Of a stretch of DNA of 64,000 nt, positions 1-64,000 are shown one piece after another. Below the pieces are notes generated by a model, which had not been told where the DNA came from, made no database searches, and was given only the letters and a program-made list of their open reading frames with translations. Position numbers and translations under genes: made by a program. The DNA comes from Actinomarinicola tropica (GTDB lineage Bacteria > Actinomycetota > Acidimicrobiia > Acidimicrobiales > SKKL01). Numbering within the stretch: the stretch's first letter is position 1; each line of letters begins with the position of its first letter. The stretch lies in contig NZ_CP045851.1 in NCBI RefSeq assembly GCF_009650215.1, positions 1,341,189-1,405,188 on the forward strand, written 5' to 3'.

Positions 1-101
1 CGCGCGCGGTCCAGCACGAGATCGACCACCTGGACGGGCACCTCTTCCTCGACCGCGTGGTCGCGGCGGACCGCGTGTTCCCCCGGCGCGTCTACCGCTA
101 G
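1..101 (+). CDS. def: Peptide deformylase, C-terminal end (partial)
   Basis: The 5' part lies outside the window. The last 32 residues are readable in the frame starting at base 3 and end at a TAG (99-101). They contain QHEIDHLDG, the third conserved motif of peptide deformylase, in which the two histidines of HExxH bind the catalytic metal and the glutamate is the general base. The enzyme removes the N-formyl group from nascent proteins in the cytoplasm. The motif is nearly diagnostic, but the other two PDF motifs cannot be seen here. Confidence 0.85.
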   Translation, partial: RAVQHEIDHLDGHLFLDRVVAADRVFPRRVYR

Positions 102-104
102 ACG

Positions 105-110
105 TACACT
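105..110 (+). promoter_or_regulatory. Candidate -10 element TACACT (leaderless)
   Basis: TACACT lies 3 bases after the def stop and ends 6 bases before the GTG at 117. No Shine-Dalgarno sequence fits in between. Transcription would start at or next to the start codon, giving a leaderless mRNA. Confidence 0.5.
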
Positions 111-116
111 TCGCCG

Positions 117-749
117 GTGGCGTTCCCCGAGGACTACCTCCATCCGAACGAGGAGCTCATCCTCGACCTCAAGCCGCACTGGTTCCGCCTCGTGCTGCCC
201 GCCGGGGCTCTCGTCGTGGCGCTCCTGGTCGGCCTCGTCGTCGTGCTCAACGAGGTCCACGCCGTCGTCAACCTCGCGGTGGGGGTCCTCCTCATCGCCG
301 CCGTGGCGTGGTTCGGCGTCGAGTACGCCCGGTGGGTCAGCACCCACTTCGTGCTCACCTCCGACCGCGTCATCCACCGGTCGGGGATCATCAGCCGCGA
401 GGGCATCGAGATCCCGCTCGAGCGGATCAACACGGTCTTCTCCTCGCAATCCGTCTTCGAGCGCATGATCGGCGCCGGCGACCTCGTCATCGAGTCGGCA
501 TCGACCGAGGGGCGCCAGGAGTTCAACGACATGCGCAAGCCGGGCTCGATCCAGAACGAGATCTACGTCGCCATGGAGGAGAACGAGAACCGCAAGTTCG
601 ACCGCATCGGTCGGGGCGGTGCGCCGGCGCCCGCGGCGGCCCCGTCGATCGCCGAGCAGATCGAGCAGCTCGACTCGCTCCGCCAGCGGGGGCTGATCTC
701 CGAGGAGGAGTTCACCCGCAAGAAGTCGGAGCTGCTCGACCGCATGTGA
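117..749 (+). CDS. Membrane PH-domain protein with C-terminal SHOCT domain
   Basis: A 210-residue membrane protein of unknown function. Two hydrophobic segments (about residues 25-45 and 50-68) are followed by a bacterial PH-like domain (DUF304/bPH_2 type, about 75-150). The tail, about residues 178-210 around LRQRGLISEEEF, matches the SHOCT short C-terminal domain, a probable oligomerisation element. GTG 117 is chosen because a TACACT hexamer ends 6 bases upstream and no ribosome-binding site is present. It lies between def and an ABC exporter operon. The family assignment rests on visible pattern; no substrate or partner can be named. Confidence 0.8.
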   Translation: MAFPEDYLHPNEELILDLKPHWFRLVLPAGALVVALLVGLVVVLNEVHAVVNLAVGVLLIAAVAWFGVEYARWVSTHFVLTSDRVIHRSGIISREGIEIPLERINTVFSSQSVFERMIGAGDLVIESASTEGRQEFNDMRKPGSIQNEIYVAMEENENRKFDRIGRGGAPAPAAAPSIAEQIEQLDSLRQRGLISEEEFTRKKSELLDRM

Positions 750-752
750 GCT

Positions 753-758
753 AGCGTC
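753..758 (+). promoter_or_regulatory. Candidate -10 element TAGCGT for the ABC exporter operon
   Basis: TAGCGT lies 4 bases after the stop of the PH protein. The expected transcript would have a leader of roughly 30 bases before GTG 798, containing the hairpin at 764-784 and a GGGAGGGGG Shine-Dalgarno-like stretch. Confidence 0.4.
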
Positions 759-763
759 ACCGA

Positions 764-784
764 CCCCCGCGCCGACCGCGGGGG
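764..784 (+). other. Perfect 8-bp stem-loop in the leader of the ABC operon
   Basis: CCCCCGCG (764-771) and CGCGGGGG (777-784) flank the 5-base loop CCGAC. The 3' arm runs into the purine-rich stretch that serves as ribosome-binding site for GTG 798. Folding could therefore limit translation, or the hairpin could end read-through from upstream; it has no T-tract. Confidence 0.45.
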
Positions 785-797
785 AGGGGGCGTCGGA

Positions 798-1595
798 GTG
801 CGACTGTGGTTCGAGGTGGCGCGGCGCAGCTTCCGGAGGTGGTCGACCTACCGGGTGGCGACGGCCGCGGGCGTGTTCACCAACACCGCCTTCGGGTACC
901 TGCGCGCCTACATCCTCATCGCCGTCGCCGCCGCGGGCGGGGCGGCGGCCACCGGCTGGGACGAGGCCACGCTCGTCACCTTCGCCTTCATCACCCAGGC
1001 GCTGCTCGCAGGTACGGGGGCGTTCGGTGAGTCGGAGCTGGCCGAGCGGGTGCGCACCGGCGACGTGGTCGTCGACATGTACCGGCCGGTGGACCTCCAG
1101 GCGTGGTGGCTCGCCTCCTGGCTCGGCCGCTCGTCCTTCACGTTCCTCGCGCGCGGCATCCCGCCGGTGCTGCTCGGTGCCGTCGTCTTCGACCTCGTCG
1201 TCCCGACGACGGTGGTCGGGTGGCTGGCGTTCCTCGTCTCGGTCCTCCTCGCCTCGCTGGTCGGCTTCGCCCTCCGCTTCGGCGTGAACCTCACGGCCTT
1301 CTGGCTGCTCGACAACCGGGGGCTCGACCAGCTGGTGACGCTGGTGCTGACGTTCTTCGGCGGGCTGCTCCTCCCCGTCGTGCTCTTCCCCAGCTGGCTG
1401 GAGTCGGTGGCGCGCGCTCTGCCCTTCGCGGCGATGGTGCAGATCCCGGCCGAGGTGTTCATGGGGCGCCACGAGGGCGCATCCGAGCTGGCGGCGGCGC
1501 TCGGGTCCCAGCTCGGGTGGTTCCTGGCCCTCGGGCTCGTCGGCCGGATGCTGCTCTCGGCGGCGACGCGCAAGGTCGTGATCCAGGGTGGGTGA
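798..1595 (+). CDS. ABC-2 type exporter permease, first subunit
   Basis: A 265-residue integral membrane protein with about six hydrophobic segments and a short charged N-terminus (RRSFRRWSTYR) before the first. It resembles the ABC-2 permeases of the ABC2_membrane_6 group, which occur as adjacent pairs with one ATPase, as here. GTG 798 follows a strong purine-rich ribosome-binding region. The gene overlaps the second permease by 8 bases, indicating translational coupling. Together with the two following genes it should form a plasma-membrane exporter; the substrate cannot be inferred. Confidence 0.85.
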   Translation: MRLWFEVARRSFRRWSTYRVATAAGVFTNTAFGYLRAYILIAVAAAGGAAATGWDEATLVTFAFITQALLAGTGAFGESELAERVRTGDVVVDMYRPVDLQAWWLASWLGRSSFTFLARGIPPVLLGAVVFDLVVPTTVVGWLAFLVSVLLASLVGFALRFGVNLTAFWLLDNRGLDQLVTLVLTFFGGLLLPVVLFPSWLESVARALPFAAMVQIPAEVFMGRHEGASELAAALGSQLGWFLALGLVGRMLLSAATRKVVIQGG

Positions 1596-2400
1596 GCTGC
1601 GCGTCCTCGCCCGCACCTACCGGCGGCTCGTCGGGGCCAAGATCCGCTCGGACTGGCAGTACCGCCTCTCCTTCGCGTTCTTCCTCCTCTCCCAGACGGT
1701 CGTCACGGCGCTCGACCTGGTGGTGATCCTCGTGCTGTTCGACGTGGTGCCGTCCCTCGGCGGGTGGGACCTCGCGCAGGTGGCGGTGCTCTACGGGTTG
1801 ACCACGCTGGCGTTCGGACTCGGCGACCTGTTCGTCAGCCAGGTCGAGACCTCCGCCGACCACATCCGCGCCGGGACCTTCGACCAGTTCCTCCTGCGGC
1901 CCCTGCCGACCCTCCTCCAGATCTCCGCCCGGGAGTTCGCCCTCCGACGGGTCGGACGCTCGATCCCCGCCGCCACCACCCTCGTCGTCGCCCTCGCCGC
2001 CGCCGACATCGACTGGACGCTCGACCGGGTGCTGCTCGTGCCCGTGACGATCGCCTCGGGCACCGCGATCTTCGGTGCGGTCTGGGTGGTGACGGCGTCG
2101 ATCTCCTTCTGGGCCGTCGGCGCCCGAGAGGTGGCGAACACCTTCACCTACGGCGGATCGTTCGCCCACCAGTACCCGCTCCACATCTTCGCCCGCTGGG
2201 TCCGGACGCTCCTCGGTTGGGTCCTGCCGATGGCGTTCATCGCCTACGTGCCGGCCGTGCACCTGCTCGACGCCCACAACCCCCTCGACCTGCCGCGCTG
2301 GCTCGCCGCCACACCGCCGCTCGTCGCCGTCGCCGCCGTCCTCGTGGCCCGCGCCGTGTGGTCTGCGGGCATCCGCGCCTACCAGAGCACCGGGAGCTGA
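1588..2400 (+). CDS. ABC-2 type exporter permease, second subunit
   Basis: A 270-residue polytopic membrane protein, paralogous in layout to the preceding permease: a basic N-terminal stretch (RTYRRLVGAKIRSDWQYR) followed by six hydrophobic segments. GTG 1588 lies inside the end of the upstream gene, and the ATPase gene begins 2 bases after its TGA. This close packing indicates a single transcript and a stoichiometric complex. It should form the second half of the export channel. The substrate is unknown. Confidence 0.85.
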   Translation: MGELRVLARTYRRLVGAKIRSDWQYRLSFAFFLLSQTVVTALDLVVILVLFDVVPSLGGWDLAQVAVLYGLTTLAFGLGDLFVSQVETSADHIRAGTFDQFLLRPLPTLLQISAREFALRRVGRSIPAATTLVVALAAADIDWTLDRVLLVPVTIASGTAIFGAVWVVTASISFWAVGAREVANTFTYGGSFAHQYPLHIFARWVRTLLGWVLPMAFIAYVPAVHLLDAHNPLDLPRWLAATPPLVAVAAVLVARAVWSAGIRAYQSTGS

Positions 2401-2402
2401 AC

Positions 2403-3392
2403 GTGTCTGCACCAGTGTCCGACCTCGCCATCGAGTGCGAGGGGCTGTCGAAGCGCTTCGTGGTGCGCCACCGCGCCGGGCGGTTGCGCCGGCGGAGGGT
2501 GGAGGTGGCGGCCGTCGACGACGTGTCGTTCACCGTGCGGGCGGGGGAGATGGTCGGCTACCTCGGCCCGAACGGCGCGGGGAAGTCGACGACGATCAAG
2601 ATGCTCACCGGCATCCTCACGCCGAGCGGGGGCCGCGTCGCCACGCTCGGTCTGACCCCGATCGAGCGGCGCACCGAGCTCGCCCGCCGGATCGGCGTCG
2701 TCTTCGGGCAGCGGACCCAGCTCTGGTGGGACCTCCCGCTCGCCGACAGCTTCGAGCTGCTGCACCACGTCTACCGGACCGAGCGCGCCCGCCACGAGGC
2801 CAACCTGGCGACGTTCGTCGACGTCCTCGACATGGGGCCGTTCCTCGCCACGCCCGTCCGCCAGCTCTCGCTCGGGCAGCGCATGCGGGGCGAGCTGACG
2901 GCCGCGCTGCTCCACGACCCCGCGCTCGTCGTGCTCGACGAACCGACCATCGGGCTCGACGTCGTCAGCAAGCAGGCCGTGCGCGACTTCCTGCTCGCCC
3001 TCAACCGCGAGCGTGGCACGACGGTCCTGCTCACCACCCACGACCTCGACGACGTCGAGCGGCTGTGCGGCCGGATGATGATCATCGACCACGGGCGGGT
3101 CATCCACGACGGCGCCGTCGACGCGTTCAAGGCCACCTACGGCACCGAGCGCACGGTCGTCGTCGACCTCGTCGAGCCGGGACCGGCGCTCGAGGTGGCC
3201 GGCGCCCGCGTCACCCGCGTCGACGGGCCCCGTCAGTGGCTCTCGTTCGATCGCCGCGAGGTGACCGCCGCGCAGGTGGTGGCGGCGATCGTCGCCCGGA
3301 CGAGCATCCAGGACCTGTCGATCGAGGAGCCGGCGATCGAGGAGCTGGTGCGTCGCGTCTACACGGCGTTTCCCGCGCCGAGCGACGGGTAA
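2403..3392 (+). CDS. ABC exporter ATP-binding protein
   Basis: A 329-residue ABC ATPase. Walker A is GPNGAGKST (about residues 55-63), the Q-loop region reads VFGQRTQLWWDLP, the signature is the variant LSLGQRMRGEL, Walker B is LVVLDEPTIGLD and the H-loop is TTHDLDDVE. The roughly 90 residues after the H-loop form a C-terminal regulatory extension common in drug and polysaccharide exporters. GTG 2403 follows the permease stop by 2 bases; GTG 2415 is an in-frame alternative. It energises the two permeases upstream. The context fixes the role as transport ATPase but not the cargo. Confidence 0.92.
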   Translation: MSAPVSDLAIECEGLSKRFVVRHRAGRLRRRRVEVAAVDDVSFTVRAGEMVGYLGPNGAGKSTTIKMLTGILTPSGGRVATLGLTPIERRTELARRIGVVFGQRTQLWWDLPLADSFELLHHVYRTERARHEANLATFVDVLDMGPFLATPVRQLSLGQRMRGELTAALLHDPALVVLDEPTIGLDVVSKQAVRDFLLALNRERGTTVLLTTHDLDDVERLCGRMMIIDHGRVIHDGAVDAFKATYGTERTVVVDLVEPGPALEVAGARVTRVDGPRQWLSFDRREVTAAQVVAAIVARTSIQDLSIEEPAIEELVRRVYTAFPAPSDG

Positions 3393-3425
3393 TCGCCGCG
3401 GGCGCGGCTCACAGGAGGTACCCAG

Positions 3426-3953
3426 ATGGCAAAGGTCGCGATCGTCCTCGGACCGGACTTCGAGGACGTCGAGTTCGAGCAGCCGAGGACGCAGCTCGCC
3501 GAGCGGGGGCACGAGGTCGTGGTCGTCGGCACGTCGACCGACGAGGAGCTCACGGGCAAGAAGGGCGAGGTCACCTTCACGCCCGACGTCGCGGTCGGCG
3601 ACGTCTCGGCCAGGGACTTCGACGCCCTCGTGGTGCCGGGGGGCTACTCCCCGGACCACCTGCGGACCGACGAGGACGTCGTCCGGTTCGTCAAGGCCTT
3701 CGGCGACCTGGAGCGACCGATCGCCGCGATCTGCCACGCCGGGAGCCTGCTCATCGAGGCCGGGCTGGTGTCCGGCCGGACGATGACCTCGTGGCCGTCG
3801 ATCCGCACCGATCTCGTCAACGCCGGCGCGGCCTGGGTCGACCAGGAGGTCGTCGTCGACGGACGACTCGTCACGTCCCGCAACCCCGATGATCTCCCGG
3901 CGTTCATCGACGCCGTCGACCACCAGCTGCAGGGCGCCGGCGTCTCGGCCTGA
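3426..3953 (+). CDS. DJ-1/PfpI family protein (type 1 glutamine amidotransferase-like)
   Basis: A 175-residue cytoplasmic protein of the DJ-1/PfpI superfamily. The nucleophile elbow AICHAG places the reactive cysteine at about residue 103 with His104 next to it, and the conserved acidic residue near the N-terminus lies in DFEDVE. ATG 3426 follows a good ribosome-binding site (AGGAGGT, 3413-3419). Members include the YhbO/YraA/PfpI stress proteins, described as proteases, chaperones or deglycases, so the exact activity is uncertain. It is convergent with the next gene, with only 4 bases between the stops. Confidence 0.9.
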   Translation: MAKVAIVLGPDFEDVEFEQPRTQLAERGHEVVVVGTSTDEELTGKKGEVTFTPDVAVGDVSARDFDALVVPGGYSPDHLRTDEDVVRFVKAFGDLERPIAAICHAGSLLIEAGLVSGRTMTSWPSIRTDLVNAGAAWVDQEVVVDGRLVTSRNPDDLPAFIDAVDHQLQGAGVSA

Positions 3954-3957
3954 CCGC

Positions 3958-4857
3958 TCAGTCCATCGACTCGATCGCCTGGGCCATGAGCTCCAGGTGG
4001 CCGAGCTGCCAGGGGGCGCGCATCGCGAGGTTGATCTGCTGGGCACCGGCCTCCACGTAGCGGTGCAGGTGCTCGACCATCTGCTGCTCCGAGCCCATGA
4101 GGACGCCCGGGCGCACGCCCGGCGCGAGCCCGCCGAACTGCTCCTGGAGGTCCTCCTCGGTGGGGCAGAGCCCGACGTTGACCGCGCAGCGGATGTCGTC
4201 GATCGAGCGTCCGGCGTCGGCGGCGTGGCCGGCCAGCACCTCGCGCTTGCGTGCGAACGCCTCGGGCGAGGGGAAGGGGATGTTCCAGCCGTCGGCGTAG
4301 CGCCCGACGATCTTCAACGTCCGCTTCTCGCCGCCGCCGCCGACCCAGATCGGCAGCTCGGGCTGCACCGGCTTCGGGTCGCAACGGGCGTCGGTGAGCT
4401 GGAAGTGCCGACCGGCGAAGGTGGTCACCTCGTCGCGCAGCAGCCCGCGGACGCACTGCACCGACTCCTCGAGGATGTCGAGTCGCTCGCCGGCCCCGGG
4501 GAACGGGATCCCGTAGGCCTCGTACTCGTAGCTGGCCCAGCCGGCGCCGATCCCGATGTCGGCCCGCCCGCCCGACAGGTGGTCGATCGTGCTGATCGCG
4601 TTGGCGAGCACGGCGGGGTGGCGGTACCCCGCGCAGTAGACGAGCGACCCGACGCGGACCCGGCGCGTCTCGCAGGCCAGCGCGGCGTGCATCGAGACGG
4701 CCTCGTGGCAGTGCGACCCCGAGAAGTCGGCGGCGTAGAAGTGGTCCCAGATGGAGATCCAGTCGAACGGGAGCTCCTCGATGCGGCGCCACAGCCCCCG
4801 CAGCTCGTCGACGGTCGTGTTCTGCAGGCCGGTGTGGACGCCGAAGATCGGGCGCAA
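3958..4857 (-). CDS. LLM class F420-dependent oxidoreductase
   Basis: A 299-residue luciferase-like (LLM) TIM-barrel oxidoreductase, probably using coenzyme F420. Typical features are an N-terminal strand (IFGVHTGLQ), the WISIWDHF segment, GRADIGIGAGW after the mid-barrel strand, and PELPIWVGGGGEKRT near residue 170. The start is TTG at 4857 with AAGGGGG 6-8 bases upstream. The preferred cofactor (F420 or FMN) and substrate cannot be settled from sequence alone. F420 is the usual cofactor of actinobacterial members with this architecture. Confidence 0.87.
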   Translation of the reverse strand: MRPIFGVHTGLQNTTVDELRGLWRRIEELPFDWISIWDHFYAADFSGSHCHEAVSMHAALACETRRVRVGSLVYCAGYRHPAVLANAISTIDHLSGGRADIGIGAGWASYEYEAYGIPFPGAGERLDILEESVQCVRGLLRDEVTTFAGRHFQLTDARCDPKPVQPELPIWVGGGGEKRTLKIVGRYADGWNIPFPSPEAFARKREVLAGHAADAGRSIDDIRCAVNVGLCPTEEDLQEQFGGLAPGVRPGVLMGSEQQMVEHLHRYVEAGAQQINLAMRAPWQLGHLELMAQAIESMD

Positions 4858-4884
4858 CGTGGTTCCCCCTTGGTCGCTGCCCCG

Positions 4885-4890
4885 ACACTA
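4885..4890 (-). promoter_or_regulatory. Candidate -10 element TAGTGT for the LLM oxidoreductase gene
   Basis: TAGTGT on the minus strand reads 4890 to 4885. It implies a leader of about 20 bases carrying the AAGGGGG ribosome-binding site before TTG 4857. Confidence 0.4.
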
Positions 4891-4933
4891 GCTGTGACGA
4901 TGGGCTCAACTTCGGCCCTGCACCGCCGACCAT

Positions 4934-4967
4934 ACGTTGTACGGGGACGTTTGTACGGTGTACGGTG
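4934..4967 (+). promoter_or_regulatory. Tandem GTACGG repeats upstream of the ferritin-like gene (candidate operator/promoter)
   Basis: ACGTTGTACGG (4934-4944), ACGTTTGTACGG (4947-4958) and GTGTACGG (4958-4965) are stacked head to tail about 70-100 bases before ATG 5036. Two of the copies contain TACGGT, which matches the TANNNT -10 pattern seen elsewhere in this window. Regularly spaced repeats over a promoter suggest binding of a regulator. No regulator gene is adjacent. Confidence 0.45.
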
Positions 4968-5035
4968 CCCCCTGCTGGAGAGACGACCGTCACGTCGCGG
5001 TCGCGCCGCCCGAGCCCCAGGGGGACACAGGAGCC

Positions 5036-6148
5036 ATGACCGACGCCAACGACCTCGACGCCATCCTCGCCGTCACGAACACCGATCGCGACGAGGCGAT
5101 CCACACGGTGAAGGACAACGCCGACGCCATCTTCACCTGGGACTACGAGAAGGGCGCCCGCCCGGCCCTCAACAAGCTCTACGAGAAGGCCAAGCACTCG
5201 CAGTGGAACGGCGAGACCGACCTCGACTGGTCGATCGAGGTCGACCAGGAGGAGCTCATCCGCGCCGCCGGCGGCCCGCCGAGCGCCGAGGGCCTGGCCC
5301 AGCTCGGCGTGGACGTCTCCCGCACCTCGCTCGCCAAGTGGGGCGAGAAGGAGTGGATGCAGTGGGCCGTCTACAACCAGAACTGGAGCCTCTCCCAGTT
5401 CATGCACGGTGAGCAGGGCGCGCTGATCTGCACGGCGAAGATCGTCGAGACCGTCCCCTGGATCGATGCCAAGTACTACGCGGCCACCCAGGTGATGGAC
5501 GAGGCCCGCCACGTGGAGGTGTTCGCCAAGTACCTCGACGACAAGCTCTCGGGGCACTTCCCGATCAACTCCCACCTGCGCGCGCTGCTCGACGACATCA
5601 TCAACGACAGCCGCTGGGACATGACCTACCTCGGCATGCAGATCATGGTCGAGGGCCTCGCCCTGGCGGCGTTCGGCGTCGCGCAGCAGACCACCGCCGA
5701 CCCGTTGCTCAAGCAGCTGCTGCGCTACGTCATGAGCGACGAGGCCCGCCACGTGGCCTTCGGCGTGCTGTCCCTGAAGGAGTTCTACGAGGGCCTCAGC
5801 GACGCCGAGATGATGGACCGCCAGGAGTTCGCCTACGAGGCGGCGATCCGCATGCGCAACCGCTTCCTCCAGCAGGAGGTGTGGGACGAGATGGGCGTCG
5901 ACGTCCGTGAGGCCATCGCCATCTTCAACAAGCCCGACGAGGAGAAGAACAAGGACCCGTTCCAGCAGCTCCTCTTCTCGAAGATCGTCCCGAACTGCAA
6001 GAAGCTCGGCCTGCTCGACGCCAACGACGGCTGGCTGCGCTCGCGCTTCGACACCCTCGGCGTGACGCAGTTCGAGGACTGGGTCGACACCGGCGAGGAG
6101 TACGAGATGCTCGACGCCGTCTCCCAGGACCGCGAGGCCGCGGGCTGA
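5036..6148 (+). CDS. Ferritin-like diiron protein (R2-like carboxylate-bridged family)
   Basis: A 370-residue helical protein with a complete carboxylate-bridged diiron ligand set. Glu126 lies in FMHGEQGAL, Glu156 and His159 in MDEARHVEVF, Glu206 in IMVEGLAL, and Glu236 and His239 in SDEARHVAFG. This E / ExxH / E / ExxH arrangement is typical of ribonucleotide-reductase-R2-like oxidases and AurF-type N-oxygenases. The reaction is probably an O2-dependent oxidation, substrate unknown. ATG 5036 follows GACACAGGAG; an in-frame TTG at 4937 lies in the promoter repeats and is less likely. It ends before a strong shared terminator. Confidence 0.87.
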   Translation: MTDANDLDAILAVTNTDRDEAIHTVKDNADAIFTWDYEKGARPALNKLYEKAKHSQWNGETDLDWSIEVDQEELIRAAGGPPSAEGLAQLGVDVSRTSLAKWGEKEWMQWAVYNQNWSLSQFMHGEQGALICTAKIVETVPWIDAKYYAATQVMDEARHVEVFAKYLDDKLSGHFPINSHLRALLDDIINDSRWDMTYLGMQIMVEGLALAAFGVAQQTTADPLLKQLLRYVMSDEARHVAFGVLSLKEFYEGLSDAEMMDRQEFAYEAAIRMRNRFLQQEVWDEMGVDVREAIAIFNKPDEEKNKDPFQQLLFSKIVPNCKKLGLLDANDGWLRSRFDTLGVTQFEDWVDTGEEYEMLDAVSQDREAAG

Positions 6149-6217
6149 CCGCCGCCTCCACGCCCGGCTGAGTCCACCGCGCGAGTCGCACCGGCGGTGG
6201 CACCCCACTCAGCTCGG

Positions 6218-6250
6218 ATCGGCCACCGGCTCCCCCCGCCGGTGGCCGAT
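6218..6250. terminator. Bidirectional terminator-like hairpin, perfect 13-bp stem
   Basis: ATCGGCCACCGGC (6218-6230) and GCCGGTGGCCGAT (6238-6250) flank the loop TCCCCCC. It sits between the convergent ferritin-like gene (ends 6148) and the serine hydrolase gene (ends 6268). It has no T-tract on either strand, as is usual in high-GC actinobacteria. Confidence 0.7.
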
Positions 6251-6267
6251 GCGCGTCCGGGGCCGGA

Positions 6268-7431
6268 TCAGTCGACGGTCGCGGCCCAGTCGCCGATCTG
6301 GGCCGCGCCGAAGTCCCCGCCCTGCGGGCCGAGGCGGGTGACGACGAGACCCGTGTCCGGGAACACCGCCAGGACCTGGTTGCCGAGGCCCAGCGCCGCG
6401 TAGCCCTCGGCACCGCCGCCCGAGACGTCGCCCTGGCCGGGTGCGGTGGATGCGTCCACGTCGCCGAGCAGCCACCACAGGAAGCCGTAGGTCGGGTTGA
6501 GCGACTGGGAGGGCTGCACGGCCTCGGAGACGAACGCCTCGCTGAGGATCTGCTCGCCCTGCCACTCGCCGCCGCGCAGGTAGAGGAGACCGAACCGGGC
6601 CAGGTCGCGGCAGGTCGTCTGCATGCCCATGAACACGAGCGCGTTGCCCGCGGCGTCCGTGGTGAGCTCCGACTCCATGCCGAGCGGGGCGAACAGCCGC
6701 TCGTCGGCGAACTCGACGACGTCCTCGCCGGTGGCGCGCTCGAGCACCGCCTCGAGGGTCTGGATGGCCGAGTTGTTGTAGTCCCAGTGCGTGCCCGGGT
6801 CGTGCTGCTGCTCGAGGGCGATCGAGAACGCCGTCTTGTCCTCGGCCTGGACGGCCATCGCGCCGTAGTCGGTCGCCGCGTCGTAGTAGCGGCCCGAGTC
6901 GTTGGCGAGCAGCTGGCGGATCGTGACGTCCTCGCTCGGCGTGCCCTGCCACTCGGTGATGAAGTCCGACGCCGGCTGGTCGATGTCGAGCGCGCCGTCG
7001 TCCTGGGCGATCCCGACGAGGGTGGCGGTGACGGACTTGGTCACCGACCACGACTCGCGCTCGGTCGTCTCGTCCGTGCCGGCCCAGTACCACTCGGCGA
7101 CGAGCTCGCCGTCCCGGGTGACGGCGAGGCAGTGGGAGCTGCCGGCCTCCGCCTGGGCGGCGAGCCGGTCGAGGTCGGCCTGTTCGAGGCCGGCGTCGGC
7201 CGGGGTGGTGGTCGGCCACTCGTCCGTCGGCCAGGGCCGCTCGTCGACGGTCGTGGTCGTCGTCTCGGCCGCCGTCGAGGTCGTCGTCTCGGGTGCCGCG
7301 TCGCCGGACCCGCCGACGTCGTCACCGCCGCCGTCGTCGCTGCACCCCGCGACGACGAGCGTGAGGGCGAGCACCACCGCGACGATCGATCGACGCACCG
7401 ATGGCATGTCGGTCGTGGCTCCGCAGCGCAT
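6268..7431 (-). CDS. Secreted lipoprotein serine hydrolase (beta-lactamase/class C family)
   Basis: A 387-residue putative lipoprotein. The signal peptide (about residues 9-29) ends in a lipobox with Cys30 (LVVAGC), followed by a Thr-rich linker to about residue 65. The catalytic domain carries SVTK (Ser129-Lys132), the SxxK nucleophile motif of class C beta-lactamases and DD-peptidases, and YNN (Tyr218-Asn220) as the YxN motif. The domain is close to 6-aminohexanoate-dimer hydrolase/esterase relatives, so a true beta-lactamase role is not implied. ATG 7431 is supported by a TACCCT -10 hexamer 8 bases upstream; ATG 7407 is an alternative. Confidence 0.87.
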   Translation of the reverse strand: MRCGATTDMPSVRRSIVAVVLALTLVVAGCSDDGGGDDVGGSGDAAPETTTSTAAETTTTTVDERPWPTDEWPTTTPADAGLEQADLDRLAAQAEAGSSHCLAVTRDGELVAEWYWAGTDETTERESWSVTKSVTATLVGIAQDDGALDIDQPASDFITEWQGTPSEDVTIRQLLANDSGRYYDAATDYGAMAVQAEDKTAFSIALEQQHDPGTHWDYNNSAIQTLEAVLERATGEDVVEFADERLFAPLGMESELTTDAAGNALVFMGMQTTCRDLARFGLLYLRGGEWQGEQILSEAFVSEAVQPSQSLNPTYGFLWWLLGDVDASTAPGQGDVSGGGAEGYAALGLGNQVLAVFPDTGLVVTRLGPQGGDFGAAQIGDWAATVD

Positions 7432-7439
7432 CGTGGGCG

Positions 7440-7445
7440 AGGGTA
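7440..7445 (-). promoter_or_regulatory. Candidate -10 element TACCCT (leaderless)
   Basis: The minus-strand TACCCT ends 8 bases before ATG 7431, with no ribosome-binding site between them. This spacing fits transcription starting at the initiation codon. Confidence 0.45.
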
Positions 7446-7464
7446 CTGGTGCGCCGGCCGCCCG

Positions 7465-7902
7465 TCAGCGCAGCCGCATCGGCAGGTGGTCGATCCCGTC
7501 CTCGACGAACAGCTCGCCGTCGATCTCGAAGCCGAGCGTGCGGTACCAGCGGGCCAGGTGGGCCTGGGCGGAGATGACGACCGGTCGGCCGACCTCGGCC
7601 AGGGCGGCGCGGATCAGGTCGGCGGCGAGCCCCGACCCGCGTGCGTCGGCCCGCGTGACGACCCGACCGAGGCGCGTCGAGCCGTCGGGCTCGCGCAGCG
7701 TGCGCACCGTGGCGACGACGTCGCCTCCGTCGTCCTCGACCCACCAGTGCCGGGCGCCGTCCTCGAGGTCGCGCCCGTCGAGGTCCTGGTACGCGCAGCG
7801 CTGCTCGACGACGAACACCTCGCTGCGGAGGCGCAGCAGCTCGTACAGCACGGGTGCGGGCAGCTCGCCCGGGGCGGCCTGGCGGACGAGGGGTCGGGTC
7901 AC
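7465..7902 (-). CDS. elaA: ElaA-type GNAT N-acetyltransferase
   Basis: A 145-residue GNAT acetyltransferase of the ElaA subgroup. It has the family's LRSEVFVVEQ followed by AYQDLDGRDLE, the acetyl-CoA-binding strand-loop LGRVVTRADARGSGLAADLI with the R/Q-x-x-G-x-G/A-type loop, and the terminal YRTLGFEIDGE. The acceptor is unknown. GTG 7902 is preferred because a minus-strand TACGCT hexamer ends 6 bases upstream (leaderless), and because it places the protein start just before the conserved domain. Its stop lies 33 bases from the serine hydrolase start on the same strand. Confidence 0.87.
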   Translation of the reverse strand: MTRPLVRQAAPGELPAPVLYELLRLRSEVFVVEQRCAYQDLDGRDLEDGARHWWVEDDGGDVVATVRTLREPDGSTRLGRVVTRADARGSGLAADLIRAALAEVGRPVVISAQAHLARWYRTLGFEIDGELFVEDGIDHLPMRLR

Positions 7903-7908
7903 CGTCGC

Positions 7909-7914
7909 AGCGTA
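7909..7914 (-). promoter_or_regulatory. Candidate -10 element TACGCT (leaderless)
   Basis: The minus-strand hexamer ends 6 bases before GTG 7902. No Shine-Dalgarno sequence is present. Confidence 0.45.
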
Positions 7915-7981
7915 GGTCGGGCGTTTGACGGTCCGATCGCCGCGGGTGAGGATGGCCGCCACCGAGGAAAGGGGATACCGA

Positions 7982-9127
7982 ATGGGGCCGCTGTCGGGGC
8001 TGAAGGTCGTCGAGGTCGCAGGGATCGGGCCGGGGCCCTTCTGCGCCATGATGCTGGCGGACATGGGGGCCGACGTGATCCGCGTCGACCGCGCCGGTGC
8101 CGTGCGCGGCGGGGACCCCGATGCGCCTCCGGCGGACGTCCTCAACCGGGGGCGACGCTCGATCGGCGTCGACCTCAAGAACCCCGAGGGCGTCGAGACC
8201 GTGCTCGCGCTCGTCGAGCAGGCCGACGCGCTCATCGAGGGCTTCCGGCCCGGCGTCGCCGAGAGGCTCGGCATCGGTCCCGATGAGTGCCGGGCCCGCA
8301 ACCCCAAGCTCGTCTACGGGCGGATGACCGGTTGGGGGCAGTCCGGGCCCTACGCCCACACCGCGGGGCACGACATCAACTACATCGCCCTCGCCGGCGC
8401 CCTCGAGCCGATCGGCCGGGCCGGCGGCGCACCCGTACCGCCCCTGAACCTCGTCGGCGACTTCGGCGGCGGCGGCCTGATGCTCGCCTTCGGCGTCGTC
8501 TGCGCCCTCCTCGAGGCCCAGCGCACGGGCGAGGGCCAGGTCGTCGACGCCGCCATGGTCGACGGCGCCGCCGTCCTCATGACGATGTTCCACGCCTTCA
8601 CCGCCATGGGCATCTGGAACCCGGAGCGGGGCACGAACATGCTCGACTCCGGGGCGCACTTCTACGACGTCTACGAGACCGCCGACGGCAAGTACGTGTC
8701 GATCGGCTCGATCGAACCGCAGTTCTACGCCGAGCTGCTGCGCCTCACCGGCCTCACCGACGAGGCCGACTTCGCCGCCCAGCAGGACCGCTCCCGCTGG
8801 CCCCAGCTGAAGGAGCGCCTCACCGAGGTGTTCCGCACCAAGACCCGCGACGAGTGGTGCGAGATCATGGAGGGGACCGACGTCTGCTTCGCCCCGGTGC
8901 TCTCGATCGCCGAGGCGCCCCAGCACCCCCACAACGTCGAGCGCGGCACCTTCGTCGAGGTCGCCGGCATCACCCAGCCCGCTCCCGCGCCACGGTTCAG
9001 CCGCACCGAGGCCGAGATCCAGCGCCCGCCGTCGCACGCCGGCCAGCACACCGACGAGGTGCTCGGCGAGCTCGGCCTCGACGCCGATCGCATCGCGGCG
9101 CTGCGAGAAGCCGGCGCCATCGCCTGA
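7982..9127 (+). CDS. Alpha-methylacyl-CoA racemase / family III CoA-transferase
   Basis: A 381-residue member of the CaiB/BaiF class III CoA-transferase fold. Its central segment matches the alpha-methylacyl-CoA racemase branch: [10 protein letters not shown], then His130 in [12 protein letters not shown] and Asp160 in [10 protein letters not shown]. These correspond in spacing (30 residues) to the His/Asp acid-base pair of mycobacterial MCR. It would interconvert 2R and 2S methyl-branched acyl-CoAs in branched-chain fatty acid or sterol side-chain breakdown. ATG 7982 has GAGGAAAGGGGA upstream. Generic CoA-transferase activity remains possible. Confidence 0.88.
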
Positions 9128-9137
9128 TCCGCTCGCG

Positions 9138-9143
9138 TAGGGT
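9138..9143 (+). promoter_or_regulatory. Candidate -10 element TAGGGT (leaderless)
   Basis: The hexamer ends 8 bases before ATG 9152. No ribosome-binding site is visible in the GCGCGTCG spacer. Confidence 0.45.
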
Positions 9144-9151
9144 GCGCGTCG

Positions 9152-9961
9152 ATGGCGACGCTCGTGTGCTTCCACGCCCACCCCGACGACGAGTCGATCG
9201 CCACCGGCGGGCTCATGGCTCGTGCGGCGGCTGACGGTCACCGCGTCGTGCTCGTCGTCGCCACGCGAGGGGAGCACGGGGAGGTCGCGCCGGGGTTCCT
9301 CGGCGACGGCGAGCAACTCGGCGTCCGCCGCATCTCCGAGACGTTCGCCGCGGCCGAGGTCCTCGGCGTCCACCGCGTCGAGCTGCTCGGCTACGTCGAT
9401 TCCGGGATGATGGGCGAGCCCGAGAACCTGGCGCCCTACTCCTTCTGGCAGGCCGACGTGGACGCCGCCGCCCGGCGGCTCGCCGCGATCCTCGACGAGG
9501 AGCAGGCCGAGGTCCTCACCGTCTACGACGACCACGGCGGCTACGGCCACCCCGACCACATCCAGGTCCACCGGGTGGGCGTCAGGGCCGGCGAGCTCGC
9601 CGGCACACCCCACGTCTACGAGAGCACGATGAACCGCGACGCGATCGCCGCGCTGATGGCGGAGATGCCGGCGCCCGAGGACGCCGAGGTGCCGGGCGGT
9701 GACGAGGCGGACCCCACCGCCGATCCCGACTTCGGCAGCCCTGCGGCGGTCATCACCCACGCCGTCGACGTCGCCGACCTCGCCGACCTCAAGCGCCGGG
9801 CCATGCGGGCCCACGCCTCGCAGATCGCCGACGACTCCTTCTTCCTCGCCATGCCCGACGAGGCGTTCGTCCGGGCGTTCGGCACCGAGTGGTTCATCCG
9901 CCACGGCAGCGAGCACCGCGACGGCCCCGAGCAGGTGCGCCTGCTCCCGGGGCTCGCCTGA
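9152..9961 (+). CDS. PIG-L family zinc deacetylase (MshB/Mca-like)
   Basis: A 269-residue LmbE/PIG-L zinc hydrolase. The metal site is visible as HPDDE (residues 10-14) and GHPDH (132-136), with YDDHGGYGHPDH typical of the mycothiol enzymes MshB (GlcNAc-inositol deacetylase) and Mca (mycothiol S-conjugate amidase). It may act in mycothiol synthesis or detoxification, but the family is broad and neither role is proven here. It is leaderless by promoter position. Its stop overlaps the start of the next gene (TGATG), so it probably leads a three-gene operon running to 11618. Confidence 0.87.
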   Translation: MATLVCFHAHPDDESIATGGLMARAAADGHRVVLVVATRGEHGEVAPGFLGDGEQLGVRRISETFAAAEVLGVHRVELLGYVDSGMMGEPENLAPYSFWQADVDAAARRLAAILDEEQAEVLTVYDDHGGYGHPDHIQVHRVGVRAGELAGTPHVYESTMNRDAIAALMAEMPAPEDAEVPGGDEADPTADPDFGSPAAVITHAVDVADLADLKRRAMRAHASQIADDSFFLAMPDEAFVRAFGTEWFIRHGSEHRDGPEQVRLLPGLA

Positions 9962-10509
9962 TGCCCCGGTTGCACCTCGTCCGCCACGGCGCCGCCGCCG
10001 CCGGCTACAGCGAGGACCCGGACCCGGGCCTGGACGACATGGGCCGCGTCCAGGCGGTGCAGGTCGCGGCGGCGCTCGCCACCAAGGGGCCGCTGCCGAT
10101 CCTCGTCAGCCCACTGCGTCGCTGCCGGGAGACCGCGGCACCGCTCGAGGCGCTGTGGGGTGCCACGGCCACCGTCGAGGCCGGCGTCGCCGAGGTGGCC
10201 GCCCCGACCGACGACCTGGCCGAGCGCGGCGCGTGGCTCCGGCGGGCCATGGCCGGCACGTGGGACGAGCTCGAGGACGCACCGCGGGCGTGGCGCACGC
10301 GACTGCTCGACACGTTGGCGGCGGTCGGCACCGACACGGTCGTCGTCACCCACTTCATCGCGATCAACGCCGTCCTCGGCGCCGCCAGCGCCGACGACCG
10401 CGTGCTCGTGGCCCGGCTCGACAACGGCTCGATCACCACCGTCGACGCCGGCCCCGACGGCTTCGAGGTGGTCTCCGCCGGGCCGATCGCGGACACCGAG
10501 GTCCTCTGA
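9961..10509 (+). CDS. Histidine phosphatase family protein (SixA/phosphoglycerate mutase-like)
   Basis: A 182-residue histidine phosphatase. The catalytic RHG is at residues 8-10 (LHLVRHG, His9 as phospho-acceptor). A second conserved arginine lies in SPLRRCRETA, and the downstream catalytic histidine in VVVTHFIAINAVL. It is short for a phosphoglycerate mutase and closer to SixA/CobC-type phosphatases; the substrate is unknown. ATG 9961 shares a base with the upstream TGA, and its own TGA overlaps the next ATG. Translation is thus coupled through three genes. Confidence 0.87.
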   Translation: MPRLHLVRHGAAAAGYSEDPDPGLDDMGRVQAVQVAAALATKGPLPILVSPLRRCRETAAPLEALWGATATVEAGVAEVAAPTDDLAERGAWLRRAMAGTWDELEDAPRAWRTRLLDTLAAVGTDTVVVTHFIAINAVLGAASADDRVLVARLDNGSITTVDAGPDGFEVVSAGPIADTEVL

Positions 10510-11618
10510 TGCTCGAGCCCTGGAGCCACACCTCCCCGGCGCAGCAGGTCGTCGCCGGTCCGCGAGCCGTCGACGCCGTCGCCGAGCACCTGCGCGCCCT
10601 CGGGGTCCGACGTGCACTCGTCGTCACCTCGCCCACGGTGGCCGAGGCCGACGTCGTCGAACGACTCGTGCGACGCGCCGGGCGGGTGATCACGGGCACG
10701 GTGGCATCGGTCGAGCCGCACGTGCCGGCGCACGCCGTCGAGGCAGTGGTGCGGGAGGTCCACGGCCTCGGTGCCGATGGGCTCATCAGCGTCGGCGGCG
10801 GCTCGTCGATCGACACCGCCAAGGCCGCGGCCTTCCTGCTCGAGCGGCACTCGGGGATGCCGGGCGTCGGCGTCACCGACCGGCCGGGACTGCCGCACCT
10901 CGCGGTGCCCATCACCCTCGTCGGAGCGCCGTACACCGCCTCGTTCTCGATGGTCGATCCCGCGTCGCGCCGCTCGACCACGGGCGCCGGGCCGACGCTC
11001 GTCCCGTCATCGGTGCTGCTCGACCTCGACGCCCTCGCCGAGCTGCCGAGCGAGCTGTTCGCACGGAGCGTCGCCGTCGCCCTCGCCCACGGCATCGAGG
11101 TGGCGTGGTCGTCGGCGTCGTCGCCCGAGGCTCGGGCGCTCGCCCTCGCCGGCGTCGCTCGGCTGGCCGCGGCGGCGCCGGGAGCGATCGACGACGTCGA
11201 CGACCTCGATCGGCGTGGCGACGTCCTCGTCGGCGCGGTCCTGTGCGGACGGGCGCGGCAGAACAGCGCCGACGGCCTCCAACAGGCCCTCGCCCAGCTC
11301 GTCGGCGCCCGGGCCCAGGTCGGCCACGCCGAGGCCCACGCCGCGCTGCTGCCCCACACGACCCGCTTCCTCGCCGACGTCGTGGACACCGCAGACCACG
11401 AGGCGCTGAGCCGGTCGCTCGGAGGCGACGACCCCGCCGGTGCGGTGCAGGAGCTGCTCGTCCGGATCGGTGCGCACACGACGCTGGGCGATCTCGGGGT
11501 CCACGACGACGACCTCGAGGCCGTCGCGCGCCAGTCGGGGTCGCACCGTGGCGTGCAGACGGCGTTGCGGCCGGTGGGCGAGTCCGATGTCCGCGCGCTG
11601 CTCGAGGACGCCTGCTAG
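10509..11618 (+). CDS. Iron-containing alcohol dehydrogenase-fold protein with incomplete metal site
   Basis: A 369-residue protein of the iron-containing ADH / maleylacetate reductase / glycerol dehydrogenase fold. It keeps the NAD(P)-binding GGGSSIDTAK (about residues 97-106) and the PHLAVPITLVGAPYTASF segment. Aligned by spacing to the usual D/H/H/H metal ligands, it has Val190, His194, Gln259 and His273, so two of four ligands appear lost. It resembles maleylacetate reductases most in its N-terminal half. Either it works without metal or it is not a functional dehydrogenase. ATG 10509 overlaps the upstream stop. Confidence 0.8.
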   Translation: MLEPWSHTSPAQQVVAGPRAVDAVAEHLRALGVRRALVVTSPTVAEADVVERLVRRAGRVITGTVASVEPHVPAHAVEAVVREVHGLGADGLISVGGGSSIDTAKAAAFLLERHSGMPGVGVTDRPGLPHLAVPITLVGAPYTASFSMVDPASRRSTTGAGPTLVPSSVLLDLDALAELPSELFARSVAVALAHGIEVAWSSASSPEARALALAGVARLAAAAPGAIDDVDDLDRRGDVLVGAVLCGRARQNSADGLQQALAQLVGARAQVGHAEAHAALLPHTTRFLADVVDTADHEALSRSLGGDDPAGAVQELLVRIGAHTTLGDLGVHDDDLEAVARQSGSHRGVQTALRPVGESDVRALLEDAC

Positions 11619-11672
11619 ACACCCCGGCGGCGCGTAGGTCCGGCGGCCCGGGTCGTTCGGCCCACTTTTCGC

Positions 11673-11700
11673 TCAACCGCGGAGAGTGACGTGCCGATGA
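11673..11700 (+). promoter_or_regulatory. Candidate sigma-28/WhiG-type promoter (TCAA-N16-GCCGATGA)
   Basis: TCAA (11673-11676) and GCCGATGA (11693-11700) are separated by 16 bases, resembling the TAAA-N15-GCCGATAA consensus of FliA/SigD/WhiG sigma factors. No TANNNT hexamer occurs in this intergenic stretch (11619-11752). A WhiG-type sigma gene is present at 53939-54724. The match is by eye only. Confidence 0.4.
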
Positions 11701-11752
11701 AGGTGCAACGTCGTTGCCCCTGGCGGGGGCCTGAGCAGGTGGAGGGGTGGCC

Positions 11753-13192
11753 ATGTCGTCGTGCGCGCGGCATCCGTTCGAGCATGCGGTGGGCACCTGC
11801 TCCCGGTGCGATGACACGGTCTGTCGGGACTGCCGCGTCGAGGCTCGGCGTCGGGTGTTCTGCCTCGACTGCGCCCTGGCGGCGGCCGGGGTCCGCACGT
11901 CGGGCCGCTCGGGTCGCTCGGCGGTCCAGTACCGGCGACGGCTGAACAGCATCTACGCGGATGTCGTCGTGACCCCGTCGGAGATCGACCTGCGCGACCC
12001 GGTCGCACCGCCGGCACCGGCGGCGCCCGCACGGGTCGAGCCGGCCACCGTCCGCCGGGCCGCACCGACCCGCGTCCCCGAACCGGCGCCGCACGCACCC
12101 GCGCCGCGCCCGTCGGCCCCCCCGTCCCCGGCAGCCGCCGGGCCCGCCGCCGAGGCGTCGGCGCCCGCCGAGCCGACCGCACGGACGGCCCGGCGCGACG
12201 AGCGACCGCGACGAGGGCGTCGGGGCGATGGTCCGCCGCCCTCGGACGGCCCCGACGTCGAGGCGGAGGAGACGGCGGCCTGGCTCGCCGCGGCCACCGA
12301 GATCGAGGTCACGCGCGCCCCGGCGCGCCGCATCCCCACCGGCGAGCCCGGCGACGGCGCACCACGTCGGTCGCTGCCGTCGCCACCGTCGCCGCCGTTC
12401 GGGTCGGCGTCGTCCCTCATCGGGGGCGGTGGACCGCTCGACACCGACGACCACAGCGCCCCGGTCGACGACGGCGCCGGTCGTCGCCGGCTCCTCGCGC
12501 TGCTCGCCGGCGTGGGCGTCGCCGGGGTCGCCGGGTCGATCATCTCCGCCTGCGGCTCGGGTGGCTCGTCGAGCACCGCGGGTTCGGGCCTGATCGGCGA
12601 GCCCGGGCAGCGCCCGCCGGCACGCCCGCCGCGCGCGCCGCGGCACACCCCGCCGGTCGCGCCGTCGACCCCGGCGGGCTCGACGGCGCCGCTCGTCGAC
12701 GGGGCGACGACCGGTGCGGCAGGCGGGAGCCCCACCGGCCGCACGCCTCGACCGCACCGGCCTGCGCCCGACCGCCGCCGCCGCCGACCGCCCCGGCTCC
12801 CGAGGCACCACGGCCGCCGTCGGACGGCCCGGCGCCCGGCCCCCGGCCGCCCGCCCCGAGCCCGACGCCGGCGCCTCCCGCCCCGGCGCCGGACCCGATC
12901 ACCGAGGCGATGCGCCAGGCCCGGCTCCTCGAACGCGTCACCTTCGGCGCCACGCCGGCGCTCGTCGACGACGTCGTGCGACTCGGGGCGCGCGGGTTCC
13001 TCGAGCAGCAGCTCTCGCTCGCGCCGGCCGGCACGAGCGGCGTCCTCACCGGGCCGACGATCCTCGACGCCACCCCACCGGAGCTCGAGGTGCTGCTCGA
13101 CGGCGTCAACCGGGACCGCCGCATCCCCCACGAGCTCCGCCACGCCGCCGTGGTCCGCGCCGCCACCCATCCGGGCCAGCTCGCCGAGCTGA
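11753..13192 (+). CDS. B-box-like zinc-finger membrane protein, N-terminal part of a frameshifted DUF1800 protein
   Basis: The N-terminus (residues 1-41) has paired metal ligands in the order CxxH, CxxC, CxxC, CxxC (Cys4/His7, Cys16/Cys19, Cys24/Cys27, Cys37/Cys40), like a B-box zinc finger. A long Pro/Ala-rich linker follows, then RRRLLALLAGVGVAGVAG (about 243-265), which could be a membrane anchor or Tat-like signal. After about base 12720 this frame becomes arginine-rich and unconvincing, while the -1 frame reads as Pro-rich linker and runs into the DUF1800 domain at 12910. I read this as the front half of one gene interrupted by a 1-base shift near 12720-12770. ATG 11753 has GGAGGGG upstream. 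Confidence 0.55.
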   Translation: MSSCARHPFEHAVGTCSRCDDTVCRDCRVEARRRVFCLDCALAAAGVRTSGRSGRSAVQYRRRLNSIYADVVVTPSEIDLRDPVAPPAPAAPARVEPATVRRAAPTRVPEPAPHAPAPRPSAPPSPAAAGPAAEASAPAEPTARTARRDERPRRGRRGDGPPPSDGPDVEAEETAAWLAAATEIEVTRAPARRIPTGEPGDGAPRRSLPSPPSPPFGSASSLIGGGGPLDTDDHSAPVDDGAGRRRLLALLAGVGVAGVAGSIISACGSGGSSSTAGSGLIGEPGQRPPARPPRAPRHTPPVAPSTPAGSTAPLVDGATTGAAGGSPTGRTPRPHRPAPDRRRRRPPRLPRHHGRRRTARRPAPGRPPRARRRRLPPRRRTRSPRRCARPGSSNASPSAPRRRSSTTSCDSGRAGSSSSSSRSRRPARAASSPGRRSSTPPHRSSRCCSTASTGTAASPTSSATPPWSAPPPIRASSPS

Positions 13193-14343
13193 TGGTCGAC
13201 TTCTGGTCGAACCACCTGAGCACCTACTCGGGCACCGACGACAAGAACGTGAAGTACGCGGCGCCGCTCGACGACCGCGACGTGATCCGCCGCCACGCGA
13301 TGGGCCGTGTCGCCGAGCTCGTCCTCGCGAGCGCGCGCAGCGTGTCGATGCAGCTGTACCTCGACAACTTCCGGTCGAACGCGACCAGCCCGAACCAGAA
13401 CTACGCGCGCGAGCTCCTCGAGCTCCACACCGTCGGCGCCGGCGGCGGCTACGACGAGGGCGACGTCGACCAGGTGTCGCGCATCCTCAGCGGGTGGGGC
13501 CTCCAGGGCAACATCGGGCGCTTCGAGGAGACCCGCTTCGCGTTCGACCCCCGCCGGCACGACCCGTCGCCGCTGAGCGTGTCGATCACCGGCCCGGACG
13601 GGCGGCCGCAGGTGTGGTCGACCCCCGGGCGCTCCGGGCCCGAGGCGGAGCAGGACGGCATCGACTTCATCGACTGGTTGACCCACCTGCCCAACACGGC
13701 TCGGTTCGTCTGCCGCAAGCTGGCCCGCCGCTTCGTCGGCGACGACGTCTCCGAGCAGCTGGTCGCGTCGATGGCCGACGTCTACCTCGCCAACGACACC
13801 CGCATCGTCCCGGTCCTGCGCCACATGCTCACCAGCCGGGAGTTCGAGTCGTCGCGGCGCACGAAGGTCAAGACCCCCTTCGAGCTGCTCGTGGGCATGA
13901 TCCGTGCGACCGGCGCGACCGTCGACCGGGAGGCCGGCGGCGCGGCGACGACGACGATCGGGACGCTCCTCACCGACCTCGGCCACGACAAGTGGAGCTG
14001 GCCCACGCCCGACGGCATCCCCGACGACCCGAACCACTGGATCACCACGAGCACCGTCCTGCGACGCTGGGAGCTGGCCGGACGGCTGGCGAACGGCCGG
14101 CTGGACGGCATCGGCTTCGATCCGCTGTCGCTCGTCCCGTCCCCGGTGCCCGACACCGTCGGTGCCCTCGTGCGAGCCCTCGCCGAGCGGCTCGGGACCG
14201 GCGTCGACGACGCCGCGATCTCGGCGATCTCCACCTACCTCGGTGCGCCCCACGACGCGCCGACCAGCGCGATCCGCGTCGACCGGGTGGCCGGCGACCT
14301 CATCGCGCTCCTGCTCTCGGTCCCCGCCTACCAGTACCGCTGA
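12910..14343 (+). CDS. DUF1800 domain protein (probably the C-terminal part of the frameshifted gene)
   Basis: A 477-residue DUF1800 domain from ATG 12910. Characteristic blocks are LLERVTFGATPALVDDV near the start, ELMVDFWSNHLS, LYLDNFRSNATSPNQNYAREL, ELLELHTVGA and FVCRKLARRFVGDD. The frame stays open upstream through PPPPPTAPAPEAPRPPSDGP but has no ATG, GTG or TTG between about 12601 and 12910. The domain therefore probably continues the zinc-finger/anchor gene. DUF1800 proteins are exported, of unknown function, and almost always paired with DUF1501 proteins, as here (11-base gap). Confidence 0.88.
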   Translation: MRQARLLERVTFGATPALVDDVVRLGARGFLEQQLSLAPAGTSGVLTGPTILDATPPELEVLLDGVNRDRRIPHELRHAAVVRAATHPGQLAELMVDFWSNHLSTYSGTDDKNVKYAAPLDDRDVIRRHAMGRVAELVLASARSVSMQLYLDNFRSNATSPNQNYARELLELHTVGAGGGYDEGDVDQVSRILSGWGLQGNIGRFEETRFAFDPRRHDPSPLSVSITGPDGRPQVWSTPGRSGPEAEQDGIDFIDWLTHLPNTARFVCRKLARRFVGDDVSEQLVASMADVYLANDTRIVPVLRHMLTSREFESSRRTKVKTPFELLVGMIRATGATVDREAGGAATTTIGTLLTDLGHDKWSWPTPDGIPDDPNHWITTSTVLRRWELAGRLANGRLDGIGFDPLSLVPSPVPDTVGALVRALAERLGTGVDDAAISAISTYLGAPHDAPTSAIRVDRVAGDLIALLLSVPAYQYR

Positions 14344-14354
14344 GGAGCCCACGC

Positions 14355-16208
14355 ATGAGCCACGACTGCGAGCCCTGCCGCATCTCCCGGCGGGCACTTC
14401 TCAAGGGCGCGGGCGCGGCGACGACCGTCGCCGTCGCCGTGCCGGCCCTCGGCGCCTCCGCGGCGTTCGCGTCGACGAACGCGACCCGTCGCGGCGACGT
14501 CGTCGTCAACGTGTTCCTGCGCGGCGGCATGGACGGGCTGTCGGTCGTCGTGCCCCGCCACGAGGGTGCGGGCGCAGGGCACTACGTCGCGGCACGCCCG
14601 ACCATCGCCGTCGACCCCGCGGCCGTCCTGCCGCTGACGGCCGACTTCGGGCTCCACCCGGCGATGTCGTCCCTGATGCCGCTGTGGGCGGCCGGGCGCC
14701 TCGCGCTCGTGCCCACCGCCGGCTTCCCGCTGAACGACCGCTCGCACTTCACCGTGCAGCGCCAGATGGACCACGGCATGGCCGAGCGCACGGCCGCCGA
14801 CGGCTGGCTCGCCCGGTACCTGAACACCACCCCCGGCACCGACCCGATCGGCGTGCGGGCGGCCAACCTGCCCTACGGGCAGCGCAGCATGCACGGCTCG
14901 ACGGTGTCGGTGACCATGGGCAGCATCGACCGCTTCCGGATCAACGGGTTCGCCGGTCCCGGCGGCATGGCCCAGGCCGCCCTGCGCGCCCTCCACGAGG
15001 GCGGAAGCTCGCTCGTCGACCAGCGCGCCCGCCAGGCGATCGACGCCCTCGACCTCGTGGCGGCGGCCCCGATCGAGCCGCCGGCAAACGGCGCGGCGTA
15101 CCCGACCACCGGGCGTGGGCGGCGCTTCGGCGAGTCGATGCGCCAGATCGCTCAGCTGATCCGCGCCGACGTGGGGCTCGAGGCCGCGGCCACCGAGTCG
15201 TCGCTCGGGTGGGACTACCACTCGGGCTTCGGCCCCTACACCGACGGGGCGATGCAGGGATCGGTGGAGGCGCTCGCGCAGGTGCTCGCCGCGTTCGCGA
15301 CGGACCTCGGGCCCCTGATGGACAAGGTGACCGTCGTGCTCATGACCGAGTTCGGACGGACCTTCCGGGAGAACGGCAACGCCGGCCTGGACCACGGGCG
15401 GGCCTCGACGATGATGGTCCTCGGTGGCGGGATCCGCGGCGGTCTCTACGGCGACTGGCCCGGCCTGGCACCGGAGGACATCGACCGCAACGGGCTGCGC
15501 GTCACCGCCGACTACCGCCTCGTCCTCGCGGACGTCCTCGAGCACCGACTCGGGGTGACCGACCTCGCGGCGATCCTCCCCGGCTTCACCCCCGACGACG
15601 CCGCCCGGCTGAACCTCGCGGACCCGCTCGTCGAGCCGGCCGCCCCGGTCGCCGTGCCGAGCGGGGCCACGGCGGAGCTCCCTCCGGTGGCGCCCGCCGA
15701 CCGACCGGAGGAGCAGACGCCGGAGCCGGCCGACGACGCGCCGGCGGTCGCCGGCCCCGGCACCTACGTGTGGGTCACCCCGGAGCAGGCCGTCGTCCAC
15801 GTCGAGGTCCCGGCGCCCGCGGGGGATCCCGAGGTGGCTCCGATCGAGGCCGCGCGCGCCGCGCTCGGCGGCCCGGTGTCCTCCTACGTCCTCGTCCGCA
15901 TCGACAACTCGTCCGGCACCGCACCGGTCGTGCCCCCGCTGATGTCGGTCCGCAGCAGCGACGGCGTGCCCTCGGCGTACCGCGAGAGCTGGATCGTGCT
16001 CGGCGAGTGGATCGCCGCCTCCTCCGGGGTCGACGTCGCGGGTGCGGAGGCCCTCGGCGCCGACATCCGCTCCCGCTCGACGGTCGAACCGGGCACGTCG
16101 GCGACGCTCGCGCTCGTGGCCGCGGGTGCGCCGTCCGACGTCGCCGAGGTGCGCGTCGGGAGCGGGTCGTCGTCGGTGCCCCTCGCCCAGGCGGTGGCCG
16201 CCCCCTGA
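14355..16208 (+). CDS. DUF1501 family Tat-exported protein with C-terminal extension
   Basis: A 617-residue protein with a clear Tat signal (SRRALLKGAG followed by a hydrophobic stretch and AFA near residue 38). The DUF1501 domain follows (alkaline-phosphatase-like fold group), with FLRGGMDGLS near residue 55, NDRSHFTVQRQMDHG, and MTEFGRTFRENGNAGLDHGR near 333-352. After about residue 425 there is a Pro/Glu-rich linker and a roughly 150-residue extra domain of unknown type. GAGGAG precedes ATG 14355. It is co-transcribed with DUF1800; the pair is thought to act in the cell envelope. The activity is unknown. Confidence 0.9.
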   Translation: MSHDCEPCRISRRALLKGAGAATTVAVAVPALGASAAFASTNATRRGDVVVNVFLRGGMDGLSVVVPRHEGAGAGHYVAARPTIAVDPAAVLPLTADFGLHPAMSSLMPLWAAGRLALVPTAGFPLNDRSHFTVQRQMDHGMAERTAADGWLARYLNTTPGTDPIGVRAANLPYGQRSMHGSTVSVTMGSIDRFRINGFAGPGGMAQAALRALHEGGSSLVDQRARQAIDALDLVAAAPIEPPANGAAYPTTGRGRRFGESMRQIAQLIRADVGLEAAATESSLGWDYHSGFGPYTDGAMQGSVEALAQVLAAFATDLGPLMDKVTVVLMTEFGRTFRENGNAGLDHGRASTMMVLGGGIRGGLYGDWPGLAPEDIDRNGLRVTADYRLVLADVLEHRLGVTDLAAILPGFTPDDAARLNLADPLVEPAAPVAVPSGATAELPPVAPADRPEEQTPEPADDAPAVAGPGTYVWVTPEQAVVHVEVPAPAGDPEVAPIEAARAALGGPVSSYVLVRIDNSSGTAPVVPPLMSVRSSDGVPSAYRESWIVLGEWIAASSGVDVAGAEALGADIRSRSTVEPGTSATLALVAAGAPSDVAEVRVGSGSSSVPLAQAVAAP

Positions 16209-16211
16209 CCC

Positions 16212-17030
16212 TCAGGTGAGCGCGTCGAGCGCTCGCCTGGTGAGGACCCGGGCCAGGTGGCGCCGGTAGGCGACGTCGGCGTTGAGGTCGTCGACGGGGT
16301 CGGCCCCCTCGTCGGCCACCGCGGCGGCCTCGGCGTGGGACGCGCCGGATGCCAGCGCCGACTCCACCGCCGTCGCCCGCAGCGGGGTGGAGCCCATGTT
16401 CACCAGCGCGACGCCGGTGTGGCCGTTCTGCACCGCGACCGCGCCGACGATCGCCCAGTCCTGGGCCCGGCGGTTGAACTTCTGGTAGTTCCACCGGGCC
16501 CCTGGCGTCGCCGGCAGCTCGACCTCGACCAGCATCTCGTCGGGTGCGAGGGCGGACTCGAAGTAGCCGGAGAAGAAGTCGGCCGCCGGGATCCGGCGCT
16601 CGCCCGAGGGGCCGCGCGCCACGAGCGTGCCACCGAGGGCGAGCACCGCTGCGGGCAGGTCCGAGGCCGGATCGGCGTGGGCCAGGGTGCCCCCGAGGGT
16701 GCCGCGGTGGCGCACCTGGGGGTCCCCGACGACCGCGGCGACCCCGGCGACGAGCGGGCACTGGGCCGCGAGGACGTCGCTCGTCTCGAGGTCGTGGTGG
16801 CAGGTGAGGGCCCCGATCCGCACGACGTCGCCCTCGTGGCGGATGTAGGACAGGTCGTCGAGGCGGCCGACATCGACGAGGACGCTCGGGACCGCGAGGC
16901 GCAGCTTCATCATGGGCAGGAGCGAGTGGCCACCGGCGAGGAGCTTGGCCTCGTCACCGTGCTCTCCGAGGAGCGCGAGCGCGTGGTCGACCGACTCCGC
17001 ACGCACGTAGTCGAACGTCGCAGGGATCAT
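16212..17030 (-). CDS. coxM: Molybdenum hydroxylase, FAD-binding medium subunit (CoxM type)
   Basis: A 272-residue FAD-binding subunit of the xanthine dehydrogenase/CO dehydrogenase family. FAD motifs AGGHSLLPMM (about residues 32-41) and RGTLGGTLAHADPASD (about 108-123) are intact. ATG 17030 overlaps the stop of the large subunit gene (ATGA), with the ribosome-binding site GGAGGAGG at 17032-17039. It passes electrons from the 2Fe-2S subunit to FAD and an external acceptor. It is the last gene of the S-L-M operon and convergent with DUF1501, with a 3-base gap. Confidence 0.92.
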   Translation of the reverse strand: MIPATFDYVRAESVDHALALLGEHGDEAKLLAGGHSLLPMMKLRLAVPSVLVDVGRLDDLSYIRHEGDVVRIGALTCHHDLETSDVLAAQCPLVAGVAAVVGDPQVRHRGTLGGTLAHADPASDLPAAVLALGGTLVARGPSGERRIPAADFFSGYFESALAPDEMLVEVELPATPGARWNYQKFNRRAQDWAIVGAVAVQNGHTGVALVNMGSTPLRATAVESALASGASHAEAAAVADEGADPVDDLNADVAYRRHLARVLTRRALDALT

Positions 17031-19444
17031 GCCTCCTCCTCCCGTGGGCTCGCCGCGTCCTGCAGCGCGCCCCAGACCCGCCGGGGCGAGGCCGGCATGT
17101 CCATGTCGGTGATGCCGTGGGGTGCGAGCGCATCGATGACCGCGTTCATCACCGCGGCGGCCGACCCGATCGTGCCCGCCTCGCCGATGCCCTTCACGCC
17201 CATCGGGTTGACCGGGCTCGGGGTGATCGTCGCCCCGAGCGTGAAGCTCGGCGCCTCGGCCGGCGTGGGGATCATGTAGTCGCCGAAGTTGACCGTCCGC
17301 AGCTGGCCGTCGTCGTCGTAGACCGCCTCCTCCCACAGGGCCTGGGCGACCCCCTGGAGGATGCCGCCGTGGACCTGGCCCTCGACGATCAACGGGTTGA
17401 CCTGGTTGCCGCAGTCGTCCACCGCGATGTAGTCGCGCAGGTGGACCGAGCCCGTCTCGGTGTCGACCTCGACGACGGCCACGTGCGTGCCGAACGGGAA
17501 CGTGAAGTTCGGTGGATCCCAGGTGACCTGGGCCTCGAGGTTCGGCTCCATCCCGTCGGGCAGGTCGTGGGCGGTGAAGGCCTCGAAGGCCACCGCGGCG
17601 AGCGCCATCTCCCGGCTCGGTGTGCCCTTCACGCGGAACGTCCCGTCGACCAGCTCGAGGTCGTGCTCGTCGGCCTCCATCTGGTGGGCGGCGATCCGTC
17701 GGGCCTTGTCGACCACCCGCTCGGTCGCGTGCCAGATCGCGGTGCCGCCGACGGCCAGCGAGCGCGAGCCGTAGGTGTCGAGCCCGAGGGGCGACACCGC
17801 GGTGTCCGAGTGGAGCACCTCGACCTGGTCGGGGTCGATCCCCAGGCGGTCGGCGACGAGCATCGACCAGCTCGTCTCGTGGCCCTGGCCGTGCGGTGCG
17901 GTGCCGGTGATCACCTGCACGACGCCGGTGGGGAGGATCCGCACCGTGGCCGACTCCCAGCCGCCCGCCGAGTAGTTGAGCGAGGCGAGCACCCGGCTCG
18001 GCGCCAGCCCGCACATCTCGACGTAGGTGCAGAGGCCGATGCCGAGCTCGACGGTGTCACCCCGGTCCCGGCGCTCCTCCTGCTCGGCCCGCAGGGCCTC
18101 GATGTCGGCGAGCTCGAGCGCCGCGGTCAGGTTGGTGTCGTAGTCGCCGCTGTCGAACTCGAGGCCCGCCGCTGACGCGTAGGGGAACTTCTCGTTCGGG
18201 ATGTAGTTGCGGCGCCGGATCTCCTCGGGCGTGATGTCGAGCTCGCGCGCGAGCGCGTCGATCGCCCGCTCGATCGCGTAGGACGCCTCCGGGCGGCCCG
18301 CGCCGCGGTACGCGTCGGTCGGCACCTTGTCGGTGAAGAGCCCCGTGCACCGGAACGAGTAGGCGGGGATGTCGTAGACCCCGTGGTACAGGAACGCACC
18401 GAGCAGCGGGATGCCCGGCGTGACCAGCTGGAGGTAGGCGCCCATGTCGGCGAGCAGGTCGACCCGCACGGCGGTGATGGACCCGCGCTCGTCGGCGGCG
18501 AGCTCGATGCGCTGCACCTGGCCGCGCCCGTGGATCGTGGCCTGGGCGGCCTCCGAGCGGGTCTCCGTCCAGCGCACGGGCACGCCGAGCCGGTGGGCGA
18601 GCGCAGTGCACAGCACCTCCTCGGCGTAGACGTTCAGCTTCGAGCCGAAGCCGCCGCCGACCGACGGGGCGATGACGCGCACCTTGTGCTCGGGGAGCCC
18701 GCACGTGATCGCGAGCATCACCTTCAAGATGTGCGGGATCTGCGTGGCGCTGTAGACGGTCATCTCCCCGCCGTGGGGCGACGGCACCGCCACGACGCCG
18801 CGAGGCTCCATCGCCCCGGGGATGAGCCGCTGCTGGACGTAGCGCTCCGAGACGGTGTGGGCCGCCGCAGCGAATGCGGCGTCGACGGCGGCCTCGTCCG
18901 GCTTCAGCTCCCACACGTAGGAGACGTTCGTGCCGAGGTCCTCGTGCACCAGCACCCGGTCGGTGGCCGCGTCCTCGAGGTCGACCACCGCGTCGAGCGG
19001 CTCGTAGTCCACGACGACCTGCTCGGCGCCGTCGATCGCCGCGGACCGGCTGTCGGCGAGCACGACGGCGACGATGTCGCCCACGTACTTGGCCTCGCCC
19101 GCGGCCACCGGGTGGTGCGTCGGGTTGCGCATGTCGTCGGTGACCGGCCAGGCGCAGGGCATCGGCGCCGCCCAGTCGTCGGCCAGGTCGGCGCCGGAGA
19201 ACGCGTGGCGCACGCCGTCGACGTCGAGCGCGCCGGCGACGTCGACCGAGACGATGCGGGCGCGGGCGTGGGGGCTGCGCACGGCGCACATCCAGAGCGC
19301 CCCGGGCACGACGAGGTCGTCGACGAAGCGCGCCTCGCCGGTGAGCAGCTCCGGGTCCTCCTTGCGCAGCCGGCGCACCCCGAGGATCGAACCGGCCGAG
19401 GTGGCGCTCGCCGGCAGGTCGATGCGGTCCTCCGAGATCGTCAC
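17027..19444 (-). CDS. coxL: Molybdenum hydroxylase large subunit, form II CoxL-type
   Basis: An 805-residue molybdopterin-binding subunit (aldehyde oxidase/xanthine dehydrogenase family). The active-site loop near residue 378 reads AYRGAGR, the form II signature, rather than the AYxCSFR of genuine aerobic CO dehydrogenase. The catalytic glutamate lies in [11 protein letters not shown] near residue 755. Other conserved blocks are GGGFGSKLN and [16 protein letters not shown] 19444 overlaps the CoxS stop (GTGA) and the gene's own TGA overlaps the CoxM ATG. The substrate may be an aldehyde, purine or other heterocycle; CO oxidation is not supported. Confidence 0.92.
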
Positions 19445-19908
19445 GACGCACCTCCCGTCTCGGCGGCGGCCAGCACCGACCGCACGATGTTGTGGTAGCC
19501 GGTGCAGCGGCACAGGTTGCCCTCCAACCCGTGGCGCACCTCGTCCTCGGTGGGGGAGGGATGCTCCTCGAGCAGGGACACCGCCGCCATCACCATGCCG
19601 GGGGTGCAGAACCCGCACTGCAGCCCGTGGTTCTGCCGGAACGCCTCCTGCATCGGGTGGAGGGAGCCGTTCGACGCCAACCCCTCGATGGTGGTGATCT
19701 CCGCCCCCTCGGCCTGCACCGCGAGCACCGTGCAGGACTTCACGGACCGCCCGTCGAGGTGCACGGTGCACGCCCCGCAGGAGGACGTGTCGCACCCGAC
19801 GTTCGTGCCCGTGAGCCCGAGGCCCTCGCGGAGGTGGTGGACGAGCAGCGTGCGTGGCTCCACGTCACCCCGCACCCGTTCGCCGTTGACGGTCATCTCG
19901 ACCTGCAT
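19441..19908 (-). CDS. coxS: Molybdenum hydroxylase 2Fe-2S small subunit (CoxS type)
   Basis: A 155-residue iron-sulfur subunit with both 2Fe-2S sites intact: Cys39, 44, 47 and 59 (plant ferredoxin type, [10 protein letters not shown]) and Cys98, 101, 133 and 135 (CGFC...CRC). It carries electrons from molybdopterin to FAD. ATG 19908 has GAGGGGG upstream and starts the protein directly at the conserved MTVNGE strand; an upstream in-frame start at 19947 would add 13 residues. It is the first gene of the operon. An inverted repeat lies just upstream. Confidence 0.92.
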
Positions 19909-19919
19909 GGCGCCCCCTC

Positions 19920-19949
19920 GTGTGAGCTGCCCTGTGGCAGTGGTCACAC
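19920..19949. repeat. Inverted repeat upstream of coxS (candidate operator or leader hairpin)
   Basis: GTGTGA (19920-19925) pairs with TCACAC (19944-19949), and inside them CTGCC (19927-19931) pairs with GGCAG (19936-19940) around the loop CTGT. It begins 12 bases before the coxS ATG. It looks like a CRP half-site pair at first sight, but the spacing (18 bases) is wrong for CRP. Confidence 0.5.
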
Positions 19950-19999
19950 TCTCGCGCGATCGTGAACGCCGTGCTCGGGGGAGCGTGCGGGGTGCTGGC

Positions 20000-20359
20000 T
20001 CAGCCGTCGAGCTGGGCGACGAGCTTCTTGGGTGCGACCGTCCGGTAGGCCTCCTCGCACACCGCGGCGATCTCGTCCCAGTCGACGTCGCCGTCGAGGC
20101 GCACGCCGAGCCAGCCGCGGTGGCCGACGTAGGGCGGCCGGAAGAACCGCTCGGCCTCCGTCGTCGTCAGCTCCTCCTGCGCCCCGGGCGGCGCCGCGCA
20201 CCAGAGGTGGGGGAGCTCGTCGTCGTGGTGGCCGTCGGGCCACAGCATGACGAACTGCTTGCGCACGAAGAACGACGGCGCACCGTGGCTCAGCTTCTCG
20301 GTGACCTCGGGGAACGCGAGGCAGATCTCCCGGACCCGCTGCTCGATCTCGTCGCTCAC
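20000..20359 (-). CDS. MmcQ/YjbR family protein
   Basis: A 119-residue protein of the MmcQ/YjbR (CyaY-like fold) family: an N-terminal helix with [20 protein letters not shown], then [25 protein letters not shown] and a C-terminal [14 protein letters not shown]. Family members are small, possibly DNA-binding proteins without an established function. GTG 20359 is supported by a TACGGT hexamer ending 7 bases upstream with no Shine-Dalgarno. It stands upstream of coxS on the same strand, about 90 bases away. Confidence 0.87.
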
Positions 20360-20366
20360 GCCGCGG

Positions 20367-20372
20367 ACCGTA
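20367..20372 (-). promoter_or_regulatory. Candidate -10 element TACGGT (leaderless)
   Basis: The minus-strand hexamer ends 7 bases before GTG 20359. Its upstream region coincides with the inverted repeat at 20378-20423. Confidence 0.45.
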
Positions 20373-20377
20373 CGCCC

Positions 20378-20423
20378 CCATGGGGAGCTGCACCACCCCG
20401 TGACGCGTCCCGACTCCCCATGG
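20378..20423. repeat. Perfect 10-bp inverted repeat spanning the YjbR-family promoter
   Basis: CCATGGGGAG (20378-20387) and CTCCCCATGG (20414-20423) flank a 26-base loop that itself contains the palindrome GACGCGTC (20402-20409). The arms cover the expected -35 region of the YjbR-family gene and lie just downstream of the HAD gene. An operator or a terminator are both possible. Confidence 0.55.
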
Positions 20424-20469
20424 TCTGCGCACGAGCCGGAAGGGGCGCTCGGCGAGGCGGCGATCAGGA

Positions 20470-21168
20470 TCAGTGAGCGGCCAGGCGGTCGAGCAGCGCG
20501 GGCACGTCACGGAGCGAGTCGAGCGCGGTGAAGCGGTCGTGGTCGACGTCCGGCTCGGCCACCTCGAGCTCCCAGGTGACGTGGTACGGCACGTGTGCCG
20601 CCCACCCGCCGATCGCGAGGACCGGCGCGACGTCGCTGCGCACCGAGTTGCCGACCATGAGGAACTCCTCGGCATCGACGCCGTAGCGACCGAGCACGCG
20701 CTGGTACGTCGCCTCGTCCTTCTCGGCGACGATCTCGATCCCCTCGACCCGCTCGGCGAGCCCCGATGCCGCGACCTTGCTCTCCTGGTGGAACAGGTCG
20801 CCCTTCGTCACGATGACCAGCCGCACCCGCCCGTCGAGCGCGTCGACCACCTCGGACACGCCCTCGAGGAGCTCGACCGGGTGGGTCAACAGCCCCTTGC
20901 CGTGGTCGATGATCCGTTGGATCTCGGCGACCGAGACGCGCCCACCGGACACCTCGATCGCGGTCTCGATCATCGACAGCGTGAAGCCCTTCACGCCGTA
21001 GCCGAACAGGGCGAGGTTGCGGCGCTCGGTCTCGAGCATGCGTCGCCGCAGGTCGTCCGGGTCGGCGTACGGGGACAGCAGCTCGGCGAGGGACTCTTCG
21101 GTCACGGCGAAGTGCGATTCGCTGTGCCAGAGGGTGTCGTCGCCGTCGAGCCCGAGGAGTCGGATCAT
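20470..21168 (-). CDS. HAD superfamily hydrolase
   Basis: A 232-residue HAD phosphatase. Motif I is GLDGDDTLW with nucleophile Asp8 and acid/base Asp10. Motif II is VIVTKGD (Thr), the motif III lysine lies in AEKDEATYQRVL or the preceding LFHQESK, and motif IV is MVGNSVRSDV. A helical cap (residues about 16-95) gives it the type I layout of phosphoglycolate-phosphatase-like enzymes. The substrate is unknown. ATG 21168 has no good ribosome-binding site; CAGACT ends 8 bases upstream and could be a weak -10. Confidence 0.87.
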   Translation of the reverse strand: MIRLLGLDGDDTLWHSESHFAVTEESLAELLSPYADPDDLRRRMLETERRNLALFGYGVKGFTLSMIETAIEVSGGRVSVAEIQRIIDHGKGLLTHPVELLEGVSEVVDALDGRVRLVIVTKGDLFHQESKVAASGLAERVEGIEIVAEKDEATYQRVLGRYGVDAEEFLMVGNSVRSDVAPVLAIGGWAAHVPYHVTWELEVAEPDVDHDRFTALDSLRDVPALLDRLAAH

Positions 21169-21250
21169 CGGGCGAGTCTGCCCGCCGCGACGGGGTGCTC
21201 GGTCGCGATTCGGGCCGTTCGGCCTGGTGCGGTGTGACCAGCGTCTCGTC

Positions 21251-21256
21251 TAGCGT
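21251..21256 (+). promoter_or_regulatory. Candidate -10 element TAGCGT (leaderless)
   Basis: The hexamer ends 6 bases before ATG 21263 with no ribosome-binding site. It supports the otherwise easily missed 49-residue gene. Confidence 0.5.
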
Positions 21257-21262
21257 GGCGAC

Positions 21263-21412
21263 ATGGCCGAACGACCCGAGGACGCACCGAACCCGCCGAA
21301 GCTGGCCCGCCGAGCGCCGGTCACCGAGAAGGTCGCGATCGAGACCGAGCAGCCCGAGGTCGTCGACAAGGTGGCTGCGCTCCTCGGCAAGTGGGCCGAG
21401 GAGGACCGGTAG
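21263..21412 (+). CDS. Small hypothetical protein (49 residues)
   Basis: ATG 21263 opens a 49-residue reading frame ending at TAG 21410-21412. The product is charged: an N-terminal Pro-rich part (ERPEDAPNPPKLARR) and a C-terminal amphipathic helix (VVDKVAALLGKWAEEDR). No family is recognised. The case for a real gene is the TAGCGT hexamer 6 bases before ATG, codon composition like its neighbours, and its fit between two transcribed genes. It could be a small regulatory or complex-associated peptide. Confidence 0.5.
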   Translation: MAERPEDAPNPPKLARRAPVTEKVAIETEQPEVVDKVAALLGKWAEEDR

Positions 21413-21468
21413 CTCGTCGGCCTCCGCAGCCCCGATCGCGAGAGGTTCGCACCGGTCGGCACGGGACC

Positions 21469-21474
21469 TAGCAT
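21469..21474 (+). promoter_or_regulatory. Candidate -10 element TAGCAT (leaderless)
   Basis: The hexamer ends 7 bases before GTG 21482. No Shine-Dalgarno sequence is present. Confidence 0.5.
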
Positions 21475-21481
21475 CGGTCAC

Positions 21482-21880
21482 GTGACCGTCATCAAGATCA
21501 ACGCCATCACCGTCCCCGCCGACAGCGGCGACGAGCTCGCCGAGCGCTTCGCCGCCCGGGCCGGGGCCGTCGACGACCAGGACGGCTTCGAGGGCTTCGA
21601 GCTGCTGAAGCCCACCGACGACCGCACGACGTGGCTCGTCGTCACCCGGTGGCGGGACGAGGAGTCCTTCCAGGCCTGGGTGAGCTCGCCGGCGTTCGGT
21701 GCCGGCCACCGCAGCGAGGCCGGCTCGGGCGACGAGGGCGGCGGCCACCCCCACGGCGGCGACCACCCCCACGGCGGGGACCACGGCCACGGCGGCGGCG
21801 AGGGCGCGCAGCGGCCGGTCGGGATCTCGAGCGAGCTGTGGTCCTACGTGATCGCCGGCGGCTCGAACCCGTCGCGCTGA
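21482..21880 (+). CDS. mhuD: MhuD-like heme-degrading monooxygenase with a His-rich insertion
   Basis: A 132-residue ABM-fold protein very like mycobacterial MhuD in its first 78 residues. It has VIKINAITVP with Asn7, ESFQAWVSSPAF with Trp66, and AGHRS with His76, matching the catalytic Asn7/Trp66/His75 set of the IsdG/MhuD family. Such enzymes open heme to release iron. After the heme-ligand histidine there is an unusual Gly/His-rich segment (GGGHPHGGDHPHGGDHGHGG, about residues 86-106) before the last strand. GTG 21482 is leaderless by promoter position. Substrate assignment is by residue match only. Confidence 0.8.
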   Translation: MTVIKINAITVPADSGDELAERFAARAGAVDDQDGFEGFELLKPTDDRTTWLVVTRWRDEESFQAWVSSPAFGAGHRSEAGSGDEGGGHPHGGDHPHGGDHGHGGGEGAQRPVGISSELWSYVIAGGSNPSR

Positions 21881-21899
21881 CCGCCACGGCCCGCCGGTC

Positions 21900-22262
21900 G
21901 TGACCCTGCGCGACCTCCACGTCGACTGGTCGTGGGTCGTCGTGGTCACCAACGCCGTCGCCGGCGTGTGGGCGCTCGGCGCCCACCGCTGGGCACCGCT
22001 GCGCCACCCGGCGATGTGGTGGTTCACGATCGCGGCCGAGGTGACGATCGCCGTGCAGGTGGCGCTCGGCGTCGCCCTCGTCGCGGCGCAGGGCTACGAG
22101 GTCGAGCAGTTCCACGCCTTCTACGGCTTCGTCGCGCTCGTCACCGTCGGCCTCGTCTACAGCTACAAGGCGCAGATCGACCCCTGGCGCTACGTGCTCT
22201 ACGGGTTCGGCGGCCTGTTCCTCATGGGCCTGGCCATCCGCGCCATGACGCTCCCCGCCTGA
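21900..22262 (+). CDS. Small multi-pass membrane protein
   Basis: A 120-residue protein with about four hydrophobic helices (approximately residues 11-29, 40-62, 70-88 and 98-116) and almost no soluble loops. GTG 21900 lies 20 bases after the heme oxygenase stop, so the two are probably co-transcribed. The family is not recognised. It might help in heme or metal handling given its neighbour, but that is only a guess from position. It is convergent with hsp20, separated by the palindromic repeat region. Confidence 0.7.
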   Translation: MTLRDLHVDWSWVVVVTNAVAGVWALGAHRWAPLRHPAMWWFTIAAEVTIAVQVALGVALVAAQGYEVEQFHAFYGFVALVTVGLVYSYKAQIDPWRYVLYGFGGLFLMGLAIRAMTLPA

Positions 22263-22295
22263 CTCCTGCCGCGTCGCGCGGGTCGCCGGGTCCTG

Positions 22296-22388
22296 GTGTG
22301 CACATCCGACCACGACGTCCGCTCGCCCGACGAGGTGGTCGGGACGGTCGCGGCCGCGCGTGCCGCCGCGATCGCCCGGCCGGCGTGA
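22296..22388 (+). CDS. Possible micro-ORF (30 residues)
   Basis: GTG 22296 opens a 30-residue frame ending at TGA 22386-22388, with an acidic middle (SDHDVRSPDEVV) and an Ala-rich end. There is no clear ribosome-binding site. The stretch 22263-22648 holds no convincing larger gene: only this frame, two long palindromic repeats and the hsp20 terminator hairpin. Confidence 0.2.
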   Translation: MCTSDHDVRSPDEVVGTVAAARAAAIARPA

Positions 22389-22430
22389 CGAGACCGCGCC
22401 ACGCCGAGGCCACGTCCAGCGCCTCGCCGT

Positions 22431-22483
22431 CCGATCTGGGTACGGATCGCGACAGCCAGGGTCGCGAGATGTACCCAGATCGG
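22431..22483. repeat. Long palindromic repeat, copy 1
   Basis: The outer arms CCGATCTGGGTAC (22431-22443) and GTACCCAGATCGG (22471-22483) are perfectly complementary over 13 bp. Inside, TCGCGAC (22447-22453) pairs with GTCGCGA (22461-22467) around the loop AGCCAGG. Bases 22439-22467 repeat at 22520-22548 with two differences. It lies between convergent genes. Confidence 0.75.
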
Positions 22484-22519
22484 TCGCCCACGCCGGGCGG
22501 CAGCCGCCTGGGCGATCCC

Positions 22520-22556
22520 GGTACGGATCGCGACAGCCAAGGTGGCGATCCGTACC
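22520..22556. repeat. Long palindromic repeat, copy 2
   Basis: GGTACGGATCGC (22520-22531) and GCGATCCGTACC (22545-22556) form a perfect 12-bp stem around a 13-base loop. The first 29 bases match copy 1 with two mismatches, 81 bases apart, and the loop keeps the shared GACAGCCA core. The arms differ from copy 1 while each copy stays self-complementary, which suggests that structure is what is conserved. Confidence 0.75.
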
Positions 22557-22609
22557 CAGAACGGGCCCGCGATCGCCGCGTGGGGCGAGTGGAGCGGCGG
22601 GGGAGGGGG

Positions 22610-22643
22610 TGGGGCGGGCCGGCCGGACGGAGGACCCGCCCCA
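22610..22643 (-). terminator. hsp20 terminator-like hairpin
   Basis: TGGGGCGGG (22610-22618) and CCCGCCCCA (22635-22643) pair perfectly over 9 bp around a 16-base GC-rich loop. It begins 5 bases after the hsp20 stop on the minus strand. There is no T-tract. Confidence 0.55.
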
Positions 22644-22648
22644 TGGCC

Positions 22649-23083
22649 TCAGGCGGTGGTGGCCTCAATGGCGTGGGCCTCGGGCGTGGCGCCCGCCACC
22701 TCGACCTTCCGCGGCTTGGCCGTCTCGGCGACCGGGATGGTGATGGTGAGCACGCCGTCGCGGTGGTCGGCGGAGATCGTCGAGGTGTCGAGGTTGTCGC
22801 CGAGGAACAGCTGACGGGTGAAGGTGCCGAAGCGCCGCTCGGACGCCAGCACCTCGTCGCCGTCGTGCTGCTCGGGGCGCCGCTCGGCCTTCACGGTGAG
22901 GACGTTGCGCTCGACCGTGAGGTCGATGGCGTCGGCCGACACGCCCGGGAGGTCGACCGACACGACGACGGTGTCGCCGCGGCGGACGGCGTCGAACGCC
23001 AGCGCCGGCGGGGCGGTGGTGCGCCCGACGATCTCGTCGAACGTGCGATCGATGTCGCGGAACGGATCCCAACGAAGGAGCAT
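22649..23083 (-). CDS. Hsp20/alpha-crystallin small heat shock protein
   Basis: A 144-residue small heat shock protein. The alpha-crystallin domain runs from about residue 35 to 130 and includes VVVSVDLPGVSADAIDLTV, NVLTVKAERR, RRFGTFTRQLFLGDNLD and the closing HRDGVLTITIPV. The N-terminus MLLRWDPFRDIDR is typical of the family. ATG 23083 follows AGGAGG. An unusually A/T-rich upstream region carries a near-consensus promoter (TTGCGT, 16 bp, TATGAT). It acts as an ATP-independent holdase for unfolding proteins. Confidence 0.95.
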   Translation of the reverse strand: MLLRWDPFRDIDRTFDEIVGRTTAPPALAFDAVRRGDTVVVSVDLPGVSADAIDLTVERNVLTVKAERRPEQHDGDEVLASERRFGTFTRQLFLGDNLDTSTISADHRDGVLTITIPVAETAKPRKVEVAGATPEAHAIEATTA

Positions 23084-23122
23084 GGTTCGCCTCCTCTGTG
23101 CAGTCACCTGTCGGACACTGTC

Positions 23123-23150
23123 ATCATACGCAGGAAACCTCACAACGCAA
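23123..23150 (-). promoter_or_regulatory. Strong housekeeping-type promoter of hsp20
   Basis: On the minus strand, -35 TTGCGT (23150-23145) and -10 TATGAT (23128-23123) are 16 bp apart. This is the closest match to the sigma-70 consensus in the window. The expected leader is about 32 bases and carries AGGAGG. No clear CIRCE or HAIR element is seen. Confidence 0.65.
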
Positions 23151-23191
23151 CGCTCAACTTCGTCGCATCCGTCACGGAGGCCGGTACGCGA

Positions 23192-23217
23192 CGACGGGGC
23201 CCCGGAGGGCCCCGTCG
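23192..23217 (-). terminator. pckG terminator-like hairpin, perfect 11-bp stem
   Basis: CGACGGGGCCC (23192-23202) and GGGCCCCGTCG (23207-23217) pair perfectly around a 4-base loop. The hairpin is 36 bases beyond the pckG stop on the minus strand and upstream of the hsp20 promoter. Confidence 0.7.
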
Positions 23218-23253
23218 ATCGGCGTGCAGGTGGGAGGCTGGAGAGCCGGTGCG

Positions 23254-25047
23254 TCAGCCTCGGGCGAGGCGGTCCTCGAGGTCGTCGAGCTGGCTCCGCA
23301 GCTCCTGCGGGAGACGCTCGCCGATGAACTCGAAGTGGTCGTGGATCAGCGGGATCTCGCCCTTCCACGAGTCCTTGTCGACCTCGAGCAGCTGCTCCAT
23401 GGTGTTGCGGTCGACGTCGAGCCCGTCGAGGTCGAGGGCGTCGACCGTCGGCACGAACCCGATCGGGGTCTCGGTGGCGTCGGCCTCGCCGGCGACCCGC
23501 TCGAGGACCCACTTGAGGACCCGGATGTTGTCGCCGAACCCGGGCCAGAGGAACTTGCCGTCCTGGTCCTTGCGGAACCAGTTGACCCAGAAGAGCTGCG
23601 GCAGCTTGTCGGCCTCGGTGGCCTCACCGATCTCGAGCCAGTGCCGGGCGTAGTCGCCGGCGTTGTAGCCCATGAAGGGGAGCATCGCGAAGGGGTCGAA
23701 GCGCACCTCGCCGATGGTGCCGGCGGCGGCCGCCGTCTTCTCCGACGACATGATCGAGCCGAGGAACACGCCGTGCTCCCAATCCCGTGCCTGGGTGACG
23801 AGCGGGACGTTCGTGGCGCGGCGGCCGCCGAAGAGGATCGCCGAGATCGGGACGCCGGCCGGGTCCTCCCACGTCGGCGAGATCGAGGGGCACTGCGACG
23901 CCGGTGCGGTGAAGCGGGCGTTCGGGTGGGCGGCCGGGGTGTCGGAGGCGGGCGTCCAGTCGTTGCCCCGCCAGTCGGTCAGGTGCGCCGGCGGCTCCGA
24001 GAGGCCCTCCCACCAGACATCGCCGTCGTCGGTGAGCGCCACGTTGGTGAAGATGCAGTTGGCGTCGAGGGTGCGCAGGGCGTTGGCGTTGGTGTCCTCG
24101 CCGGTGCCCGGAGCGACGCCGAAGAACCCGGCCTCGGGGTTGATCGCCCGCAGGCGCCCCTCGTCGTCGAACTTCATCCAGGCGATGTCGTCACCGACCG
24201 TCTCGACCGTCCAGCCGGGCAGCGTGGGGATGAGCATCGCCATGTTGGTCTTGCCGCAGGCCGACGGGAACGCGGCGGCGACGTACTTCGTCTCGCCGTT
24301 CGGCGGGGTGACACCGACGATGAGCATGTGCTCGGCCATCCAGCCCTCGTCGCGGGCCATGGTCGACGCGATGCGCAGGGCGAAGCACTTCTTGCCGAGC
24401 AGCGCGTTGCCGCCGTAGCCCGAGCCGTACGACCAGATCTCGCGGGTCTCGGGGAAGTGGGTGATGTACTTGTTGTCGGCGTCGCAGGGCCACGGCACGT
24501 CGGACTCGCCGGGCTCGAGGGGAGCGCCGACCGAGTGCACGCACGGGACGAAGTCGCCGTCGCCGAGGACGTCGAGCACCTTCTGGCCCATGCGGGTCAT
24601 GATCCGCATGTTGGTGGCGACGTAGGCCGAGTCGGAGAGCTGCACGCCGATGTGGGCGATGGGCGAGCCGAGGGGGCCCATCGAGAACGGGATGACGTAC
24701 ATCGTGCGGCCCTTCATGGCGCCGCGGTAGAGGCCGAGCAGCTCCTCCTTCATCTCCGCCGGAGGTCGCCAGTTGTTGGTGGGCCCGGCGTCGATCTCCT
24801 CCTCGGAGCAGATGAAGGTGCGGTCTTCGACCCGGGCGACGTCGCCGGGGTCGGAGAGGGCGAGGTAGCTGTTCGGGCGCTTGGCCTCGTCGAGCGTCCG
24901 GAACGTGCCGGACTCCACGAGGAGCTGGCAGAGGCGCTGGTACTCGTCGGCGGATCCGTCGCACCACTCGACCCGGTCGGGCTGGAGGATCTCGGTCCAC
25001 TCGTCGACCCATGCGACGAGCTTGGCGTTGGTGGTCGGTGTGCTCAC
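23254..25047 (-). CDS. pckG: Phosphoenolpyruvate carboxykinase (GTP)
   Basis: A 597-residue GTP-dependent PEP carboxykinase, close to the usual length of about 600. The active-site P-loop with its reactive cysteine is [12 protein letters not shown] near residue 262. Other family blocks are [55 protein letters not shown] and FWVNWFRKD. It converts oxaloacetate to PEP for gluconeogenesis or runs anaplerotically. GTG 25047 has GGAGAGG upstream. A small cold-shock-like gene lies 52 bases upstream on the same strand, so they may share a transcript. Confidence 0.97.
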
Positions 25048-25099
25048 GGCTCTGTGTACCTCTCCGACGTTCTCTTGTGGGGGTGGGGTGGCGGTGAGG

Positions 25100-25342
25100 T
25101 CAGGCCTCGCCGTCGGGGAGCTCGGGAGTCCCCATGTCGACCTCCGACCCCAGGCCCAGCCGGGTGGCCCGGCCGTCGGCGTCGAGGTCGAAGTTCACGC
25201 GCTGACCCTGGCGCAGCATGCGCAGGATCGACCCGTCGAGGGCTCCCGGAGCGAGGTCGAACTCGTCGAGGTCGGTGTCGCGGATCACCACTCCGTCCCT
25301 CGACACCGGGTCGTAGGACTTGATCACACCTTGCACCGTCAT
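25100..25342 (-). CDS. Cold-shock-domain-like small protein
   Basis: An 80-residue protein with the outline of a cold-shock OB fold: [20 protein letters not shown] (beta1-beta2) and [13 protein letters not shown] (beta4-beta5), as in CspA-type GTVKWF...GQxVxF. The aromatic RNP1/RNP2 residues of true cold-shock proteins are largely missing, so nucleic-acid binding is uncertain. ATG 25342 is preferred over an upstream in-frame start because CAGGAGCG precedes it and the domain begins there. A TAGCCT hexamer lies about 32 bases upstream. Confidence 0.65.
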
Positions 25343-25374
25343 CGCTCCTGGAGGCCGTCCAACGTGGTCCGTCG

Positions 25375-25380
25375 AGGCTA
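25375..25380 (-). promoter_or_regulatory. Candidate -10 element TAGCCT
   Basis: The minus-strand hexamer lies 32 bases upstream of ATG 25342. It implies a short leader containing the CAGGAG ribosome-binding site, and may serve pckG as well. Confidence 0.35.
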
Positions 25381-25421
25381 CCCCCACGGTGCACGAGGGA
25401 CCCAAACGGCCTCCGGACGCG

Positions 25422-25468
25422 CCACGCCCGCCCCTCGAGCCGACGGATCGGTGCGGGGCGGGCGGTGG
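25422..25468 (-). terminator. rpmB terminator-like hairpin
   Basis: GCCCGCCCC (25426-25434) pairs with GGGGCGGGC (25455-25463), and an inner CCGA/TCGG hairpin fills the loop. It starts just beyond the rpmB stop on the minus strand. Confidence 0.55.
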
Positions 25469-25495
25469 ATCGTGCTGTGCTGTCGGCCGGTCCGG

Positions 25496-25690
25496 CTAGC
25501 GGACCGCCTTCTGGATCTTGCCGGACTTCAGGCAGCCGGTGCAGACGTCGACGCGCTTGGTGGTCGAGCCGACCACGGCGCGGACGCGCTGGATGTTCGG
25601 GTTCCACCGACGCTTGGTGCGACGGTGCGAGTGGCTGAGCTGCATGCCGAACGACGGCTTCTTGCCGCACACCGAGCAGACGGAGGCCAT
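25496..25690 (-). CDS. rpmB: Ribosomal protein bL28, zinc-binding form
   Basis: A 64-residue bL28 with four cysteines in two CxxC pairs: VCSVCGKK near the N-terminus and [10 protein letters not shown] near the C-terminus. It is thus the zinc-binding (C+) form. [16 protein letters not shown] is the conserved core. It belongs to the large ribosomal subunit. ATG 25690 has a GAGG site upstream and a TAGCAT hexamer about 46 bases upstream. It is divergent from the DAK2 gene. Confidence 0.95.
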
Positions 25691-25735
25691 GGGGACACCT
25701 CAAGGGAGGATGAGGGCGAACAGGGACGAGGGGCG

Positions 25736-25741
25736 ATGCTA
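25736..25741 (-). promoter_or_regulatory. Candidate -10 element TAGCAT for rpmB
   Basis: The minus-strand hexamer reads 25741 to 25736, with a predicted leader of about 40 bases before ATG 25690. The divergent DAK2 -10 lies about 67 bases away. Confidence 0.4.
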
Positions 25742-25807
25742 CCAGCCGGGCCGTCGGCTGCACCACGTCGGGGGCCACGTCGGTGTCGGATGGGAACGCC
25801 TCTTCAC

Positions 25808-25813
25808 TAGTGT
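25808..25813 (+). promoter_or_regulatory. Candidate -10 element TAGTGT (leaderless)
   Basis: The hexamer ends 8 bases before ATG 25822, and no ribosome-binding site is present. Confidence 0.5.
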
Positions 25814-25821
25814 CGCACCTC

Positions 25822-27474
25822 ATGACCGTGCTCGAGAGCCTGGATGCCGCCGCGCTCGGCGACGTGATGGCCCGCTTCCGCGACGCGCTGCGCGCCCACC
25901 AGGCGGCCATCAACCGGCTGAACGTCTACCCGGTCCCGGACGGCGACACCGGCACGAACATGGCGCTCACGCTCGAGTCGGTCGTCGCCGAGATGGACGG
26001 GGCGGGCGACGACCTCGCCGCGGTCTGCCAGGCGATCAGCCACGGGTCGCTCATGGGTGCCCGCGGCAACTCCGGCGTGATCCTCTCCCAGGTCATGCGG
26101 GGCTTCACCGGTGTCGTCCGCGACGCCGGCACCGTCGACGGCCAGGTCGTCGCCCAGGCGCTCGTCGCCGCCGCCGAGTCCGCCTACGGCGCGGTCATGC
26201 GCCCGGTCGAGGGCACGATCCTCACCGTCGTGCGCGAGGCCTCCGAAGCGGCCGCGGCCGCCGCCGGCCGCGGCGCCTCGCTCGTCGAGGTGCTCGACGC
26301 GGCGCGGCAGGAGGGCGGCGAGTCGCTGTCGCGCACCCCGCAGCTGCTCCCCGTGCTGGCCGAGGCCGGCGTCGTCGACGCCGGCGGGTCGGGGTTCCTG
26401 CTGCTCCTCGACGCCATGCTCCACGTCGTCGACGGTCGTCCCGTGCCCGAGCCGACCGAGGACGAGGGCATCGTGTCCGACCACCCGCACCTCGTCACCG
26501 AGCACGGCCACCACGACCACGACGACGTCGGCGACCTGCGCTACGAGGTCATGTACTTCCTCGAGGCCCCCGACGAGTCCATCCCCGCGTTCAAGGACGT
26601 GTGGGCCGGCATCGGCGACTCGATCGTCGTCGTCGGTGGCGACGGCATCTGGAACTGCCACATCCACACCGACGACATCGGTGCCGCGATCGAAGCCGCC
26701 ATCGACTGCGGGAAGCCCCGCAACATCCGGGTCACCGACCTCTTGGAGCAGGTCGAGGAGGAGCGGTGGGTGCGCGACGCCGCGGCCGTGCCCGGCGAGC
26801 CTGCCGCCGCGCCCGAGGTGCCCTGCGCGGTCGTCGCGGTGGCCACCGGCGGCGGGGTGCGCCGCCTGCTCGGCTCGCTCGGCGTCCACCACGTCGTCGC
26901 AGGCGGGCAGTCGATGAACCCCTCGACCGCCCAGCTCCTCGAGGCCGTCGAGGCCGCCCCCGCCGGCGAGGTCGTCATCCTCCCCAACAACAAGAACATC
27001 GTCGCCGTCGCCAACCAGGTCGACGCCCAGACAACGAAGACGGTCACCGTCGTGCCCACCCACAGCGTCGCCCAGGGCCTCGCCACGCTGCTGGCCTACG
27101 ACCCGCACTCGACGGCGGCGGCCAACGCGTCGTCGATGGCCGAGGTGGCGTCGGGCGTGACGATCGGGGAGGTCACCACGGCGGTGCGCGACTCGACCTG
27201 CGACGCCGGCCCCATCACCGCCGGCGACTTCATCGGCATCGCGGCCGACGGCATCCTCGCCGTCTCGACCGAGCTGGCCTCCGCCGCCATCGGACTCCTC
27301 GAGCGCATCGTGCACGACGAGCACGAGATCGTCGGCATCCTCGAGGGCGAGGGTGCGACGGCGGCGGTGACCCGACGCATCACCGAGTGGCTGCGGGAGC
27401 ACCGCCCCGAGATCGAGGTCGAGATCCACAACGGGGGCCAACCTCTGTACCCGTACCAGTTCGGCGTGGAGTGA
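25822..27474 (+). CDS. DAK2-domain protein (YloV/FakA-like)
   Basis: A 550-residue protein of the YloV/FakA family. The N-terminal DAK2 (DhaL-like) domain includes LNVYPVPDGDTGTNMALTL, whose aspartates bind Mg-ATP, and SLMGARGNSGVILSQ. A middle and a C-terminal DegV-like region follow. In Firmicutes FakA phosphorylates fatty acids bound to FakB; no FakB is visible here. A His/Asp-rich loop (HGHHDHDDVGD) separates the domains. ATG 25822 is chosen from promoter spacing. It precedes recG by 1 base, an arrangement common in actinobacteria. Confidence 0.9.
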   Translation: MTVLESLDAAALGDVMARFRDALRAHQAAINRLNVYPVPDGDTGTNMALTLESVVAEMDGAGDDLAAVCQAISHGSLMGARGNSGVILSQVMRGFTGVVRDAGTVDGQVVAQALVAAAESAYGAVMRPVEGTILTVVREASEAAAAAAGRGASLVEVLDAARQEGGESLSRTPQLLPVLAEAGVVDAGGSGFLLLLDAMLHVVDGRPVPEPTEDEGIVSDHPHLVTEHGHHDHDDVGDLRYEVMYFLEAPDESIPAFKDVWAGIGDSIVVVGGDGIWNCHIHTDDIGAAIEAAIDCGKPRNIRVTDLLEQVEEERWVRDAAAVPGEPAAAPEVPCAVVAVATGGGVRRLLGSLGVHHVVAGGQSMNPSTAQLLEAVEAAPAGEVVILPNNKNIVAVANQVDAQTTKTVTVVPTHSVAQGLATLLAYDPHSTAAANASSMAEVASGVTIGEVTTAVRDSTCDAGPITAGDFIGIAADGILAVSTELASAAIGLLERIVHDEHEIVGILEGEGATAAVTRRITEWLREHRPEIEVEIHNGGQPLYPYQFGVE

Positions 27475-27475
27475 C

Positions 27476-29629
27476 GTGGCCCGCAGCCTCGGACGACTGG
27501 CGGCCATTCCCGTCACCGAGCTGAAGGGCGTCGGCACGGCGAAGGCGTCGTCCCTCGAGCAGGTCGGCATCCACACGGTGCTCGACCTGCTCACCACCTA
27601 CCCGCGCCGCTACGTCGATCGCACGCGCGAGGCGCGGATCGCCGACCTCGTCGAGGGGGACGAGGCGATGGTCGTCGTGCGCGTCACCCGCTCGTCGTCA
27701 CGGCGGACCCGCAACCGCAAGGTCATGGTCACCGCGGACGTCACCGACGGCGAGCGCACGCTGCGCGCCACCTTCTTCAACCAGCCCTGGCGGGAGCGCC
27801 AGCTCTCCCCGGGCACGCAGGCGATCCTCTTCGGCAGGTTCGAGCGCTACGGCGGGCGACCTCAGATGACGAACCCCGTCGTCGACCTCATCGGCGACCG
27901 CACCGGCCGGATCATCCCCGTGTACCCGCAGTCGGAGAAGGCGGGGCTGATGTCGTGGGACCTCGCACGCTGGATGGACGAGGTCCTCGAGCGGGCCGGC
28001 GAGTTCGCCGATCCGGTGCCGCCGGCGGCGCTCGACCGGTTCGGTCTCATCGGCCGCACGGCGGCGTTCCGGCAGATCCACGCGCCCGAGTCGATGGCCG
28101 AGGTCGAGTCGGCGCGGCGGCGGCTCGTGTTCGACGAGCTGCTGCGGGTCCAGCTGTCGCTGGTCGAGCGCAAGCAGCGCCTCGAGTCGGAGTCGCCCGG
28201 GATCGCCCACGCCGTCGACGCCCTCCCGATGCTCGACCGGTTCGTGGTCGACCTCCCGTTCCCGCTCACCGGTGCCCAGCAGCGGGTGATCGAGGAGATC
28301 CGCGCCGACATGGGTCGCCCGCGCCCCATGCACCGGTTGCTGCAGGGCGACGTCGGCGCGGGCAAGACGCTCGTCGCGGTGGCGATGCTCCTCGTCGCCG
28401 TCGAGGGCGGGCACCAGGGCGCGCTCATGGCGCCCACGGCGGTGCTCGCCGAGCAGCACGCCGCTGGCGTCCGGGCGCTGCTCGACGGCGTCGAGGTCGA
28501 CGACCCGGGCACGCTGCTCGCACGACGCCCGCTGGCCGTCGAGCTGCTGACCAACCGCACCACGGCGGCCGAGCGCCGCAAGATGCTCGCCCGGCTCGAG
28601 GCCGGTGAGGTGGACGTGCTCATCGGTACCCACGCGCTGATCCAGGAGGGCGTCGAGTTCCGGTCCCTCGGTGCGGTGGTCATCGACGAGCAGCACCGGT
28701 TCGGCGTGGAGCAGCGCGCCGCCCTGCGGGCGGCCAACGCCGACGGCACCGTCCCCGACGTCCTCGTGATGACGGCCACCCCGATCCCGCGGACCGCGGC
28801 GATGACGGTCTACGGCGATCTCGACGTGTCCGTCCTCGACGAGATGCCACCCGGCCGCACGCCGATACGCACCGAATGGGTCGAGGTCGGCGCCGAGGGC
28901 GAGGTCGAGGGCCAGGAGACGGCCGCCGAGCTGGCGATGTGGCAGCACGTGCGCGACGAGGTCGCCGACGGCCGCCAGGCCTACGTCGTGTGCCCCCTCG
29001 TCGAGGACTCCGAGAAGGTCGAGGTCGCGTCGGCGGAGGCCACCTACGAGCGGCTCCAGGGCGGGGAGCTCCACGGTCTGCGCCTCGGGCTGCTCCACGG
29101 GCGCGTCCCGCCCGCCGACAAGGAGCAGACGATGGAGGCGTTCCGCCGGGGCGAGCTCGACGTGCTCGTCGCCACGACGGTGATCGAGGTCGGCGTCGAC
29201 GTCCCCAACGCGACGGTGATGGTCGTGCTCGACGCCGACCGCTTCGGGATCGCCCAGCTCCACCAGCTGCGGGGGCGGGTCGGCCGCGGGGCGGCGCGGT
29301 CGCACTGCTACCTGGTCGGCAGCGGCGCCACCCCGGATGGCCGCGCGCGGCTCGAGGCGCTCGTGCGCAGCACCGACGGCTTCGAGCTGGCCGAGATCGA
29401 CCTCGACCTCCGCGGCGAGGGCACCCTGATGGGGGAGCGGCAGAAGGGCCGCAACGACCTCAAGCTGGCGTCGCTGCGCCGCGACCGAGACTGGGTGGTG
29501 AAGGCGCGCGAGGTCGCCATCGACGTGATCTCCGCCGACCCCACCCTCGAGCACCACCAGGGCCTCGCCGACGAGCTGCCCCTGTTCCTCGGCGACGACG
29601 AGTCCTCGGAGTTCCTCCTCAAGTCATGA
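27476..29629 (+). CDS. recG: ATP-dependent DNA helicase RecG
   Basis: A 717-residue superfamily 2 helicase. The N-terminal wedge/OB domain starts with VTELKGVGTAKASSLEQ. The helicase core has Walker A LLQGDVGAGKT (about residues 284-294), the DEQH box DEQHRFGVEQR (about 403), MTATPIPRT, and GRVGRGAARSHCYL as motif VI. RecG remodels stalled replication forks and Holliday junctions. GTG 27476 follows the DAK2 stop by 1 base, and its TGA overlaps the next ATG. It is complete and of normal length. Confidence 0.97.
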   Translation: MARSLGRLAAIPVTELKGVGTAKASSLEQVGIHTVLDLLTTYPRRYVDRTREARIADLVEGDEAMVVVRVTRSSSRRTRNRKVMVTADVTDGERTLRATFFNQPWRERQLSPGTQAILFGRFERYGGRPQMTNPVVDLIGDRTGRIIPVYPQSEKAGLMSWDLARWMDEVLERAGEFADPVPPAALDRFGLIGRTAAFRQIHAPESMAEVESARRRLVFDELLRVQLSLVERKQRLESESPGIAHAVDALPMLDRFVVDLPFPLTGAQQRVIEEIRADMGRPRPMHRLLQGDVGAGKTLVAVAMLLVAVEGGHQGALMAPTAVLAEQHAAGVRALLDGVEVDDPGTLLARRPLAVELLTNRTTAAERRKMLARLEAGEVDVLIGTHALIQEGVEFRSLGAVVIDEQHRFGVEQRAALRAANADGTVPDVLVMTATPIPRTAAMTVYGDLDVSVLDEMPPGRTPIRTEWVEVGAEGEVEGQETAAELAMWQHVRDEVADGRQAYVVCPLVEDSEKVEVASAEATYERLQGGELHGLRLGLLHGRVPPADKEQTMEAFRRGELDVLVATTVIEVGVDVPNATVMVVLDADRFGIAQLHQLRGRVGRGAARSHCYLVGSGATPDGRARLEALVRSTDGFELAEIDLDLRGEGTLMGERQKGRNDLKLASLRRDRDWVVKAREVAIDVISADPTLEHHQGLADELPLFLGDDESSEFLLKS

Positions 29630-29904
29630 GCACGCCTCCCGGCTTCCCCGACGGCGACGACCCGTTCGAGCCCACGGGCAAGTGGGCGAGCCCGGCGATC
29701 TACGCGCGCAACTGGCGCCAGATCCTCCTCGTCGACGCCTCGCTCGGTGTGCTCGTCGCCCTCGTCGGCGTGGCGTCGATGGTGTGGTGGAACGTGTACG
29801 TCGGCGCGTTCGTCGCCGCGCTCGGGCTCACCTACGTGGTCGCGGTCGGTCGACGCTTCCTCCAGTGGCGGTGGCTCCGCCGGCGCGCCGGCCTCGACAC
29901 CTGA
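29626..29904 (+). CDS. Small two-helix membrane protein
   Basis: A 92-residue protein: an acidic, Pro-rich N-terminus (PPGFPDGDDPFEP), two hydrophobic helices (about residues 37-53 and 55-73) and a basic C-terminus (RRFLQWRWLRRRAG). The family is not recognised. ATG 29626 overlaps the recG stop (ATGA), indicating translational coupling. It ends only 6 bases from the convergent alpha-galactosidase gene, with no terminator between. Confidence 0.7.
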   Translation: MSTPPGFPDGDDPFEPTGKWASPAIYARNWRQILLVDASLGVLVALVGVASMVWWNVYVGAFVAALGLTYVVAVGRRFLQWRWLRRRAGLDT

Positions 29905-29910
29905 CCTGCG

Positions 29911-32046
29911 TCAGCGGTCCGGGGCGACGGCCGGGATGTGGAGGACCGTCGCGCAGGGGGCGGGGCCGGTCGGCCACGCGACCCGACCGCCGGTGACGGT
30001 GAGAGCGGCGTGGTCGCCACCGGGGGTGCGGTCGATCGCGGCGCGGTCGCCGTGGGGATCGAGCCAGGGGACGCGCACGGGAGGGGGTTCGGGCTCGTCG
30101 CCGTCGGCGCCCTCGGCGAGGCGGAAGAGGAACACGACGCCGTCGCCGGTGCGCGGGTCGGTGTAGCCGACGGCGCATCGGTCCGATCCCACGGGTGACA
30201 CCAGCCGGTGGTGGTCGCCCTGCTGCACGAGGTCGCGGATGGCGCTGTAGTCGTCGGTGGCCCGTCGGCAGAGCGCGAGGTCGTCGGGCGAGAGCGCGTC
30301 GAGGTCGAGGTCGAACCCGAAGCGGCCGCTCATGGCGACGGCGCACGCGAACGCCAGCGGCCGCTGGCCCCACCGCGTGACGTGGGCGCCGAGCACGTTC
30401 GCCGGCAACAGGTGCGACGCCCCCCACTGGATGCGGACCCGGTCCACCGGGTCGGTGTCGTCGGAGGTCCACAGCTCGTGGAACCACCGGAGGGTGCCCG
30501 GGTCGCTGCGGCCGCCCCCCGACGCGCACAGCATCAGCTCGACGTCGGGGTGCCGCTCGGCGATCTCGGCCATCACCGCCCAGGTCGCCCGCACGCGGTC
30601 GACGGCGAGGTGGCTCTGGCGGTCGGCGGGGACGGCGCTCGATCCCGGCTCGGTCAGGTCCCGGTTGGCGTCCCACTTGAGGTAGCTGATCCCCGGGTGC
30701 TCGGTGAGGATCCGGCCGACGGTGTCGACCACGAACCGCCGCACCTCGGGGCGGCACAGGTCGAGGACGAGCTGGGAGCGCTCGGTCCGCCGGTCCCGTC
30801 CCGGTTCGCCGATCACCCAGTCCGGGTGCTCTGCGTAGAGGCGTGACGCGGGGTTGACCATCTCCGGTTCGACCCAGAGCCCGAACCGCATCCCCGCCGC
30901 GAGGGTGCGGTCGACGAGCGGCCCCAAGCCGTCCGGCAGCTTGCGGCGGTCGACCTCCCAGTCGCCGAGGCCGGTCGTGTCGTCGTCGCGCGGGTGGTCG
31001 ACGCCGAACCAGCCGTCGTCGAGGAGGAACAGCTCGGCGCCGATCTCTGCCGCCCGGTCGATCTGGGTGGCCAGGCGGTCCGGGTGGAGGGCGAAGCCGA
31101 CCGCCTCCCACGTGTTGGCGACCACCGCCCTCGGTCGTGCGCCGTCCCGTACGACCTCCTCTCGAACGAACCGCTGGAGGCTGCGGCTGGCCGGGCCGGT
31201 CCCGGCGTCGGACCAGGTCCACAGCACGTGTGGCGACTCGAAGGATCCCCCGGGGTCCAGCCGCCGCTCGGCGCCGACGTGCTGGTGGCCGACGACGAGC
31301 CGCTGCTGGCCGTGGAGCGCGACCTCGGCATCGAACCGGACGTCACCTCCCCACGCCACGGCGACGGCCGCCACCGAACCCTCCGTCTCGCTCGCTCGGC
31401 CGTCGGGCGCGAGGTGGACGACCGGCGCCCGGTGGAGCGACGGACGGACACCGCCGGCGGAGGCGACGACCTTGGTCCCCGGGCTCAGCCGCTCGGTGGT
31501 CTCGGTCCACTCCGCCGCCCATCCGCCGCCCCAGTGGGTGAGGTGCGGGTCCGACCCGGCGAAGGTCGGTGCGAACGCCGCAGCCGCGTGCAACTGCACC
31601 GCCCCGTCACCGGCGTTGCGCACCTCCACCCACTGCTCGAGGAGGTCGTGGCACGGCCAGGTCCGGACGACGAGGTCGACCCCCAGCGGCGCCGCCCGGT
31701 CGACGAGGGCGACGCGATGGACGAGGTCCCCGCAGCGCGCGTGGCCGTCGACCGGTGCGCTCGTGACCGAGGTGACCCGCAGGCGCGTCGACGTCACCCC
31801 GTCGGCATGGGTGACCCGCAACGCGGGCTCCCGGAGCGGTTCCTCGCCGAAGGTCGGGTAGGCCAGCGGGTAGAGGTGGACGGGGACGTCGGGCGACCGA
31901 CCGGTGCCCCCGGGGCCCAAGGTGACCTGGCGGAGCCGACCGGAGGCGTCGACGGCCCACACCAGGCCGGTGCGACCGGCGTCGACGCGGACGATGGTCC
32001 CGGCCTGGTCGCTGACGGCAAGGGGATCGCCCTCCACCTCGTCCAC
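29911..32046 (-). CDS. galA: Alpha-galactosidase, glycoside hydrolase family 36
   Basis: A 711-residue GH36 enzyme. An N-terminal beta-supersandwich domain precedes a TIM barrel with LFLLDDGWFG near residue 342, FGLWVEPEMVNP, the nucleophile Asp in YLKWDANRD (near 456) and the acid/base Asp in ELWTSDDTDP (near 528). It would cleave terminal alpha-galactose from raffinose-type sugars. There is no signal peptide, so it is cytoplasmic. It stands alone without sugar transport genes. GTG 32046 is leaderless by its TACCGT hexamer 8 bases upstream. Confidence 0.93.
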   Translation of the reverse strand: MDEVEGDPLAVSDQAGTIVRVDAGRTGLVWAVDASGRLRQVTLGPGGTGRSPDVPVHLYPLAYPTFGEEPLREPALRVTHADGVTSTRLRVTSVTSAPVDGHARCGDLVHRVALVDRAAPLGVDLVVRTWPCHDLLEQWVEVRNAGDGAVQLHAAAAFAPTFAGSDPHLTHWGGGWAAEWTETTERLSPGTKVVASAGGVRPSLHRAPVVHLAPDGRASETEGSVAAVAVAWGGDVRFDAEVALHGQQRLVVGHQHVGAERRLDPGGSFESPHVLWTWSDAGTGPASRSLQRFVREEVVRDGARPRAVVANTWEAVGFALHPDRLATQIDRAAEIGAELFLLDDGWFGVDHPRDDDTTGLGDWEVDRRKLPDGLGPLVDRTLAAGMRFGLWVEPEMVNPASRLYAEHPDWVIGEPGRDRRTERSQLVLDLCRPEVRRFVVDTVGRILTEHPGISYLKWDANRDLTEPGSSAVPADRQSHLAVDRVRATWAVMAEIAERHPDVELMLCASGGGRSDPGTLRWFHELWTSDDTDPVDRVRIQWGASHLLPANVLGAHVTRWGQRPLAFACAVAMSGRFGFDLDLDALSPDDLALCRRATDDYSAIRDLVQQGDHHRLVSPVGSDRCAVGYTDPRTGDGVVFLFRLAEGADGDEPEPPPVRVPWLDPHGDRAAIDRTPGGDHAALTVTGGRVAWPTGPAPCATVLHIPAVAPDR

Positions 32047-32054
32047 GGGCCCGG

Positions 32055-32060
32055 ACGGTA
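32055..32060 (-). promoter_or_regulatory. Candidate -10 element TACCGT (leaderless)
   Basis: The minus-strand hexamer ends 8 bases before GTG 32046 and lies between the galA start and the stop of the small zinc protein gene. Confidence 0.45.
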
Positions 32061-32073
32061 CCGGGTCCGCGAG

Positions 32074-32271
32074 TCAGAACCCGGGAGGCTCCCAGCCGTC
32101 CCCCTGAGCATCGTCCTCGTCGGACACGATCAGGTCCCACCGGTCGAGGCAGTCCTCGCACCGGTAGACGACGAGGTCACCGGCGAAGAACCGACCGGTG
32201 TCGTCGGGCGGTGTGATCAGGTGGCAGCGACCGCCGCAGTCGATGCAGTCGATGGTCGCAGGGGGCCTCAC
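32074..32271 (-). CDS. Small zinc-ribbon-like protein
   Basis: A 65-residue protein with Cys9-x2-Cys12 (IDCIDC), a further Cys16 and Cys38-x2-Cys41 (YRCEDCLDRW), the outline of a small zinc ribbon, followed by an acidic tail. The function is unknown. GTG 32271 is chosen because a TAGCGT hexamer ends 7 bases upstream on the minus strand and the zinc module starts right after it. It is divergent from rsmD, with overlapping -10 elements. Confidence 0.7.
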   Translation of the reverse strand: MRPPATIDCIDCGGRCHLITPPDDTGRFFAGDLVVYRCEDCLDRWDLIVSDEDDAQGDGWEPPGF

Positions 32272-32278
32272 CGGGCCG

Positions 32279-32288
32279 ACGCTACCGT
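32279..32288. promoter_or_regulatory. Divergent promoter with overlapping -10 elements
   Basis: ACGCTACCGT (32279-32288) contains TACCGT on the plus strand (32283-32288, for rsmD) and TAGCGT on the minus strand (32284-32279, for the zinc-ribbon gene). The two hexamers share the central TA. The minus-strand transcript would be leaderless; the plus-strand one would have a leader of about 16-22 bases with GAGGG. Confidence 0.5.
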
Positions 32289-32310
32289 TCCCGTTCGTGA
32301 GGGCCCGACG

Positions 32311-32844
32311 TTGAGGATCGTGGCGGGCACCGCCCGTGGCCGGCGCATCGAGGCGCCCCCGGGCGACGCCGTGCGCCCGACCACCGACCGGGTGCGCGAG
32401 GCGACCTTCAACGCGCTGTGGTCGATGGGCGTCCTGGACGGCGCCGAGGTGCTCGACCTCTTCGCGGGCAGCGGCGCCAACGGCCTGGAGGCGCTGTCGA
32501 GGGGCGCGGCGCGCGCCACGTTCGTCGAGCGGGACCGGCGGACGGCCGACGTCGTGCGCCGCAACGTCGAGCACCTCGGCTTCGCGGAACGCGCCCGCGT
32601 GGTGGTCGCCGACGCCCTCGACCACGCCCCGACGGCGGGGCACATCGACCTGGTCCTCTGCGATCCTCCGTACGCGTTCGACGGGTGGGACGAGCTGCTC
32701 GGGAGCCTCCGCGCCGAGGTCGTCGTCGCCGAGTCGGACCGTCCGGTCGAGCCGCCCGTCGGCTGGGAGTTGGCTCGCAGCAAGCGGTACGGGGGTACGT
32801 TTGTCACGATCCTGACCGCAACGTCACACGACCCCCCGGAGTGA
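32311..32844 (+). CDS. rsmD: 16S rRNA (guanine966-N2)-methyltransferase
   Basis: A 177-residue SAM-dependent methyltransferase. It shows LRIVAGTARGRRIEAPPGD and RPTTDRVREATFNAL typical of RsmD, the SAM-binding LDLFAGSGANGLEALSRGA (about residues 47-65), and the catalytic DPPY motif (LCDPPYAF, about 116-123). It methylates G966 of 16S rRNA. The start is TTG 32311 with GAGGG 8 bases upstream; no ATG or GTG fits the conserved N-terminus. It stands immediately before coaD, the usual order. Confidence 0.93.
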   Translation: MRIVAGTARGRRIEAPPGDAVRPTTDRVREATFNALWSMGVLDGAEVLDLFAGSGANGLEALSRGAARATFVERDRRTADVVRRNVEHLGFAERARVVVADALDHAPTAGHIDLVLCDPPYAFDGWDELLGSLRAEVVVAESDRPVEPPVGWELARSKRYGGTFVTILTATSHDPPE

Positions 32845-32851
32845 ACCCCAC

Positions 32852-33340
32852 GTGGCCGTCGTCCTCTACCCCGGCTCCTTCGACCCCGTCCACAACGGGC
32901 ACCTGGAGATCGTCGAAACGGCGGCGCGGCTGTTCGACCAGGTCATCGTCGCCGCGATGCGCAACCCGCAGAAGGGGGAGCCCCTCTTCACCCTCGAGGA
33001 GCGCGAGCAGATGATCACCGAGGTGTTCGCGCACCTCGACAACGTGAAGGTCACGATGTTCTCGAGCCTCGTCGTCGATCTCGCGCGCGACGTCGGCGCC
33101 GACTTCATCGTCAAGGGCCTGCGCGCGGTCTCCGACTTCGAGAGCGAGCTGCAGATGGCGCAGATGAACCACGCCATCTCCGGCGTCGACACGCTGTTCA
33201 TCCCCTCGGCGTCGGAGCACTCGTTCCTCGCGTCGCGCCTCATCCGCGAGGTCGCCCGCTTCGGCGGCGACGTCACCCCGATGGTGCCGCCCGCGGTCGC
33301 CGCACGCCTCGACCGCAAGTACGGCCAGGCGAGGGACTGA
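32852..33340 (+). CDS. coaD: Phosphopantetheine adenylyltransferase
   Basis: A 162-residue PPAT, the fourth enzyme of CoA synthesis. The nucleotidyltransferase motif is YPGSFDPVHNGHLEI (HNGH as the HxGH site). VKGLRAVSDFESELQMAQMN and the ISSxxIRE-like SFLASRLIREVA are family signatures. The length is normal. GTG 32852 lies 7 bases after the rsmD stop and its TGA overlaps the next ATG, so it is part of the core operon. Confidence 0.97.
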   Translation: MAVVLYPGSFDPVHNGHLEIVETAARLFDQVIVAAMRNPQKGEPLFTLEEREQMITEVFAHLDNVKVTMFSSLVVDLARDVGADFIVKGLRAVSDFESELQMAQMNHAISGVDTLFIPSASEHSFLASRLIREVARFGGDVTPMVPPAVAARLDRKYGQARD

Positions 33341-33942
33341 TGGCCGACCTGCCGCCCGAGGCGCCGCGCCGCTCGTCGGAGCACCCCACGCCCCAGGCCG
33401 AGCAGCTGCTCCGCCGGGTCGCCGACGTCATCGGCCAGGCCCGGCCGATGCCGCTCTCGACCTCGGTCATGGTCAACAAGGACGAGGTCCTCGAGCTGCT
33501 CAACGAGGGCATCGAGCGGCTGCCCGACGAGCTGCGGGCCGCCCGCTGGCTGCTGAAGGAGCGCGACGAGTTCCTCGAGTCGGTGCGCCGGGAGGGCGAC
33601 GAGATCCTCGAGCAGGCCCGGGCCCGGGCCGGGGCGATGGTGCAGCGCACCGAGGTCGTGAAGGCCGCCGAGGCGCGCGCCCGCCAGATCGTCGAGAAGG
33701 CCGAGGCCGACGCCCGTGCGATGCGCCACGAGGTCGAGGACTTCTGCGACCAGCGGCTCGCCAGCTTCGAGATCGTCCTCGAGCGCACTGCCCGCACCGT
33801 CGCCGAGGGTCGCTCCAAGCTGCAGGGGTCCGCCCGCCTCGCCGGCCCGGGGCTCACCGGCGACCAGCCCGACCCCGACGCCGAGGGTGCGGACGGCATC
33901 GAGTCGGAAGGTCCGGGGTTCTTCGACCAGGACCGGTCGTGA
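33340..33942 (+). CDS. sepIVA: DivIVA-like coiled-coil protein (SepIVA homologue)
   Basis: A 200-residue, mostly helical, charged coiled-coil protein (about residues 60-165) with repeated EARARA-type patterns and a flexible acidic tail. Its position between coaD and the DUF177/rpmF genes matches the mycobacterial septum protein SepIVA (Rv2927c) region. Homologues are DivIVA-like factors affecting septation and peptidoglycan precursor enzymes. ATG 33340 overlaps the coaD stop. The name is based on context plus coiled-coil character; sequence identity could not be measured. Confidence 0.72.
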   Translation: MADLPPEAPRRSSEHPTPQAEQLLRRVADVIGQARPMPLSTSVMVNKDEVLELLNEGIERLPDELRAARWLLKERDEFLESVRREGDEILEQARARAGAMVQRTEVVKAAEARARQIVEKAEADARAMRHEVEDFCDQRLASFEIVLERTARTVAEGRSKLQGSARLAGPGLTGDQPDPDAEGADGIESEGPGFFDQDRS

Positions 33943-34475
33943 CCCGCCCGCCGCTCCTCGTCAGCGTCACCGAGCTGCTGCGGCGGCCCGGGAGCCAGCG
34001 GGAGGTGCGGCGGTCGATCCCGTCGCCGGGGTTCGTGGTCGCCGGCTCGTCCGTCCCGGAGGGAGCGGACATCGACGTCGACGTCGTCGTCGCCTCGACC
34101 GCCGACCCGGGCACGATCACCGCCTCGGGCACGGTCGGCGCACCGTGGCGCGGCGAGTGCCGCCGCTGCCTCGAGCCGGTGGAGGGCACGCTGCAGATCG
34201 ACCTCGACGAGGTCTTCTCCCGCCGCATCGACCCCTCGGAGGTCGACGACGTGTGGCCGCTCGAGGGCGAGGAGATCGACCTGGCCGAGGTCGTCGCCGA
34301 CGCCGTCCTGCTCGCACTGCCGCTCGCGCCTCTCTGCGGGCCCGACTGCCAGGGGCCGGACCCCGACGACGCCCCGGTCACGGTGGAGGGCGACGGTGAC
34401 GGCACGGGGGAGGAAGGCGGCGAGGCCCCCCGCGACCCCCGCTGGGCCGCGCTCGACGAGCTCCGCTTCGACTGA
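33939..34475 (+). CDS. yceD: DUF177/YceD family protein
   Basis: A 178-residue YceD/DUF177 protein, normally found just before rpmF as here. The core block GECRRCLEPVEGTLQIDLDE (about residues 69-88) carries the paired cysteines, and LPLAPLCGPDCQG (about 128-140) the second pair. It is linked to 23S rRNA accumulation and, in plants and bacteria, to ribosome assembly. GTG 33939 overlaps the upstream stop. The acidic C-terminal stretch (EGDGDGTGEEGGE) is typical of actinobacterial members. Confidence 0.92.
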   Translation: MTRPPLLVSVTELLRRPGSQREVRRSIPSPGFVVAGSSVPEGADIDVDVVVASTADPGTITASGTVGAPWRGECRRCLEPVEGTLQIDLDEVFSRRIDPSEVDDVWPLEGEEIDLAEVVADAVLLALPLAPLCGPDCQGPDPDDAPVTVEGDGDGTGEEGGEAPRDPRWAALDELRFD

Positions 34476-34491
34476 ACGGCCGACGGGCCGC

Positions 34492-34497
34492 TATCCT
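34492..34497 (+). promoter_or_regulatory. Candidate -10 element TATCCT for rpmF-plsX
   Basis: TATCCT lies 16 bases after the yceD stop and gives a predicted leader of about 75 bases before rpmF. It may add transcription of L32 and PlsX beyond the upstream operon. Confidence 0.4.
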
Positions 34498-34580
34498 CGA
34501 CCCTCCGTGCCCGGGGTTCCCCGCGCACCCGAACGTCCGCCGGGAGCCACGGCTCCCACCTCTCGCGAGGATGCACTGCG

Positions 34581-34760
34581 ATGGCCGTCCCCAAGAAGAA
34601 GACCTCCAAGGCGAAGAGCCGCAGCCGCCGGGCCTCGGCCTGGAAGCTCGGCACGCCGGCGCGCAGCGTCTGCCCGCGGTGCGGTGCCGCCAAGCTGCCC
34701 CACGTCGTGTGCGGCAACTGCGGTTGGTACAACGGCCGCCAGGCCATCGACGTCGACTGA
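34581..34760 (+). CDS. rpmF: Ribosomal protein bL32, zinc-binding form
   Basis: A 59-residue bL32: MAVPKKKTSKAKSRSRRA is the conserved basic N-terminus, and CPRCG and CGNCG form the zinc-binding cysteine set. It is part of the large ribosomal subunit. ATG 34581 follows GCGAGG 7 bases upstream. It sits 6 bases before plsX, the conserved arrangement linking ribosome and lipid synthesis. Confidence 0.95.
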   Translation: MAVPKKKTSKAKSRSRRASAWKLGTPARSVCPRCGAAKLPHVVCGNCGWYNGRQAIDVD

Positions 34761-34766
34761 CGCCCG

Positions 34767-35750
34767 GTGCTGCCCATCGCGGTCGACGCCATGGGCGGCG
34801 ACCTCGCCCCTGGTGAGATCGTCGCCGGCGCCATCCGTGCCCACACCGACGACGGCATCCCCGTCGTCCTCGTCGGCCGTCCCGAGGAGATCGAGCCCGG
34901 CCCCCTGGAGGTCATCCCGGCCTCCGAGGTGATCGCCATGGACGCCGACCCCGGCGGCTCCGTGCGTCGGATGAAGGACTCCTCGCTCGTGCGCGCCGCC
35001 GAGGCGGTGCGCGACGGGCGGGCCAGCGCCATGATCAGCGCCGGCAACACCGGCGCCACCATGGCGAGTGCCCTGCTCCGCATGGGTCGCATCAAGGGCG
35101 TCGCCCGCCCGGCGATCGCCACCCCCATCCCCGATCCGGTCGGGCGGCCCTGCGTCCTGCTCGACGCCGGGGCCAACGCCGAGTGCCAGCCCGAGTGGCT
35201 CGTCCAGTTCGCCCAGATGGGCGCGGTGTACTCCCGCGAGCGCTACGGCGTCGAGCGTCCCCGCGTCGGCCTCCTGTCGATCGGGGAGGAGCCCACCAAG
35301 GGCAACGACCTCGTCAAGGCCACCCACAAGCTGCTCGCCGGCCTCGACTGGGACGCCGCGGGCGCCGAGTTCATCGGCAACATCGAGGGCCGTGACCTCA
35401 TGGCGTCCGCCGCCGACGTCGCCGTCACCGACGGCTTCACCGGCAACGTGGCGCTCAAGGCGCTCGAGGGCGGCATGCGCTCGCTGGTCGGCGCGCTGCT
35501 CGGCGTGTTCGACAGCTCCGACGAGGCCCGTGCCGCGGCCGAGGTGCTCGTGCCGGCGCTCGCGCCGCTCTACGCCCAGCTCGACCCCGAGAACACCGGT
35601 GGGGCGATGCTCCTCGGCGTCGACGGCGTCTGCATGATCAGCCACGGATCGTCGACGGCGGTGGCGATGCAGAACGCCGTCCGCACCGCGGCCGAGATGG
35701 TCGAGGGCGACCTCGTCGGGCACCTCCGGGCCGCCGTCACCCCCGCCTGA
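34767..35750 (+). CDS. plsX: Phosphate acyltransferase PlsX
   Basis: A 327-residue PlsX, which makes acyl-phosphate from acyl-ACP for phospholipid synthesis. Family blocks are IAVDAMGGDLAPGEIV at the N-terminus, SAGNTGATMASAL near residue 90, LLSIGEEPTKGNDLV near 170, GNIEGRDL and VTDGFTGNVALKALEG. GTG 34767 follows the rpmF stop by 6 bases. It is peripheral at the membrane. It lies directly upstream of acpP, its substrate carrier. Confidence 0.97.
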   Translation: MLPIAVDAMGGDLAPGEIVAGAIRAHTDDGIPVVLVGRPEEIEPGPLEVIPASEVIAMDADPGGSVRRMKDSSLVRAAEAVRDGRASAMISAGNTGATMASALLRMGRIKGVARPAIATPIPDPVGRPCVLLDAGANAECQPEWLVQFAQMGAVYSRERYGVERPRVGLLSIGEEPTKGNDLVKATHKLLAGLDWDAAGAEFIGNIEGRDLMASAADVAVTDGFTGNVALKALEGGMRSLVGALLGVFDSSDEARAAAEVLVPALAPLYAQLDPENTGGAMLLGVDGVCMISHGSSTAVAMQNAVRTAAEMVEGDLVGHLRAAVTPA

Positions 35751-35780
35751 CGGTTCACGACTTCACAAGCGCGCGTCGGC

Positions 35781-35786
35781 TAGCAT
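35781..35786 (+). promoter_or_regulatory. Candidate -10 element TAGCAT for acpP
   Basis: TAGCAT lies 30 bases after the plsX stop and gives a leader of about 35 bases with GAGGAG before GTG 35828. The surrounding GTTCACGACTTCACAAG stretch is less GC-rich than the genes. Confidence 0.45.
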
Positions 35787-35827
35787 CCCGACGCGTTCAG
35801 ACCCCCCGACCCTCGAGGAGCGCCCGA

Positions 35828-36118
35828 GTGCCCGCCGAGACCCACGTCGAACACGGCCCGATCGGCCGTGACGAGATCTTCGAGCTCATCCGCGACCGGC
35901 TCGCCGACATCCTCGAGATCGAGCCGTCCTCGATCAGCGAGGGGCAGTCCTTCGCCGACGACCTCGAGGCCGACTCGCTGGCGCTCATCGAGCTCGTCGA
36001 GGCCCTCGAGGAGGAGCTGGGGGAGCGCACCGTCGGGTTCCGGATCGACGACGAGGACCTCGAGGACCTGAAGACCGTGCGGGACGCCGTGGACTACATC
36101 CACGGCCGGGTGGGCTAG
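35828..36118 (+). CDS. acpP: Acyl carrier protein
   Basis: A 96-residue acyl carrier protein. Ser50 in DDLEADSLALIELV is the phosphopantetheine attachment site. It is slightly longer than the usual 75-80 residues because of an N-terminal extension and an insertion before helix III. It is the carrier for type II fatty acid synthesis, next to plsX. GTG 35828 has GAGGAG upstream. Its TAG is followed 4 bases later by the probable CTG start of rnc. Confidence 0.95.
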   Translation: MPAETHVEHGPIGRDEIFELIRDRLADILEIEPSSISEGQSFADDLEADSLALIELVEALEEELGERTVGFRIDDEDLEDLKTVRDAVDYIHGRVG

Positions 36119-36122
36119 GACA

Positions 36123-36881
36123 CTGATCGCGACGTCCGACCTCGACCTGCTCACGACCCGACTCGGCCACCGGTTCGAGCGCGTCGAGCTGCTCGAGCTC
36201 GCCCTCACCCATCGTTCCTTCTGCGCGGAGAACCCGGGCACCGAGTCCAACGAGCGGTTGGAGTTCCTCGGCGACGCCGTCCTCGGCATGGTCGTCACCG
36301 AGCACCTCTACACGGCGCACCCGGAGCGGTCCGAGGGCACGCTCGCCCCGATGCGGGCGGCGGTCGTCAGCGCGGTCACCCTCGCAGAGGTCGCAGCCGA
36401 GCTCGACCTCGGCGCCCACCTCCGCCTCGGCAAGGGCGAGCGGTCGGCGGGCGGCCGGGACAAGGGCTCGATCCTCTCCGACGCCATGGAGGCGGTGATC
36501 GGCGCCGTCTACCTCGACGGCGGGTGGGCAGCCGCTCGCGCCCTGGTGCTCGGCCTGATGGAGCCCCGCCTGGCGGTGCTCGAGATCGGGTCGCCCCACC
36601 GCGACCACAAGACGCACCTGCAGGAGCTCGCGGCGCGACGCTTCGGCAGCGACGTGCCGCAGTACCGGGTCGACAGCACCGGTCCCGACCACGCCAAGCA
36701 CTTCCACGCCACCGTCCACGTCGGCGGTGCGCCCCGGGGCACGGGCGAGGGACGATCGAAGAAGCAGGCGGAGCAGGCGGCCGCAGCCGCGGCGATCGCC
36801 GCCATGGCGGGGGAGGCGGACGTGCCGGACCCGAGCACCACACACGACGACACCGAAGGGGTTGGGAGCACCGATGCGTGA
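36123..36881 (+). CDS. rnc: Ribonuclease III, probable CTG start
   Basis: A 252-residue RNase III if read from CTG 36123. The catalytic signature NERLEFLGDAVL (residues 43-54) and the second acidic cluster DAMEAVIGAVYLDGG are intact. The C-terminal dsRNA-binding domain runs from about 165 to 235 (THLQELAARRF to SKKQAEQAAAAAAI). No ATG, GTG or TTG exists in frame between the acpP stop and TTG 36258; starting there would cut off the first helix and half the catalytic signature. CTG 36123 has AGGA just upstream. The gene processes rRNA precursors and overlaps fpg by 8 bases. Confidence 0.88.
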   Translation: MIATSDLDLLTTRLGHRFERVELLELALTHRSFCAENPGTESNERLEFLGDAVLGMVVTEHLYTAHPERSEGTLAPMRAAVVSAVTLAEVAAELDLGAHLRLGKGERSAGGRDKGSILSDAMEAVIGAVYLDGGWAAARALVLGLMEPRLAVLEIGSPHRDHKTHLQELAARRFGSDVPQYRVDSTGPDHAKHFHATVHVGGAPRGTGEGRSKKQAEQAAAAAAIAAMAGEADVPDPSTTHDDTEGVGSTDA

Positions 36882-37713
36882 GCTGCCGGAGGTCGAGACC
36901 ATCCGCCGCGCCCTCGACAAGGAGGCGGGTGGGAAGAAGGTGAAGACCGCCGACGTCGCCGCGCCGATGTCGGCGCTGCCGCACCACCCGAACAAGAAGC
37001 ACCTGGCCGGCAAGCTGGAGGGGGCGAAGATCACGTCGGTCACCCGGCGAGGCCTGGCGCTGCTCCTCCAACTCGACACCGGTGACGTCGCCGTGGTCCA
37101 GCTCGGCACCGGCGGGTGGATCGTGAAGGCGGTCCCGAAGGACCCGGTCGGCAAGGAGACGCTGATCACCCTGGCCTTCACCCAGGGCGGGCAGGTGCGG
37201 ATCAACGACACGTCCGGCACCGCCACCGTGTCGGTCGTGTCGGCCGACGACCTCGACGCGCAGTTCCCCGAGCTCACCACCCTCGGCCTCGACCCGGTCG
37301 AGACGCCCGTGTCGTGGACCCTCTTCGCCGAGATGCTCCGAGGCCGCAAGTCGAAGCTGAAGGCGTTCCTCACCGACCAGACCGTGATCGCGGGGCTCGG
37401 CGACCTGTACGCCGACGAGATCCTCTTCGCCGCCGGTCTGCGGCCCGACCGCATCGCCGGGTCGCTGACCACCCAGGAGATCCGGCGTCTCTACCGCTCG
37501 GTCGTCGAGACCCTCCACGACGCGATCAAGTACCGCGGCACGTCGCTCGACGGTGACGAGTTCGTCGACCTCTACGGCAAGCCCGGTGAGTACACCGACC
37601 ACCTCAAGGTCTTCGCCCTCGAGAAGGAGGCGTGCCGCCGCTGCCGCGTGCCCGTGGTCAAGGTGCGCTCGGGGTCGACCGTCACCTACATGTGCGAGCA
37701 GTGCCAGGTCTGA
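36874..37713 (+). CDS. Fpg/MutM-like protein lacking the catalytic N-terminal proline
   Basis: A 279-residue member of the formamidopyrimidine-DNA glycosylase family, in its usual place before smc. The helix-two-turn-helix region (FLTDQTVIAGLGDLYADE) and the zinc finger (Cys254/257/274/277) are intact. However, the N-terminus reads MRELPEVE where active Fpg has MPELPEVE, so the Schiff-base proline is Arg2. The active-site lysine after RRG is Leu61, and the strand normally carrying the intercalating methionine reads QLGTGG. Normal glycosylase/AP-lyase chemistry is therefore doubtful, while DNA binding may persist. ATG 36874 is the only start that fits. Confidence 0.85.
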   Translation: MRELPEVETIRRALDKEAGGKKVKTADVAAPMSALPHHPNKKHLAGKLEGAKITSVTRRGLALLLQLDTGDVAVVQLGTGGWIVKAVPKDPVGKETLITLAFTQGGQVRINDTSGTATVSVVSADDLDAQFPELTTLGLDPVETPVSWTLFAEMLRGRKSKLKAFLTDQTVIAGLGDLYADEILFAAGLRPDRIAGSLTTQEIRRLYRSVVETLHDAIKYRGTSLDGDEFVDLYGKPGEYTDHLKVFALEKEACRRCRVPVVKVRSGSTVTYMCEQCQV

Positions 37714-37765
37714 CACCGCCGTGGCGCGGCCGTCGGATGCCGCGGGTCGCCCCCGGGTCGAGGAG

Positions 37766-37771
37766 TAGCCT
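37766..37771 (+). promoter_or_regulatory. Candidate -10 element TAGCCT upstream of smc
   Basis: The hexamer ends 7 bases before ATG 37779, the start of a 12-codon micro-ORF that overlaps the smc start. Confidence 0.45.
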
Positions 37772-37778
37772 CGACCCG

Positions 37779-37817
37779 ATGTCGTCCGACCCCGGCCCGG
37801 AGCGCTCGTGTTCCTGA
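37779..37817 (+). CDS. Leaderless micro-ORF (12 codons) overlapping the smc start
   Basis: ATG 37779 opens MSSDPGPERSCS and ends at TGA 37815-37817, inside smc in another frame. The TAGCCT hexamer 7 bases upstream would make it leaderless. The smc GTG at 37808 and its GGAG site lie within it, so translation of the two is likely linked. There is no evidence that the peptide itself has a function. Confidence 0.35.
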   Translation: MSSDPGPERSCS

Positions 37818-40800
37818 AGACACTCACGCTGAAGGGCTTCAAGTCCTTCGCGGACACGACCAACCTCGACCTCGAGCCGGGGATCACCGTCGTCGTCGGA
37901 CCGAACGGCAGCGGCAAGTCCAACGTCGTCGACGCCATCGCGTGGGTGCTCGGCGCGCAGGCGCCGAGCGCGGTCCGCTCCCAGAAGATGGACGACGTCA
38001 TCTTCGCCGGCACCACGAAGCGCTCCGCGCTCGGCCGCGCCGAGGTGTCGCTCACGATCGACAACTCGGCGGGGCTGCTGCCGATCGACTTCACCGAGGT
38101 CACGATCACCCGGATCCTCTTCCGCACGGGGGAGAGCGAGTACGCGATCAACGGCGTGCCCTGCCGGCTGCTCGACATCCAGGACCTGCTCTCCGACAGC
38201 GGCGTGGGCCGCCAGCAGCACGTCATCGTCTCGCAGGGCCAGATCGACGCGGTGCTGAACGCCCGGGCCGAGGAGCGGCGCTTCATCATCGAGGAGGCCG
38301 CCGGCGTCCTGAAGTACCGACGGCGCAAGGAGAAGGCCGAGCGCCGGCTCTCCGCCACCGAGGGCAACCTCCTGCGCATCCAGGACCTGCTCCGGGAGGT
38401 GCGGCGCCAGCTCCGCCCGCTCGAGCGCCAGGCCGACGCCGCTCGCCGCCACGGCGACGTCGTGGCCGAGCTGTCCGCCCTGCGGATCTTCCTCGCCGGC
38501 CGGGAGCTGGCGACCCTCCGCGCCAAGCTCGACGCCGACGCCCGCTCGAAGGAGGAGCTGAGCCGGGCCGAGCGGGACCACCGCGACCGGCTGGCGCAGC
38601 TCGACACCGAGGTGATGGCCGCCGAGTCCCGCCTCACCGCCGTGGGCGGCGACGACCTCGGCGACGACCTCGTGGCGTTCGAGTCGCTGCGAGAGCGGGC
38701 CCGCGGCCTCGCCGCCGTGCTCGCGGAGCGGGCCCGGGGCATCGAGCGCGAACGCTCGTCCCAGGTCGACCAGGCGATCGTCGCCAACCTCGAAGCCGAG
38801 TCGGCGCGCCTCGACGAGGAGCTGGCGTCGGTGGGGCAGGACGCCGAGGCCCTGGCGCCCCTCATGGCGTCGCTCGCCGAGGACGAAGAGGCGCTCGACG
38901 CCGACCGCGCCCGCTTCGACGCCGACTGGGGCGAGGGCGTGGCGCCCCCGAGCGGTCGGGCCGCCGAGGTGCGGGGCGAGCTGGGCGCCCTCGTGTCATC
39001 GCTCGAGCGGGGCGAGACCGAGCTGGCCCGGGTCGACGAGCGCCTGGCCGGGCTCGACGCGGCGGCGGCGCGCCTCGAGGCCGAGGCCGAGCGCCTCCGG
39101 GGCGAGCTGGCTGCGGCCGAGGCCGCCGAGGAGCCGCTCGTCGGGCGCCTGGACGGGGCCGAGCGGCGACGGGCGATCGCAGAAGGAGCGGTGGAGTCGG
39201 CCCGCGACGCGCTCTCCGCCGCCGAAGGCGACCGGTCCCGCTGGCAGGCGAGGGCCGAGGCGCTCGGGATGGCCCTCGACGCCGCCCGGGCCCGCGCCGG
39301 CGCCGAACGGCTCTCGGGCGTCGACGGCGTCGTCGGCACCCTGCTCGACGTGGTGGAGGTCGACGCGGGCTGGGAGGCGGCCTTCGAAGCCGCTGCCGGT
39401 GACGCGATCACCGCCGTGGTGGTGGACGGCGTCGACGCCGGTCGGCGGGCCCTCGACGCGCTGGTCTCCGGCGACACCCAGGGCGCCGTCCTGGCCCTCG
39501 GCGCCCGCCACGCCGCCGCGCCGGCGGCGCCGCCGATCGGCGAGCCCGTCCGGCGTCACGTCCGGTCGGCGAACCGCGACGTGGAGGCGCTCCTCGACCA
39601 GCTGATCGGCGCCGCGGTCGCGGTCGACGGTGGCTGGTCCGCTGCTGTCGACGCCGCGCTCGGCCACCCCGGTGCCGTCGTCGTCACCCGCGACGGCTCG
39701 CGCTTCGGGGCGAGCGGATGGCGCATCGGGGTCGCCGGCACCGGCGCCACCGGCGCGGCGCTCGAGGAGGCGAACGAGCGCGTCGCCGCCGCGTCGGAGC
39801 TGGCCGAGGCAGCGGCGGGCGCTCTGGCCGCGGCGGAGGCCGACCTGGCGACCGCTCGCGCCGAGCAGGACGCCATCGCCAAGGAGCTCGACGCCAACGA
39901 CGGCCTGCTCTCGGCCGCGGGCGACGCGCTGCAGCGGGTCGAGACCGAGCGGCGCGACGCCACGACCCAGGGCGAGGAGCTGCGCAGCCGCCGCGACGAG
40001 CAGCTGGCCCGCCTCGAACGCGACCGGGCCCGCCGACGCGAGCTCGAGGCGACGCTGCCCATGCTCGAGGACGAGGAGGCGGAGCGGATCGAGCAGGGCA
40101 AGGCGCTCGCCGCCGCCCGCACCCGCCTCGAGCAGCGCACCGCGACGCTCACGTCGCGACGCCGCGAGCTCGAGGTGCGCGCCGCGGGCGTCGACCAGCG
40201 CCGCACCGTCCTCACCCAGCGGCGCGCCGAGATCGATCAGCGCCTCGAGCGCCACGCCGAGGAGCGCCAGCAGGCCAACGAGCGGCGAGTCGAGGTCGAG
40301 CGCCGGGCCCGGGCCACGCACCGGCTCGCGGGCGTCGTGTCCGAGCACCTCGCCGTCATCGAGGAGCGCCTCGCGGACCTCCACGAGCGTCGGCGCGCCC
40401 AGTCCGAGACGGCGCGGGCCGAGGCCGCGGCCCTCGACGCGCTCCGCAAGGAGCGGTCCGAGGTCGAGCGGGCGCTCGGCGAGGTCCGGGAGCGGCTGGC
40501 CCGCATCGAGCTCGGCGATGCCGAGACGAGGGTCCGCATCGAGACCGCCGTCGAGGCGCTGCGGCGGGACCTCGACGTCGACCCCGACACCGCCATCGCG
40601 GCGGAGATGCCCGACCTGCCCGAGGGCGCGACCCCGGCGGCCCGGGTGCGCGAGCTCGAACGTGAGCTGCGCCTCATGGGGCCGATCAACCCGCTCGCGC
40701 TCGAGGAGTTCGAGGCGCTGCAGGAGCGCCACACGTTCCTCCAGGCGCAGCTCGACGACGTGAAGTCCACCCGCCGGGACCTGGCCAAGATCATCCGGGC

Positions 40801-41278
40801 CATCGACGGCGAGATCGTCGAGGTGTTCGCGGCGGCGTTCGCCGACGTGAGCGAGAACTTCGCCCGGCTGTTCGAGACCCTCTTCCCCGGTGGCCGTGGT
40901 CGGCTCCGGCTCACCGATCCCGACGACATGCTGACCACCGGCATCGAGGTCGAGGCACGCCCGTCGGGCAAGAACGTGCGGAAGCTGTCGCTGCTGTCCG
41001 GCGGCGAGCGCTCCCTCACCGCGCTGGCCTACCTCTTCGCCGTCTTCCGCAGCCGCCCGAGCCCCTTCTACGTGATGGACGAGGTCGAGGCCGCGCTCGA
41101 CGACGTCAACCTGCACCGCTTCCTCGACCTGATCCACGAGTTCAGGGAGGAGGCCCAGCTGCTCATCGTCAGCCACCAGAAGCGCACGATGGAGGCTGCC
41201 GACTGCCTCTACGGCGTCACCATGCAGCCGGGCGGCTCCTCGCGGGTGGTCTCGGAGAAGGTGTCGAGCTCTCACTGA
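37808..41278 (+). CDS. smc: Chromosome segregation protein SMC
   Basis: A 1156-residue SMC ATPase of normal length. Walker A is GPNGSGKSN (residues 31-39). A long coiled coil (about 165-480 and 660-980) flanks the hinge (about 500-640). The C-terminal head has the signature LSGGERSLTALAYLF (near 1064) and Walker B YVMDEVEAALDD (near 1090). It condenses and segregates chromosomes with ScpA/ScpB. GTG 37808 is preceded by GGAG inside a short leaderless micro-ORF. Local repeats of Ala/Glu/Arg reflect the coiled coil. Confidence 0.97.
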   Translation: MFLKTLTLKGFKSFADTTNLDLEPGITVVVGPNGSGKSNVVDAIAWVLGAQAPSAVRSQKMDDVIFAGTTKRSALGRAEVSLTIDNSAGLLPIDFTEVTITRILFRTGESEYAINGVPCRLLDIQDLLSDSGVGRQQHVIVSQGQIDAVLNARAEERRFIIEEAAGVLKYRRRKEKAERRLSATEGNLLRIQDLLREVRRQLRPLERQADAARRHGDVVAELSALRIFLAGRELATLRAKLDADARSKEELSRAERDHRDRLAQLDTEVMAAESRLTAVGGDDLGDDLVAFESLRERARGLAAVLAERARGIERERSSQVDQAIVANLEAESARLDEELASVGQDAEALAPLMASLAEDEEALDADRARFDADWGEGVAPPSGRAAEVRGELGALVSSLERGETELARVDERLAGLDAAAARLEAEAERLRGELAAAEAAEEPLVGRLDGAERRRAIAEGAVESARDALSAAEGDRSRWQARAEALGMALDAARARAGAERLSGVDGVVGTLLDVVEVDAGWEAAFEAAAGDAITAVVVDGVDAGRRALDALVSGDTQGAVLALGARHAAAPAAPPIGEPVRRHVRSANRDVEALLDQLIGAAVAVDGGWSAAVDAALGHPGAVVVTRDGSRFGASGWRIGVAGTGATGAALEEANERVAAASELAEAAAGALAAAEADLATARAEQDAIAKELDANDGLLSAAGDALQRVETERRDATTQGEELRSRRDEQLARLERDRARRRELEATLPMLEDEEAERIEQGKALAAARTRLEQRTATLTSRRRELEVRAAGVDQRRTVLTQRRAEIDQRLERHAEERQQANERRVEVERRARATHRLAGVVSEHLAVIEERLADLHERRRAQSETARAEAAALDALRKERSEVERALGEVRERLARIELGDAETRVRIETAVEALRRDLDVDPDTAIAAEMPDLPEGATPAARVRELERELRLMGPINPLALEEFEALQERHTFLQAQLDDVKSTRRDLAKIIRAIDGEIVEVFAAAFADVSENFARLFETLFPGGRGRLRLTDPDDMLTTGIEVEARPSGKNVRKLSLLSGGERSLTALAYLFAVFRSRPSPFYVMDEVEAALDDVNLHRFLDLIHEFREEAQLLIVSHQKRTMEAADCLYGVTMQPGGSSRVVSEKVSSSH

Positions 41279-41319
41279 ATCCTCACCGCGAGCCCATCGG
41301 GGCCTCGCACGGGCACCGG

Positions 41320-41325
41320 TACCGT
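41320..41325 (+). promoter_or_regulatory. Candidate -10 element TACCGT (leaderless)
   Basis: The hexamer ends 7 bases before ATG 41333, with no ribosome-binding site. Confidence 0.5.
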
Positions 41326-41332
41326 GCCCGAC

Positions 41333-42691
41333 ATGAAGGAGGACGCCGTGAACGACGAACGACACGACGACCCCACCGTCGCGGAGCGCACCGACCACCC
41401 GGTGGCCGAGCCGACGATCGTGGACGAGACCGCCTGGGGGAGCGCCGAGTCGACCGCCCCCCGGCCCACCCCGCCGCTCGCCGCCCCGCCGCCCGACCAG
41501 GGCACCGGCCGCGGCGCGCCGTCGGTGTTCGCCCAGCACACGCCGTACTGGGCCACCCCGCCGGCCCCTCCCGCACCGGAGCCGACGGCCGCCGCGTCGG
41601 CCCCGCCCCCTCCGGCGGCGCCGGCCGCCGAGGTGGTGCGAGCGCCGCGCTGGGTGCTGCCGTTCGCGATCCTCGCCGCCTTGGCGCTCTTCTCCGGCGG
41701 CGCTCTGGCCGGTTGGGCCGTCGCCACCGACGACGAGGCCTCCGACGGCGAGATGACCTCCGTCGACGCCGGCGGTGACACCTCGCCGGTCTCGGTGCCG
41801 GCCGATCCGCTGGTGGGTCCCGACGCCGAGGAGCCGGTCGCCGCCGTCGCGGAGGCCGTCGCGCCGTCCGTCGTGCAGATCGAGACCGACACCGGCCTCG
41901 GGTCCGGCGTGATCTTCGACGACGAGGGCCACATCCTCACCGCGGCCCACGTGCTCCAGGGTGCCAACCAGCTGCGGGTGCGCCTCGCCGACGGCACGCT
42001 CGTGCCCGCCGAGGTCGTCGGCACCAATGCCCCGACCGACGTCGGCGTGGTGTCGATCGAGCCCCGTGACGACCTGGTGCCCGCCACGCTCGGCGTCGAC
42101 GCCGACATCCAGGTGGGCCAGCTGGCGGTGGCCGTCGGCAGCCCCTTCGGCCTCGACCAGACGATCACGTCCGGCGTGGTGTCGGCCCTCGACCGGCCGG
42201 TGCAGACCGAGGGCACGTCGATCGTCGGCATGATCCAGACCGATGCGTCGATCAACCCGGGCAACTCGGGCGGCGCGCTCGCCGACCGGTTCGGGCGGAT
42301 CATCGGCATCAACGACGCCATCCGCACCTCCGGCGGAGGCAACGAGGGCGTCGGCTTCGCCATCCCGATCGACCTGGCCGTCCGCGTCGCCGAGCAGCTC
42401 ATCGCCGGCGAGGACATCCAGGCCGGCCTCCTCGGCGTCACGGTCAGCGACCCGACCGCCGGCGAGCCCGGCGCCCTGATCGGCGAGATCATGCCCGGCT
42501 CGCCCGCCGAGTCCTCGGGCCTCGAGGTCGGCGACCTGATCACCGCCATCGAGGGCGAGTCGATCTCCGGCACCCAGAACCTGCGGGCCGAGATCCTGGC
42601 CCGCCCGCCGGGCACCACCGTCACCGTCGAGGTCCTCCGCGACGGCGACCGCCTGGAGCTCGACGTCACGCTCACCAGCGCCACCGACTGA
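41333..42691 (+). CDS. Membrane-anchored HtrA/DegP-type serine protease (S1C)
   Basis: A 452-residue protease. A Pro/Ala-rich cytoplasmic N-terminus (about 1-103) precedes one membrane helix (LPFAILAALALFSGGALAGW), a linker, the trypsin-like domain and a C-terminal PDZ domain (about 355-445). The triad is His in LTAAHVL (near 204), Asp in PTDVGVV (near 236) and Ser in NPGNSGGAL (near 312). It is an envelope quality-control protease. ATG 41333 is chosen over GTG 41324 because TACCGT ends 7 bases before it. Lying between smc and ftsY is unusual for this family. Confidence 0.93.
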   Translation: MKEDAVNDERHDDPTVAERTDHPVAEPTIVDETAWGSAESTAPRPTPPLAAPPPDQGTGRGAPSVFAQHTPYWATPPAPPAPEPTAAASAPPPPAAPAAEVVRAPRWVLPFAILAALALFSGGALAGWAVATDDEASDGEMTSVDAGGDTSPVSVPADPLVGPDAEEPVAAVAEAVAPSVVQIETDTGLGSGVIFDDEGHILTAAHVLQGANQLRVRLADGTLVPAEVVGTNAPTDVGVVSIEPRDDLVPATLGVDADIQVGQLAVAVGSPFGLDQTITSGVVSALDRPVQTEGTSIVGMIQTDASINPGNSGGALADRFGRIIGINDAIRTSGGGNEGVGFAIPIDLAVRVAEQLIAGEDIQAGLLGVTVSDPTAGEPGALIGEIMPGSPAESSGLEVGDLITAIEGESISGTQNLRAEILARPPGTTVTVEVLRDGDRLELDVTLTSATD

Positions 42692-42726
42692 CCGTCCCGG
42701 CCGCGGGCGGCGGCGGGGTGCCTCGG

Positions 42727-42732
42727 TAGAGT
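42727..42732 (+). promoter_or_regulatory. Candidate -10 element TAGAGT (leaderless)
   Basis: The hexamer ends 9 bases before ATG 42742. No convincing ribosome-binding site is present. Confidence 0.45.
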
Positions 42733-42741
42733 GCCGGGGTC

Positions 42742-43926
42742 ATGCCTGAGATCCTCTTCCTCCTCGTCGGACTGCTCGTCGTCGCCGGCGTCGTCGTCGG
42801 CTACGTCGCCACCACCCGCCGCTCGCGCGGGCCCGAGCTCGAGCCGCCGCCCGAGCAGCGGGCCGGCACGACCACCCTCGAGCGGCCCCCCGAGGCGCCA
42901 CCCGAGGAGGGGCCGGCCGTCGAGGTCCCGCCGGCCGAGGTCCCTCCGGTCGAGGAGGCCCCTCCTGCGGTCGAGGCCCCCGCGGCCCCGCCCCGCCTGC
43001 GGGACCGGCTCGGCAAGGCTCGGGCCACGCTCGCCGGCTACGTCGGCTCGGTGCTCGGCCGCTCGGGCATCGACGCCGAGACCTGGGACGAGCTCGAGGA
43101 GGCACTGCTGCTCGCCGACGTCGGCGTCGGTCCGACGATGGAGATCCTCGACCACGTCCGCGCACGGGTGAAGGACGAGGGCATCACGGACCCGGAGGCC
43201 CTCGTCGAGGTCCTGAAGGCCGAGCTGAAGGACCGCATCGGCGGCGGCGACCGCACCCTGCGCCGCGATGTGTCCGACGGGCGCACCTGCGTGTGGCTCT
43301 TCGTCGGGGTCAACGGCGTCGGCAAGACGACCACGATCGGCAAGGTCGCCGCACGCGAGCGGGCCGAGGGGCGCCAGGTCCTGCTCGCGGCCGGCGACAC
43401 CTTCCGGGCCGCCGCCGCCGAGCAGCTCGAGATGTGGGCCGAGCGTGCGGGTGCGGACTTCGTGCGCGGGGCCGAGGGCAGCGACCCGAGCTCGGTGATC
43501 TTCGACGGGGTCCAGCGCGCGGCCTCCCGGGGCCACGAGCTCGTCCTCGCCGACACCGCCGGGCGGCTCCACACCAAGGTCAACCTGATGGAGGAGCTGG
43601 CCAAGGTCCGACGGGTCTCCGACCGCGAGCCCGGTCAGGTGGCCGAGGTGCTCCTCGTCATCGACGCCACCACGGGCCAGAACGGCCTCACCCAGGCCCG
43701 GCAGTTCGCGGAGGCCGCAGACGTCACCGGCGTGGTGCTGACCAAGCTCGACGGGTCGGCGAAGGGCGGCATCGTCGTGGCGATCCAGACCGAGCTCGGC
43801 ATCCCTGTCAAGCTTGTCGGGCTGGGGGAGACCGCCGCGGACCTCGTGGAGTTCGATCCCGACGAGTTCGTCGAGGCGCTGTTCGCCTCCGCGTCGACGC
43901 CTGCCGCCCACCGGGAGACACCGTGA
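42742..43926 (+). CDS. ftsY: Signal recognition particle receptor FtsY
   Basis: A 394-residue SRP receptor. An N-terminal membrane helix (LFLLVGLLVVAGVVVGYVA, residues 5-23) is followed by an acidic Pro/Glu-rich A domain (to about 85) and the NG GTPase domain: GVNGVGKTTTIGK (near 190), DTAGRLHTKVNLMEEL, LTKLDGSAKGG and the closing FDPDEFVEALF. It docks SRP-ribosome complexes at the membrane. Its stop overlaps the BON-protein start. The permanent membrane helix is typical of actinobacteria. Confidence 0.97.
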   Translation: MPEILFLLVGLLVVAGVVVGYVATTRRSRGPELEPPPEQRAGTTTLERPPEAPPEEGPAVEVPPAEVPPVEEAPPAVEAPAAPPRLRDRLGKARATLAGYVGSVLGRSGIDAETWDELEEALLLADVGVGPTMEILDHVRARVKDEGITDPEALVEVLKAELKDRIGGGDRTLRRDVSDGRTCVWLFVGVNGVGKTTTIGKVAARERAEGRQVLLAAGDTFRAAAAEQLEMWAERAGADFVRGAEGSDPSSVIFDGVQRAASRGHELVLADTAGRLHTKVNLMEELAKVRRVSDREPGQVAEVLLVIDATTGQNGLTQARQFAEAADVTGVVLTKLDGSAKGGIVVAIQTELGIPVKLVGLGETAADLVEFDPDEFVEALFASASTPAAHRETP

Positions 43927-44405
43927 TCCGCACGCTCATCGCCCTGCCGTTCCGCCTCGTCGCCCTGGTCGTGGCCATCCCCACCCGCCTGTCGGCCCGC
44001 CTGCTGCGCTTCTCGGTGGTCACCGCGGCACGCACGACCCGGCTCGCGGTGCGCAGCAGCCTCATCAGCTTCGCGGTCGGCGTCGGGCTCGGGTGGTTCC
44101 TGTCCACCCCGACGGGGCGGTACGCGACCGGCGTGGCGCTCGACGCCGTCCGCGGCCGTCGTGCACCCGTCGACGACGCTGCCCTGGCCGGGCGCGTGCG
44201 CGCCGCCCTGGAGGGCGGCCCGGCCACGTCGCACCTCCCGCAGCCGCAGGTCGCGGTCGCCGGCGGCGTCGTCACCCTCTCGGGGGGCGTCCCCGACGAG
44301 ACGACGCGCACCGAGCTGCTCGCCGCGGCCGCCACCACCGAGGGCGTGGTGTCGGTGGTCGACCGCCTCGTCGTCGGCGCCGACCCGCAGGGCGCCACGG
44401 TCTGA
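43923..44405 (+). CDS. BON-domain membrane protein
   Basis: A 160-residue protein. The basic/hydrophobic N-terminus (residues 1-30, LIALPFRLVALVVAIPTRL) and a second helix (about 46-60, SLISFAVGVGLGWFL) suggest membrane attachment. A BON-like domain runs from about residue 80 to 155, with VAVAGGVVTLSGGVPDE and TEGVVSVVDRLVV. BON domains bind lipid surfaces. GTG 43923 overlaps the ftsY stop (GTGA). Its function between ftsY and ffh is unknown. Confidence 0.78.
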   Translation: MIRTLIALPFRLVALVVAIPTRLSARLLRFSVVTAARTTRLAVRSSLISFAVGVGLGWFLSTPTGRYATGVALDAVRGRRAPVDDAALAGRVRAALEGGPATSHLPQPQVAVAGGVVTLSGGVPDETTRTELLAAAATTEGVVSVVDRLVVGADPQGATV

Positions 44406-44422
44406 TGCCCCCGGTCGTCGGG

Positions 44423-44428
44423 TAGCAT
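44423..44428 (+). promoter_or_regulatory. Candidate -10 element TAGCAT (leaderless)
   Basis: The hexamer ends 10 bases before ATG 44439, and no ribosome-binding site is seen. Confidence 0.45.
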
Positions 44429-44438
44429 CGTCCACCGC

Positions 44439-45890
<1,452 letters not shown>

Positions 45891-45893
<3 letters not shown>

Positions 45894-45909
45894 CCGGCCT
45901 CACCGGTCA
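45891..45909 (+). terminator. Stem-loop at the ffh stop codon
   Basis: TGACCGG (45891-45897, starting with the ffh TGA) pairs with CCGGTCA (45903-45909) around CCTCA. There is no T-tract. It may be a weak terminator or a leader structure for rpsP. Confidence 0.4.
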
Positions 45910-45992
45910 AGACTGTCCAGTCGCCCTCGCAGCCCCGCGGGGCGAGACCACCTCGCGACACCCCTCGCAGCACACGACGAAGGAAGAACAAC

Positions 45993-46307
45993 GTGGCCGT
46001 CAAGCTCCGCCTGATGCGGATGGGCAAGAAGAAGCAGCCGACCTACCGCGTCGTCGCCGCCGATGCCCGCTCGCCCCGCGACGGGCGCTTCATCGAGATC
46101 GTCGGCACCTACGAGCCCCGCCGTGACCCGTCGGTCATCAAGATCGACAACGAGAAGGCCGTGAAGTGGCTCCGCAACGGTGCCCAGCCGACCGAGACGG
46201 TGCAGAAGCTCCTGAAGACCTCCGGCGCCTGGGACTGGTACACCACCGGCCAGGAGCCGGCGCCCGCCGCCGACGCCCCGACCGCCGAGAGCGGCGCCGA
46301 GTCGTGA
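45993..46307 (+). CDS. rpsP: Ribosomal protein bS16
   Basis: A 104-residue bS16. [19 protein letters not shown] and [19 protein letters not shown] are the conserved N-terminal blocks, and [16 protein letters not shown] ends the core. An Ala/Pro-rich tail follows (about 85-104). GTG 45993 has GAAGGAAG upstream. Its TGA overlaps the khpA GTG, starting the rpsP-khpA-rimM-trmD run. Confidence 0.97.
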
Positions 46308-46612
46308 CCGACCTCGATCAGCCCGCTGACGAGGGCGGCGAGATCATCCCCGTCGAGGAGTCGAGCCAGGACGCGCCCACCGCGACCGCCGTGCTCGAGT
46401 ACCTCGTCCGCAACGTGGTGGACGACCCCGACGGCGTCCGGGTCGAGGCCGACGACTCCCGGTCCCGCCTGCAGCTCAACGTGCACGTCGCCGACGGCGA
46501 CATGGGCCGGGTGATCGGCCGTCGCGGCCGCGTCGCCAACGCCATCCGCACCGTCGTGCGTGCCGCCGCCGTGCGTGACGGCGTCGACGTCGACGTCGAG
46601 TTCGTCGACTGA
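46304..46612 (+). CDS. khpA: KH-domain RNA-binding protein KhpA
   Basis: A 102-residue KH protein with an acidic N-terminal extension (about 1-25). It has [18 protein letters not shown], then [21 protein letters not shown] with the GxxG loop as GRRG, as in KhpA/YlqC. KhpA with KhpB binds many transcripts and affects cell division and length in Gram-positives. GTG 46304 overlaps the rpsP stop. No khpB is visible here. Confidence 0.92.
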
Positions 46613-46622
46613 CGACGCCCCG

Positions 46623-47093
46623 ATGACCGACCGGCTCGAGGTCGGGCGCATCACCAAGGCCCACGGCCTGCGCGGCGAGGTCATCGTCGTGCTGACGACC
46701 GACCGCCCCGAGCGCGTCGCCGCCGGCGCCGTCCTGCACGACCGCGACGACCACCCCATGGTCGTCGCGTCGTCGCGCCCGCACCAGAACGGGTGGATCG
46801 TCCAGTTCGAGGGGGTCGAGGGCCGCGACGCCGCCGACGCGCTGAGGGGCCGCACCCTCCTCGCCGATCCGATCGACGATCCCGACGTCCTCTGGGTCCA
46901 CCAGCTCATCGGCTCCACGGTGGTCGAGGCGGACGGCACCGAGCGTGGCGTCGTCGAGTCGGTGCAGTCGAACCCCGCGAGCGACCTGCTGGTGCTCGAC
47001 ACCGGCGCCCTCGTGCCGCTCGTGTTCGTCACCGGACGCTCGCCCGGGCGGGTCACGATCGACCCGCCCGAGGGCCTGTTCGACCTCGGCTGA
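46623..47093 (+). CDS. rimM: 16S rRNA processing protein RimM
   Basis: A 156-residue RimM. The N-terminal domain starts LEVGRITKAHGLRGEVIV, and the PRC-barrel domain follows (VLWVHQLIGSTVVEADG to IDPPEGLFDL). It assists assembly of the 30S head around S19. ATG 46623 lies 10 bases after the khpA stop. The family usually has about 165-175 residues; this copy is slightly short but complete. Confidence 0.96.
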   Translation: MTDRLEVGRITKAHGLRGEVIVVLTTDRPERVAAGAVLHDRDDHPMVVASSRPHQNGWIVQFEGVEGRDAADALRGRTLLADPIDDPDVLWVHQLIGSTVVEADGTERGVVESVQSNPASDLLVLDTGALVPLVFVTGRSPGRVTIDPPEGLFDLG

Positions 47094-47103
47094 GGAGCGT
47101 GCC

Positions 47104-47844
47104 GTGCGGATCGACGTGTTCACGATCTTCCCGCCGATGGTCGAGGGGTTCGCCGGGGCCAGCCTCCTCGGGCGGGCGCAGGAGCGGGGTCTGCTCGACG
47201 TGCGGGTCCACGACCTGCGCAGCCAGGCCACCGACGCGCACCGCACCGTCGACGACGCCCCGTTCGGCGGTGGCGCGGGCATGGTCCTGATGCCCGAGCC
47301 GGTCTTCGCTGCGGTCGAGGCCGTCGACCCGCCGCGACCGCTGCTCCTCATGGGCCCCGGCGGACGGCGGTTCGACCAGGCGATGGCGCGTGACCTCGCC
47401 GGGGGCGAGGGCTTCTCCGTGCTGTGCGGTCGCTACGAGGACGTCGACCAGCGCATCCGCGAGCACCTCGTCGACGAGGAGGTCTCGATCGGCGACTACG
47501 TGCTCGCAGGCGGGGAGGTCGCCGCGCTCGTGATCCTCGAGGCGGTCGGTCGCCTCGTCCCCGGCGTGATGGGCAACGCCACGTCGGGCACCGAGGAGTC
47601 GTTCTCCGACGGGCTCCTCGAGTACCCGCAGTACACGCGCCCCGCCGAGTTCCGGGGCTGGGCCGTTCCCGAGGTGCTGCGCTCGGGCGACCACGGCCGG
47701 GTCGCCCGCTGGCGGCGGGCCCGGTCCCTCGACCGGACGCTGCGGCTGCGCCCCGACCTGATCGCGGCCCGTGGAGGGCTCACCGACGAGGAGCAGGCAC
47801 TGCTCGACGAGCACGGCCTGGGGCCGTCGGCGTCCGGCGTCTGA
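47104..47844 (+). CDS. trmD: tRNA (guanine37-N1)-methyltransferase
   Basis: A 246-residue TrmD. It starts [14 protein letters not shown]; the SAM-binding trefoil knot includes [12 protein letters not shown] and [11 protein letters not shown], and [15 protein letters not shown] is the substrate loop. The C-terminal domain is intact ([21 protein letters not shown]). It makes m1G37 in tRNA, preventing frameshifts. GTG 47104 has TGAGGAGCG upstream. It precedes rplS as usual. Confidence 0.97.
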
Positions 47845-47853
47845 CCGGCGGCT

Positions 47854-47882
47854 TTGGCGTCCTGCCGGCGATCCTCTATCCT
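47854..47882 (+). promoter_or_regulatory. Promoter of rplS (TTGGCG, 17 bp, TATCCT)
   Basis: -35 TTGGCG (47854-47859) and -10 TATCCT (47877-47882) are separated by 17 bp. They lie just after the trmD stop and give a leader of about 68 bases before rplS. The leader can fold (GGAGC with GCTCC, flanked by GGTGG/CCACC) and may carry L19 feedback control; that role is inferred. Confidence 0.5.
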
Positions 47883-47956
47883 TCAGAGTCCGCCGTACAC
47901 AGGGTGGAGCCGCCAGGTGCCGCTCCCCACCGCCTGACCGCGCAGGAGCGCTTGCC

Positions 47957-48304
47957 ATGCAACCCACCGATCTCGTCGACCAGAGCAGCCTTCGCGACGA
48001 CATCCCCGACTTCGCTCCGGGCGACACGCTGAAGGTCCACGTGCGCGTCGTCGAGGGCAACCGCGAGCGCATCCAGGTCTTCCAGGGGGCGGTCATCCGC
48101 CGCCAGGGCGGTGGCCTGCAGGAGACCTTCACCGTGCGCAAGGTGAGCTTCGGCGTGGGCGTCGAGCGGACCTTCCCCGTCCACTCGCCGATCATCGCCA
48201 AGATCGAGGTCCACACCCGTGGCGACGTGCGCCGGGCCAAGCTCTACTACCTGCGCGACCGCGTCGGGAAGGCCGCGAAGATCAAGGAGAAGCGCGAGGC
48301 CTGA
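47957..48304 (+). CDS. rplS: Ribosomal protein bL19
   Basis: A 115-residue bL19. [54 protein letters not shown] and the C-terminal [20 protein letters not shown] are the conserved blocks. It lies at the 30S-50S interface. ATG 47957 has CAGGAGCG upstream. The lepB and rnhB genes that usually follow in actinobacteria are absent here; yraN follows directly. Confidence 0.97.
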
Positions 48305-48337
48305 GCCACGCGCCGGGGGAGTGTCACAGCTCCTCCG

Positions 48338-48343
48338 TACGGT
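48338..48343 (+). promoter_or_regulatory. Candidate -10 element TACGGT upstream of yraN
   Basis: The hexamer ends 6 bases before ATG 48350, the start of an 11-codon micro-ORF that overlaps the yraN start. Confidence 0.45.
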
Positions 48344-48349
48344 CGTCGC

Positions 48350-48385
48350 ATGACGACCCGACTCCCGCCCCCTCCGCTCCGATGA
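48350..48385 (+). CDS. Leaderless micro-ORF (11 codons) coupled to yraN
   Basis: ATG 48350 opens MTTRLPPPPLR and ends at TGA 48383-48385, overlapping the yraN ATG as ATGA. The TACGGT hexamer 6 bases upstream would make it leaderless. The yraN start has no ribosome-binding site, so ribosomes ending here may restart there. The tandem prolines could slow the ribosome. Peptide function is unknown. Confidence 0.4.
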   Translation: MTTRLPPPPLR

Positions 48386-48726
48386 CCCGCGGCCGCCAGG
48401 CGCTCGGCGCCCACGGCGAGGCCCGCGCCGCGGCGTGGTACGCCGAGCACGGCTACGAGGTCCTCGATCGCAACTGGCGCTGCCGCGACGGCGAGATCGA
48501 CCTCGTCCTCCGGCACGGCCGCACCGCCGTGTTCTGCGAGGTCAAGACGCGGCGATCCGACGCCTACGGCGTGCCGGCGGAAGCGGTCACCCCGGCCAAG
48601 CAGCTGCGCCTGCGCCGTCTCGCGGCGCGCTGGCTCCACGCCTCGACGTGGCGTCCGGCCGAGGTCCGCTTCGACGTGGCCGCGGTGCTCGCCGGGCGGC
48701 TCGAGGTCATCGAAGCCGCGTTCTGA
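48382..48726 (+). CDS. yraN: UPF0102 family protein YraN
   Basis: A 114-residue UPF0102 protein with a nuclease-like core: GEARAAAWYAEHGYEVLDRNW, then GEIDLVLR and VFCEVKTRRS, giving the E-x(n)-D-x(n)-ExK arrangement of Holliday-junction-resolvase-like folds. Activity has not been firmly established for the family. The start overlaps the stop of an 11-codon micro-ORF and lacks a ribosome-binding site. It is convergent with the next gene (6-base gap). Confidence 0.93.
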   Translation: MTRGRQALGAHGEARAAAWYAEHGYEVLDRNWRCRDGEIDLVLRHGRTAVFCEVKTRRSDAYGVPAEAVTPAKQLRLRRLAARWLHASTWRPAEVRFDVAAVLAGRLEVIEAAF

Positions 48727-48732
48727 GCGTCC

Positions 48733-49410
48733 TCAGCGGGTGCGCATGCCGTCGGGCAGGTGCTCGGTGTCGCCCAGGCGGAAGAGGCTGAACGTCCACC
48801 CGCCCCCGATGGGGTGGGGCCGCAGCACCGAGAACGAGGCGTGGAACATCACGAACCGCTCCCACTCCCACGGCACCGGGTCGATGCCGAGGAGGTGGCC
48901 GATGATCGTGGCGTTGGTGCCGGCGTGGGCGACGAACAGCGCCCTGCGGCTCTCGTCGTCGATCTCCCACAGCGGACCCTCGTCCCGGTACGGCGTCACC
49001 CCCAGCGGCGCGAGCGTCGCCTCGACGCCCTCGGTGACCCGCACGTGGAAGTCCTTGAAGCTCTCGCCCCCGGTTATGCCGGCCCAGTGCTCCTCGATCG
49101 GGCGGTAGGGCGCCTGCCGGAAGAGCTCGTCGACCTCGGCCGACGGCGTGCCCGTCCAGTCCGGCATGCGCAGCTCCTCGAGCCACGGCTCGGTGGGCGC
49201 GTCGACGCCGAGCACCTCGAGGATGGGTTCGGCGGTCTGCTGGGCCCGCACCATCGGCGACACGAACACCTGGTCGAAGGCCTCGTGGGACAGCCGGTCG
49301 GCGAGCCGGCGGGCCTGCTCCCGGCCCCGGTCGGTGAGGGGTGGGTTGTCGATGGCCAGGCCGTCCTTCGCCCACTCGGGCTCGGCGTGGCGGACGAGGA
49401 CGATCTCCAT
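48733..49410 (-). CDS. Histidine phosphatase family protein
   Basis: A 225-residue histidine phosphatase. The catalytic RHA motif is MEIVLVRHAEPEW (His8), SPMVRAQQTAEPIL carries the conserved arginine, and ALFVAHAGTNATIIGHLLG carries the second histidine. LTDRGREQARRLADRL is the typical helix. The substrate is unknown; phosphoglycerate-mutase-like broad-specificity phosphatases are the nearest type. ATG 49410 is leaderless from TACACT 8 bases upstream. Confidence 0.88.
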   Translation of the reverse strand: MEIVLVRHAEPEWAKDGLAIDNPPLTDRGREQARRLADRLSHEAFDQVFVSPMVRAQQTAEPILEVLGVDAPTEPWLEELRMPDWTGTPSAEVDELFRQAPYRPIEEHWAGITGGESFKDFHVRVTEGVEATLAPLGVTPYRDEGPLWEIDDESRRALFVAHAGTNATIIGHLLGIDPVPWEWERFVMFHASFSVLRPHPIGGGWTFSLFRLGDTEHLPDGMRTR

Positions 49411-49418
49411 CGCCGGGG

Positions 49419-49424
49419 AGTGTA
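49419..49424 (-). promoter_or_regulatory. Candidate -10 element TACACT (leaderless)
   Basis: The minus-strand hexamer ends 8 bases before ATG 49410, with no ribosome-binding site. Confidence 0.5.
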
Positions 49425-49454
49425 GGGGTGGGTCCGCCGCCGGGGCGGCCGGGT

Positions 49455-49679
49455 TCAGCGGCCGGGTCGACGGCGGTGGCGGTGCGCCCAGCACCCGTGG
49501 TGCCAGTGCCGGCGGAGGTCGGGCGCCTCCTGCGGGACGGCGACGACGTGACCGGTGCCGCGCGGGATGTCCTGGTTGCACCCCGGGCACAGGTAGGTCT
49601 TGGTCGCCTGGTACGGCTGGATGCGTCGCACCTCGACGCCGTCCTCGTCGCCGGGACGCCCGGCGCTCGGGTCGATCAC
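49455..49679 (-). CDS. Small zinc-binding-type hypothetical protein
   Basis: A 74-residue protein with YLCPGCNQDIPRGTGHVV (CxxC) and a downstream RRHWHHGCWAHRHRRRPGR with His/Cys, suggesting a CxxC...H...HxxC zinc site as in small HNH-like or ribbon proteins found in actinobacteria. GTG 49679 overlaps the stop of the upstream small membrane protein (GTGA), so the two are coupled. No function is known. Confidence 0.65.
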   Translation of the reverse strand: MIDPSAGRPGDEDGVEVRRIQPYQATKTYLCPGCNQDIPRGTGHVVAVPQEAPDLRRHWHHGCWAHRHRRRPGR

Positions 49680-49789
49680 CCGAGGAAGGCCCACGCCACC
49701 AGCAGCGCGCTGACGACGAGGCCGGCCACCACGAAGGCGATGTCGGCGGTGCGCGAGCCCCGGCGCGGCCGGAACGGGTTCATGCCCAT
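49676..49789 (-). CDS. Small single-helix membrane protein (37 residues)
   Basis: A 37-residue protein: a basic N-terminus (NPFRPRRGSRTAD) and one membrane helix (IAFVVAGLVVSALLVAWAFL) to the end. ATG 49789 is preferred because CATACT ends 6 bases upstream (leaderless); ATG 49783 would give 35 residues. It is divergent from the cytochrome c gene with only 21 bases between the starts. Its stop overlaps the next minus-strand gene. The function is unknown. Confidence 0.6.
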   Translation of the reverse strand: MGMNPFRPRRGSRTADIAFVVAGLVVSALLVAWAFLG

Positions 49790-49795
49790 GCGGCC

Positions 49796-49803
49796 AGTAT
49801 GTT
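49796..49803. promoter_or_regulatory. Divergent leaderless promoter pair with overlapping -10 elements
   Basis: TATGTT on the plus strand (49798-49803) ends 7 bases before ATG 49811. CATACT on the minus strand (49801-49796) ends 6 bases before ATG 49789. The two hexamers share four bases, and both transcripts would be leaderless. Confidence 0.5.
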
Positions 49804-49810
49804 GCCTGCC

Positions 49811-50167
49811 ATGCGTCTCCGGCACCTCCGCTCCCGCTGGCTCGTCGGCGTCCCCTTCGTCGTGCTGCCGCTGCTCGTCGGCGCCTGCGCGCAGGACGAC
49901 CCGCCGGAGGTCCCGGCCGGCGCCGACGCCGCGCTCGAGCAGGGGCGTGAGGTCTGGGCCGACAGCTGCGCACGCTGCCACGGCGCCGACGGCGGCGGCG
50001 GGTCCGGCGTGAAGCTCTCCGACGGCCGCGCCGAGGAGCTGCACCCGGAGATCGACACGATGATCGACGTCATCGCCGAGGGGCGCGGCGCCATGCCGTC
50101 GTTCTCCCAGTCGCTCGACCCCGACGAGATCGAGGCTGTCGCCCGCTACGTGCGCGAGGTGCTGTAA
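49811..50167 (+). CDS. Cytochrome c-type lipoprotein
   Basis: A 118-residue exported protein. The signal peptide has a basic start (RLRHLRSRW), a hydrophobic core and the lipobox LLVGAC (Cys at about residue 22). The heme c motif CARCH (about 49-53) follows, with a likely axial methionine in GAMPSFSQSLDPDE. It would be a membrane-anchored class I monoheme electron carrier. ATG 49811 is leaderless. It stands apart from any oxidase genes. Confidence 0.9.
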   Translation: MRLRHLRSRWLVGVPFVVLPLLVGACAQDDPPEVPAGADAALEQGREVWADSCARCHGADGGGGSGVKLSDGRAEELHPEIDTMIDVIAEGRGAMPSFSQSLDPDEIEAVARYVREVL

Positions 50168-50198
50168 CAGCCCCTTTCGCTGCATCCTGCACGCGGTG

Positions 50199-50204
50199 TA
50201 GGGT
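50199..50204 (+). promoter_or_regulatory. Candidate -10 element TAGGGT for comM-dprA
   Basis: TAGGGT lies 32 bases after the cytochrome stop and gives a leader of about 38 bases with AGGAGGG before GTG 50249. Confidence 0.45.
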
Positions 50205-50248
50205 GCGGGCACTTCCCCCTCCAACGCCCACGCGTCCAGGAGGGTCCG

Positions 50249-51775
50249 GTGACCGCCACCGTCCCATCGGCCACGCTGCTCGGCGTGCGTGGCCGCCCCG
50301 TCCGGGTCGAGGTCCACGTCTCGAACGGGCTGCCGAGCTTCACCATCGTCGGGCTGCCCGACGCATCGTGCCGCGAGGCCCGCGACCGGGTCCGCGCCGC
50401 GGTCATCTCCAGCGGCTTCCCGTGGCCCACCCGCCGGGTCACGGTCAACCTCGCCCCCTCCGGGTTGCGCAAGGCGGGCTCCCAGCTCGACCTCGCGATC
50501 GCGGTGGCGGTGCTCGTGGCCGAGGAGCAGCTGCCCGCCGGGCGCGTCGAGGGCGTGGCCTTCCTCGGCGAGCTCGGGCTCGACGGCACCGTCCGCCCGG
50601 TGGTGGGCACGGTGCCGCTCGTGGCGGCGCTCGACGGGCCTGTCGCCGTCGTGCCGCGGGCGTCCAGCCACGAGGCGGGGCTCATCGGCCGCCACGACGT
50701 CCGCCCGGTGTCGTGCCTCGCCGAGCTCGTCGACGCGCTGCGCGGCGACGCGCCGTGGCCCGACCCGCCCCCGGCGCGGCCACCCGCCGACACCGCCACC
50801 GAACCCGACCTCGCGGACGTGAGGGGTCAGCCCTTCGCCCGCCTGGCGGTGGAGCTGTCCGCCGCCGGGGGACACCACCTGCTGATGACCGGCCCGCCGG
50901 GGGCGGGCAAGACGATGCTCGCCCGCCGGCTCCCGGGACTGCTCCCCGCACTCGACCGCGACGCGTCGCTGGAGGCCACCACCATCCACTCCGCCGCCGG
51001 GGTCGCGCTGCCCGACGGTCTCGTCGAACGCCCACCGTTCCGGGCACCCCACCACGGCGCCTCGCCGGTCGCCCTCACCGGCGGCGGGTCCGCCCAGATG
51101 CGTCCGGGCGAGATCTCCCTCGCCCACCACGGCGTGCTGTTCCTCGACGAGCTGGGGGAGTTCCAGTCCGTGGTGCTCGACTCGCTGCGACAGCCGCTCG
51201 AGGAGGGCGTCATCCGCGTCAGCCGGGCTGCGGGCACCGTCACCTTCCCGGCGCGGGTCCTCCTCGTCGCCGCGATGAACCCCTGCCCCTGCGGCCTCGG
51301 CAGCGTGCCCGGCGACTGCGCGTGCAGCGACGCCGCGCGCCTCCGCTACCACCGCCGGGTGTCCGGACCCATCCTCGACCGCTTCGACCTGCGGATCGAG
51401 GTCGCACCGCCGGCCATCGACGAGCTGATGGGCGGCGACGCGGGCGAGTCGACCGCGGCCGTCGCGCCACGTGTGGCGGCGGCGAGGGCCCTGGCCGTCG
51501 AGCGCGGCGTGCGCTGCAACGCCGACATCCCGGGCGCGCGCCTCGACGAGCTGGCGCCGCTCACGACCGCCGCCGCGACGCTGCTCGAGCGGTCGCTGCG
51601 CGCCGGGCGCCTCACCGGTCGGGGGCTGCACCGGGTGCGGCGGGTGGCCCGCACCATCGCCGACGTCCGTGGCCACCCCGGGCCGATCGAGGTGGAGCAC
51701 GTCGCGACCGCCCTGGAGCTGCGCGCGGTCAGGGCGCCCTACGAGGTGCCGGCGGAGGTGCCTCGTGGAGCGTGA
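50249..51775 (+). CDS. comM: YifB/ComM family Mg-chelatase-like AAA+ ATPase
   Basis: A 508-residue AAA+ protein. The N-terminal Lon-like ChlI fold domain reads VEVHVSNGLPSFTIVGLPDA. Walker A is GPPGAGKTMLARRL (near 214), Walker B HHGVLFLDELGEF (near 294), and a cysteine cluster (NPCPCGLGSVPGDCACS) follows. In naturally competent bacteria ComM is a branch-migration helicase in transformation. Here it is next to dprA, which supports a DNA-processing role. GTG 50249 has AGGAGGG upstream. It overlaps dprA by 11 bases. Confidence 0.95.
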   Translation: MTATVPSATLLGVRGRPVRVEVHVSNGLPSFTIVGLPDASCREARDRVRAAVISSGFPWPTRRVTVNLAPSGLRKAGSQLDLAIAVAVLVAEEQLPAGRVEGVAFLGELGLDGTVRPVVGTVPLVAALDGPVAVVPRASSHEAGLIGRHDVRPVSCLAELVDALRGDAPWPDPPPARPPADTATEPDLADVRGQPFARLAVELSAAGGHHLLMTGPPGAGKTMLARRLPGLLPALDRDASLEATTIHSAAGVALPDGLVERPPFRAPHHGASPVALTGGGSAQMRPGEISLAHHGVLFLDELGEFQSVVLDSLRQPLEEGVIRVSRAAGTVTFPARVLLVAAMNPCPCGLGSVPGDCACSDAARLRYHRRVSGPILDRFDLRIEVAPPAIDELMGGDAGESTAAVAPRVAAARALAVERGVRCNADIPGARLDELAPLTTAAATLLERSLRAGRLTGRGLHRVRRVARTIADVRGHPGPIEVEHVATALELRAVRAPYEVPAEVPRGA

Positions 51776-52982
51776 CGCGACGGTCCAGGGCGCCGCGGCG
51801 GCACTCGCGTCGCTCCCGCTGATGGGGCCACGTCGGCTCCGGGCGGTGGTCGACGCCTGGGGGTTCACCGAGGGCTGGGCACGGGTCGCGGCCGGCGAAG
51901 CCCGGTCGCACCCCCACGTCGCCGAGGCGATGGGGAACGACGCCGGCGAGCTGGCGCGCCGCTGGGCCGCCGCGGCCCGGGGCGTCGACTCCGAGGAGGT
52001 CGCGCGCACCCACCGAGAGGCGGGCGTCGAGATCCTGGTCCACGGCGGTGACCGGTTCCCTCCAGCCCTCGCCGACGACCTCGAACCGCCCGTGGTCCTC
52101 TTCGCTCGGGGCGACCTCCGGGCCCTCGACGGGCCCCGTGTCGGTATCGTCGGCACCCGCCGCGCGACCGCCGGCGGTCGCCAGACCGCGACCGAGCTCG
52201 GCCGGGACCTGGCTCGGGCGGGCGTGCGGGTCGTCTCCGGGCTGGCGCTCGGGATCGACGGCGCCGCCCACCGCGGGGCGCTCCACGCCGGCAGCGGCGA
52301 CGACGGCCGGCCGGGGGGACCCGTGGTCGGCGTGGTGGGCACCGGCCTCGACGTCGTCTACCCCCGTCGCCACGCCGACCTGTGGCGTGAGGTGGGGGAG
52401 CGCGGCCTGCTGCTCGGCGAGGTGCCGCTCGGTGGGGCGCCGACCCGCTGGCGGTTCCCGGCCCGCAACCGGCTGATCGCCGCCCTCAGCGACGTCCTCG
52501 TCGTGGTGGAGTCCCACGAGCGCGGCGGTGCGCTGCACACGGTCGAAGAGGCGCAGCGCCGTGACGTCGCGGTGATGGCCGTGCCCGGATCGGTCCGCGT
52601 CGGGTCCTGCCAGGGCACCAACCGGTTGCTGGTCGAGGGGGCCACGCCCGCGCTCTCCGCCGCCGACGTCCTCACCGCCCTCGACCTGTCCTCCTGCGAC
52701 CGCCTCCCGCTCGACGTGCCGGTGGTGGCCGATCCGCCGTCCCGCCCGGCACCGCGGTCGGCGACGGACCCAGGCCCTCGCCGAGCATCGCCGCCGGTGG
52801 CGGCCGTCCTCGAGCCCGGCGATGCCGACCTCCTGGCCCACCTCGGCGGCGAGCCGGTGCCGCTCGACCGACTCGCCGTGCGGGCCGGCATCGACCTGGG
52901 AGAGCTCTCGCTGCGCCTCGCCCGCCTCGAGCTCGCGGGCCGCGTCGTCCGCCACGGCAGCGCGGTGGAGGAGGTCTCGTGA
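51765..52982 (+). CDS. dprA: DNA-processing protein DprA
   Basis: A 405-residue DprA/Smf. The Rossmann-like core has PRVGIVGTRRAT, GVRVVSGLALGIDGAAHRGAL and RFPARNRLIAALSDVLVVVES. A C-terminal winged-helix-like segment (about 350-400) follows a Pro-rich linker. It loads RecA on single-stranded DNA during uptake; many non-competent actinobacteria also keep it. GTG 51765 lies within the end of comM. The N-terminus is SAM-like. Confidence 0.95.
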   Translation: MERDATVQGAAAALASLPLMGPRRLRAVVDAWGFTEGWARVAAGEARSHPHVAEAMGNDAGELARRWAAAARGVDSEEVARTHREAGVEILVHGGDRFPPALADDLEPPVVLFARGDLRALDGPRVGIVGTRRATAGGRQTATELGRDLARAGVRVVSGLALGIDGAAHRGALHAGSGDDGRPGGPVVGVVGTGLDVVYPRRHADLWREVGERGLLLGEVPLGGAPTRWRFPARNRLIAALSDVLVVVESHERGGALHTVEEAQRRDVAVMAVPGSVRVGSCQGTNRLLVEGATPALSAADVLTALDLSSCDRLPLDVPVVADPPSRPAPRSATDPGPRRASPPVAAVLEPGDADLLAHLGGEPVPLDRLAVRAGIDLGELSLRLARLELAGRVVRHGSAVEEVS

Positions 52983-53030
52983 CGCATACCGGACGAGACG
53001 CACCCAGGAGGCACGAGGAGGGCCCAGGGC

Positions 53031-53036
53031 TACGGT
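53031..53036 (+). promoter_or_regulatory. Candidate -10 element TACGGT (leaderless)
   Basis: The hexamer ends 6 bases before GTG 53043. Two GGAGG-like runs lie further upstream but are too distant to act as ribosome-binding sites. Confidence 0.45.
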
Positions 53037-53042
53037 GGGCGG

Positions 53043-53933
53043 GTGCCCTGGTCGCTCGACGAGTTCGAACGCAGCCTCACCGGCGTCGCCGAGGCGACGC
53101 GCCGGGCCTACCTCGCCGACCTCACGGCGTTCACCGAGTGGGCCGGCCGGTCCTCGATCGACGCCCCCGACGGCGTCTCGCGTCGCCTCCTGCGCCGGTA
53201 CCTCGCGCACCTCTCCACCCGTCGCTACGCCCGACGCACCATCGCCCGCAAGGCGTCGTCGCTGCGTCGGTACTTCGACTGGGCCCGTCGCCGGGGCCTG
53301 GTGACCACCGACCCCGCGGTCGGCCTGTCGGCGCCGAGCGGCACGGGACGCCTGCCCCGGGTGCTGCGCGACGACGAGCTCGTCGCGCTCCTCGATCCGT
53401 CGCCGCCGTCGAGCGACCAGGGTCCGGTGCCGGCGGCCCTCCGCCGGCGCGACGACGCCGTCGTCGAGCTCCTCTACGGCTCGGGCCTGCGGGTCGCCGA
53501 GCTCTGCGGCCTGCGGCTCGACGACCTCGACCTGCCGGCGCGACAGGTGCGGGTGTGGGGCAAGGGCGCCAAGCAGCGCCGCCTCCCGCTCAGCCCTCCG
53601 ACGGTCGACGCCGTCCGGGCCTGGACCACCGACGGGCGGGAGCACCTGCGGACCCCCGGGGGCACGGCCACCGACGAGGTGTTCCTCAACCGGCGGGGCA
53701 ACCCGCTCACCCCGCGCGACGTCCGGCGCCTGCTCGACCGCCGTGCGGCGGCACCCACGCACCCCCACGCGCTGCGCCACACCTTCGCCACGCACCTGCT
53801 CGACGGGGGTGCCGACCTGCGGTCCGTTCAAGAGTTGCTCGGACATGCCGACGTGGGAACCACACAGATCTACACGCACGTGAGCACCGAGCGCCTCCAG
53901 CAGGTGCACGGGGCGACGCACCCTCGGGCTTAG
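53043..53933 (+). CDS. xerC: Tyrosine recombinase XerC
   Basis: A 296-residue tyrosine recombinase. The SAM-like N-terminal domain is followed by the catalytic domain with Arg in YGSGLRVAELCGL (near 150), Lys in GKGAKQR, HALRHTFATHLLDGGADLRS (HxxR), GHADVGTTQIYTHV (second His and the nucleophile Tyr). It resolves chromosome dimers at dif with XerD. Position between dprA and whiG is conserved, so this is the housekeeping enzyme rather than a phage integrase. It is leaderless by promoter spacing. Confidence 0.94.
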   Translation: MPWSLDEFERSLTGVAEATRRAYLADLTAFTEWAGRSSIDAPDGVSRRLLRRYLAHLSTRRYARRTIARKASSLRRYFDWARRRGLVTTDPAVGLSAPSGTGRLPRVLRDDELVALLDPSPPSSDQGPVPAALRRRDDAVVELLYGSGLRVAELCGLRLDDLDLPARQVRVWGKGAKQRRLPLSPPTVDAVRAWTTDGREHLRTPGGTATDEVFLNRRGNPLTPRDVRRLLDRRAAAPTHPHALRHTFATHLLDGGADLRSVQELLGHADVGTTQIYTHVSTERLQQVHGATHPRA

Positions 53934-53938
53934 GGGCC

Positions 53939-54724
53939 ATGGTGGACACCTCGGACGTCGACATCGATCAGCTGTGGGCCGACTTCAAGACGTCGTTGGA
54001 CCGCACCGCACGCGACCGCCTGATCCTGCACTACTCACCGCTGGTGAAGTTCGTCGCCGGTCGCATGGCCGTCGGCCTCCCGCAGAACGTCGAGCAGAGC
54101 GACCTGGTGAGCTACGGGGTGTTCGGGCTGATCGACGCCATCGAGAAGTTCGAGCCCGAGCGGGGCTTCAAGTTCGAGACGTACGCGATCTCCCGCATCA
54201 AGGGCGCCATCCTCGACGAGCTCCGCTCGATCGACTGGGTGCCGCGCTCGGTGCGGGCCAAGGCGCGCGCCGTGGAGAACGCCTACACGAAGCTCGAGTC
54301 GGTCCTGCACCGCACACCGACCGACGCCGAGCTGTCGGCCGAGCTCGACCTCACCGAGGAGCAGCTCCAGATCACCCTCGGGCAGATCTCCTTCGTGGGG
54401 CTCGCGGCCCTGGACGAGACCCTCTCGCTCGGTGCCGCAGGCGAACGTGAGACCTTCACGCTCGGCGACACGATCGCCGACCAGGGGGCCGGTCCGGTCG
54501 ACGTCTACGAGGTCGAGGAGATGCGCCACCTCCTCGCCGACGCGATCAACCGCATGCCCGAGCGGGAGAAGATCGTCCTCACGCTCTACTACTACGAGGG
54601 CCTGACCCTCGCGGAGATCGGCCAGGTCCTCTCGGTCACCGAGAGCCGGATCTGCCAGATCCACACCAAGGCGGTGCTCCAGCTGCGGTCGCGCATCTCC
54701 GCGGCCCAGCGCGAGCTGGCCTGA
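53939..54724 (+). CDS. whiG: WhiG/FliA-type RNA polymerase sigma factor
   Basis: A 261-residue sigma-28-class factor. Region 2 contains LILHYSPLVKFVAGRMA and DLVSYGVFGLIDAIEKFEPERGFKFETYAISRIKGAILDELR. Region 3 starts SIDWVPRSVRAKARAVE, and region 4 has the helix-turn-helix LTLAEIGQVLSVTESRICQIH. The gene occupies the whiG position of Streptomyces (upstream of the M23 gene and rpsB). ATG 53939 lies 5 bases after the xerC stop. Its targets here are unknown; one candidate promoter lies at 11673-11700. Confidence 0.93.
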   Translation: MVDTSDVDIDQLWADFKTSLDRTARDRLILHYSPLVKFVAGRMAVGLPQNVEQSDLVSYGVFGLIDAIEKFEPERGFKFETYAISRIKGAILDELRSIDWVPRSVRAKARAVENAYTKLESVLHRTPTDAELSAELDLTEEQLQITLGQISFVGLAALDETLSLGAAGERETFTLGDTIADQGAGPVDVYEVEEMRHLLADAINRMPEREKIVLTLYYYEGLTLAEIGQVLSVTESRICQIHTKAVLQLRSRISAAQRELA

Positions 54725-54729
54725 CCTCT

Positions 54730-54745
54730 GGCCGGCTCGCCGGCC
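54730..54745 (+). terminator. GC-rich hairpin after whiG
   Basis: GGCCGG (54730-54735) and CCGGCC (54740-54745) flank CTCG, beginning 5 bases after the whiG stop. There is no T-tract. A second weaker hairpin (GGGCG/CGCCC) follows in the leader of the next gene. Confidence 0.45.
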
Positions 54746-54811
54746 GACACATCGGGCGCCTGACGCCCCGCACCTTCCCCCTCGAGAGCCCCTGACTCCG
54801 GGAGTGGTGCC

Positions 54812-56659
54812 ATGCGTCGCGCCGTCGACCGCCCCTTCGTCCTCGTCGTCGTCCTGGCGCTCGTCGCCGTCGCGCTCCCCGTGCTCCCCGCGGGGGCCGA
54901 CACCGACGGACCCGTCGGCTACGTCCACCCGGTCGACGCGCCGGTCCTCGACCCCTTCCGGGAGCCGGCGTCGCCCTACGGGCCGGGCAACCGGGGCCTG
55001 GAGTACGACACACCGGCCGGTGTCGACGTCGGCGCTGCGGCGCCGGGTGTCGTCACCTTCGCCGGCGAGGTGGCCGGGGCGCGCCACGTCACCGTCGGCC
55101 ACCCGGACGGCCGGTTGACGAGCTACTCCTTCCTCGCCGACGTGCAGGTGCGTCGCGGCGACGTCGTCGAGCGGGGCGAGGTCGTCGGCACCACCGGCGG
55201 TCCGCTGCACGTCAGCGTCCGGGAGAGCGGCCGGTACGTCGATCCGGCGCTCCTGTTCGGCGTCGAGGTGACGAGCGTGCAGCTGGTCCCCGAGAACCCG
55301 TTCGGGAGCCAGCTGTGGGAGCAGGCGGCACGGGAGGTCATGGCCCTGGCCGCGCTGACCTTCGCCGAGGGGGGAGGGTGGGGGCTCGGCGACATCGGCG
55401 GCGCGATCTGGGGTGCCGCGAGCGACGTGGCCGGGGCGCTGCGGGAGGTCGCCCCCGACCTGCTCCGCCTGGCCTGGGAGCTGGCGCCGTTCGCCGTGGC
55501 GGCGCTCGGGAGCCCGCTCATGGCCGTGCTGGTGTTCGAGCTCGCCCTCCCCGTCCTCCAGGGTCGGGTCCCGCCGCTCCTGCGCATCCTCGACGAGACC
55601 GGACCGGTCGGCACGCTGCTGCGCATCGGCGAACGGACGATCGCGTGGGTCGTCCACCGCACCGACTGCACACCGGGGGACGTCGAGCCACCCCCGCCCA
55701 CCGGGCGTCGCGTCGCGTTGCTCGTGGGCGGGCTCAGCTCGACCTCCTCCTCGGCCCGGATCGGCGACGTTCCGGTCGACCGGCTCGGCTACGCCCCCGA
55801 GGACGTGCTCGGCTTCAGCTACGAGGGCGGCCGCACCCCGGACGCGTTCGGGGCGAGCGCCGCCCCGGTGGCCGAGGACCTGCGCGCCGTCCCGGTCACC
55901 GAGTACGGCACCGACGCCTCGACCACCGACCTCCGGCGGCGCGCCGAGCTGCTCGCCGACCTCCTCGAGGAGCTCGAGGCCTCGGCCCCGGGGGTCGAGA
56001 TCGACCTCTTCGCCCACTCCCAGGGCGGCGTGGTCGCCCACCTCGCGCTGCAGGAGCTCGCAGGTCGCCCGGGGGGCACGGACGTGATCGCCTCGCTCGG
56101 CCTGGTCGCCACGATGGGCACGCCGCACCACGGCTCGGACCTCGCGGCGATGGCGGTCGCGGCGTCCGAGACGGGGGAGGGGGCGCTGCTCCTCCAGGTG
56201 GCCGAGCGCATGTCGGGGCGCCCGCTCGACCCCGACACCTCGACCAACGTCGCCGACCTGGCCCGGGACTCCGACGTCGTGCTCGACGCGCTCGCCGACG
56301 GCCCACCGGACGGTCCGACCTACCTGGCGCTGGCCGCTCGGGGCGACCCGGTCGTGCTCGCGGCGCGGACGCGAGCACCGGGGGCGACCCACGTGACCCT
56401 GCCGATCGACGGCCTGACGGCGCACGAGCAGCTGCCGGGCCACGCCAGCACGGCGCGGGAGATCGCGCTGGCTCGCGCCGGGATGTCGCCGACGTGCGAG
56501 TCGTTCGGCGACTTCGTCACCGACACCTTCGTCACCGAGGTCACGACGACCCTCACGCTGATGATCTCCGACCTGGTCGCCGGACTGACCCAGATGTCGG
56601 TCGTGCCGGAGCCCCTGGGCGACCTCGCCGGCGATCTCGTCCTCGACGGGGGGTGGTGA
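54812..56659 (+). CDS. Exported fusion: degenerate LytM (M23) domain plus alpha/beta hydrolase
   Basis: A 615-residue exported protein: signal peptide (about 1-29), a LytM/M23-like domain (about 35-150), a middle region with a hydrophobic segment (about 225-248), and an alpha/beta hydrolase domain (about 290-560). The M23 zinc ligands are not kept: the HxGxD position reads NRGLEYD and the usual HLHFE reads LHVSVRE. The hydrolase has a nucleophile elbow AHSQGGVVAHL (Ser near 404) and MGTPHHGSDLA, as in triacylglycerol lipase/PGAP1-like proteins. M23 genes are normal between whiG and rpsB; the hydrolase fusion is not. Confidence 0.85.
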   Translation: MRRAVDRPFVLVVVLALVAVALPVLPAGADTDGPVGYVHPVDAPVLDPFREPASPYGPGNRGLEYDTPAGVDVGAAAPGVVTFAGEVAGARHVTVGHPDGRLTSYSFLADVQVRRGDVVERGEVVGTTGGPLHVSVRESGRYVDPALLFGVEVTSVQLVPENPFGSQLWEQAAREVMALAALTFAEGGGWGLGDIGGAIWGAASDVAGALREVAPDLLRLAWELAPFAVAALGSPLMAVLVFELALPVLQGRVPPLLRILDETGPVGTLLRIGERTIAWVVHRTDCTPGDVEPPPPTGRRVALLVGGLSSTSSSARIGDVPVDRLGYAPEDVLGFSYEGGRTPDAFGASAAPVAEDLRAVPVTEYGTDASTTDLRRRAELLADLLEELEASAPGVEIDLFAHSQGGVVAHLALQELAGRPGGTDVIASLGLVATMGTPHHGSDLAAMAVAASETGEGALLLQVAERMSGRPLDPDTSTNVADLARDSDVVLDALADGPPDGPTYLALAARGDPVVLAARTRAPGATHVTLPIDGLTAHEQLPGHASTAREIALARAGMSPTCESFGDFVTDTFVTEVTTTLTLMISDLVAGLTQMSVVPEPLGDLAGDLVLDGGW

Positions 56660-56689
56660 GCCGCTGACGTGGGGGTGGCGCGGCACCGC

Positions 56690-56695
56690 TACACT
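56690..56695 (+). promoter_or_regulatory. Candidate -10 element TACACT of rpsB
   Basis: TACACT lies 30 bases after the upstream stop and gives a long leader of about 125 bases before rpsB, as is common for S2 operons. Confidence 0.45.
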
Positions 56696-56759
56696 CCTCC
56701 GTCGGCCCGGTCCCGGGTCGCGCGACGGCATCTGCCGCCGCGCCGGAACACACCACTCA

Positions 56760-56799
56760 GCCGCACCGACCACGGTCGCCCCACGGGCGCTGGTGCGGC
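56760..56799 (+). other. Stem-loop in the rpsB leader (candidate S2 autoregulatory structure)
   Basis: GCCGCACC (56760-56767) pairs with GGTGCGGC (56792-56799), and CGCCC (56777-56781) with GGGCG (56785-56789) inside. It ends 28 bases before ATG 56827. A role in S2 feedback is inferred from position only. Confidence 0.4.
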
Positions 56800-56826
56800 G
56801 ACGTCGAACCGATGGAAGGAGACGTG

Positions 56827-57753
56827 ATGGCTGCCGTCGTCACCATGAAGCAGCTGCTCGAGGCCGGGGTCCACTTCGGCCACCAGACCCGGCGCTGGAA
56901 CCCGAAGATGAAGCGCTTCATCTTCGGTGAGCGCAACGGCATCTACATCATCGACCTGCAGCAGACGCTCGGTCGGATCGAGACGGCCTACACCTTCGTC
57001 CGCGACCTCGTCGCCGACGGCGGCACCGTGCTCTTCGTCGGCACGAAGAAGCAGGCCCAGGGGCCGGTGCAGTCCTACGCCGAGAAGTGCGGCATGCCCT
57101 ACATCAACGAGCGGTGGCTCGGCGGCATGCTCACCAACTTCGAGACGATGGCCAAGCGCGTCGCCAAGATGAAGGAGTACCAGCGCATGCGGGACTCCGG
57201 TGAGTTCGAGGCGATGCCGAAGAAGGAAGCCCTCCTCATCTCCCGCGAGCTCGAGAAGCTCGAGCGCAACCTCGGCGGCATCCGCAACATGGAGAAGCTG
57301 CCCGACGCCGTCTTCGTGCTCGACACGAAGAAGGAGCACATCGCGGTGACCGAGGCCAACAAGCTCGGCATCCCGATCATCGCCGTGGTCGACACGAACT
57401 GCGACCCCGACATCATCCAGTACGTCATCCCCGGCAACGACGACGCGATCCGCTCCGGCGACCTCATGTGCCGCGTGATCTCCGACGCCGTCGACGAGGG
57501 CCGCTTCATCCGCTCCCGCACCGCCGGCGCCGACGCCGGTCCCCAGCGCAGCCTGCGCGAGGAGGACGAGATCGCCGCCCAGCAGGCGGAGGCCCGCCGC
57601 CAGGCGGCCCTCGCCGCGGCCGAGCGCGAGGCGCGCATCGCCGCGGCGAAGAGCGTCACCGCCGAGGCCCAGCCCGAGGCCGCCGAGCCCGCTGCCGAGA
57701 CCCAGACCGAGGCCCCCGCCGCCGACGCGGCCGAGACCACCCAGGAGTCGTGA
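56827..57753 (+). CDS. rpsB: Ribosomal protein uS2
   Basis: A 308-residue uS2. [61 protein letters not shown] and [21 protein letters not shown] are the conserved blocks. After about residue 235 it has an Ala/Glu-rich low-complexity tail, longer than in E. coli but common in actinobacteria. ATG 56827 has AAGGAG upstream; ATG 56812 is an alternative. It is the first gene of rpsB-tsf-pyrH-frr. Confidence 0.97.
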
Positions 57754-57758
57754 CCCGC

Positions 57759-58553
57759 ATGTCGAGCTTCACCGCCAAGGACGTCCAGTCGCTCCGCCAG
57801 GCGACCGGCGCCGGGATGATGGACGCCAAGAAGGCGCTCACCGAGAACGACGGCGACTTCGACGCCGCGGCCAAGTGGCTGCGTGAGAAGGGCCTCGCCA
57901 AGGCCGCCACCCGCACCGACCGCGAGAACGAGCAGGGCGCGGTCGCCGTCGCCCGCGAGGGCGACGCCGTCGCTCTGGTCGAGCTGAAGAGCGAGACCGA
58001 CTTCTCCGCCAAGGCCGAGGACTTCGTGTCGCTGACGACCCGCCTGGCCGAGGCCGTCGTGGCCCGCGGCGAGGGCGCGGTGTCGGAGCTGGCCGACGAG
58101 GTCGATCAGCTCAAGATCACGAAGAAGGAGAACATCGAGGTCGGCAAGGTCGTCCGCTGGGACGTGCCCGAGGGCCACGCCGTGGACTCCTACCTGCACG
58201 TCCAGGACGGCCGCGGCGTCAACGCCGTCCTCGTCGAGCTCGACGGTGGCGGCCAGGAGCTGGCCCACGACGTCGCCGTGCACATCGCCTTCACCAAGCC
58301 GTCGTACCTCACCCGCGACGACGTCCCGAGCGACGAGGTCGAGGCCGAGCGCTCCGCGCTCACCGACATCACCCGCGCCGAGGGCAAGCCCGAGGCCGCC
58401 CTCGAGAAGATCGTCGAGGGCCGCCTCACCGGGTGGTTCAAGGAGCGGGTCCTGCTCGAGCAGAACTTCGTCCGCGACGAGAAGCAGACGATCACCCAGC
58501 TGCTCGGCGGCTCGTCGATCGTCCGGTTCGACCAGGTCGTCATCGGCGGATGA
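57759..58553 (+). CDS. tsf: Elongation factor Ts
   Basis: A 264-residue EF-Ts. The N-terminal UBA-like domain has [21 protein letters not shown] and [17 protein letters not shown]. The core reads [19 protein letters not shown] (TDFVA-like motif), and [14 protein letters not shown] follows. It regenerates EF-Tu-GTP. ATG 57759 lies 5 bases after the rpsB stop; GTG 57750 would overlap it and is a close alternative. Its TGA overlaps the pyrH ATG. Confidence 0.97.
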
Positions 58554-59320
58554 CGGTGAGCCCCTCGGACACCGCCGACCGGCCGGCGCCCGAGGGGCGT
58601 CGCACCCCGCGGTGGGACCGCGTCGTCCTGAAGATCTCGGGCGAGGCCTTCGCCGGCGAGTCCGAGTTCGGCATCGACGGCGCCACGGTGAAGCGGATCG
58701 CCCAGATCCTCGTCGACGTCAAGCAGGAGTTCGACGTCGACATCGCGGTGGTGGTCGGCGGCGGCAACATCTGGAGGGGCATGACCGGCGCCGGGGCGGG
58801 CATGGACCGCGCCCAGGCCGACTACATGGGCATGCTCGCCACGGTCATGAACGCCCTCGCGCTCCAGGACGTCCTCGAGCAACTGGGCCAGCCCACCCGC
58901 GTCCAGTCGGCGATCCACATGTCGCAGGTGGCCGAGCCGTACATCCGCCGACGGGCCGTGCGGCACCTCGAGAAGGGCCGCGTCGTGATCTTCGCCGGCG
59001 GCACCGGCAACCCGTTCTTCACCACCGACACCCCAGCCGCGCTGCGCGCCGTCGAGATCGGCGCCGGGGTCCTGCTGAAGGGCACCCACTCGGGCACCGA
59101 CGGCATCTACACCGCCGATCCACGTGTCGACCCGACCGCCGAGCGCCTCGACCGCATCGGCTACCTCGACTTCATCCAGCAGGGCCTCCAGGCGATGGAC
59201 TCCACCGCCATCACCCTGTGCATGGAGAACCAAATGCCGATCGTCTACTTCGACCTGCTCGACGAGGGGAACCTCCGGTCCATCCTCGCCGGCGAGCCGA
59301 TCGGTACCCTGGTCACGTGA
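58550..59320 (+). CDS. pyrH: UMP kinase
   Basis: A 256-residue bacterial UMP kinase (amino acid kinase fold). [63 protein letters not shown] and the terminal [12 protein letters not shown] are conserved. It phosphorylates UMP in pyrimidine synthesis and is a hexamer regulated by GTP/UTP in most bacteria. A roughly 20-residue N-terminal extension precedes the kinase. ATG 58550 overlaps the tsf stop. Confidence 0.97.
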
Positions 59321-59327
59321 TGCCATC

Positions 59328-59897
59328 GTGACCGCAGAGATCATCGAGCTGGTGCTCGACGACGTCGACGACCGGATGGGGAAGGCCGTGCAGCACGCGC
59401 GCCAGGAGTTCGCCACCATCCGCACCGGCCGGGCCACCCCCGCGCTGGTCGAGCGGCTGCCCGTCGAGGCCTACGGCGAGGAGCTGCCGCTGCAGCAGCT
59501 CGCCAGCTTCACCGTCCCCGAGGCTCGCCAGCTGCTCATCACGCCGTTCGACAAGGGCAACCTCGGCGCCATCGAGAAGGCCATCCAGCACTCCGACCTG
59601 GGCATGAACCCCAGCAACGACGGCCACTCGGTCCGGCTGGTGTTCCCGCCGCTCACCGAGGAGCGTCGCCGTGACCTCGTGAAGATCGTCCGGCAGATGG
59701 CCGAGGACGGCAAGGTCGCGATCCGCAACGCTCGGCGCGATGCCCGCAAGGAGCTGGAGAAGGCGGAGAAGGACGGCGACATGTCAGCCGACGACCTGCA
59801 GCGGGCAGAGAAGGACCTCGACAAGCGCACGCACGCGCACGAGGCCGAGATCGACCAGGCCCTGGAGCAGAAGGAAGCCGAGCTGCTCGAGGTCTGA
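59328..59897 (+). CDS. frr: Ribosome recycling factor
   Basis: A 189-residue RRF of normal length. The helical domain starts ELVLDDVDDRMGKAVQHAR. RTGRATPALVERLPVEAYG, PLQQLASFTVPEARQLLITP and IRNARRDARKELEKAEKDG are the conserved blocks. It splits post-termination ribosomes with EF-G. GTG 59328 lies 7 bases after the pyrH stop. It is co-transcribed with rpsB-tsf-pyrH. Confidence 0.97.
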   Translation: MTAEIIELVLDDVDDRMGKAVQHARQEFATIRTGRATPALVERLPVEAYGEELPLQQLASFTVPEARQLLITPFDKGNLGAIEKAIQHSDLGMNPSNDGHSVRLVFPPLTEERRRDLVKIVRQMAEDGKVAIRNARRDARKELEKAEKDGDMSADDLQRAEKDLDKRTHAHEAEIDQALEQKEAELLEV

Positions 59898-59943
59898 CGG
59901 GCGCCCCGCGCCCCCGAGACCCCGTCGCCCGAGGAGGCCCCCC

Positions 59944-61290
59944 GTGGACGATCGACCCCGCCAGCCCGACGACGAACCGCAGGACGAGGGCTTCCGCGTC
60001 CTCTCGTCCGACGAGGCCGAGAGCGAGAGCGAGAGCGATCCCAACCAGTTCGGCCGCGTCCCCGTCGTGCGCCCCGACGACCCGCCGTCCGGTGGTGACA
60101 CCGGCGAGCCCGCTGCTGCGCCGCCCGCCGACGAGGGGGCCCCACCGTCCGACGGCGCCCCTGCGCTGCCGCACTGGACCGATCCGCCCACGGGCGACGT
60201 GCCGAAGATCTTCGGCGACACCGACGACGACCTCCAGGCGTGGTCGACGGTCAGCTCCGCGCAGCCCCGCTGGCGGGACCAGGCGAGCGACTGGGACGAC
60301 TCCGACCTCGCCGAGCTCGGCCAGGACCTCCCGCCGGTCGGCCCGAGCGACGAGGACCCCGACGACCTCATCACCTTCGACGACGACGAGTTCGAGCAGC
60401 CCGCCACCTACTCGGTGCCGCGCGACCCTGCCGAGCCGCACGACGGCCGGGGGGCCGATCCCTACGCCGAGGAGCGCGTCGCCGCACCCCGCGCCGGGCG
60501 CGACATGGGCCAGGCGGTCGCGGTCGGCGTCGGCCTCGTCGTGCTCGCCGGCGTGCTGCTGACCCTCGGCGCGAAGTTCGTGATGGCGCTCGTCGTCGTC
60601 GTGCTCGTGCTGGCGTCGGCGGAGATGTTCGCCACCCTCCGTCGGGTCGGGTACAACCCGCCCACGCTGGTCGGTCTGGCCGCCGCCGCGGCCCTGCCGC
60701 TCGCCGCCTACTGGCGGGGTGAGTCGGGTCTGGTGCTCGGACTGGTCCTCACGATGGTGGTGGCGCTGCTCTGGTACCTGCTCGACATCGGCGGCGAGCA
60801 CGCGGTGCCGAACATCGGCGTCACCGTGCTCACGGTCGCGTACGTCGGGGTCTTCGGGTCCTTCGCCGCGCTCCTGCTGCGTGCGCCGGACGGCACGGGG
60901 CTGCTGCTCGCGGCCGTCATCGGCACGGTCGCCTACGACGTCGCCGGGCTCTTCATCGGCCGATCGATGGGGCGGGCGCCGCTGTCGGTCGCCAGCCCCA
61001 ACAAGACGGTCGAGGGCACGATCGGCGGCATGGCGGCGGCGCTGCTGGCCACGGTCATCGTCACCGGCCAGATCGCCCCGTTCGACGCCATGGGCGACGC
61101 CCTCCTGCTCGGCCTCGTGCTCGCCGTCGCCGCCCCGGCAGGCGACCTCTGCGAGTCGCTGCTCAAGCGGGACCTCGGCGTCAAGGACATGGGTAGCATC
61201 CTCCCGGGCCACGGTGGGCTGCTCGACCGCTTCGACGGGCTGCTCTTCGCGCTGCCGGCCACCTACTACCTGGCCCGCATCGTCCTCTGA
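59944..61290 (+). CDS. cdsA: CDP-diglyceride synthase with a long acidic N-terminal extension
   Basis: A 448-residue phosphatidate cytidylyltransferase. The C-terminal 260 residues form the enzyme: about eight membrane helices and the signature SLLKRDLGVKDMGSILPGHG followed by GLLDRFD near the end. It makes CDP-diacylglycerol for phospholipids. The first 185 or so residues are Asp/Glu/Pro-rich and probably disordered (e.g. SSDEAESESESDPN), making it much longer than typical CdsA (about 270-300). GTG 59944 has GAGGAGG upstream. The rlmN gene often found next is missing; dxr follows. Confidence 0.94.
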   Translation: MDDRPRQPDDEPQDEGFRVLSSDEAESESESDPNQFGRVPVVRPDDPPSGGDTGEPAAAPPADEGAPPSDGAPALPHWTDPPTGDVPKIFGDTDDDLQAWSTVSSAQPRWRDQASDWDDSDLAELGQDLPPVGPSDEDPDDLITFDDDEFEQPATYSVPRDPAEPHDGRGADPYAEERVAAPRAGRDMGQAVAVGVGLVVLAGVLLTLGAKFVMALVVVVLVLASAEMFATLRRVGYNPPTLVGLAAAAALPLAAYWRGESGLVLGLVLTMVVALLWYLLDIGGEHAVPNIGVTVLTVAYVGVFGSFAALLLRAPDGTGLLLAAVIGTVAYDVAGLFIGRSMGRAPLSVASPNKTVEGTIGGMAAALLATVIVTGQIAPFDAMGDALLLGLVLAVAAPAGDLCESLLKRDLGVKDMGSILPGHGGLLDRFDGLLFALPATYYLARIVL

Positions 61291-61315
61291 GCGCCGCGAC
61301 CACGTCCGTGGCCCG

Positions 61316-62476
61316 ATGAGCGGCCCCACCACCGTCTCGGTCCTCGGTTCGACGGGATCGATCGGGACCCAGACCCTCGAGGTCGTCGAGGCCGAGCCCG
61401 ACCGCTACCGCGTCGTCGCGCTCGGCGCGGGCTCCTCGGTCGACCTGCTGGCCGCGCAGGCCGTGCGGCACCGGCCGGAGCTCGTGGCCGTCGCCGACGC
61501 CGAGGCCGGGCGCCAACTGGACGGACGCCTCCCGGAGGGCACCGAGCTCGTGGTGGGGGAGGGTGCCCTGGTCGCCGCCGCCACCGCCGGCGACGTCTGC
61601 GTGAACGGGGTGGTCGGCTTCGCCGGCCTCGAGGTGACGCTCGCGTCGCTGCGGGCCGGACGGCGCCTCGCGCTGGCCAACAAGGAGTCGCTGATCGCCG
61701 GCGGGCCCGTCGTGCAGGAGGCCCGTGCCACACCAGGCGCCGAGCTCGTCCCGGTCGACTCCGAGCACGCCGCCGTCCACCAGTGCCTCCGGGCGAACGA
61801 CAACGCCGAGCGGGTCGGGCGGATCGTCCTCACCGCCAGCGGCGGGCCGTTCCGAGGTCGCACCCGCGAGGAGCTCGACGACGTCTCGATCGACGATGCG
61901 TTGGCCCACCCGACGTGGTCGATGGGGCCGAAGATCACCGTCGATTCGTCGACGCTCATGAACAAGGGGCTCGAGGTGATCGAGGCCCACGAGCTGTTCG
62001 GGGTCGACTACGACCGCATCGAGGTCGTCGTGCACCCGCAGTCGATCGTGCACTCGATGGTCGAGTACACCGACGGCTCCACGATCGCCCAGCTGTCCCT
62101 CCCCGACATGCGCCTCCCGATCGGGTACGCGCTGGCCCACCCGGACCGCATCGCGACGCCGTTCGGGCGGATCGACTGGGCGACGCTCGGCTCGCTCGAC
62201 TTCGGACTGCCCGACCACGAGGCGTTCCCCTGCCTCGGCCTCGCCTACGACGCGGGTCGGGCGGGCGGCACGGCGCCGGCGTGGCTCAACGCCGCGAACG
62301 AGGTGGCGGTCGCCTCCTTCCTGGACGGCGCCATCCGGTGGGTCGAGATACCCGACGTCTGCAAAGGGGTCCTCGACCGGCATGATGGTGCGGCGGCCGA
62401 CTCCGTGGAGGCCGTCATCGATGCCGATCGGCGGGCCCGCGCAGCGGCCCGCCAGCTCCTCCAGGGACGCACGTGA
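61316..62476 (+). CDS. dxr: 1-deoxy-D-xylulose 5-phosphate reductoisomerase
   Basis: A 386-residue DXR, the second enzyme of the MEP isoprenoid pathway. The NADPH motif is VLGSTGSIGTQTLEVV. LALANKESLIAGG, VPVDSEHAAVHQCL and TASGGPFRG follow, and MGPKITVDSSTLMNKGLEVI completes the active site. The metal-binding Asp/Glu residues in DSEH are present. ATG 61316 is the only fitting start. Its stop overlaps the rseP start. IspG of the same pathway lies two genes downstream. Confidence 0.97.
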   Translation: MSGPTTVSVLGSTGSIGTQTLEVVEAEPDRYRVVALGAGSSVDLLAAQAVRHRPELVAVADAEAGRQLDGRLPEGTELVVGEGALVAAATAGDVCVNGVVGFAGLEVTLASLRAGRRLALANKESLIAGGPVVQEARATPGAELVPVDSEHAAVHQCLRANDNAERVGRIVLTASGGPFRGRTREELDDVSIDDALAHPTWSMGPKITVDSSTLMNKGLEVIEAHELFGVDYDRIEVVVHPQSIVHSMVEYTDGSTIAQLSLPDMRLPIGYALAHPDRIATPFGRIDWATLGSLDFGLPDHEAFPCLGLAYDAGRAGGTAPAWLNAANEVAVASFLDGAIRWVEIPDVCKGVLDRHDGAAADSVEAVIDADRRARAAARQLLQGRT

Positions 62477-63801
62477 CCCACCTCGACCACCGCGACCAGC
62501 CGCCGGCCCCCGTGCCCCCGGCGCGCGAGCCCGAGCCCGAGGGCTCGAGCCCGATCCGCATCGTCCTGCTGCTCCTCGTCGTGGCGTGGGTCGGCCTGGT
62601 CGGCGGCCTGCCGTGGGTCGTCATCCTGTTCGCCCTCGTGACGGTGATCTTCCTGCACGAGCTCGGCCACTACCTCACCGCCAAGTGGGCGGGCATGAAG
62701 GTCACCGAGTTCTTCATCGGCTTCGGCCCACGCATCTGGTCGTTCCACCGGGGCGAGACCGAGTACGGCATCAAGGCGATCCCGGCCGGCGCCTACGTCA
62801 AGGTCATCGGGATGACGAACCTCGAGGAGGTCGACCCGGCCGACGAGAGCCGCACCTACCGCCAGAAGCCGTACTGGCGGCGCATGTCCGTCGCGGTGGC
62901 GGGGTCGACGATGCACTTCATCATCGCCATCGTCGCCATGTACGCCCTGCTCGTGGGCTTCGGGCAGCCGACCGACGAGCAGCTCGGCTGGTCGATCGAC
63001 CGGTTGGCCGCGATCCACGAGGACGGCGAGGAGGACGGCGAGCAGACCGTCGGACCCGCCGAAGCCGCCGGCCTCGAGGTGGGGGACAGGGTGGTGGCGG
63101 TCGACGGACGTCCCATCACCCTGTGGGACGAGCTGGTCGACGAGGTCCAGGGGCGCCAGCCCGCCGACGTCGTCGTGCTCACCGTCGAGCGGGGCGGCCA
63201 GACGCTCGACCTCGACGTGACGCTCGGTGACAACGGCGAGGGTGACGGCTTCCTCGGGGTCGGCCCCGAGGTCGAGTACCGGGTCGAGGAGGTCGGTGTC
63301 GTCGAGGCGATCCCGACGGCGTTCGTCGAGTTCGGCGACATCACGTGGCAGTCGCTGCGGGCCCTCGGGTCGTTCTTCAGCCCGTCGGGCCTGTCGGAGT
63401 TCGTCGGGACCGCCGCCGACACCGCCACGTCGCCCTCCGACGGGCCGACGTCCGCGGCCACCGCGGCAGCCGAGGGCGAGAACCGGGTCCTCTCCATCTA
63501 CGGCGCGGCCCGGCTCGGCGCCCAGGCCGCCGACAGCGGCGTCGAGGCGTTCCTCGCGTTCATGGTGCTCATCAACGTGTTCATCGGGGCGTTCAACCTG
63601 GTGCCGCTCCTGCCCCTCGACGGCGGCCACGTCGCCGTCGCCACCTACGAGAAGGTGCGGGAGCTCGCCTCCCGCAGCCGAGACCGCTACCACGCCGACG
63701 TCAACAAGCTGATGCCGCTGACCTACGGCGTGGTGTTCCTCCTCGTCGGCGTGGGCCTCGTGGCCCTCTACCTCGACATCGCCAACCCGATCGACCTCTA
63801 G
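62473..63801 (+). CDS. rseP: Site-2 protease family zinc metalloprotease RseP
   Basis: A 442-residue intramembrane protease (S2P). The zinc motif is [13 protein letters not shown] (HExxH, near residue 62). A PDZ domain lies at about 165-255 ([16 protein letters not shown]), and the second zinc motif is [15 protein letters not shown] (near 376). Four membrane helices fit the topology. It cleaves anti-sigma factors or signal-peptide remnants. GTG 62473 overlaps the dxr stop. Position between dxr and ispG is conserved in actinobacteria. Confidence 0.95.
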
Positions 63802-63811
63802 GCAGGCCCGC

Positions 63812-64000
63812 ATGGATGCCGGCAGCATCACGTTCCCGAGGCGCCAGACCCGCCAGATCCACGTCGGTGACGTGGCGGTCGGTGGCGGAGCGCCCATCTC
63901 GATCCAGTCGATGACGACCACGAAGACGGCCGACGTCGACGGCACGCTCCAGCAGATCTACGCCCTCGCCGCCGCCGGCTGCGACATCGTCCGGTGCACG
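63812..64000 (+). CDS. ispG: 4-hydroxy-3-methylbut-2-enyl diphosphate synthase, N-terminal part (partial)
   Basis: The first 63 residues run to the window edge. [20 protein letters not shown], then [20 protein letters not shown] and [11 protein letters not shown] match the N-terminus of IspG (GcpE). The 4Fe-4S cysteines lie further on and are not visible. It acts late in the MEP pathway with dxr. ATG 63812 lies 10 bases after the rseP stop. Confidence 0.93.

Follow-up and report, generated by a model that had tools for sequence, protein, structure and literature searches.

A predicted LytM pseudo-peptidase fused to a lipase-type hydrolase between whiG and rpsB in Actinomarinicola tropica

The gene and its surroundings

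The window, meaning the whole stretch of 64,000 nucleotides that was analysed, contains at 54812-56659 on the forward strand an open reading frame that begins with an ATG at 54812, stops at 56657-56659 and encodes a protein of 615 amino acids. As judged from the reading frame, Pfam and a structural model, the gene joins a LytM pseudo-peptidase to an alpha/beta hydrolase, and its product is probably secreted; all features described below lie on the same strand. Upstream is a gene for a WhiG-type sigma factor at 53939..54724 (NCBIfam NF004935, 353 bits against a cut-off of 343), and downstream is rpsB, encoding 30S ribosomal protein S2, at 56812..57753 (TIGR01011, 349 bits and over its cut-off, as well as Pfam). 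These matches agree with a first-pass annotation of the DNA, which had placed the gene between whiG and rpsB at these coordinates and in this frame. Further upstream of whiG lie a ComM-like Mg-chelatase gene, dprA and a gene for an XerC/D-type recombinase. The gap between the fusion gene and rpsB is only about 150 bases, so neither a SpoIID nor a PQQ_2 gene, both of which are discussed below, lies between them in the window.

A chance reading frame or a misread frame can be dismissed because many genomes carry this protein at the corresponding locus. No promoter or terminator emerged from a scan of 54600-56900, a search for plasmid-borne relatives returned no match, and a single-sequence scan of the genome contigs gave 28 stretches that fitted a pattern, none of which was confirmed.

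Domains of the predicted protein

The protein starts with a signal-peptide-like segment at aa 1-29 (54812..54898), in which an RR pair and a hydrophobic core are followed by AGA before D30. The hydropathy maximum of the protein falls here (2.91, aa 9-27), and the cleavage site was placed by eye. Export of the fusion protein by way of this segment is what its composition suggests. No LysM or other accessory N-terminal domain gave a Pfam match, and only the signal-peptide-like start precedes the LytM domain.

The degenerate LytM/M23 domain occupies aa 34-150 (54911..55261). Pfam Peptidase_M23 (PF01551) matches aa 60-145 with 49.6 bits against a cut-off of 28.7 (53.9 bits in the whole-genome search), and structure comparison of aa 34-150 returns LytM folds with Z scores of 17.2-19.5, among which Csd3 (4rnz, Z 19.5) tops the LytM matches cited here. 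Structure prediction thereby bears out the LytM-like first domain proposed at first pass. The site residues were followed through 113 distinct LytM segments, hereafter rows, of which 48 are from the order of the window genome (its own order, the window included), 20 from other orders of the class and 45 from other classes. N60 (54989..54991) replaces the first zinc-ligand histidine of HxGxD in the alignments and in the family rows, and E64 (55001..55003) replaces the zinc-ligand aspartate (E 34, D 12, K 1 and one gap in the 48 own-order rows). F107 (55130..55132) stands for the catalytic histidine of YxHL in alignments to DipM and to 2hsi, with histidine in 0 of the 113 rows; hmmalign with the genome's own M23 protein is gapped at F107, and the histidine of that protein is not placed there. 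P131 (55202..55204) falls at the first histidine of HxH by hmmalign, a place where one own-order row out of 48 has histidine; phmmer, aligning to 2hsi, sets a gap, not P131, opposite this first histidine. The sole zinc ligand kept is H133 (55208..55210), the second histidine of HxH, which 41 of 48 own-order rows and all 66 aligned fusions share. In sum, the zinc ligands are altered at two of three places (N60, E64), and neither catalytic histidine remains; the earlier statement that the metal ligands are lost is right for N60 and E64 but wrong for H133.

The host genome has two further M23 matches, and the one that was checked keeps HKGVD, THL and HLH, so the loss of the M23 site is not genome-wide. 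Because the full set of zinc and catalytic residues was looked for and found incomplete, the window protein is not classed as an active M23 peptidase. Alignments and model together show what is predicted to be a LytM domain without the residues for peptidoglycan cleavage. Behind it comes a linker at aa 151-285 (55262..55666), helical in the AlphaFold2 model, with confidence low in part and, by hydropathy, a hydrophobic stretch at aa 224-242.

The second domain, at aa 298-567 (55703..56512), is a lipase-type alpha/beta hydrolase according to the AlphaFold2 model and its structure matches. The model was built on an alignment of 66 fused proteins, namely the window protein and 65 from related loci that are 28-54% identical to it (65 of 69 fused named loci; L101 and L113, truncated by a contig end, and L104 and L112, with over-long frames, were left out). 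Mean pLDDT is 83.7, and both domains are mostly above 90. Structure matches of aa 298-567 include Lip_vut1 (6nkc, Z 19.1), the Bacillus subtilis lipase 1isp (Z 18.1) and the Streptomyces lipase 5h6b (Z 17.9), and in the structure search the top-ranked chains of the hydrolase fold are MAJ1 7v3k (‘Putative lipase’) and the marine Streptomyces lipase 5h6g. A lipase-like hydrolase with AHSQGG behind the LytM domain, as first proposed, is therefore supported by the model and by lipase matches at Z 17-19. The family match is weak and partial: Abhydrolase_8 (PF06259) scores 23.4 bits against a cut-off of 20.5 and aligns to aa 351-419 only, covering model positions 64-133 of 178.

The Ser-His-Asp triad, whose completeness had been named as a check on the first-pass proposal, is intact in all 66 aligned fusions, the window protein included. 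It consists of S403 (56018..56020), the nucleophile of the AHSQGG elbow, which sits between strand 396-402 and helix 404-418, the catalytic acid D512 (56345..56347) and the catalytic histidine H538 (56423..56425). By prediction, then, the protein is shown to have an alpha/beta hydrolase fold with a complete Ser403-Asp512-His538 triad. C286 (55667..55669) and C562 (56495..56497) are likewise present in 66 of 66 fusions and probably form a disulfide that braces the hydrolase, and the model ends in C-terminal helices at aa 565-612 (56504..56647). Among fused rows the triad is complete in 24/25 from the own order, 11/11 from the same class and 13/14 from other classes; the incomplete rows are L047, whose frame is broken, and L199, where the alignment ends. 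Retention of the triad across class and phylum suggests selection for an enzyme, and esterase or lipase activity on acyl esters is the function, and the kind of substrate, that we would infer. Both cysteines are present in 24/25, 9/11 and 3/14 of the same groups of fused rows.

Fused and LytM-only forms among relatives

The 65 rows from outside the own order are a non-random sample: they come from 60 fetched stretches, mostly high-scoring, together with five given loci, drawn from the matching genomes, 127 of the class and 161 of the phylum. The hydrolase profile finds the fusion in 25 of 48 rows from the own order, 11 of 20 from the rest of the class and 14 of 45 from other classes, so that a search for the domain pair, which the first-pass annotation had advised for Acidimicrobiia, finds it recurring there and beyond the class. 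In the other 23 own-order rows the protein is LytM-only and ends no more than 31 residues past the LytM segment; since such proteins make up 23 of 48 rows, the LytM part appears useful without a lipase. The hydrolase is also missing from 9 of 20 same-class rows and went undetected in 31 of 45 other-class rows, 26 of them continuing for no more than 119 residues past the segment and five for at least 388. One of these long rows carries an Abhydrolase_8 domain that the profile missed (L225, the same gene as L182).

Of 59 relative genomes, 39 gave a match, the window genome included; two (G004 and G029) had a weak hit as their sole match and were not fetched, and the loci of the other 36 genomes were. 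In 34 of the 35 fetched loci with a LytM part, rpsB comes after it on the same strand. The LytM gene of L069 is on the opposite strand, and L065 is cut before the LytM part, leaving just the hydrolase end. The best 79 of 257 confirmed relatives, used as named loci, comprise 69 fused and 10 LytM-only forms; about half are titled Acidimicrobi- and most others Actinomycetota, Actinobacteria or Microthrix, with some titles plainly wrong. In the class sample, 37 own-order genomes match the LytM profile, their genomic place being unchecked. A tally by eye found 18 listed own-order genomes without a LytM match, 13 of them from a single family (f23) whose genomes measure 1.5-2.2 Mb; two more matchless genomes lie outside that listing. 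Of the 60 stretches fetched outside the own order, 32 include rpsB downstream on the same strand.

The tree of the hydrolase domain was built from 49 of the 50 fused rows (L047, with its broken hydrolase frame, was counted as fused and dropped here). Its 24 own-order rows form one side of a branch supported at 100/100, and the 11 same-class rows fall on one side of a branch at 97/95. The tree is unrooted, and gain and loss are not separable from it alone; its splitting by taxon fits a single ancient fusion that was inherited and repeatedly lost. The same splits count against horizontal acquisition of the hydrolase, which is not favoured, and a fusion both recent and peculiar to the window genome is ruled out by the fusions found in relatives, class and phylum. 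The LytM tree was computed from few columns and is poorly supported, with stars on 18 inner branches out of 109, so that its change counts, 11 for the fused state and six for N60, are not taken as evidence, and a paired test of fusion against N60 on it had just two supported pairs and was uninformative.

The state of the site follows taxonomy closely. Of the 47 own-order rows that can be scored at site 60, 45 have Asn, one Asp and one His; L042 is cut before the site, and the named loci were left out of this count because their fetch pattern contained GNRG. Outside the order site 60 is His in 20 of 20 rows of the class and in 43 of 45 from other classes (one Asn, one Arg). The full His-Asp-His zinc set occurs in 0/48, 20/20 and 39/45 rows of the own order, the same class and other classes, respectively. 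Site 107 is never His in the 113 rows, site 131 is His in one own-order, no same-class and 12 other-class rows, and no sampled row has the complete M23 catalytic set.

Within the order, conservation is high at N60 (0.94), H133 (0.85), H97 (0.94), R137 (0.98), Y142 (0.96) and D144 (0.98), against a LytM mean of 0.59 over 126 columns and 0.31 at the former catalytic position 131. Position 107 is variable in LytM-only proteins and, among the fused rows of the order, Phe at a frequency of 0.88; for that reason it does not seem to be simply drifting. We read the conserved columns as a candidate binding site that has been retained. Judged from these rows, the M23 degeneration is a conserved order-wide state. 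It is not due to the fusion, since own-order LytM-only proteins carry N60 too (conservation 0.96, versus 0.92 in fused rows).

Of 20 fused loci from the own order, 7 have a SpoIID gene in the gap before rpsB, as against 0 of the 14 LytM-only loci that could be scored; L065 has a SpoIID gene and enters no neighbourhood count, and L069 was unscorable there owing to its opposite strand. Pfam confirms SpoIID in 4/4 of the gap genes tested, and the other gap genes tested are PQQ_2 beta-propellers (5/5). The window genome has a single SpoIID match, away from the fusion locus, and one NlpC/P60 match. Amidase_3 gave no match in this genome (G000, 98.8% complete), in a search whose control was positive in 8 of 14 genomes. 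The SpoIID neighbours speak for a peptidoglycan role no less than for a lipid one.

Possible roles and comparison with known systems

The reading that we favour, with middling confidence, is a secreted serine esterase or lipase whose non-catalytic LytM domain keeps it at the cell wall. The signal peptide suggested by the sequence would export the fusion protein. Its LytM domain, predicted to have the fold of a peptidoglycan endopeptidase without the cleaving residues, would then most likely dock through what remains of its site on peptidoglycan or on a wall protein. The linker would set the Ser403-His538-Asp512 hydrolase at the cell surface, where it could cleave acyl esters of external lipids or of the cell's own envelope. 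Counting against this reading are the weakness and partial extent of the hydrolase Pfam match and the presence of the cysteine pair in only 3 of 14 other-class fusions. The LytM-only proteins of the order, in which N60 is equally conserved, the frequent Phe at position 107 of fused rows and the SpoIID neighbours of some fusions also weigh against it.

As the main alternative, the LytM domain may be the core of the family, a non-catalytic regulator of wall hydrolases in the manner of EnvC, NlpD and DipM, with the hydrolase as an optional part that trims acyl or O-linked groups. This is possible, if somewhat doubtful. The many rows without a detected hydrolase in all three groups are in line with it, as are the equal retention of N60 in LytM-only and fused own-order rows, the SpoIID-type gene that adjoins some fusions and the precedent of DipM in the passages of PMC10336132. 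However, Amidase_3, the usual EnvC/NlpD partner, is without a match in the genome, which also weakens the idea of EnvC-type amidase activation, and the protein has no LysM match. The triad is moreover intact in nearly every fusion examined, so the hydrolase appears to be more than a relic. A rather unlikely elaboration of the favoured reading is that the pseudo-peptidase controls the lipase in cis, its near-fixed Asn-(Asp/Glu)-His groove reading peptidoglycan or a metal and thereby opening or positioning the lipase. If so, surface lipid hydrolysis would be switched on only in the wall, and the EnvC principle, by which a dead LytM domain activates an enzyme, would extend to a lipase in a single chain.

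The LytM site could also have been remodelled, with Asn60, Asp/Glu64 and His133 holding a metal for an altered activity or for metal-dependent binding. A decaying site would be expected to drift, yet the own order has near-fixed Asn60 (45/47), an acid at 64 (46/47) and His133 (41/48). Asn is nevertheless a rare zinc ligand, and as His is absent from position 107 in all 113 rows and occurs at 131 in a single own-order row, known M23 catalysis is not expected; we consider remodelling improbable. The least credible proposal, and a very improbable one, is the first-pass suggestion of an envelope hydrolase of mycolate-like esters. A serine hydrolase that is probably secreted and carries a wall-type domain would suit such a role, but the Cutinase model (PF01083) scores 11.8 bits, under its cut-off of 25.9, no mycolate or mycolyltransferase family is among the family and structure-sequence matches of the protein, and the nearest solved folds are ordinary lipases. 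Mycolic acids are not known from the host group.

Degenerate LytM domains and secreted lipases are each well known. A full-text literature search, covering few subscription journals, found no paper on a LytM/M23-lipase pairing, and found none on a lipase with a peptidoglycan-binding domain, a degenerate LytM with rpsB, or whiG-rpsB-M23. Dead LytM domains are known regulators of wall hydrolases, and here one is tied to a lipase. The family presents a graded loss of the peptidase site, in which the His of YxHL is gone in all sampled rows, the zinc ligands persist in 59 of 65 outside-order rows and the first ligand is an almost fixed Asn in the own order. With LytM-only and fused forms at one syntenic place, it also provides a ready set for probing what a pseudo-peptidase does.

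Among known systems, DipM of Caulobacter crescentus (7qrl) is a close structural counterpart of the LytM domain (Z 19.0, rmsd 1.8 over 116 residues, 32% identity). DipM is not known to have a hydrolase fused to it, and according to phmmer its YAHL histidine is retained where the window protein has Phe. The passages of PMC10336132 describe a degenerate DipM site with one of three metal ligands kept, here matched by H133, and a groove round this dead site that is the predicted docking site for its targets, where substitutions weaken binding. M23 proteins without the motifs or zinc are treated as degenerate folds and hubs in division in passages of a review (PMC9662197), and the passages of PMC11495043 do not mention M23. 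EnvC of E. coli (4bh5) shares the non-catalytic LytM fold (Z 18.2). The window protein differs from EnvC and NlpD, which are amidase activators, in having no LysM match and a lipase-like domain fused behind, in a genome without an Amidase_3 match. SpoIIQ of Bacillus subtilis (3tuf), another degenerate LytM protein, is among the structure matches. SpoIIQ and SpoIID act in the same process in sporulation, and SpoIID genes adjoin some of the fusions; we know of no hydrolase domain in SpoIIQ.

At the rpsB locus itself, actinobacterial M23-like proteins outside the order differ in keeping the His-Asp-His ligands (59 of 65 sampled outside-order rows), and many are without a detected hydrolase. Rv2891 of M. 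tuberculosis, beside rpsB, is presumably at the same locus. PMC8594824 lists it among three M23 genes of M. tuberculosis whose function is unknown. On the hydrolase side, the secreted lipases 1isp, 5h6b and MAJ1 7v3k share the alpha/beta hydrolase fold (Z 17.6-18.1) at 17-20% identity. Such lipases have an AHSxG elbow and the order Ser-Asp-His, and these three are free-standing, unlike the fusion. The fusion is present at two loci with the label Ca. Microthrix (L071 and L096), in a set in which some titles are wrong. Surface-associated lipases have been reported for Ca. Microthrix in passages of PMC8267870, and the fusion may be tied to them: if its lipase is held at the surface, it would be a candidate for the surface lipase activity of lipid-consuming relatives such as Ca. 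Microthrix.

Fused and long relatives outside the order

The count of fusions outside the window's own order is a lower bound, because the local hydrolase profile used for counting did not detect the hydrolase of one 647-residue relative (L225:5294-7234, + strand), an M23 protein that also matches Abhydrolase_8 strongly, at 123.7 bits. Long relatives from other classes (L253:4145-6082 and L258:4336-6096, both on the - strand, together with L259 and L260) carry approximately 390-430 residues C-terminal to the LytM segment and retain both His-Asp-His and HLH; in a Pfam scan of two of these four, M23 was the sole domain named. Asn at site 60, the first zinc-ligand position of the LytM domain (HxGxD), as in the window protein, is also found in a fused protein from another class (L180 / L223 in genome G218; GNRGLDY), and the rows closest to it on the hydrolase tree have His at this site.

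Possible losses of the domain or gene

One genome has a broken frame in the hydrolase (L047:5465-7166, - strand): the LytM domain and the start of the hydrolase share one frame, and the catalytic part of the hydrolase lies in another. This break is possibly a step in the loss of the hydrolase domain, or else an assembly error. The LytM gene may have been lost altogether in f23, a family of the window's own order, because 13 small genomes (1.5-2.2 Mb) from this family give no match to the LytM profile.

Protein composition and database records

The window protein (54812-56659) is strongly acidic, with 79 Asp/Glu against 38 Lys/Arg, a composition that may hint at a salty habitat. The acidimicrobial-type gene with its neighbors also occurs in MAG records that are labeled as Bifidobacterium breve, Chloroflexota or Acidobacteria (L090, L072, L076, L127); either these titles look wrong or the bins look mixed.

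Genes between the fusion and rpsB

Among same-class fused loci, the gap separating the fused gene from rpsB exceeds 1.2 kb in 9 of 11. A PQQ_2 beta-propeller protein gene was found in this gap in all five relatives tested (L205:7071-8396, L208:6968-8344, L132:6176-7636, L228:6015-7514 and L039:6879-8426, all + strand). Other relatives have a SpoIID/LytB-type gene there (78-89 bits; L037:3778-6090, L038:3257-5350, L065:723-2465 and L052:588-2102, all - strand). In the own-order sample, a SpoIID-type neighbor is present at 7 of 20 fused loci, compared with 0 of 14 scorable loci encoding the LytM-only form.
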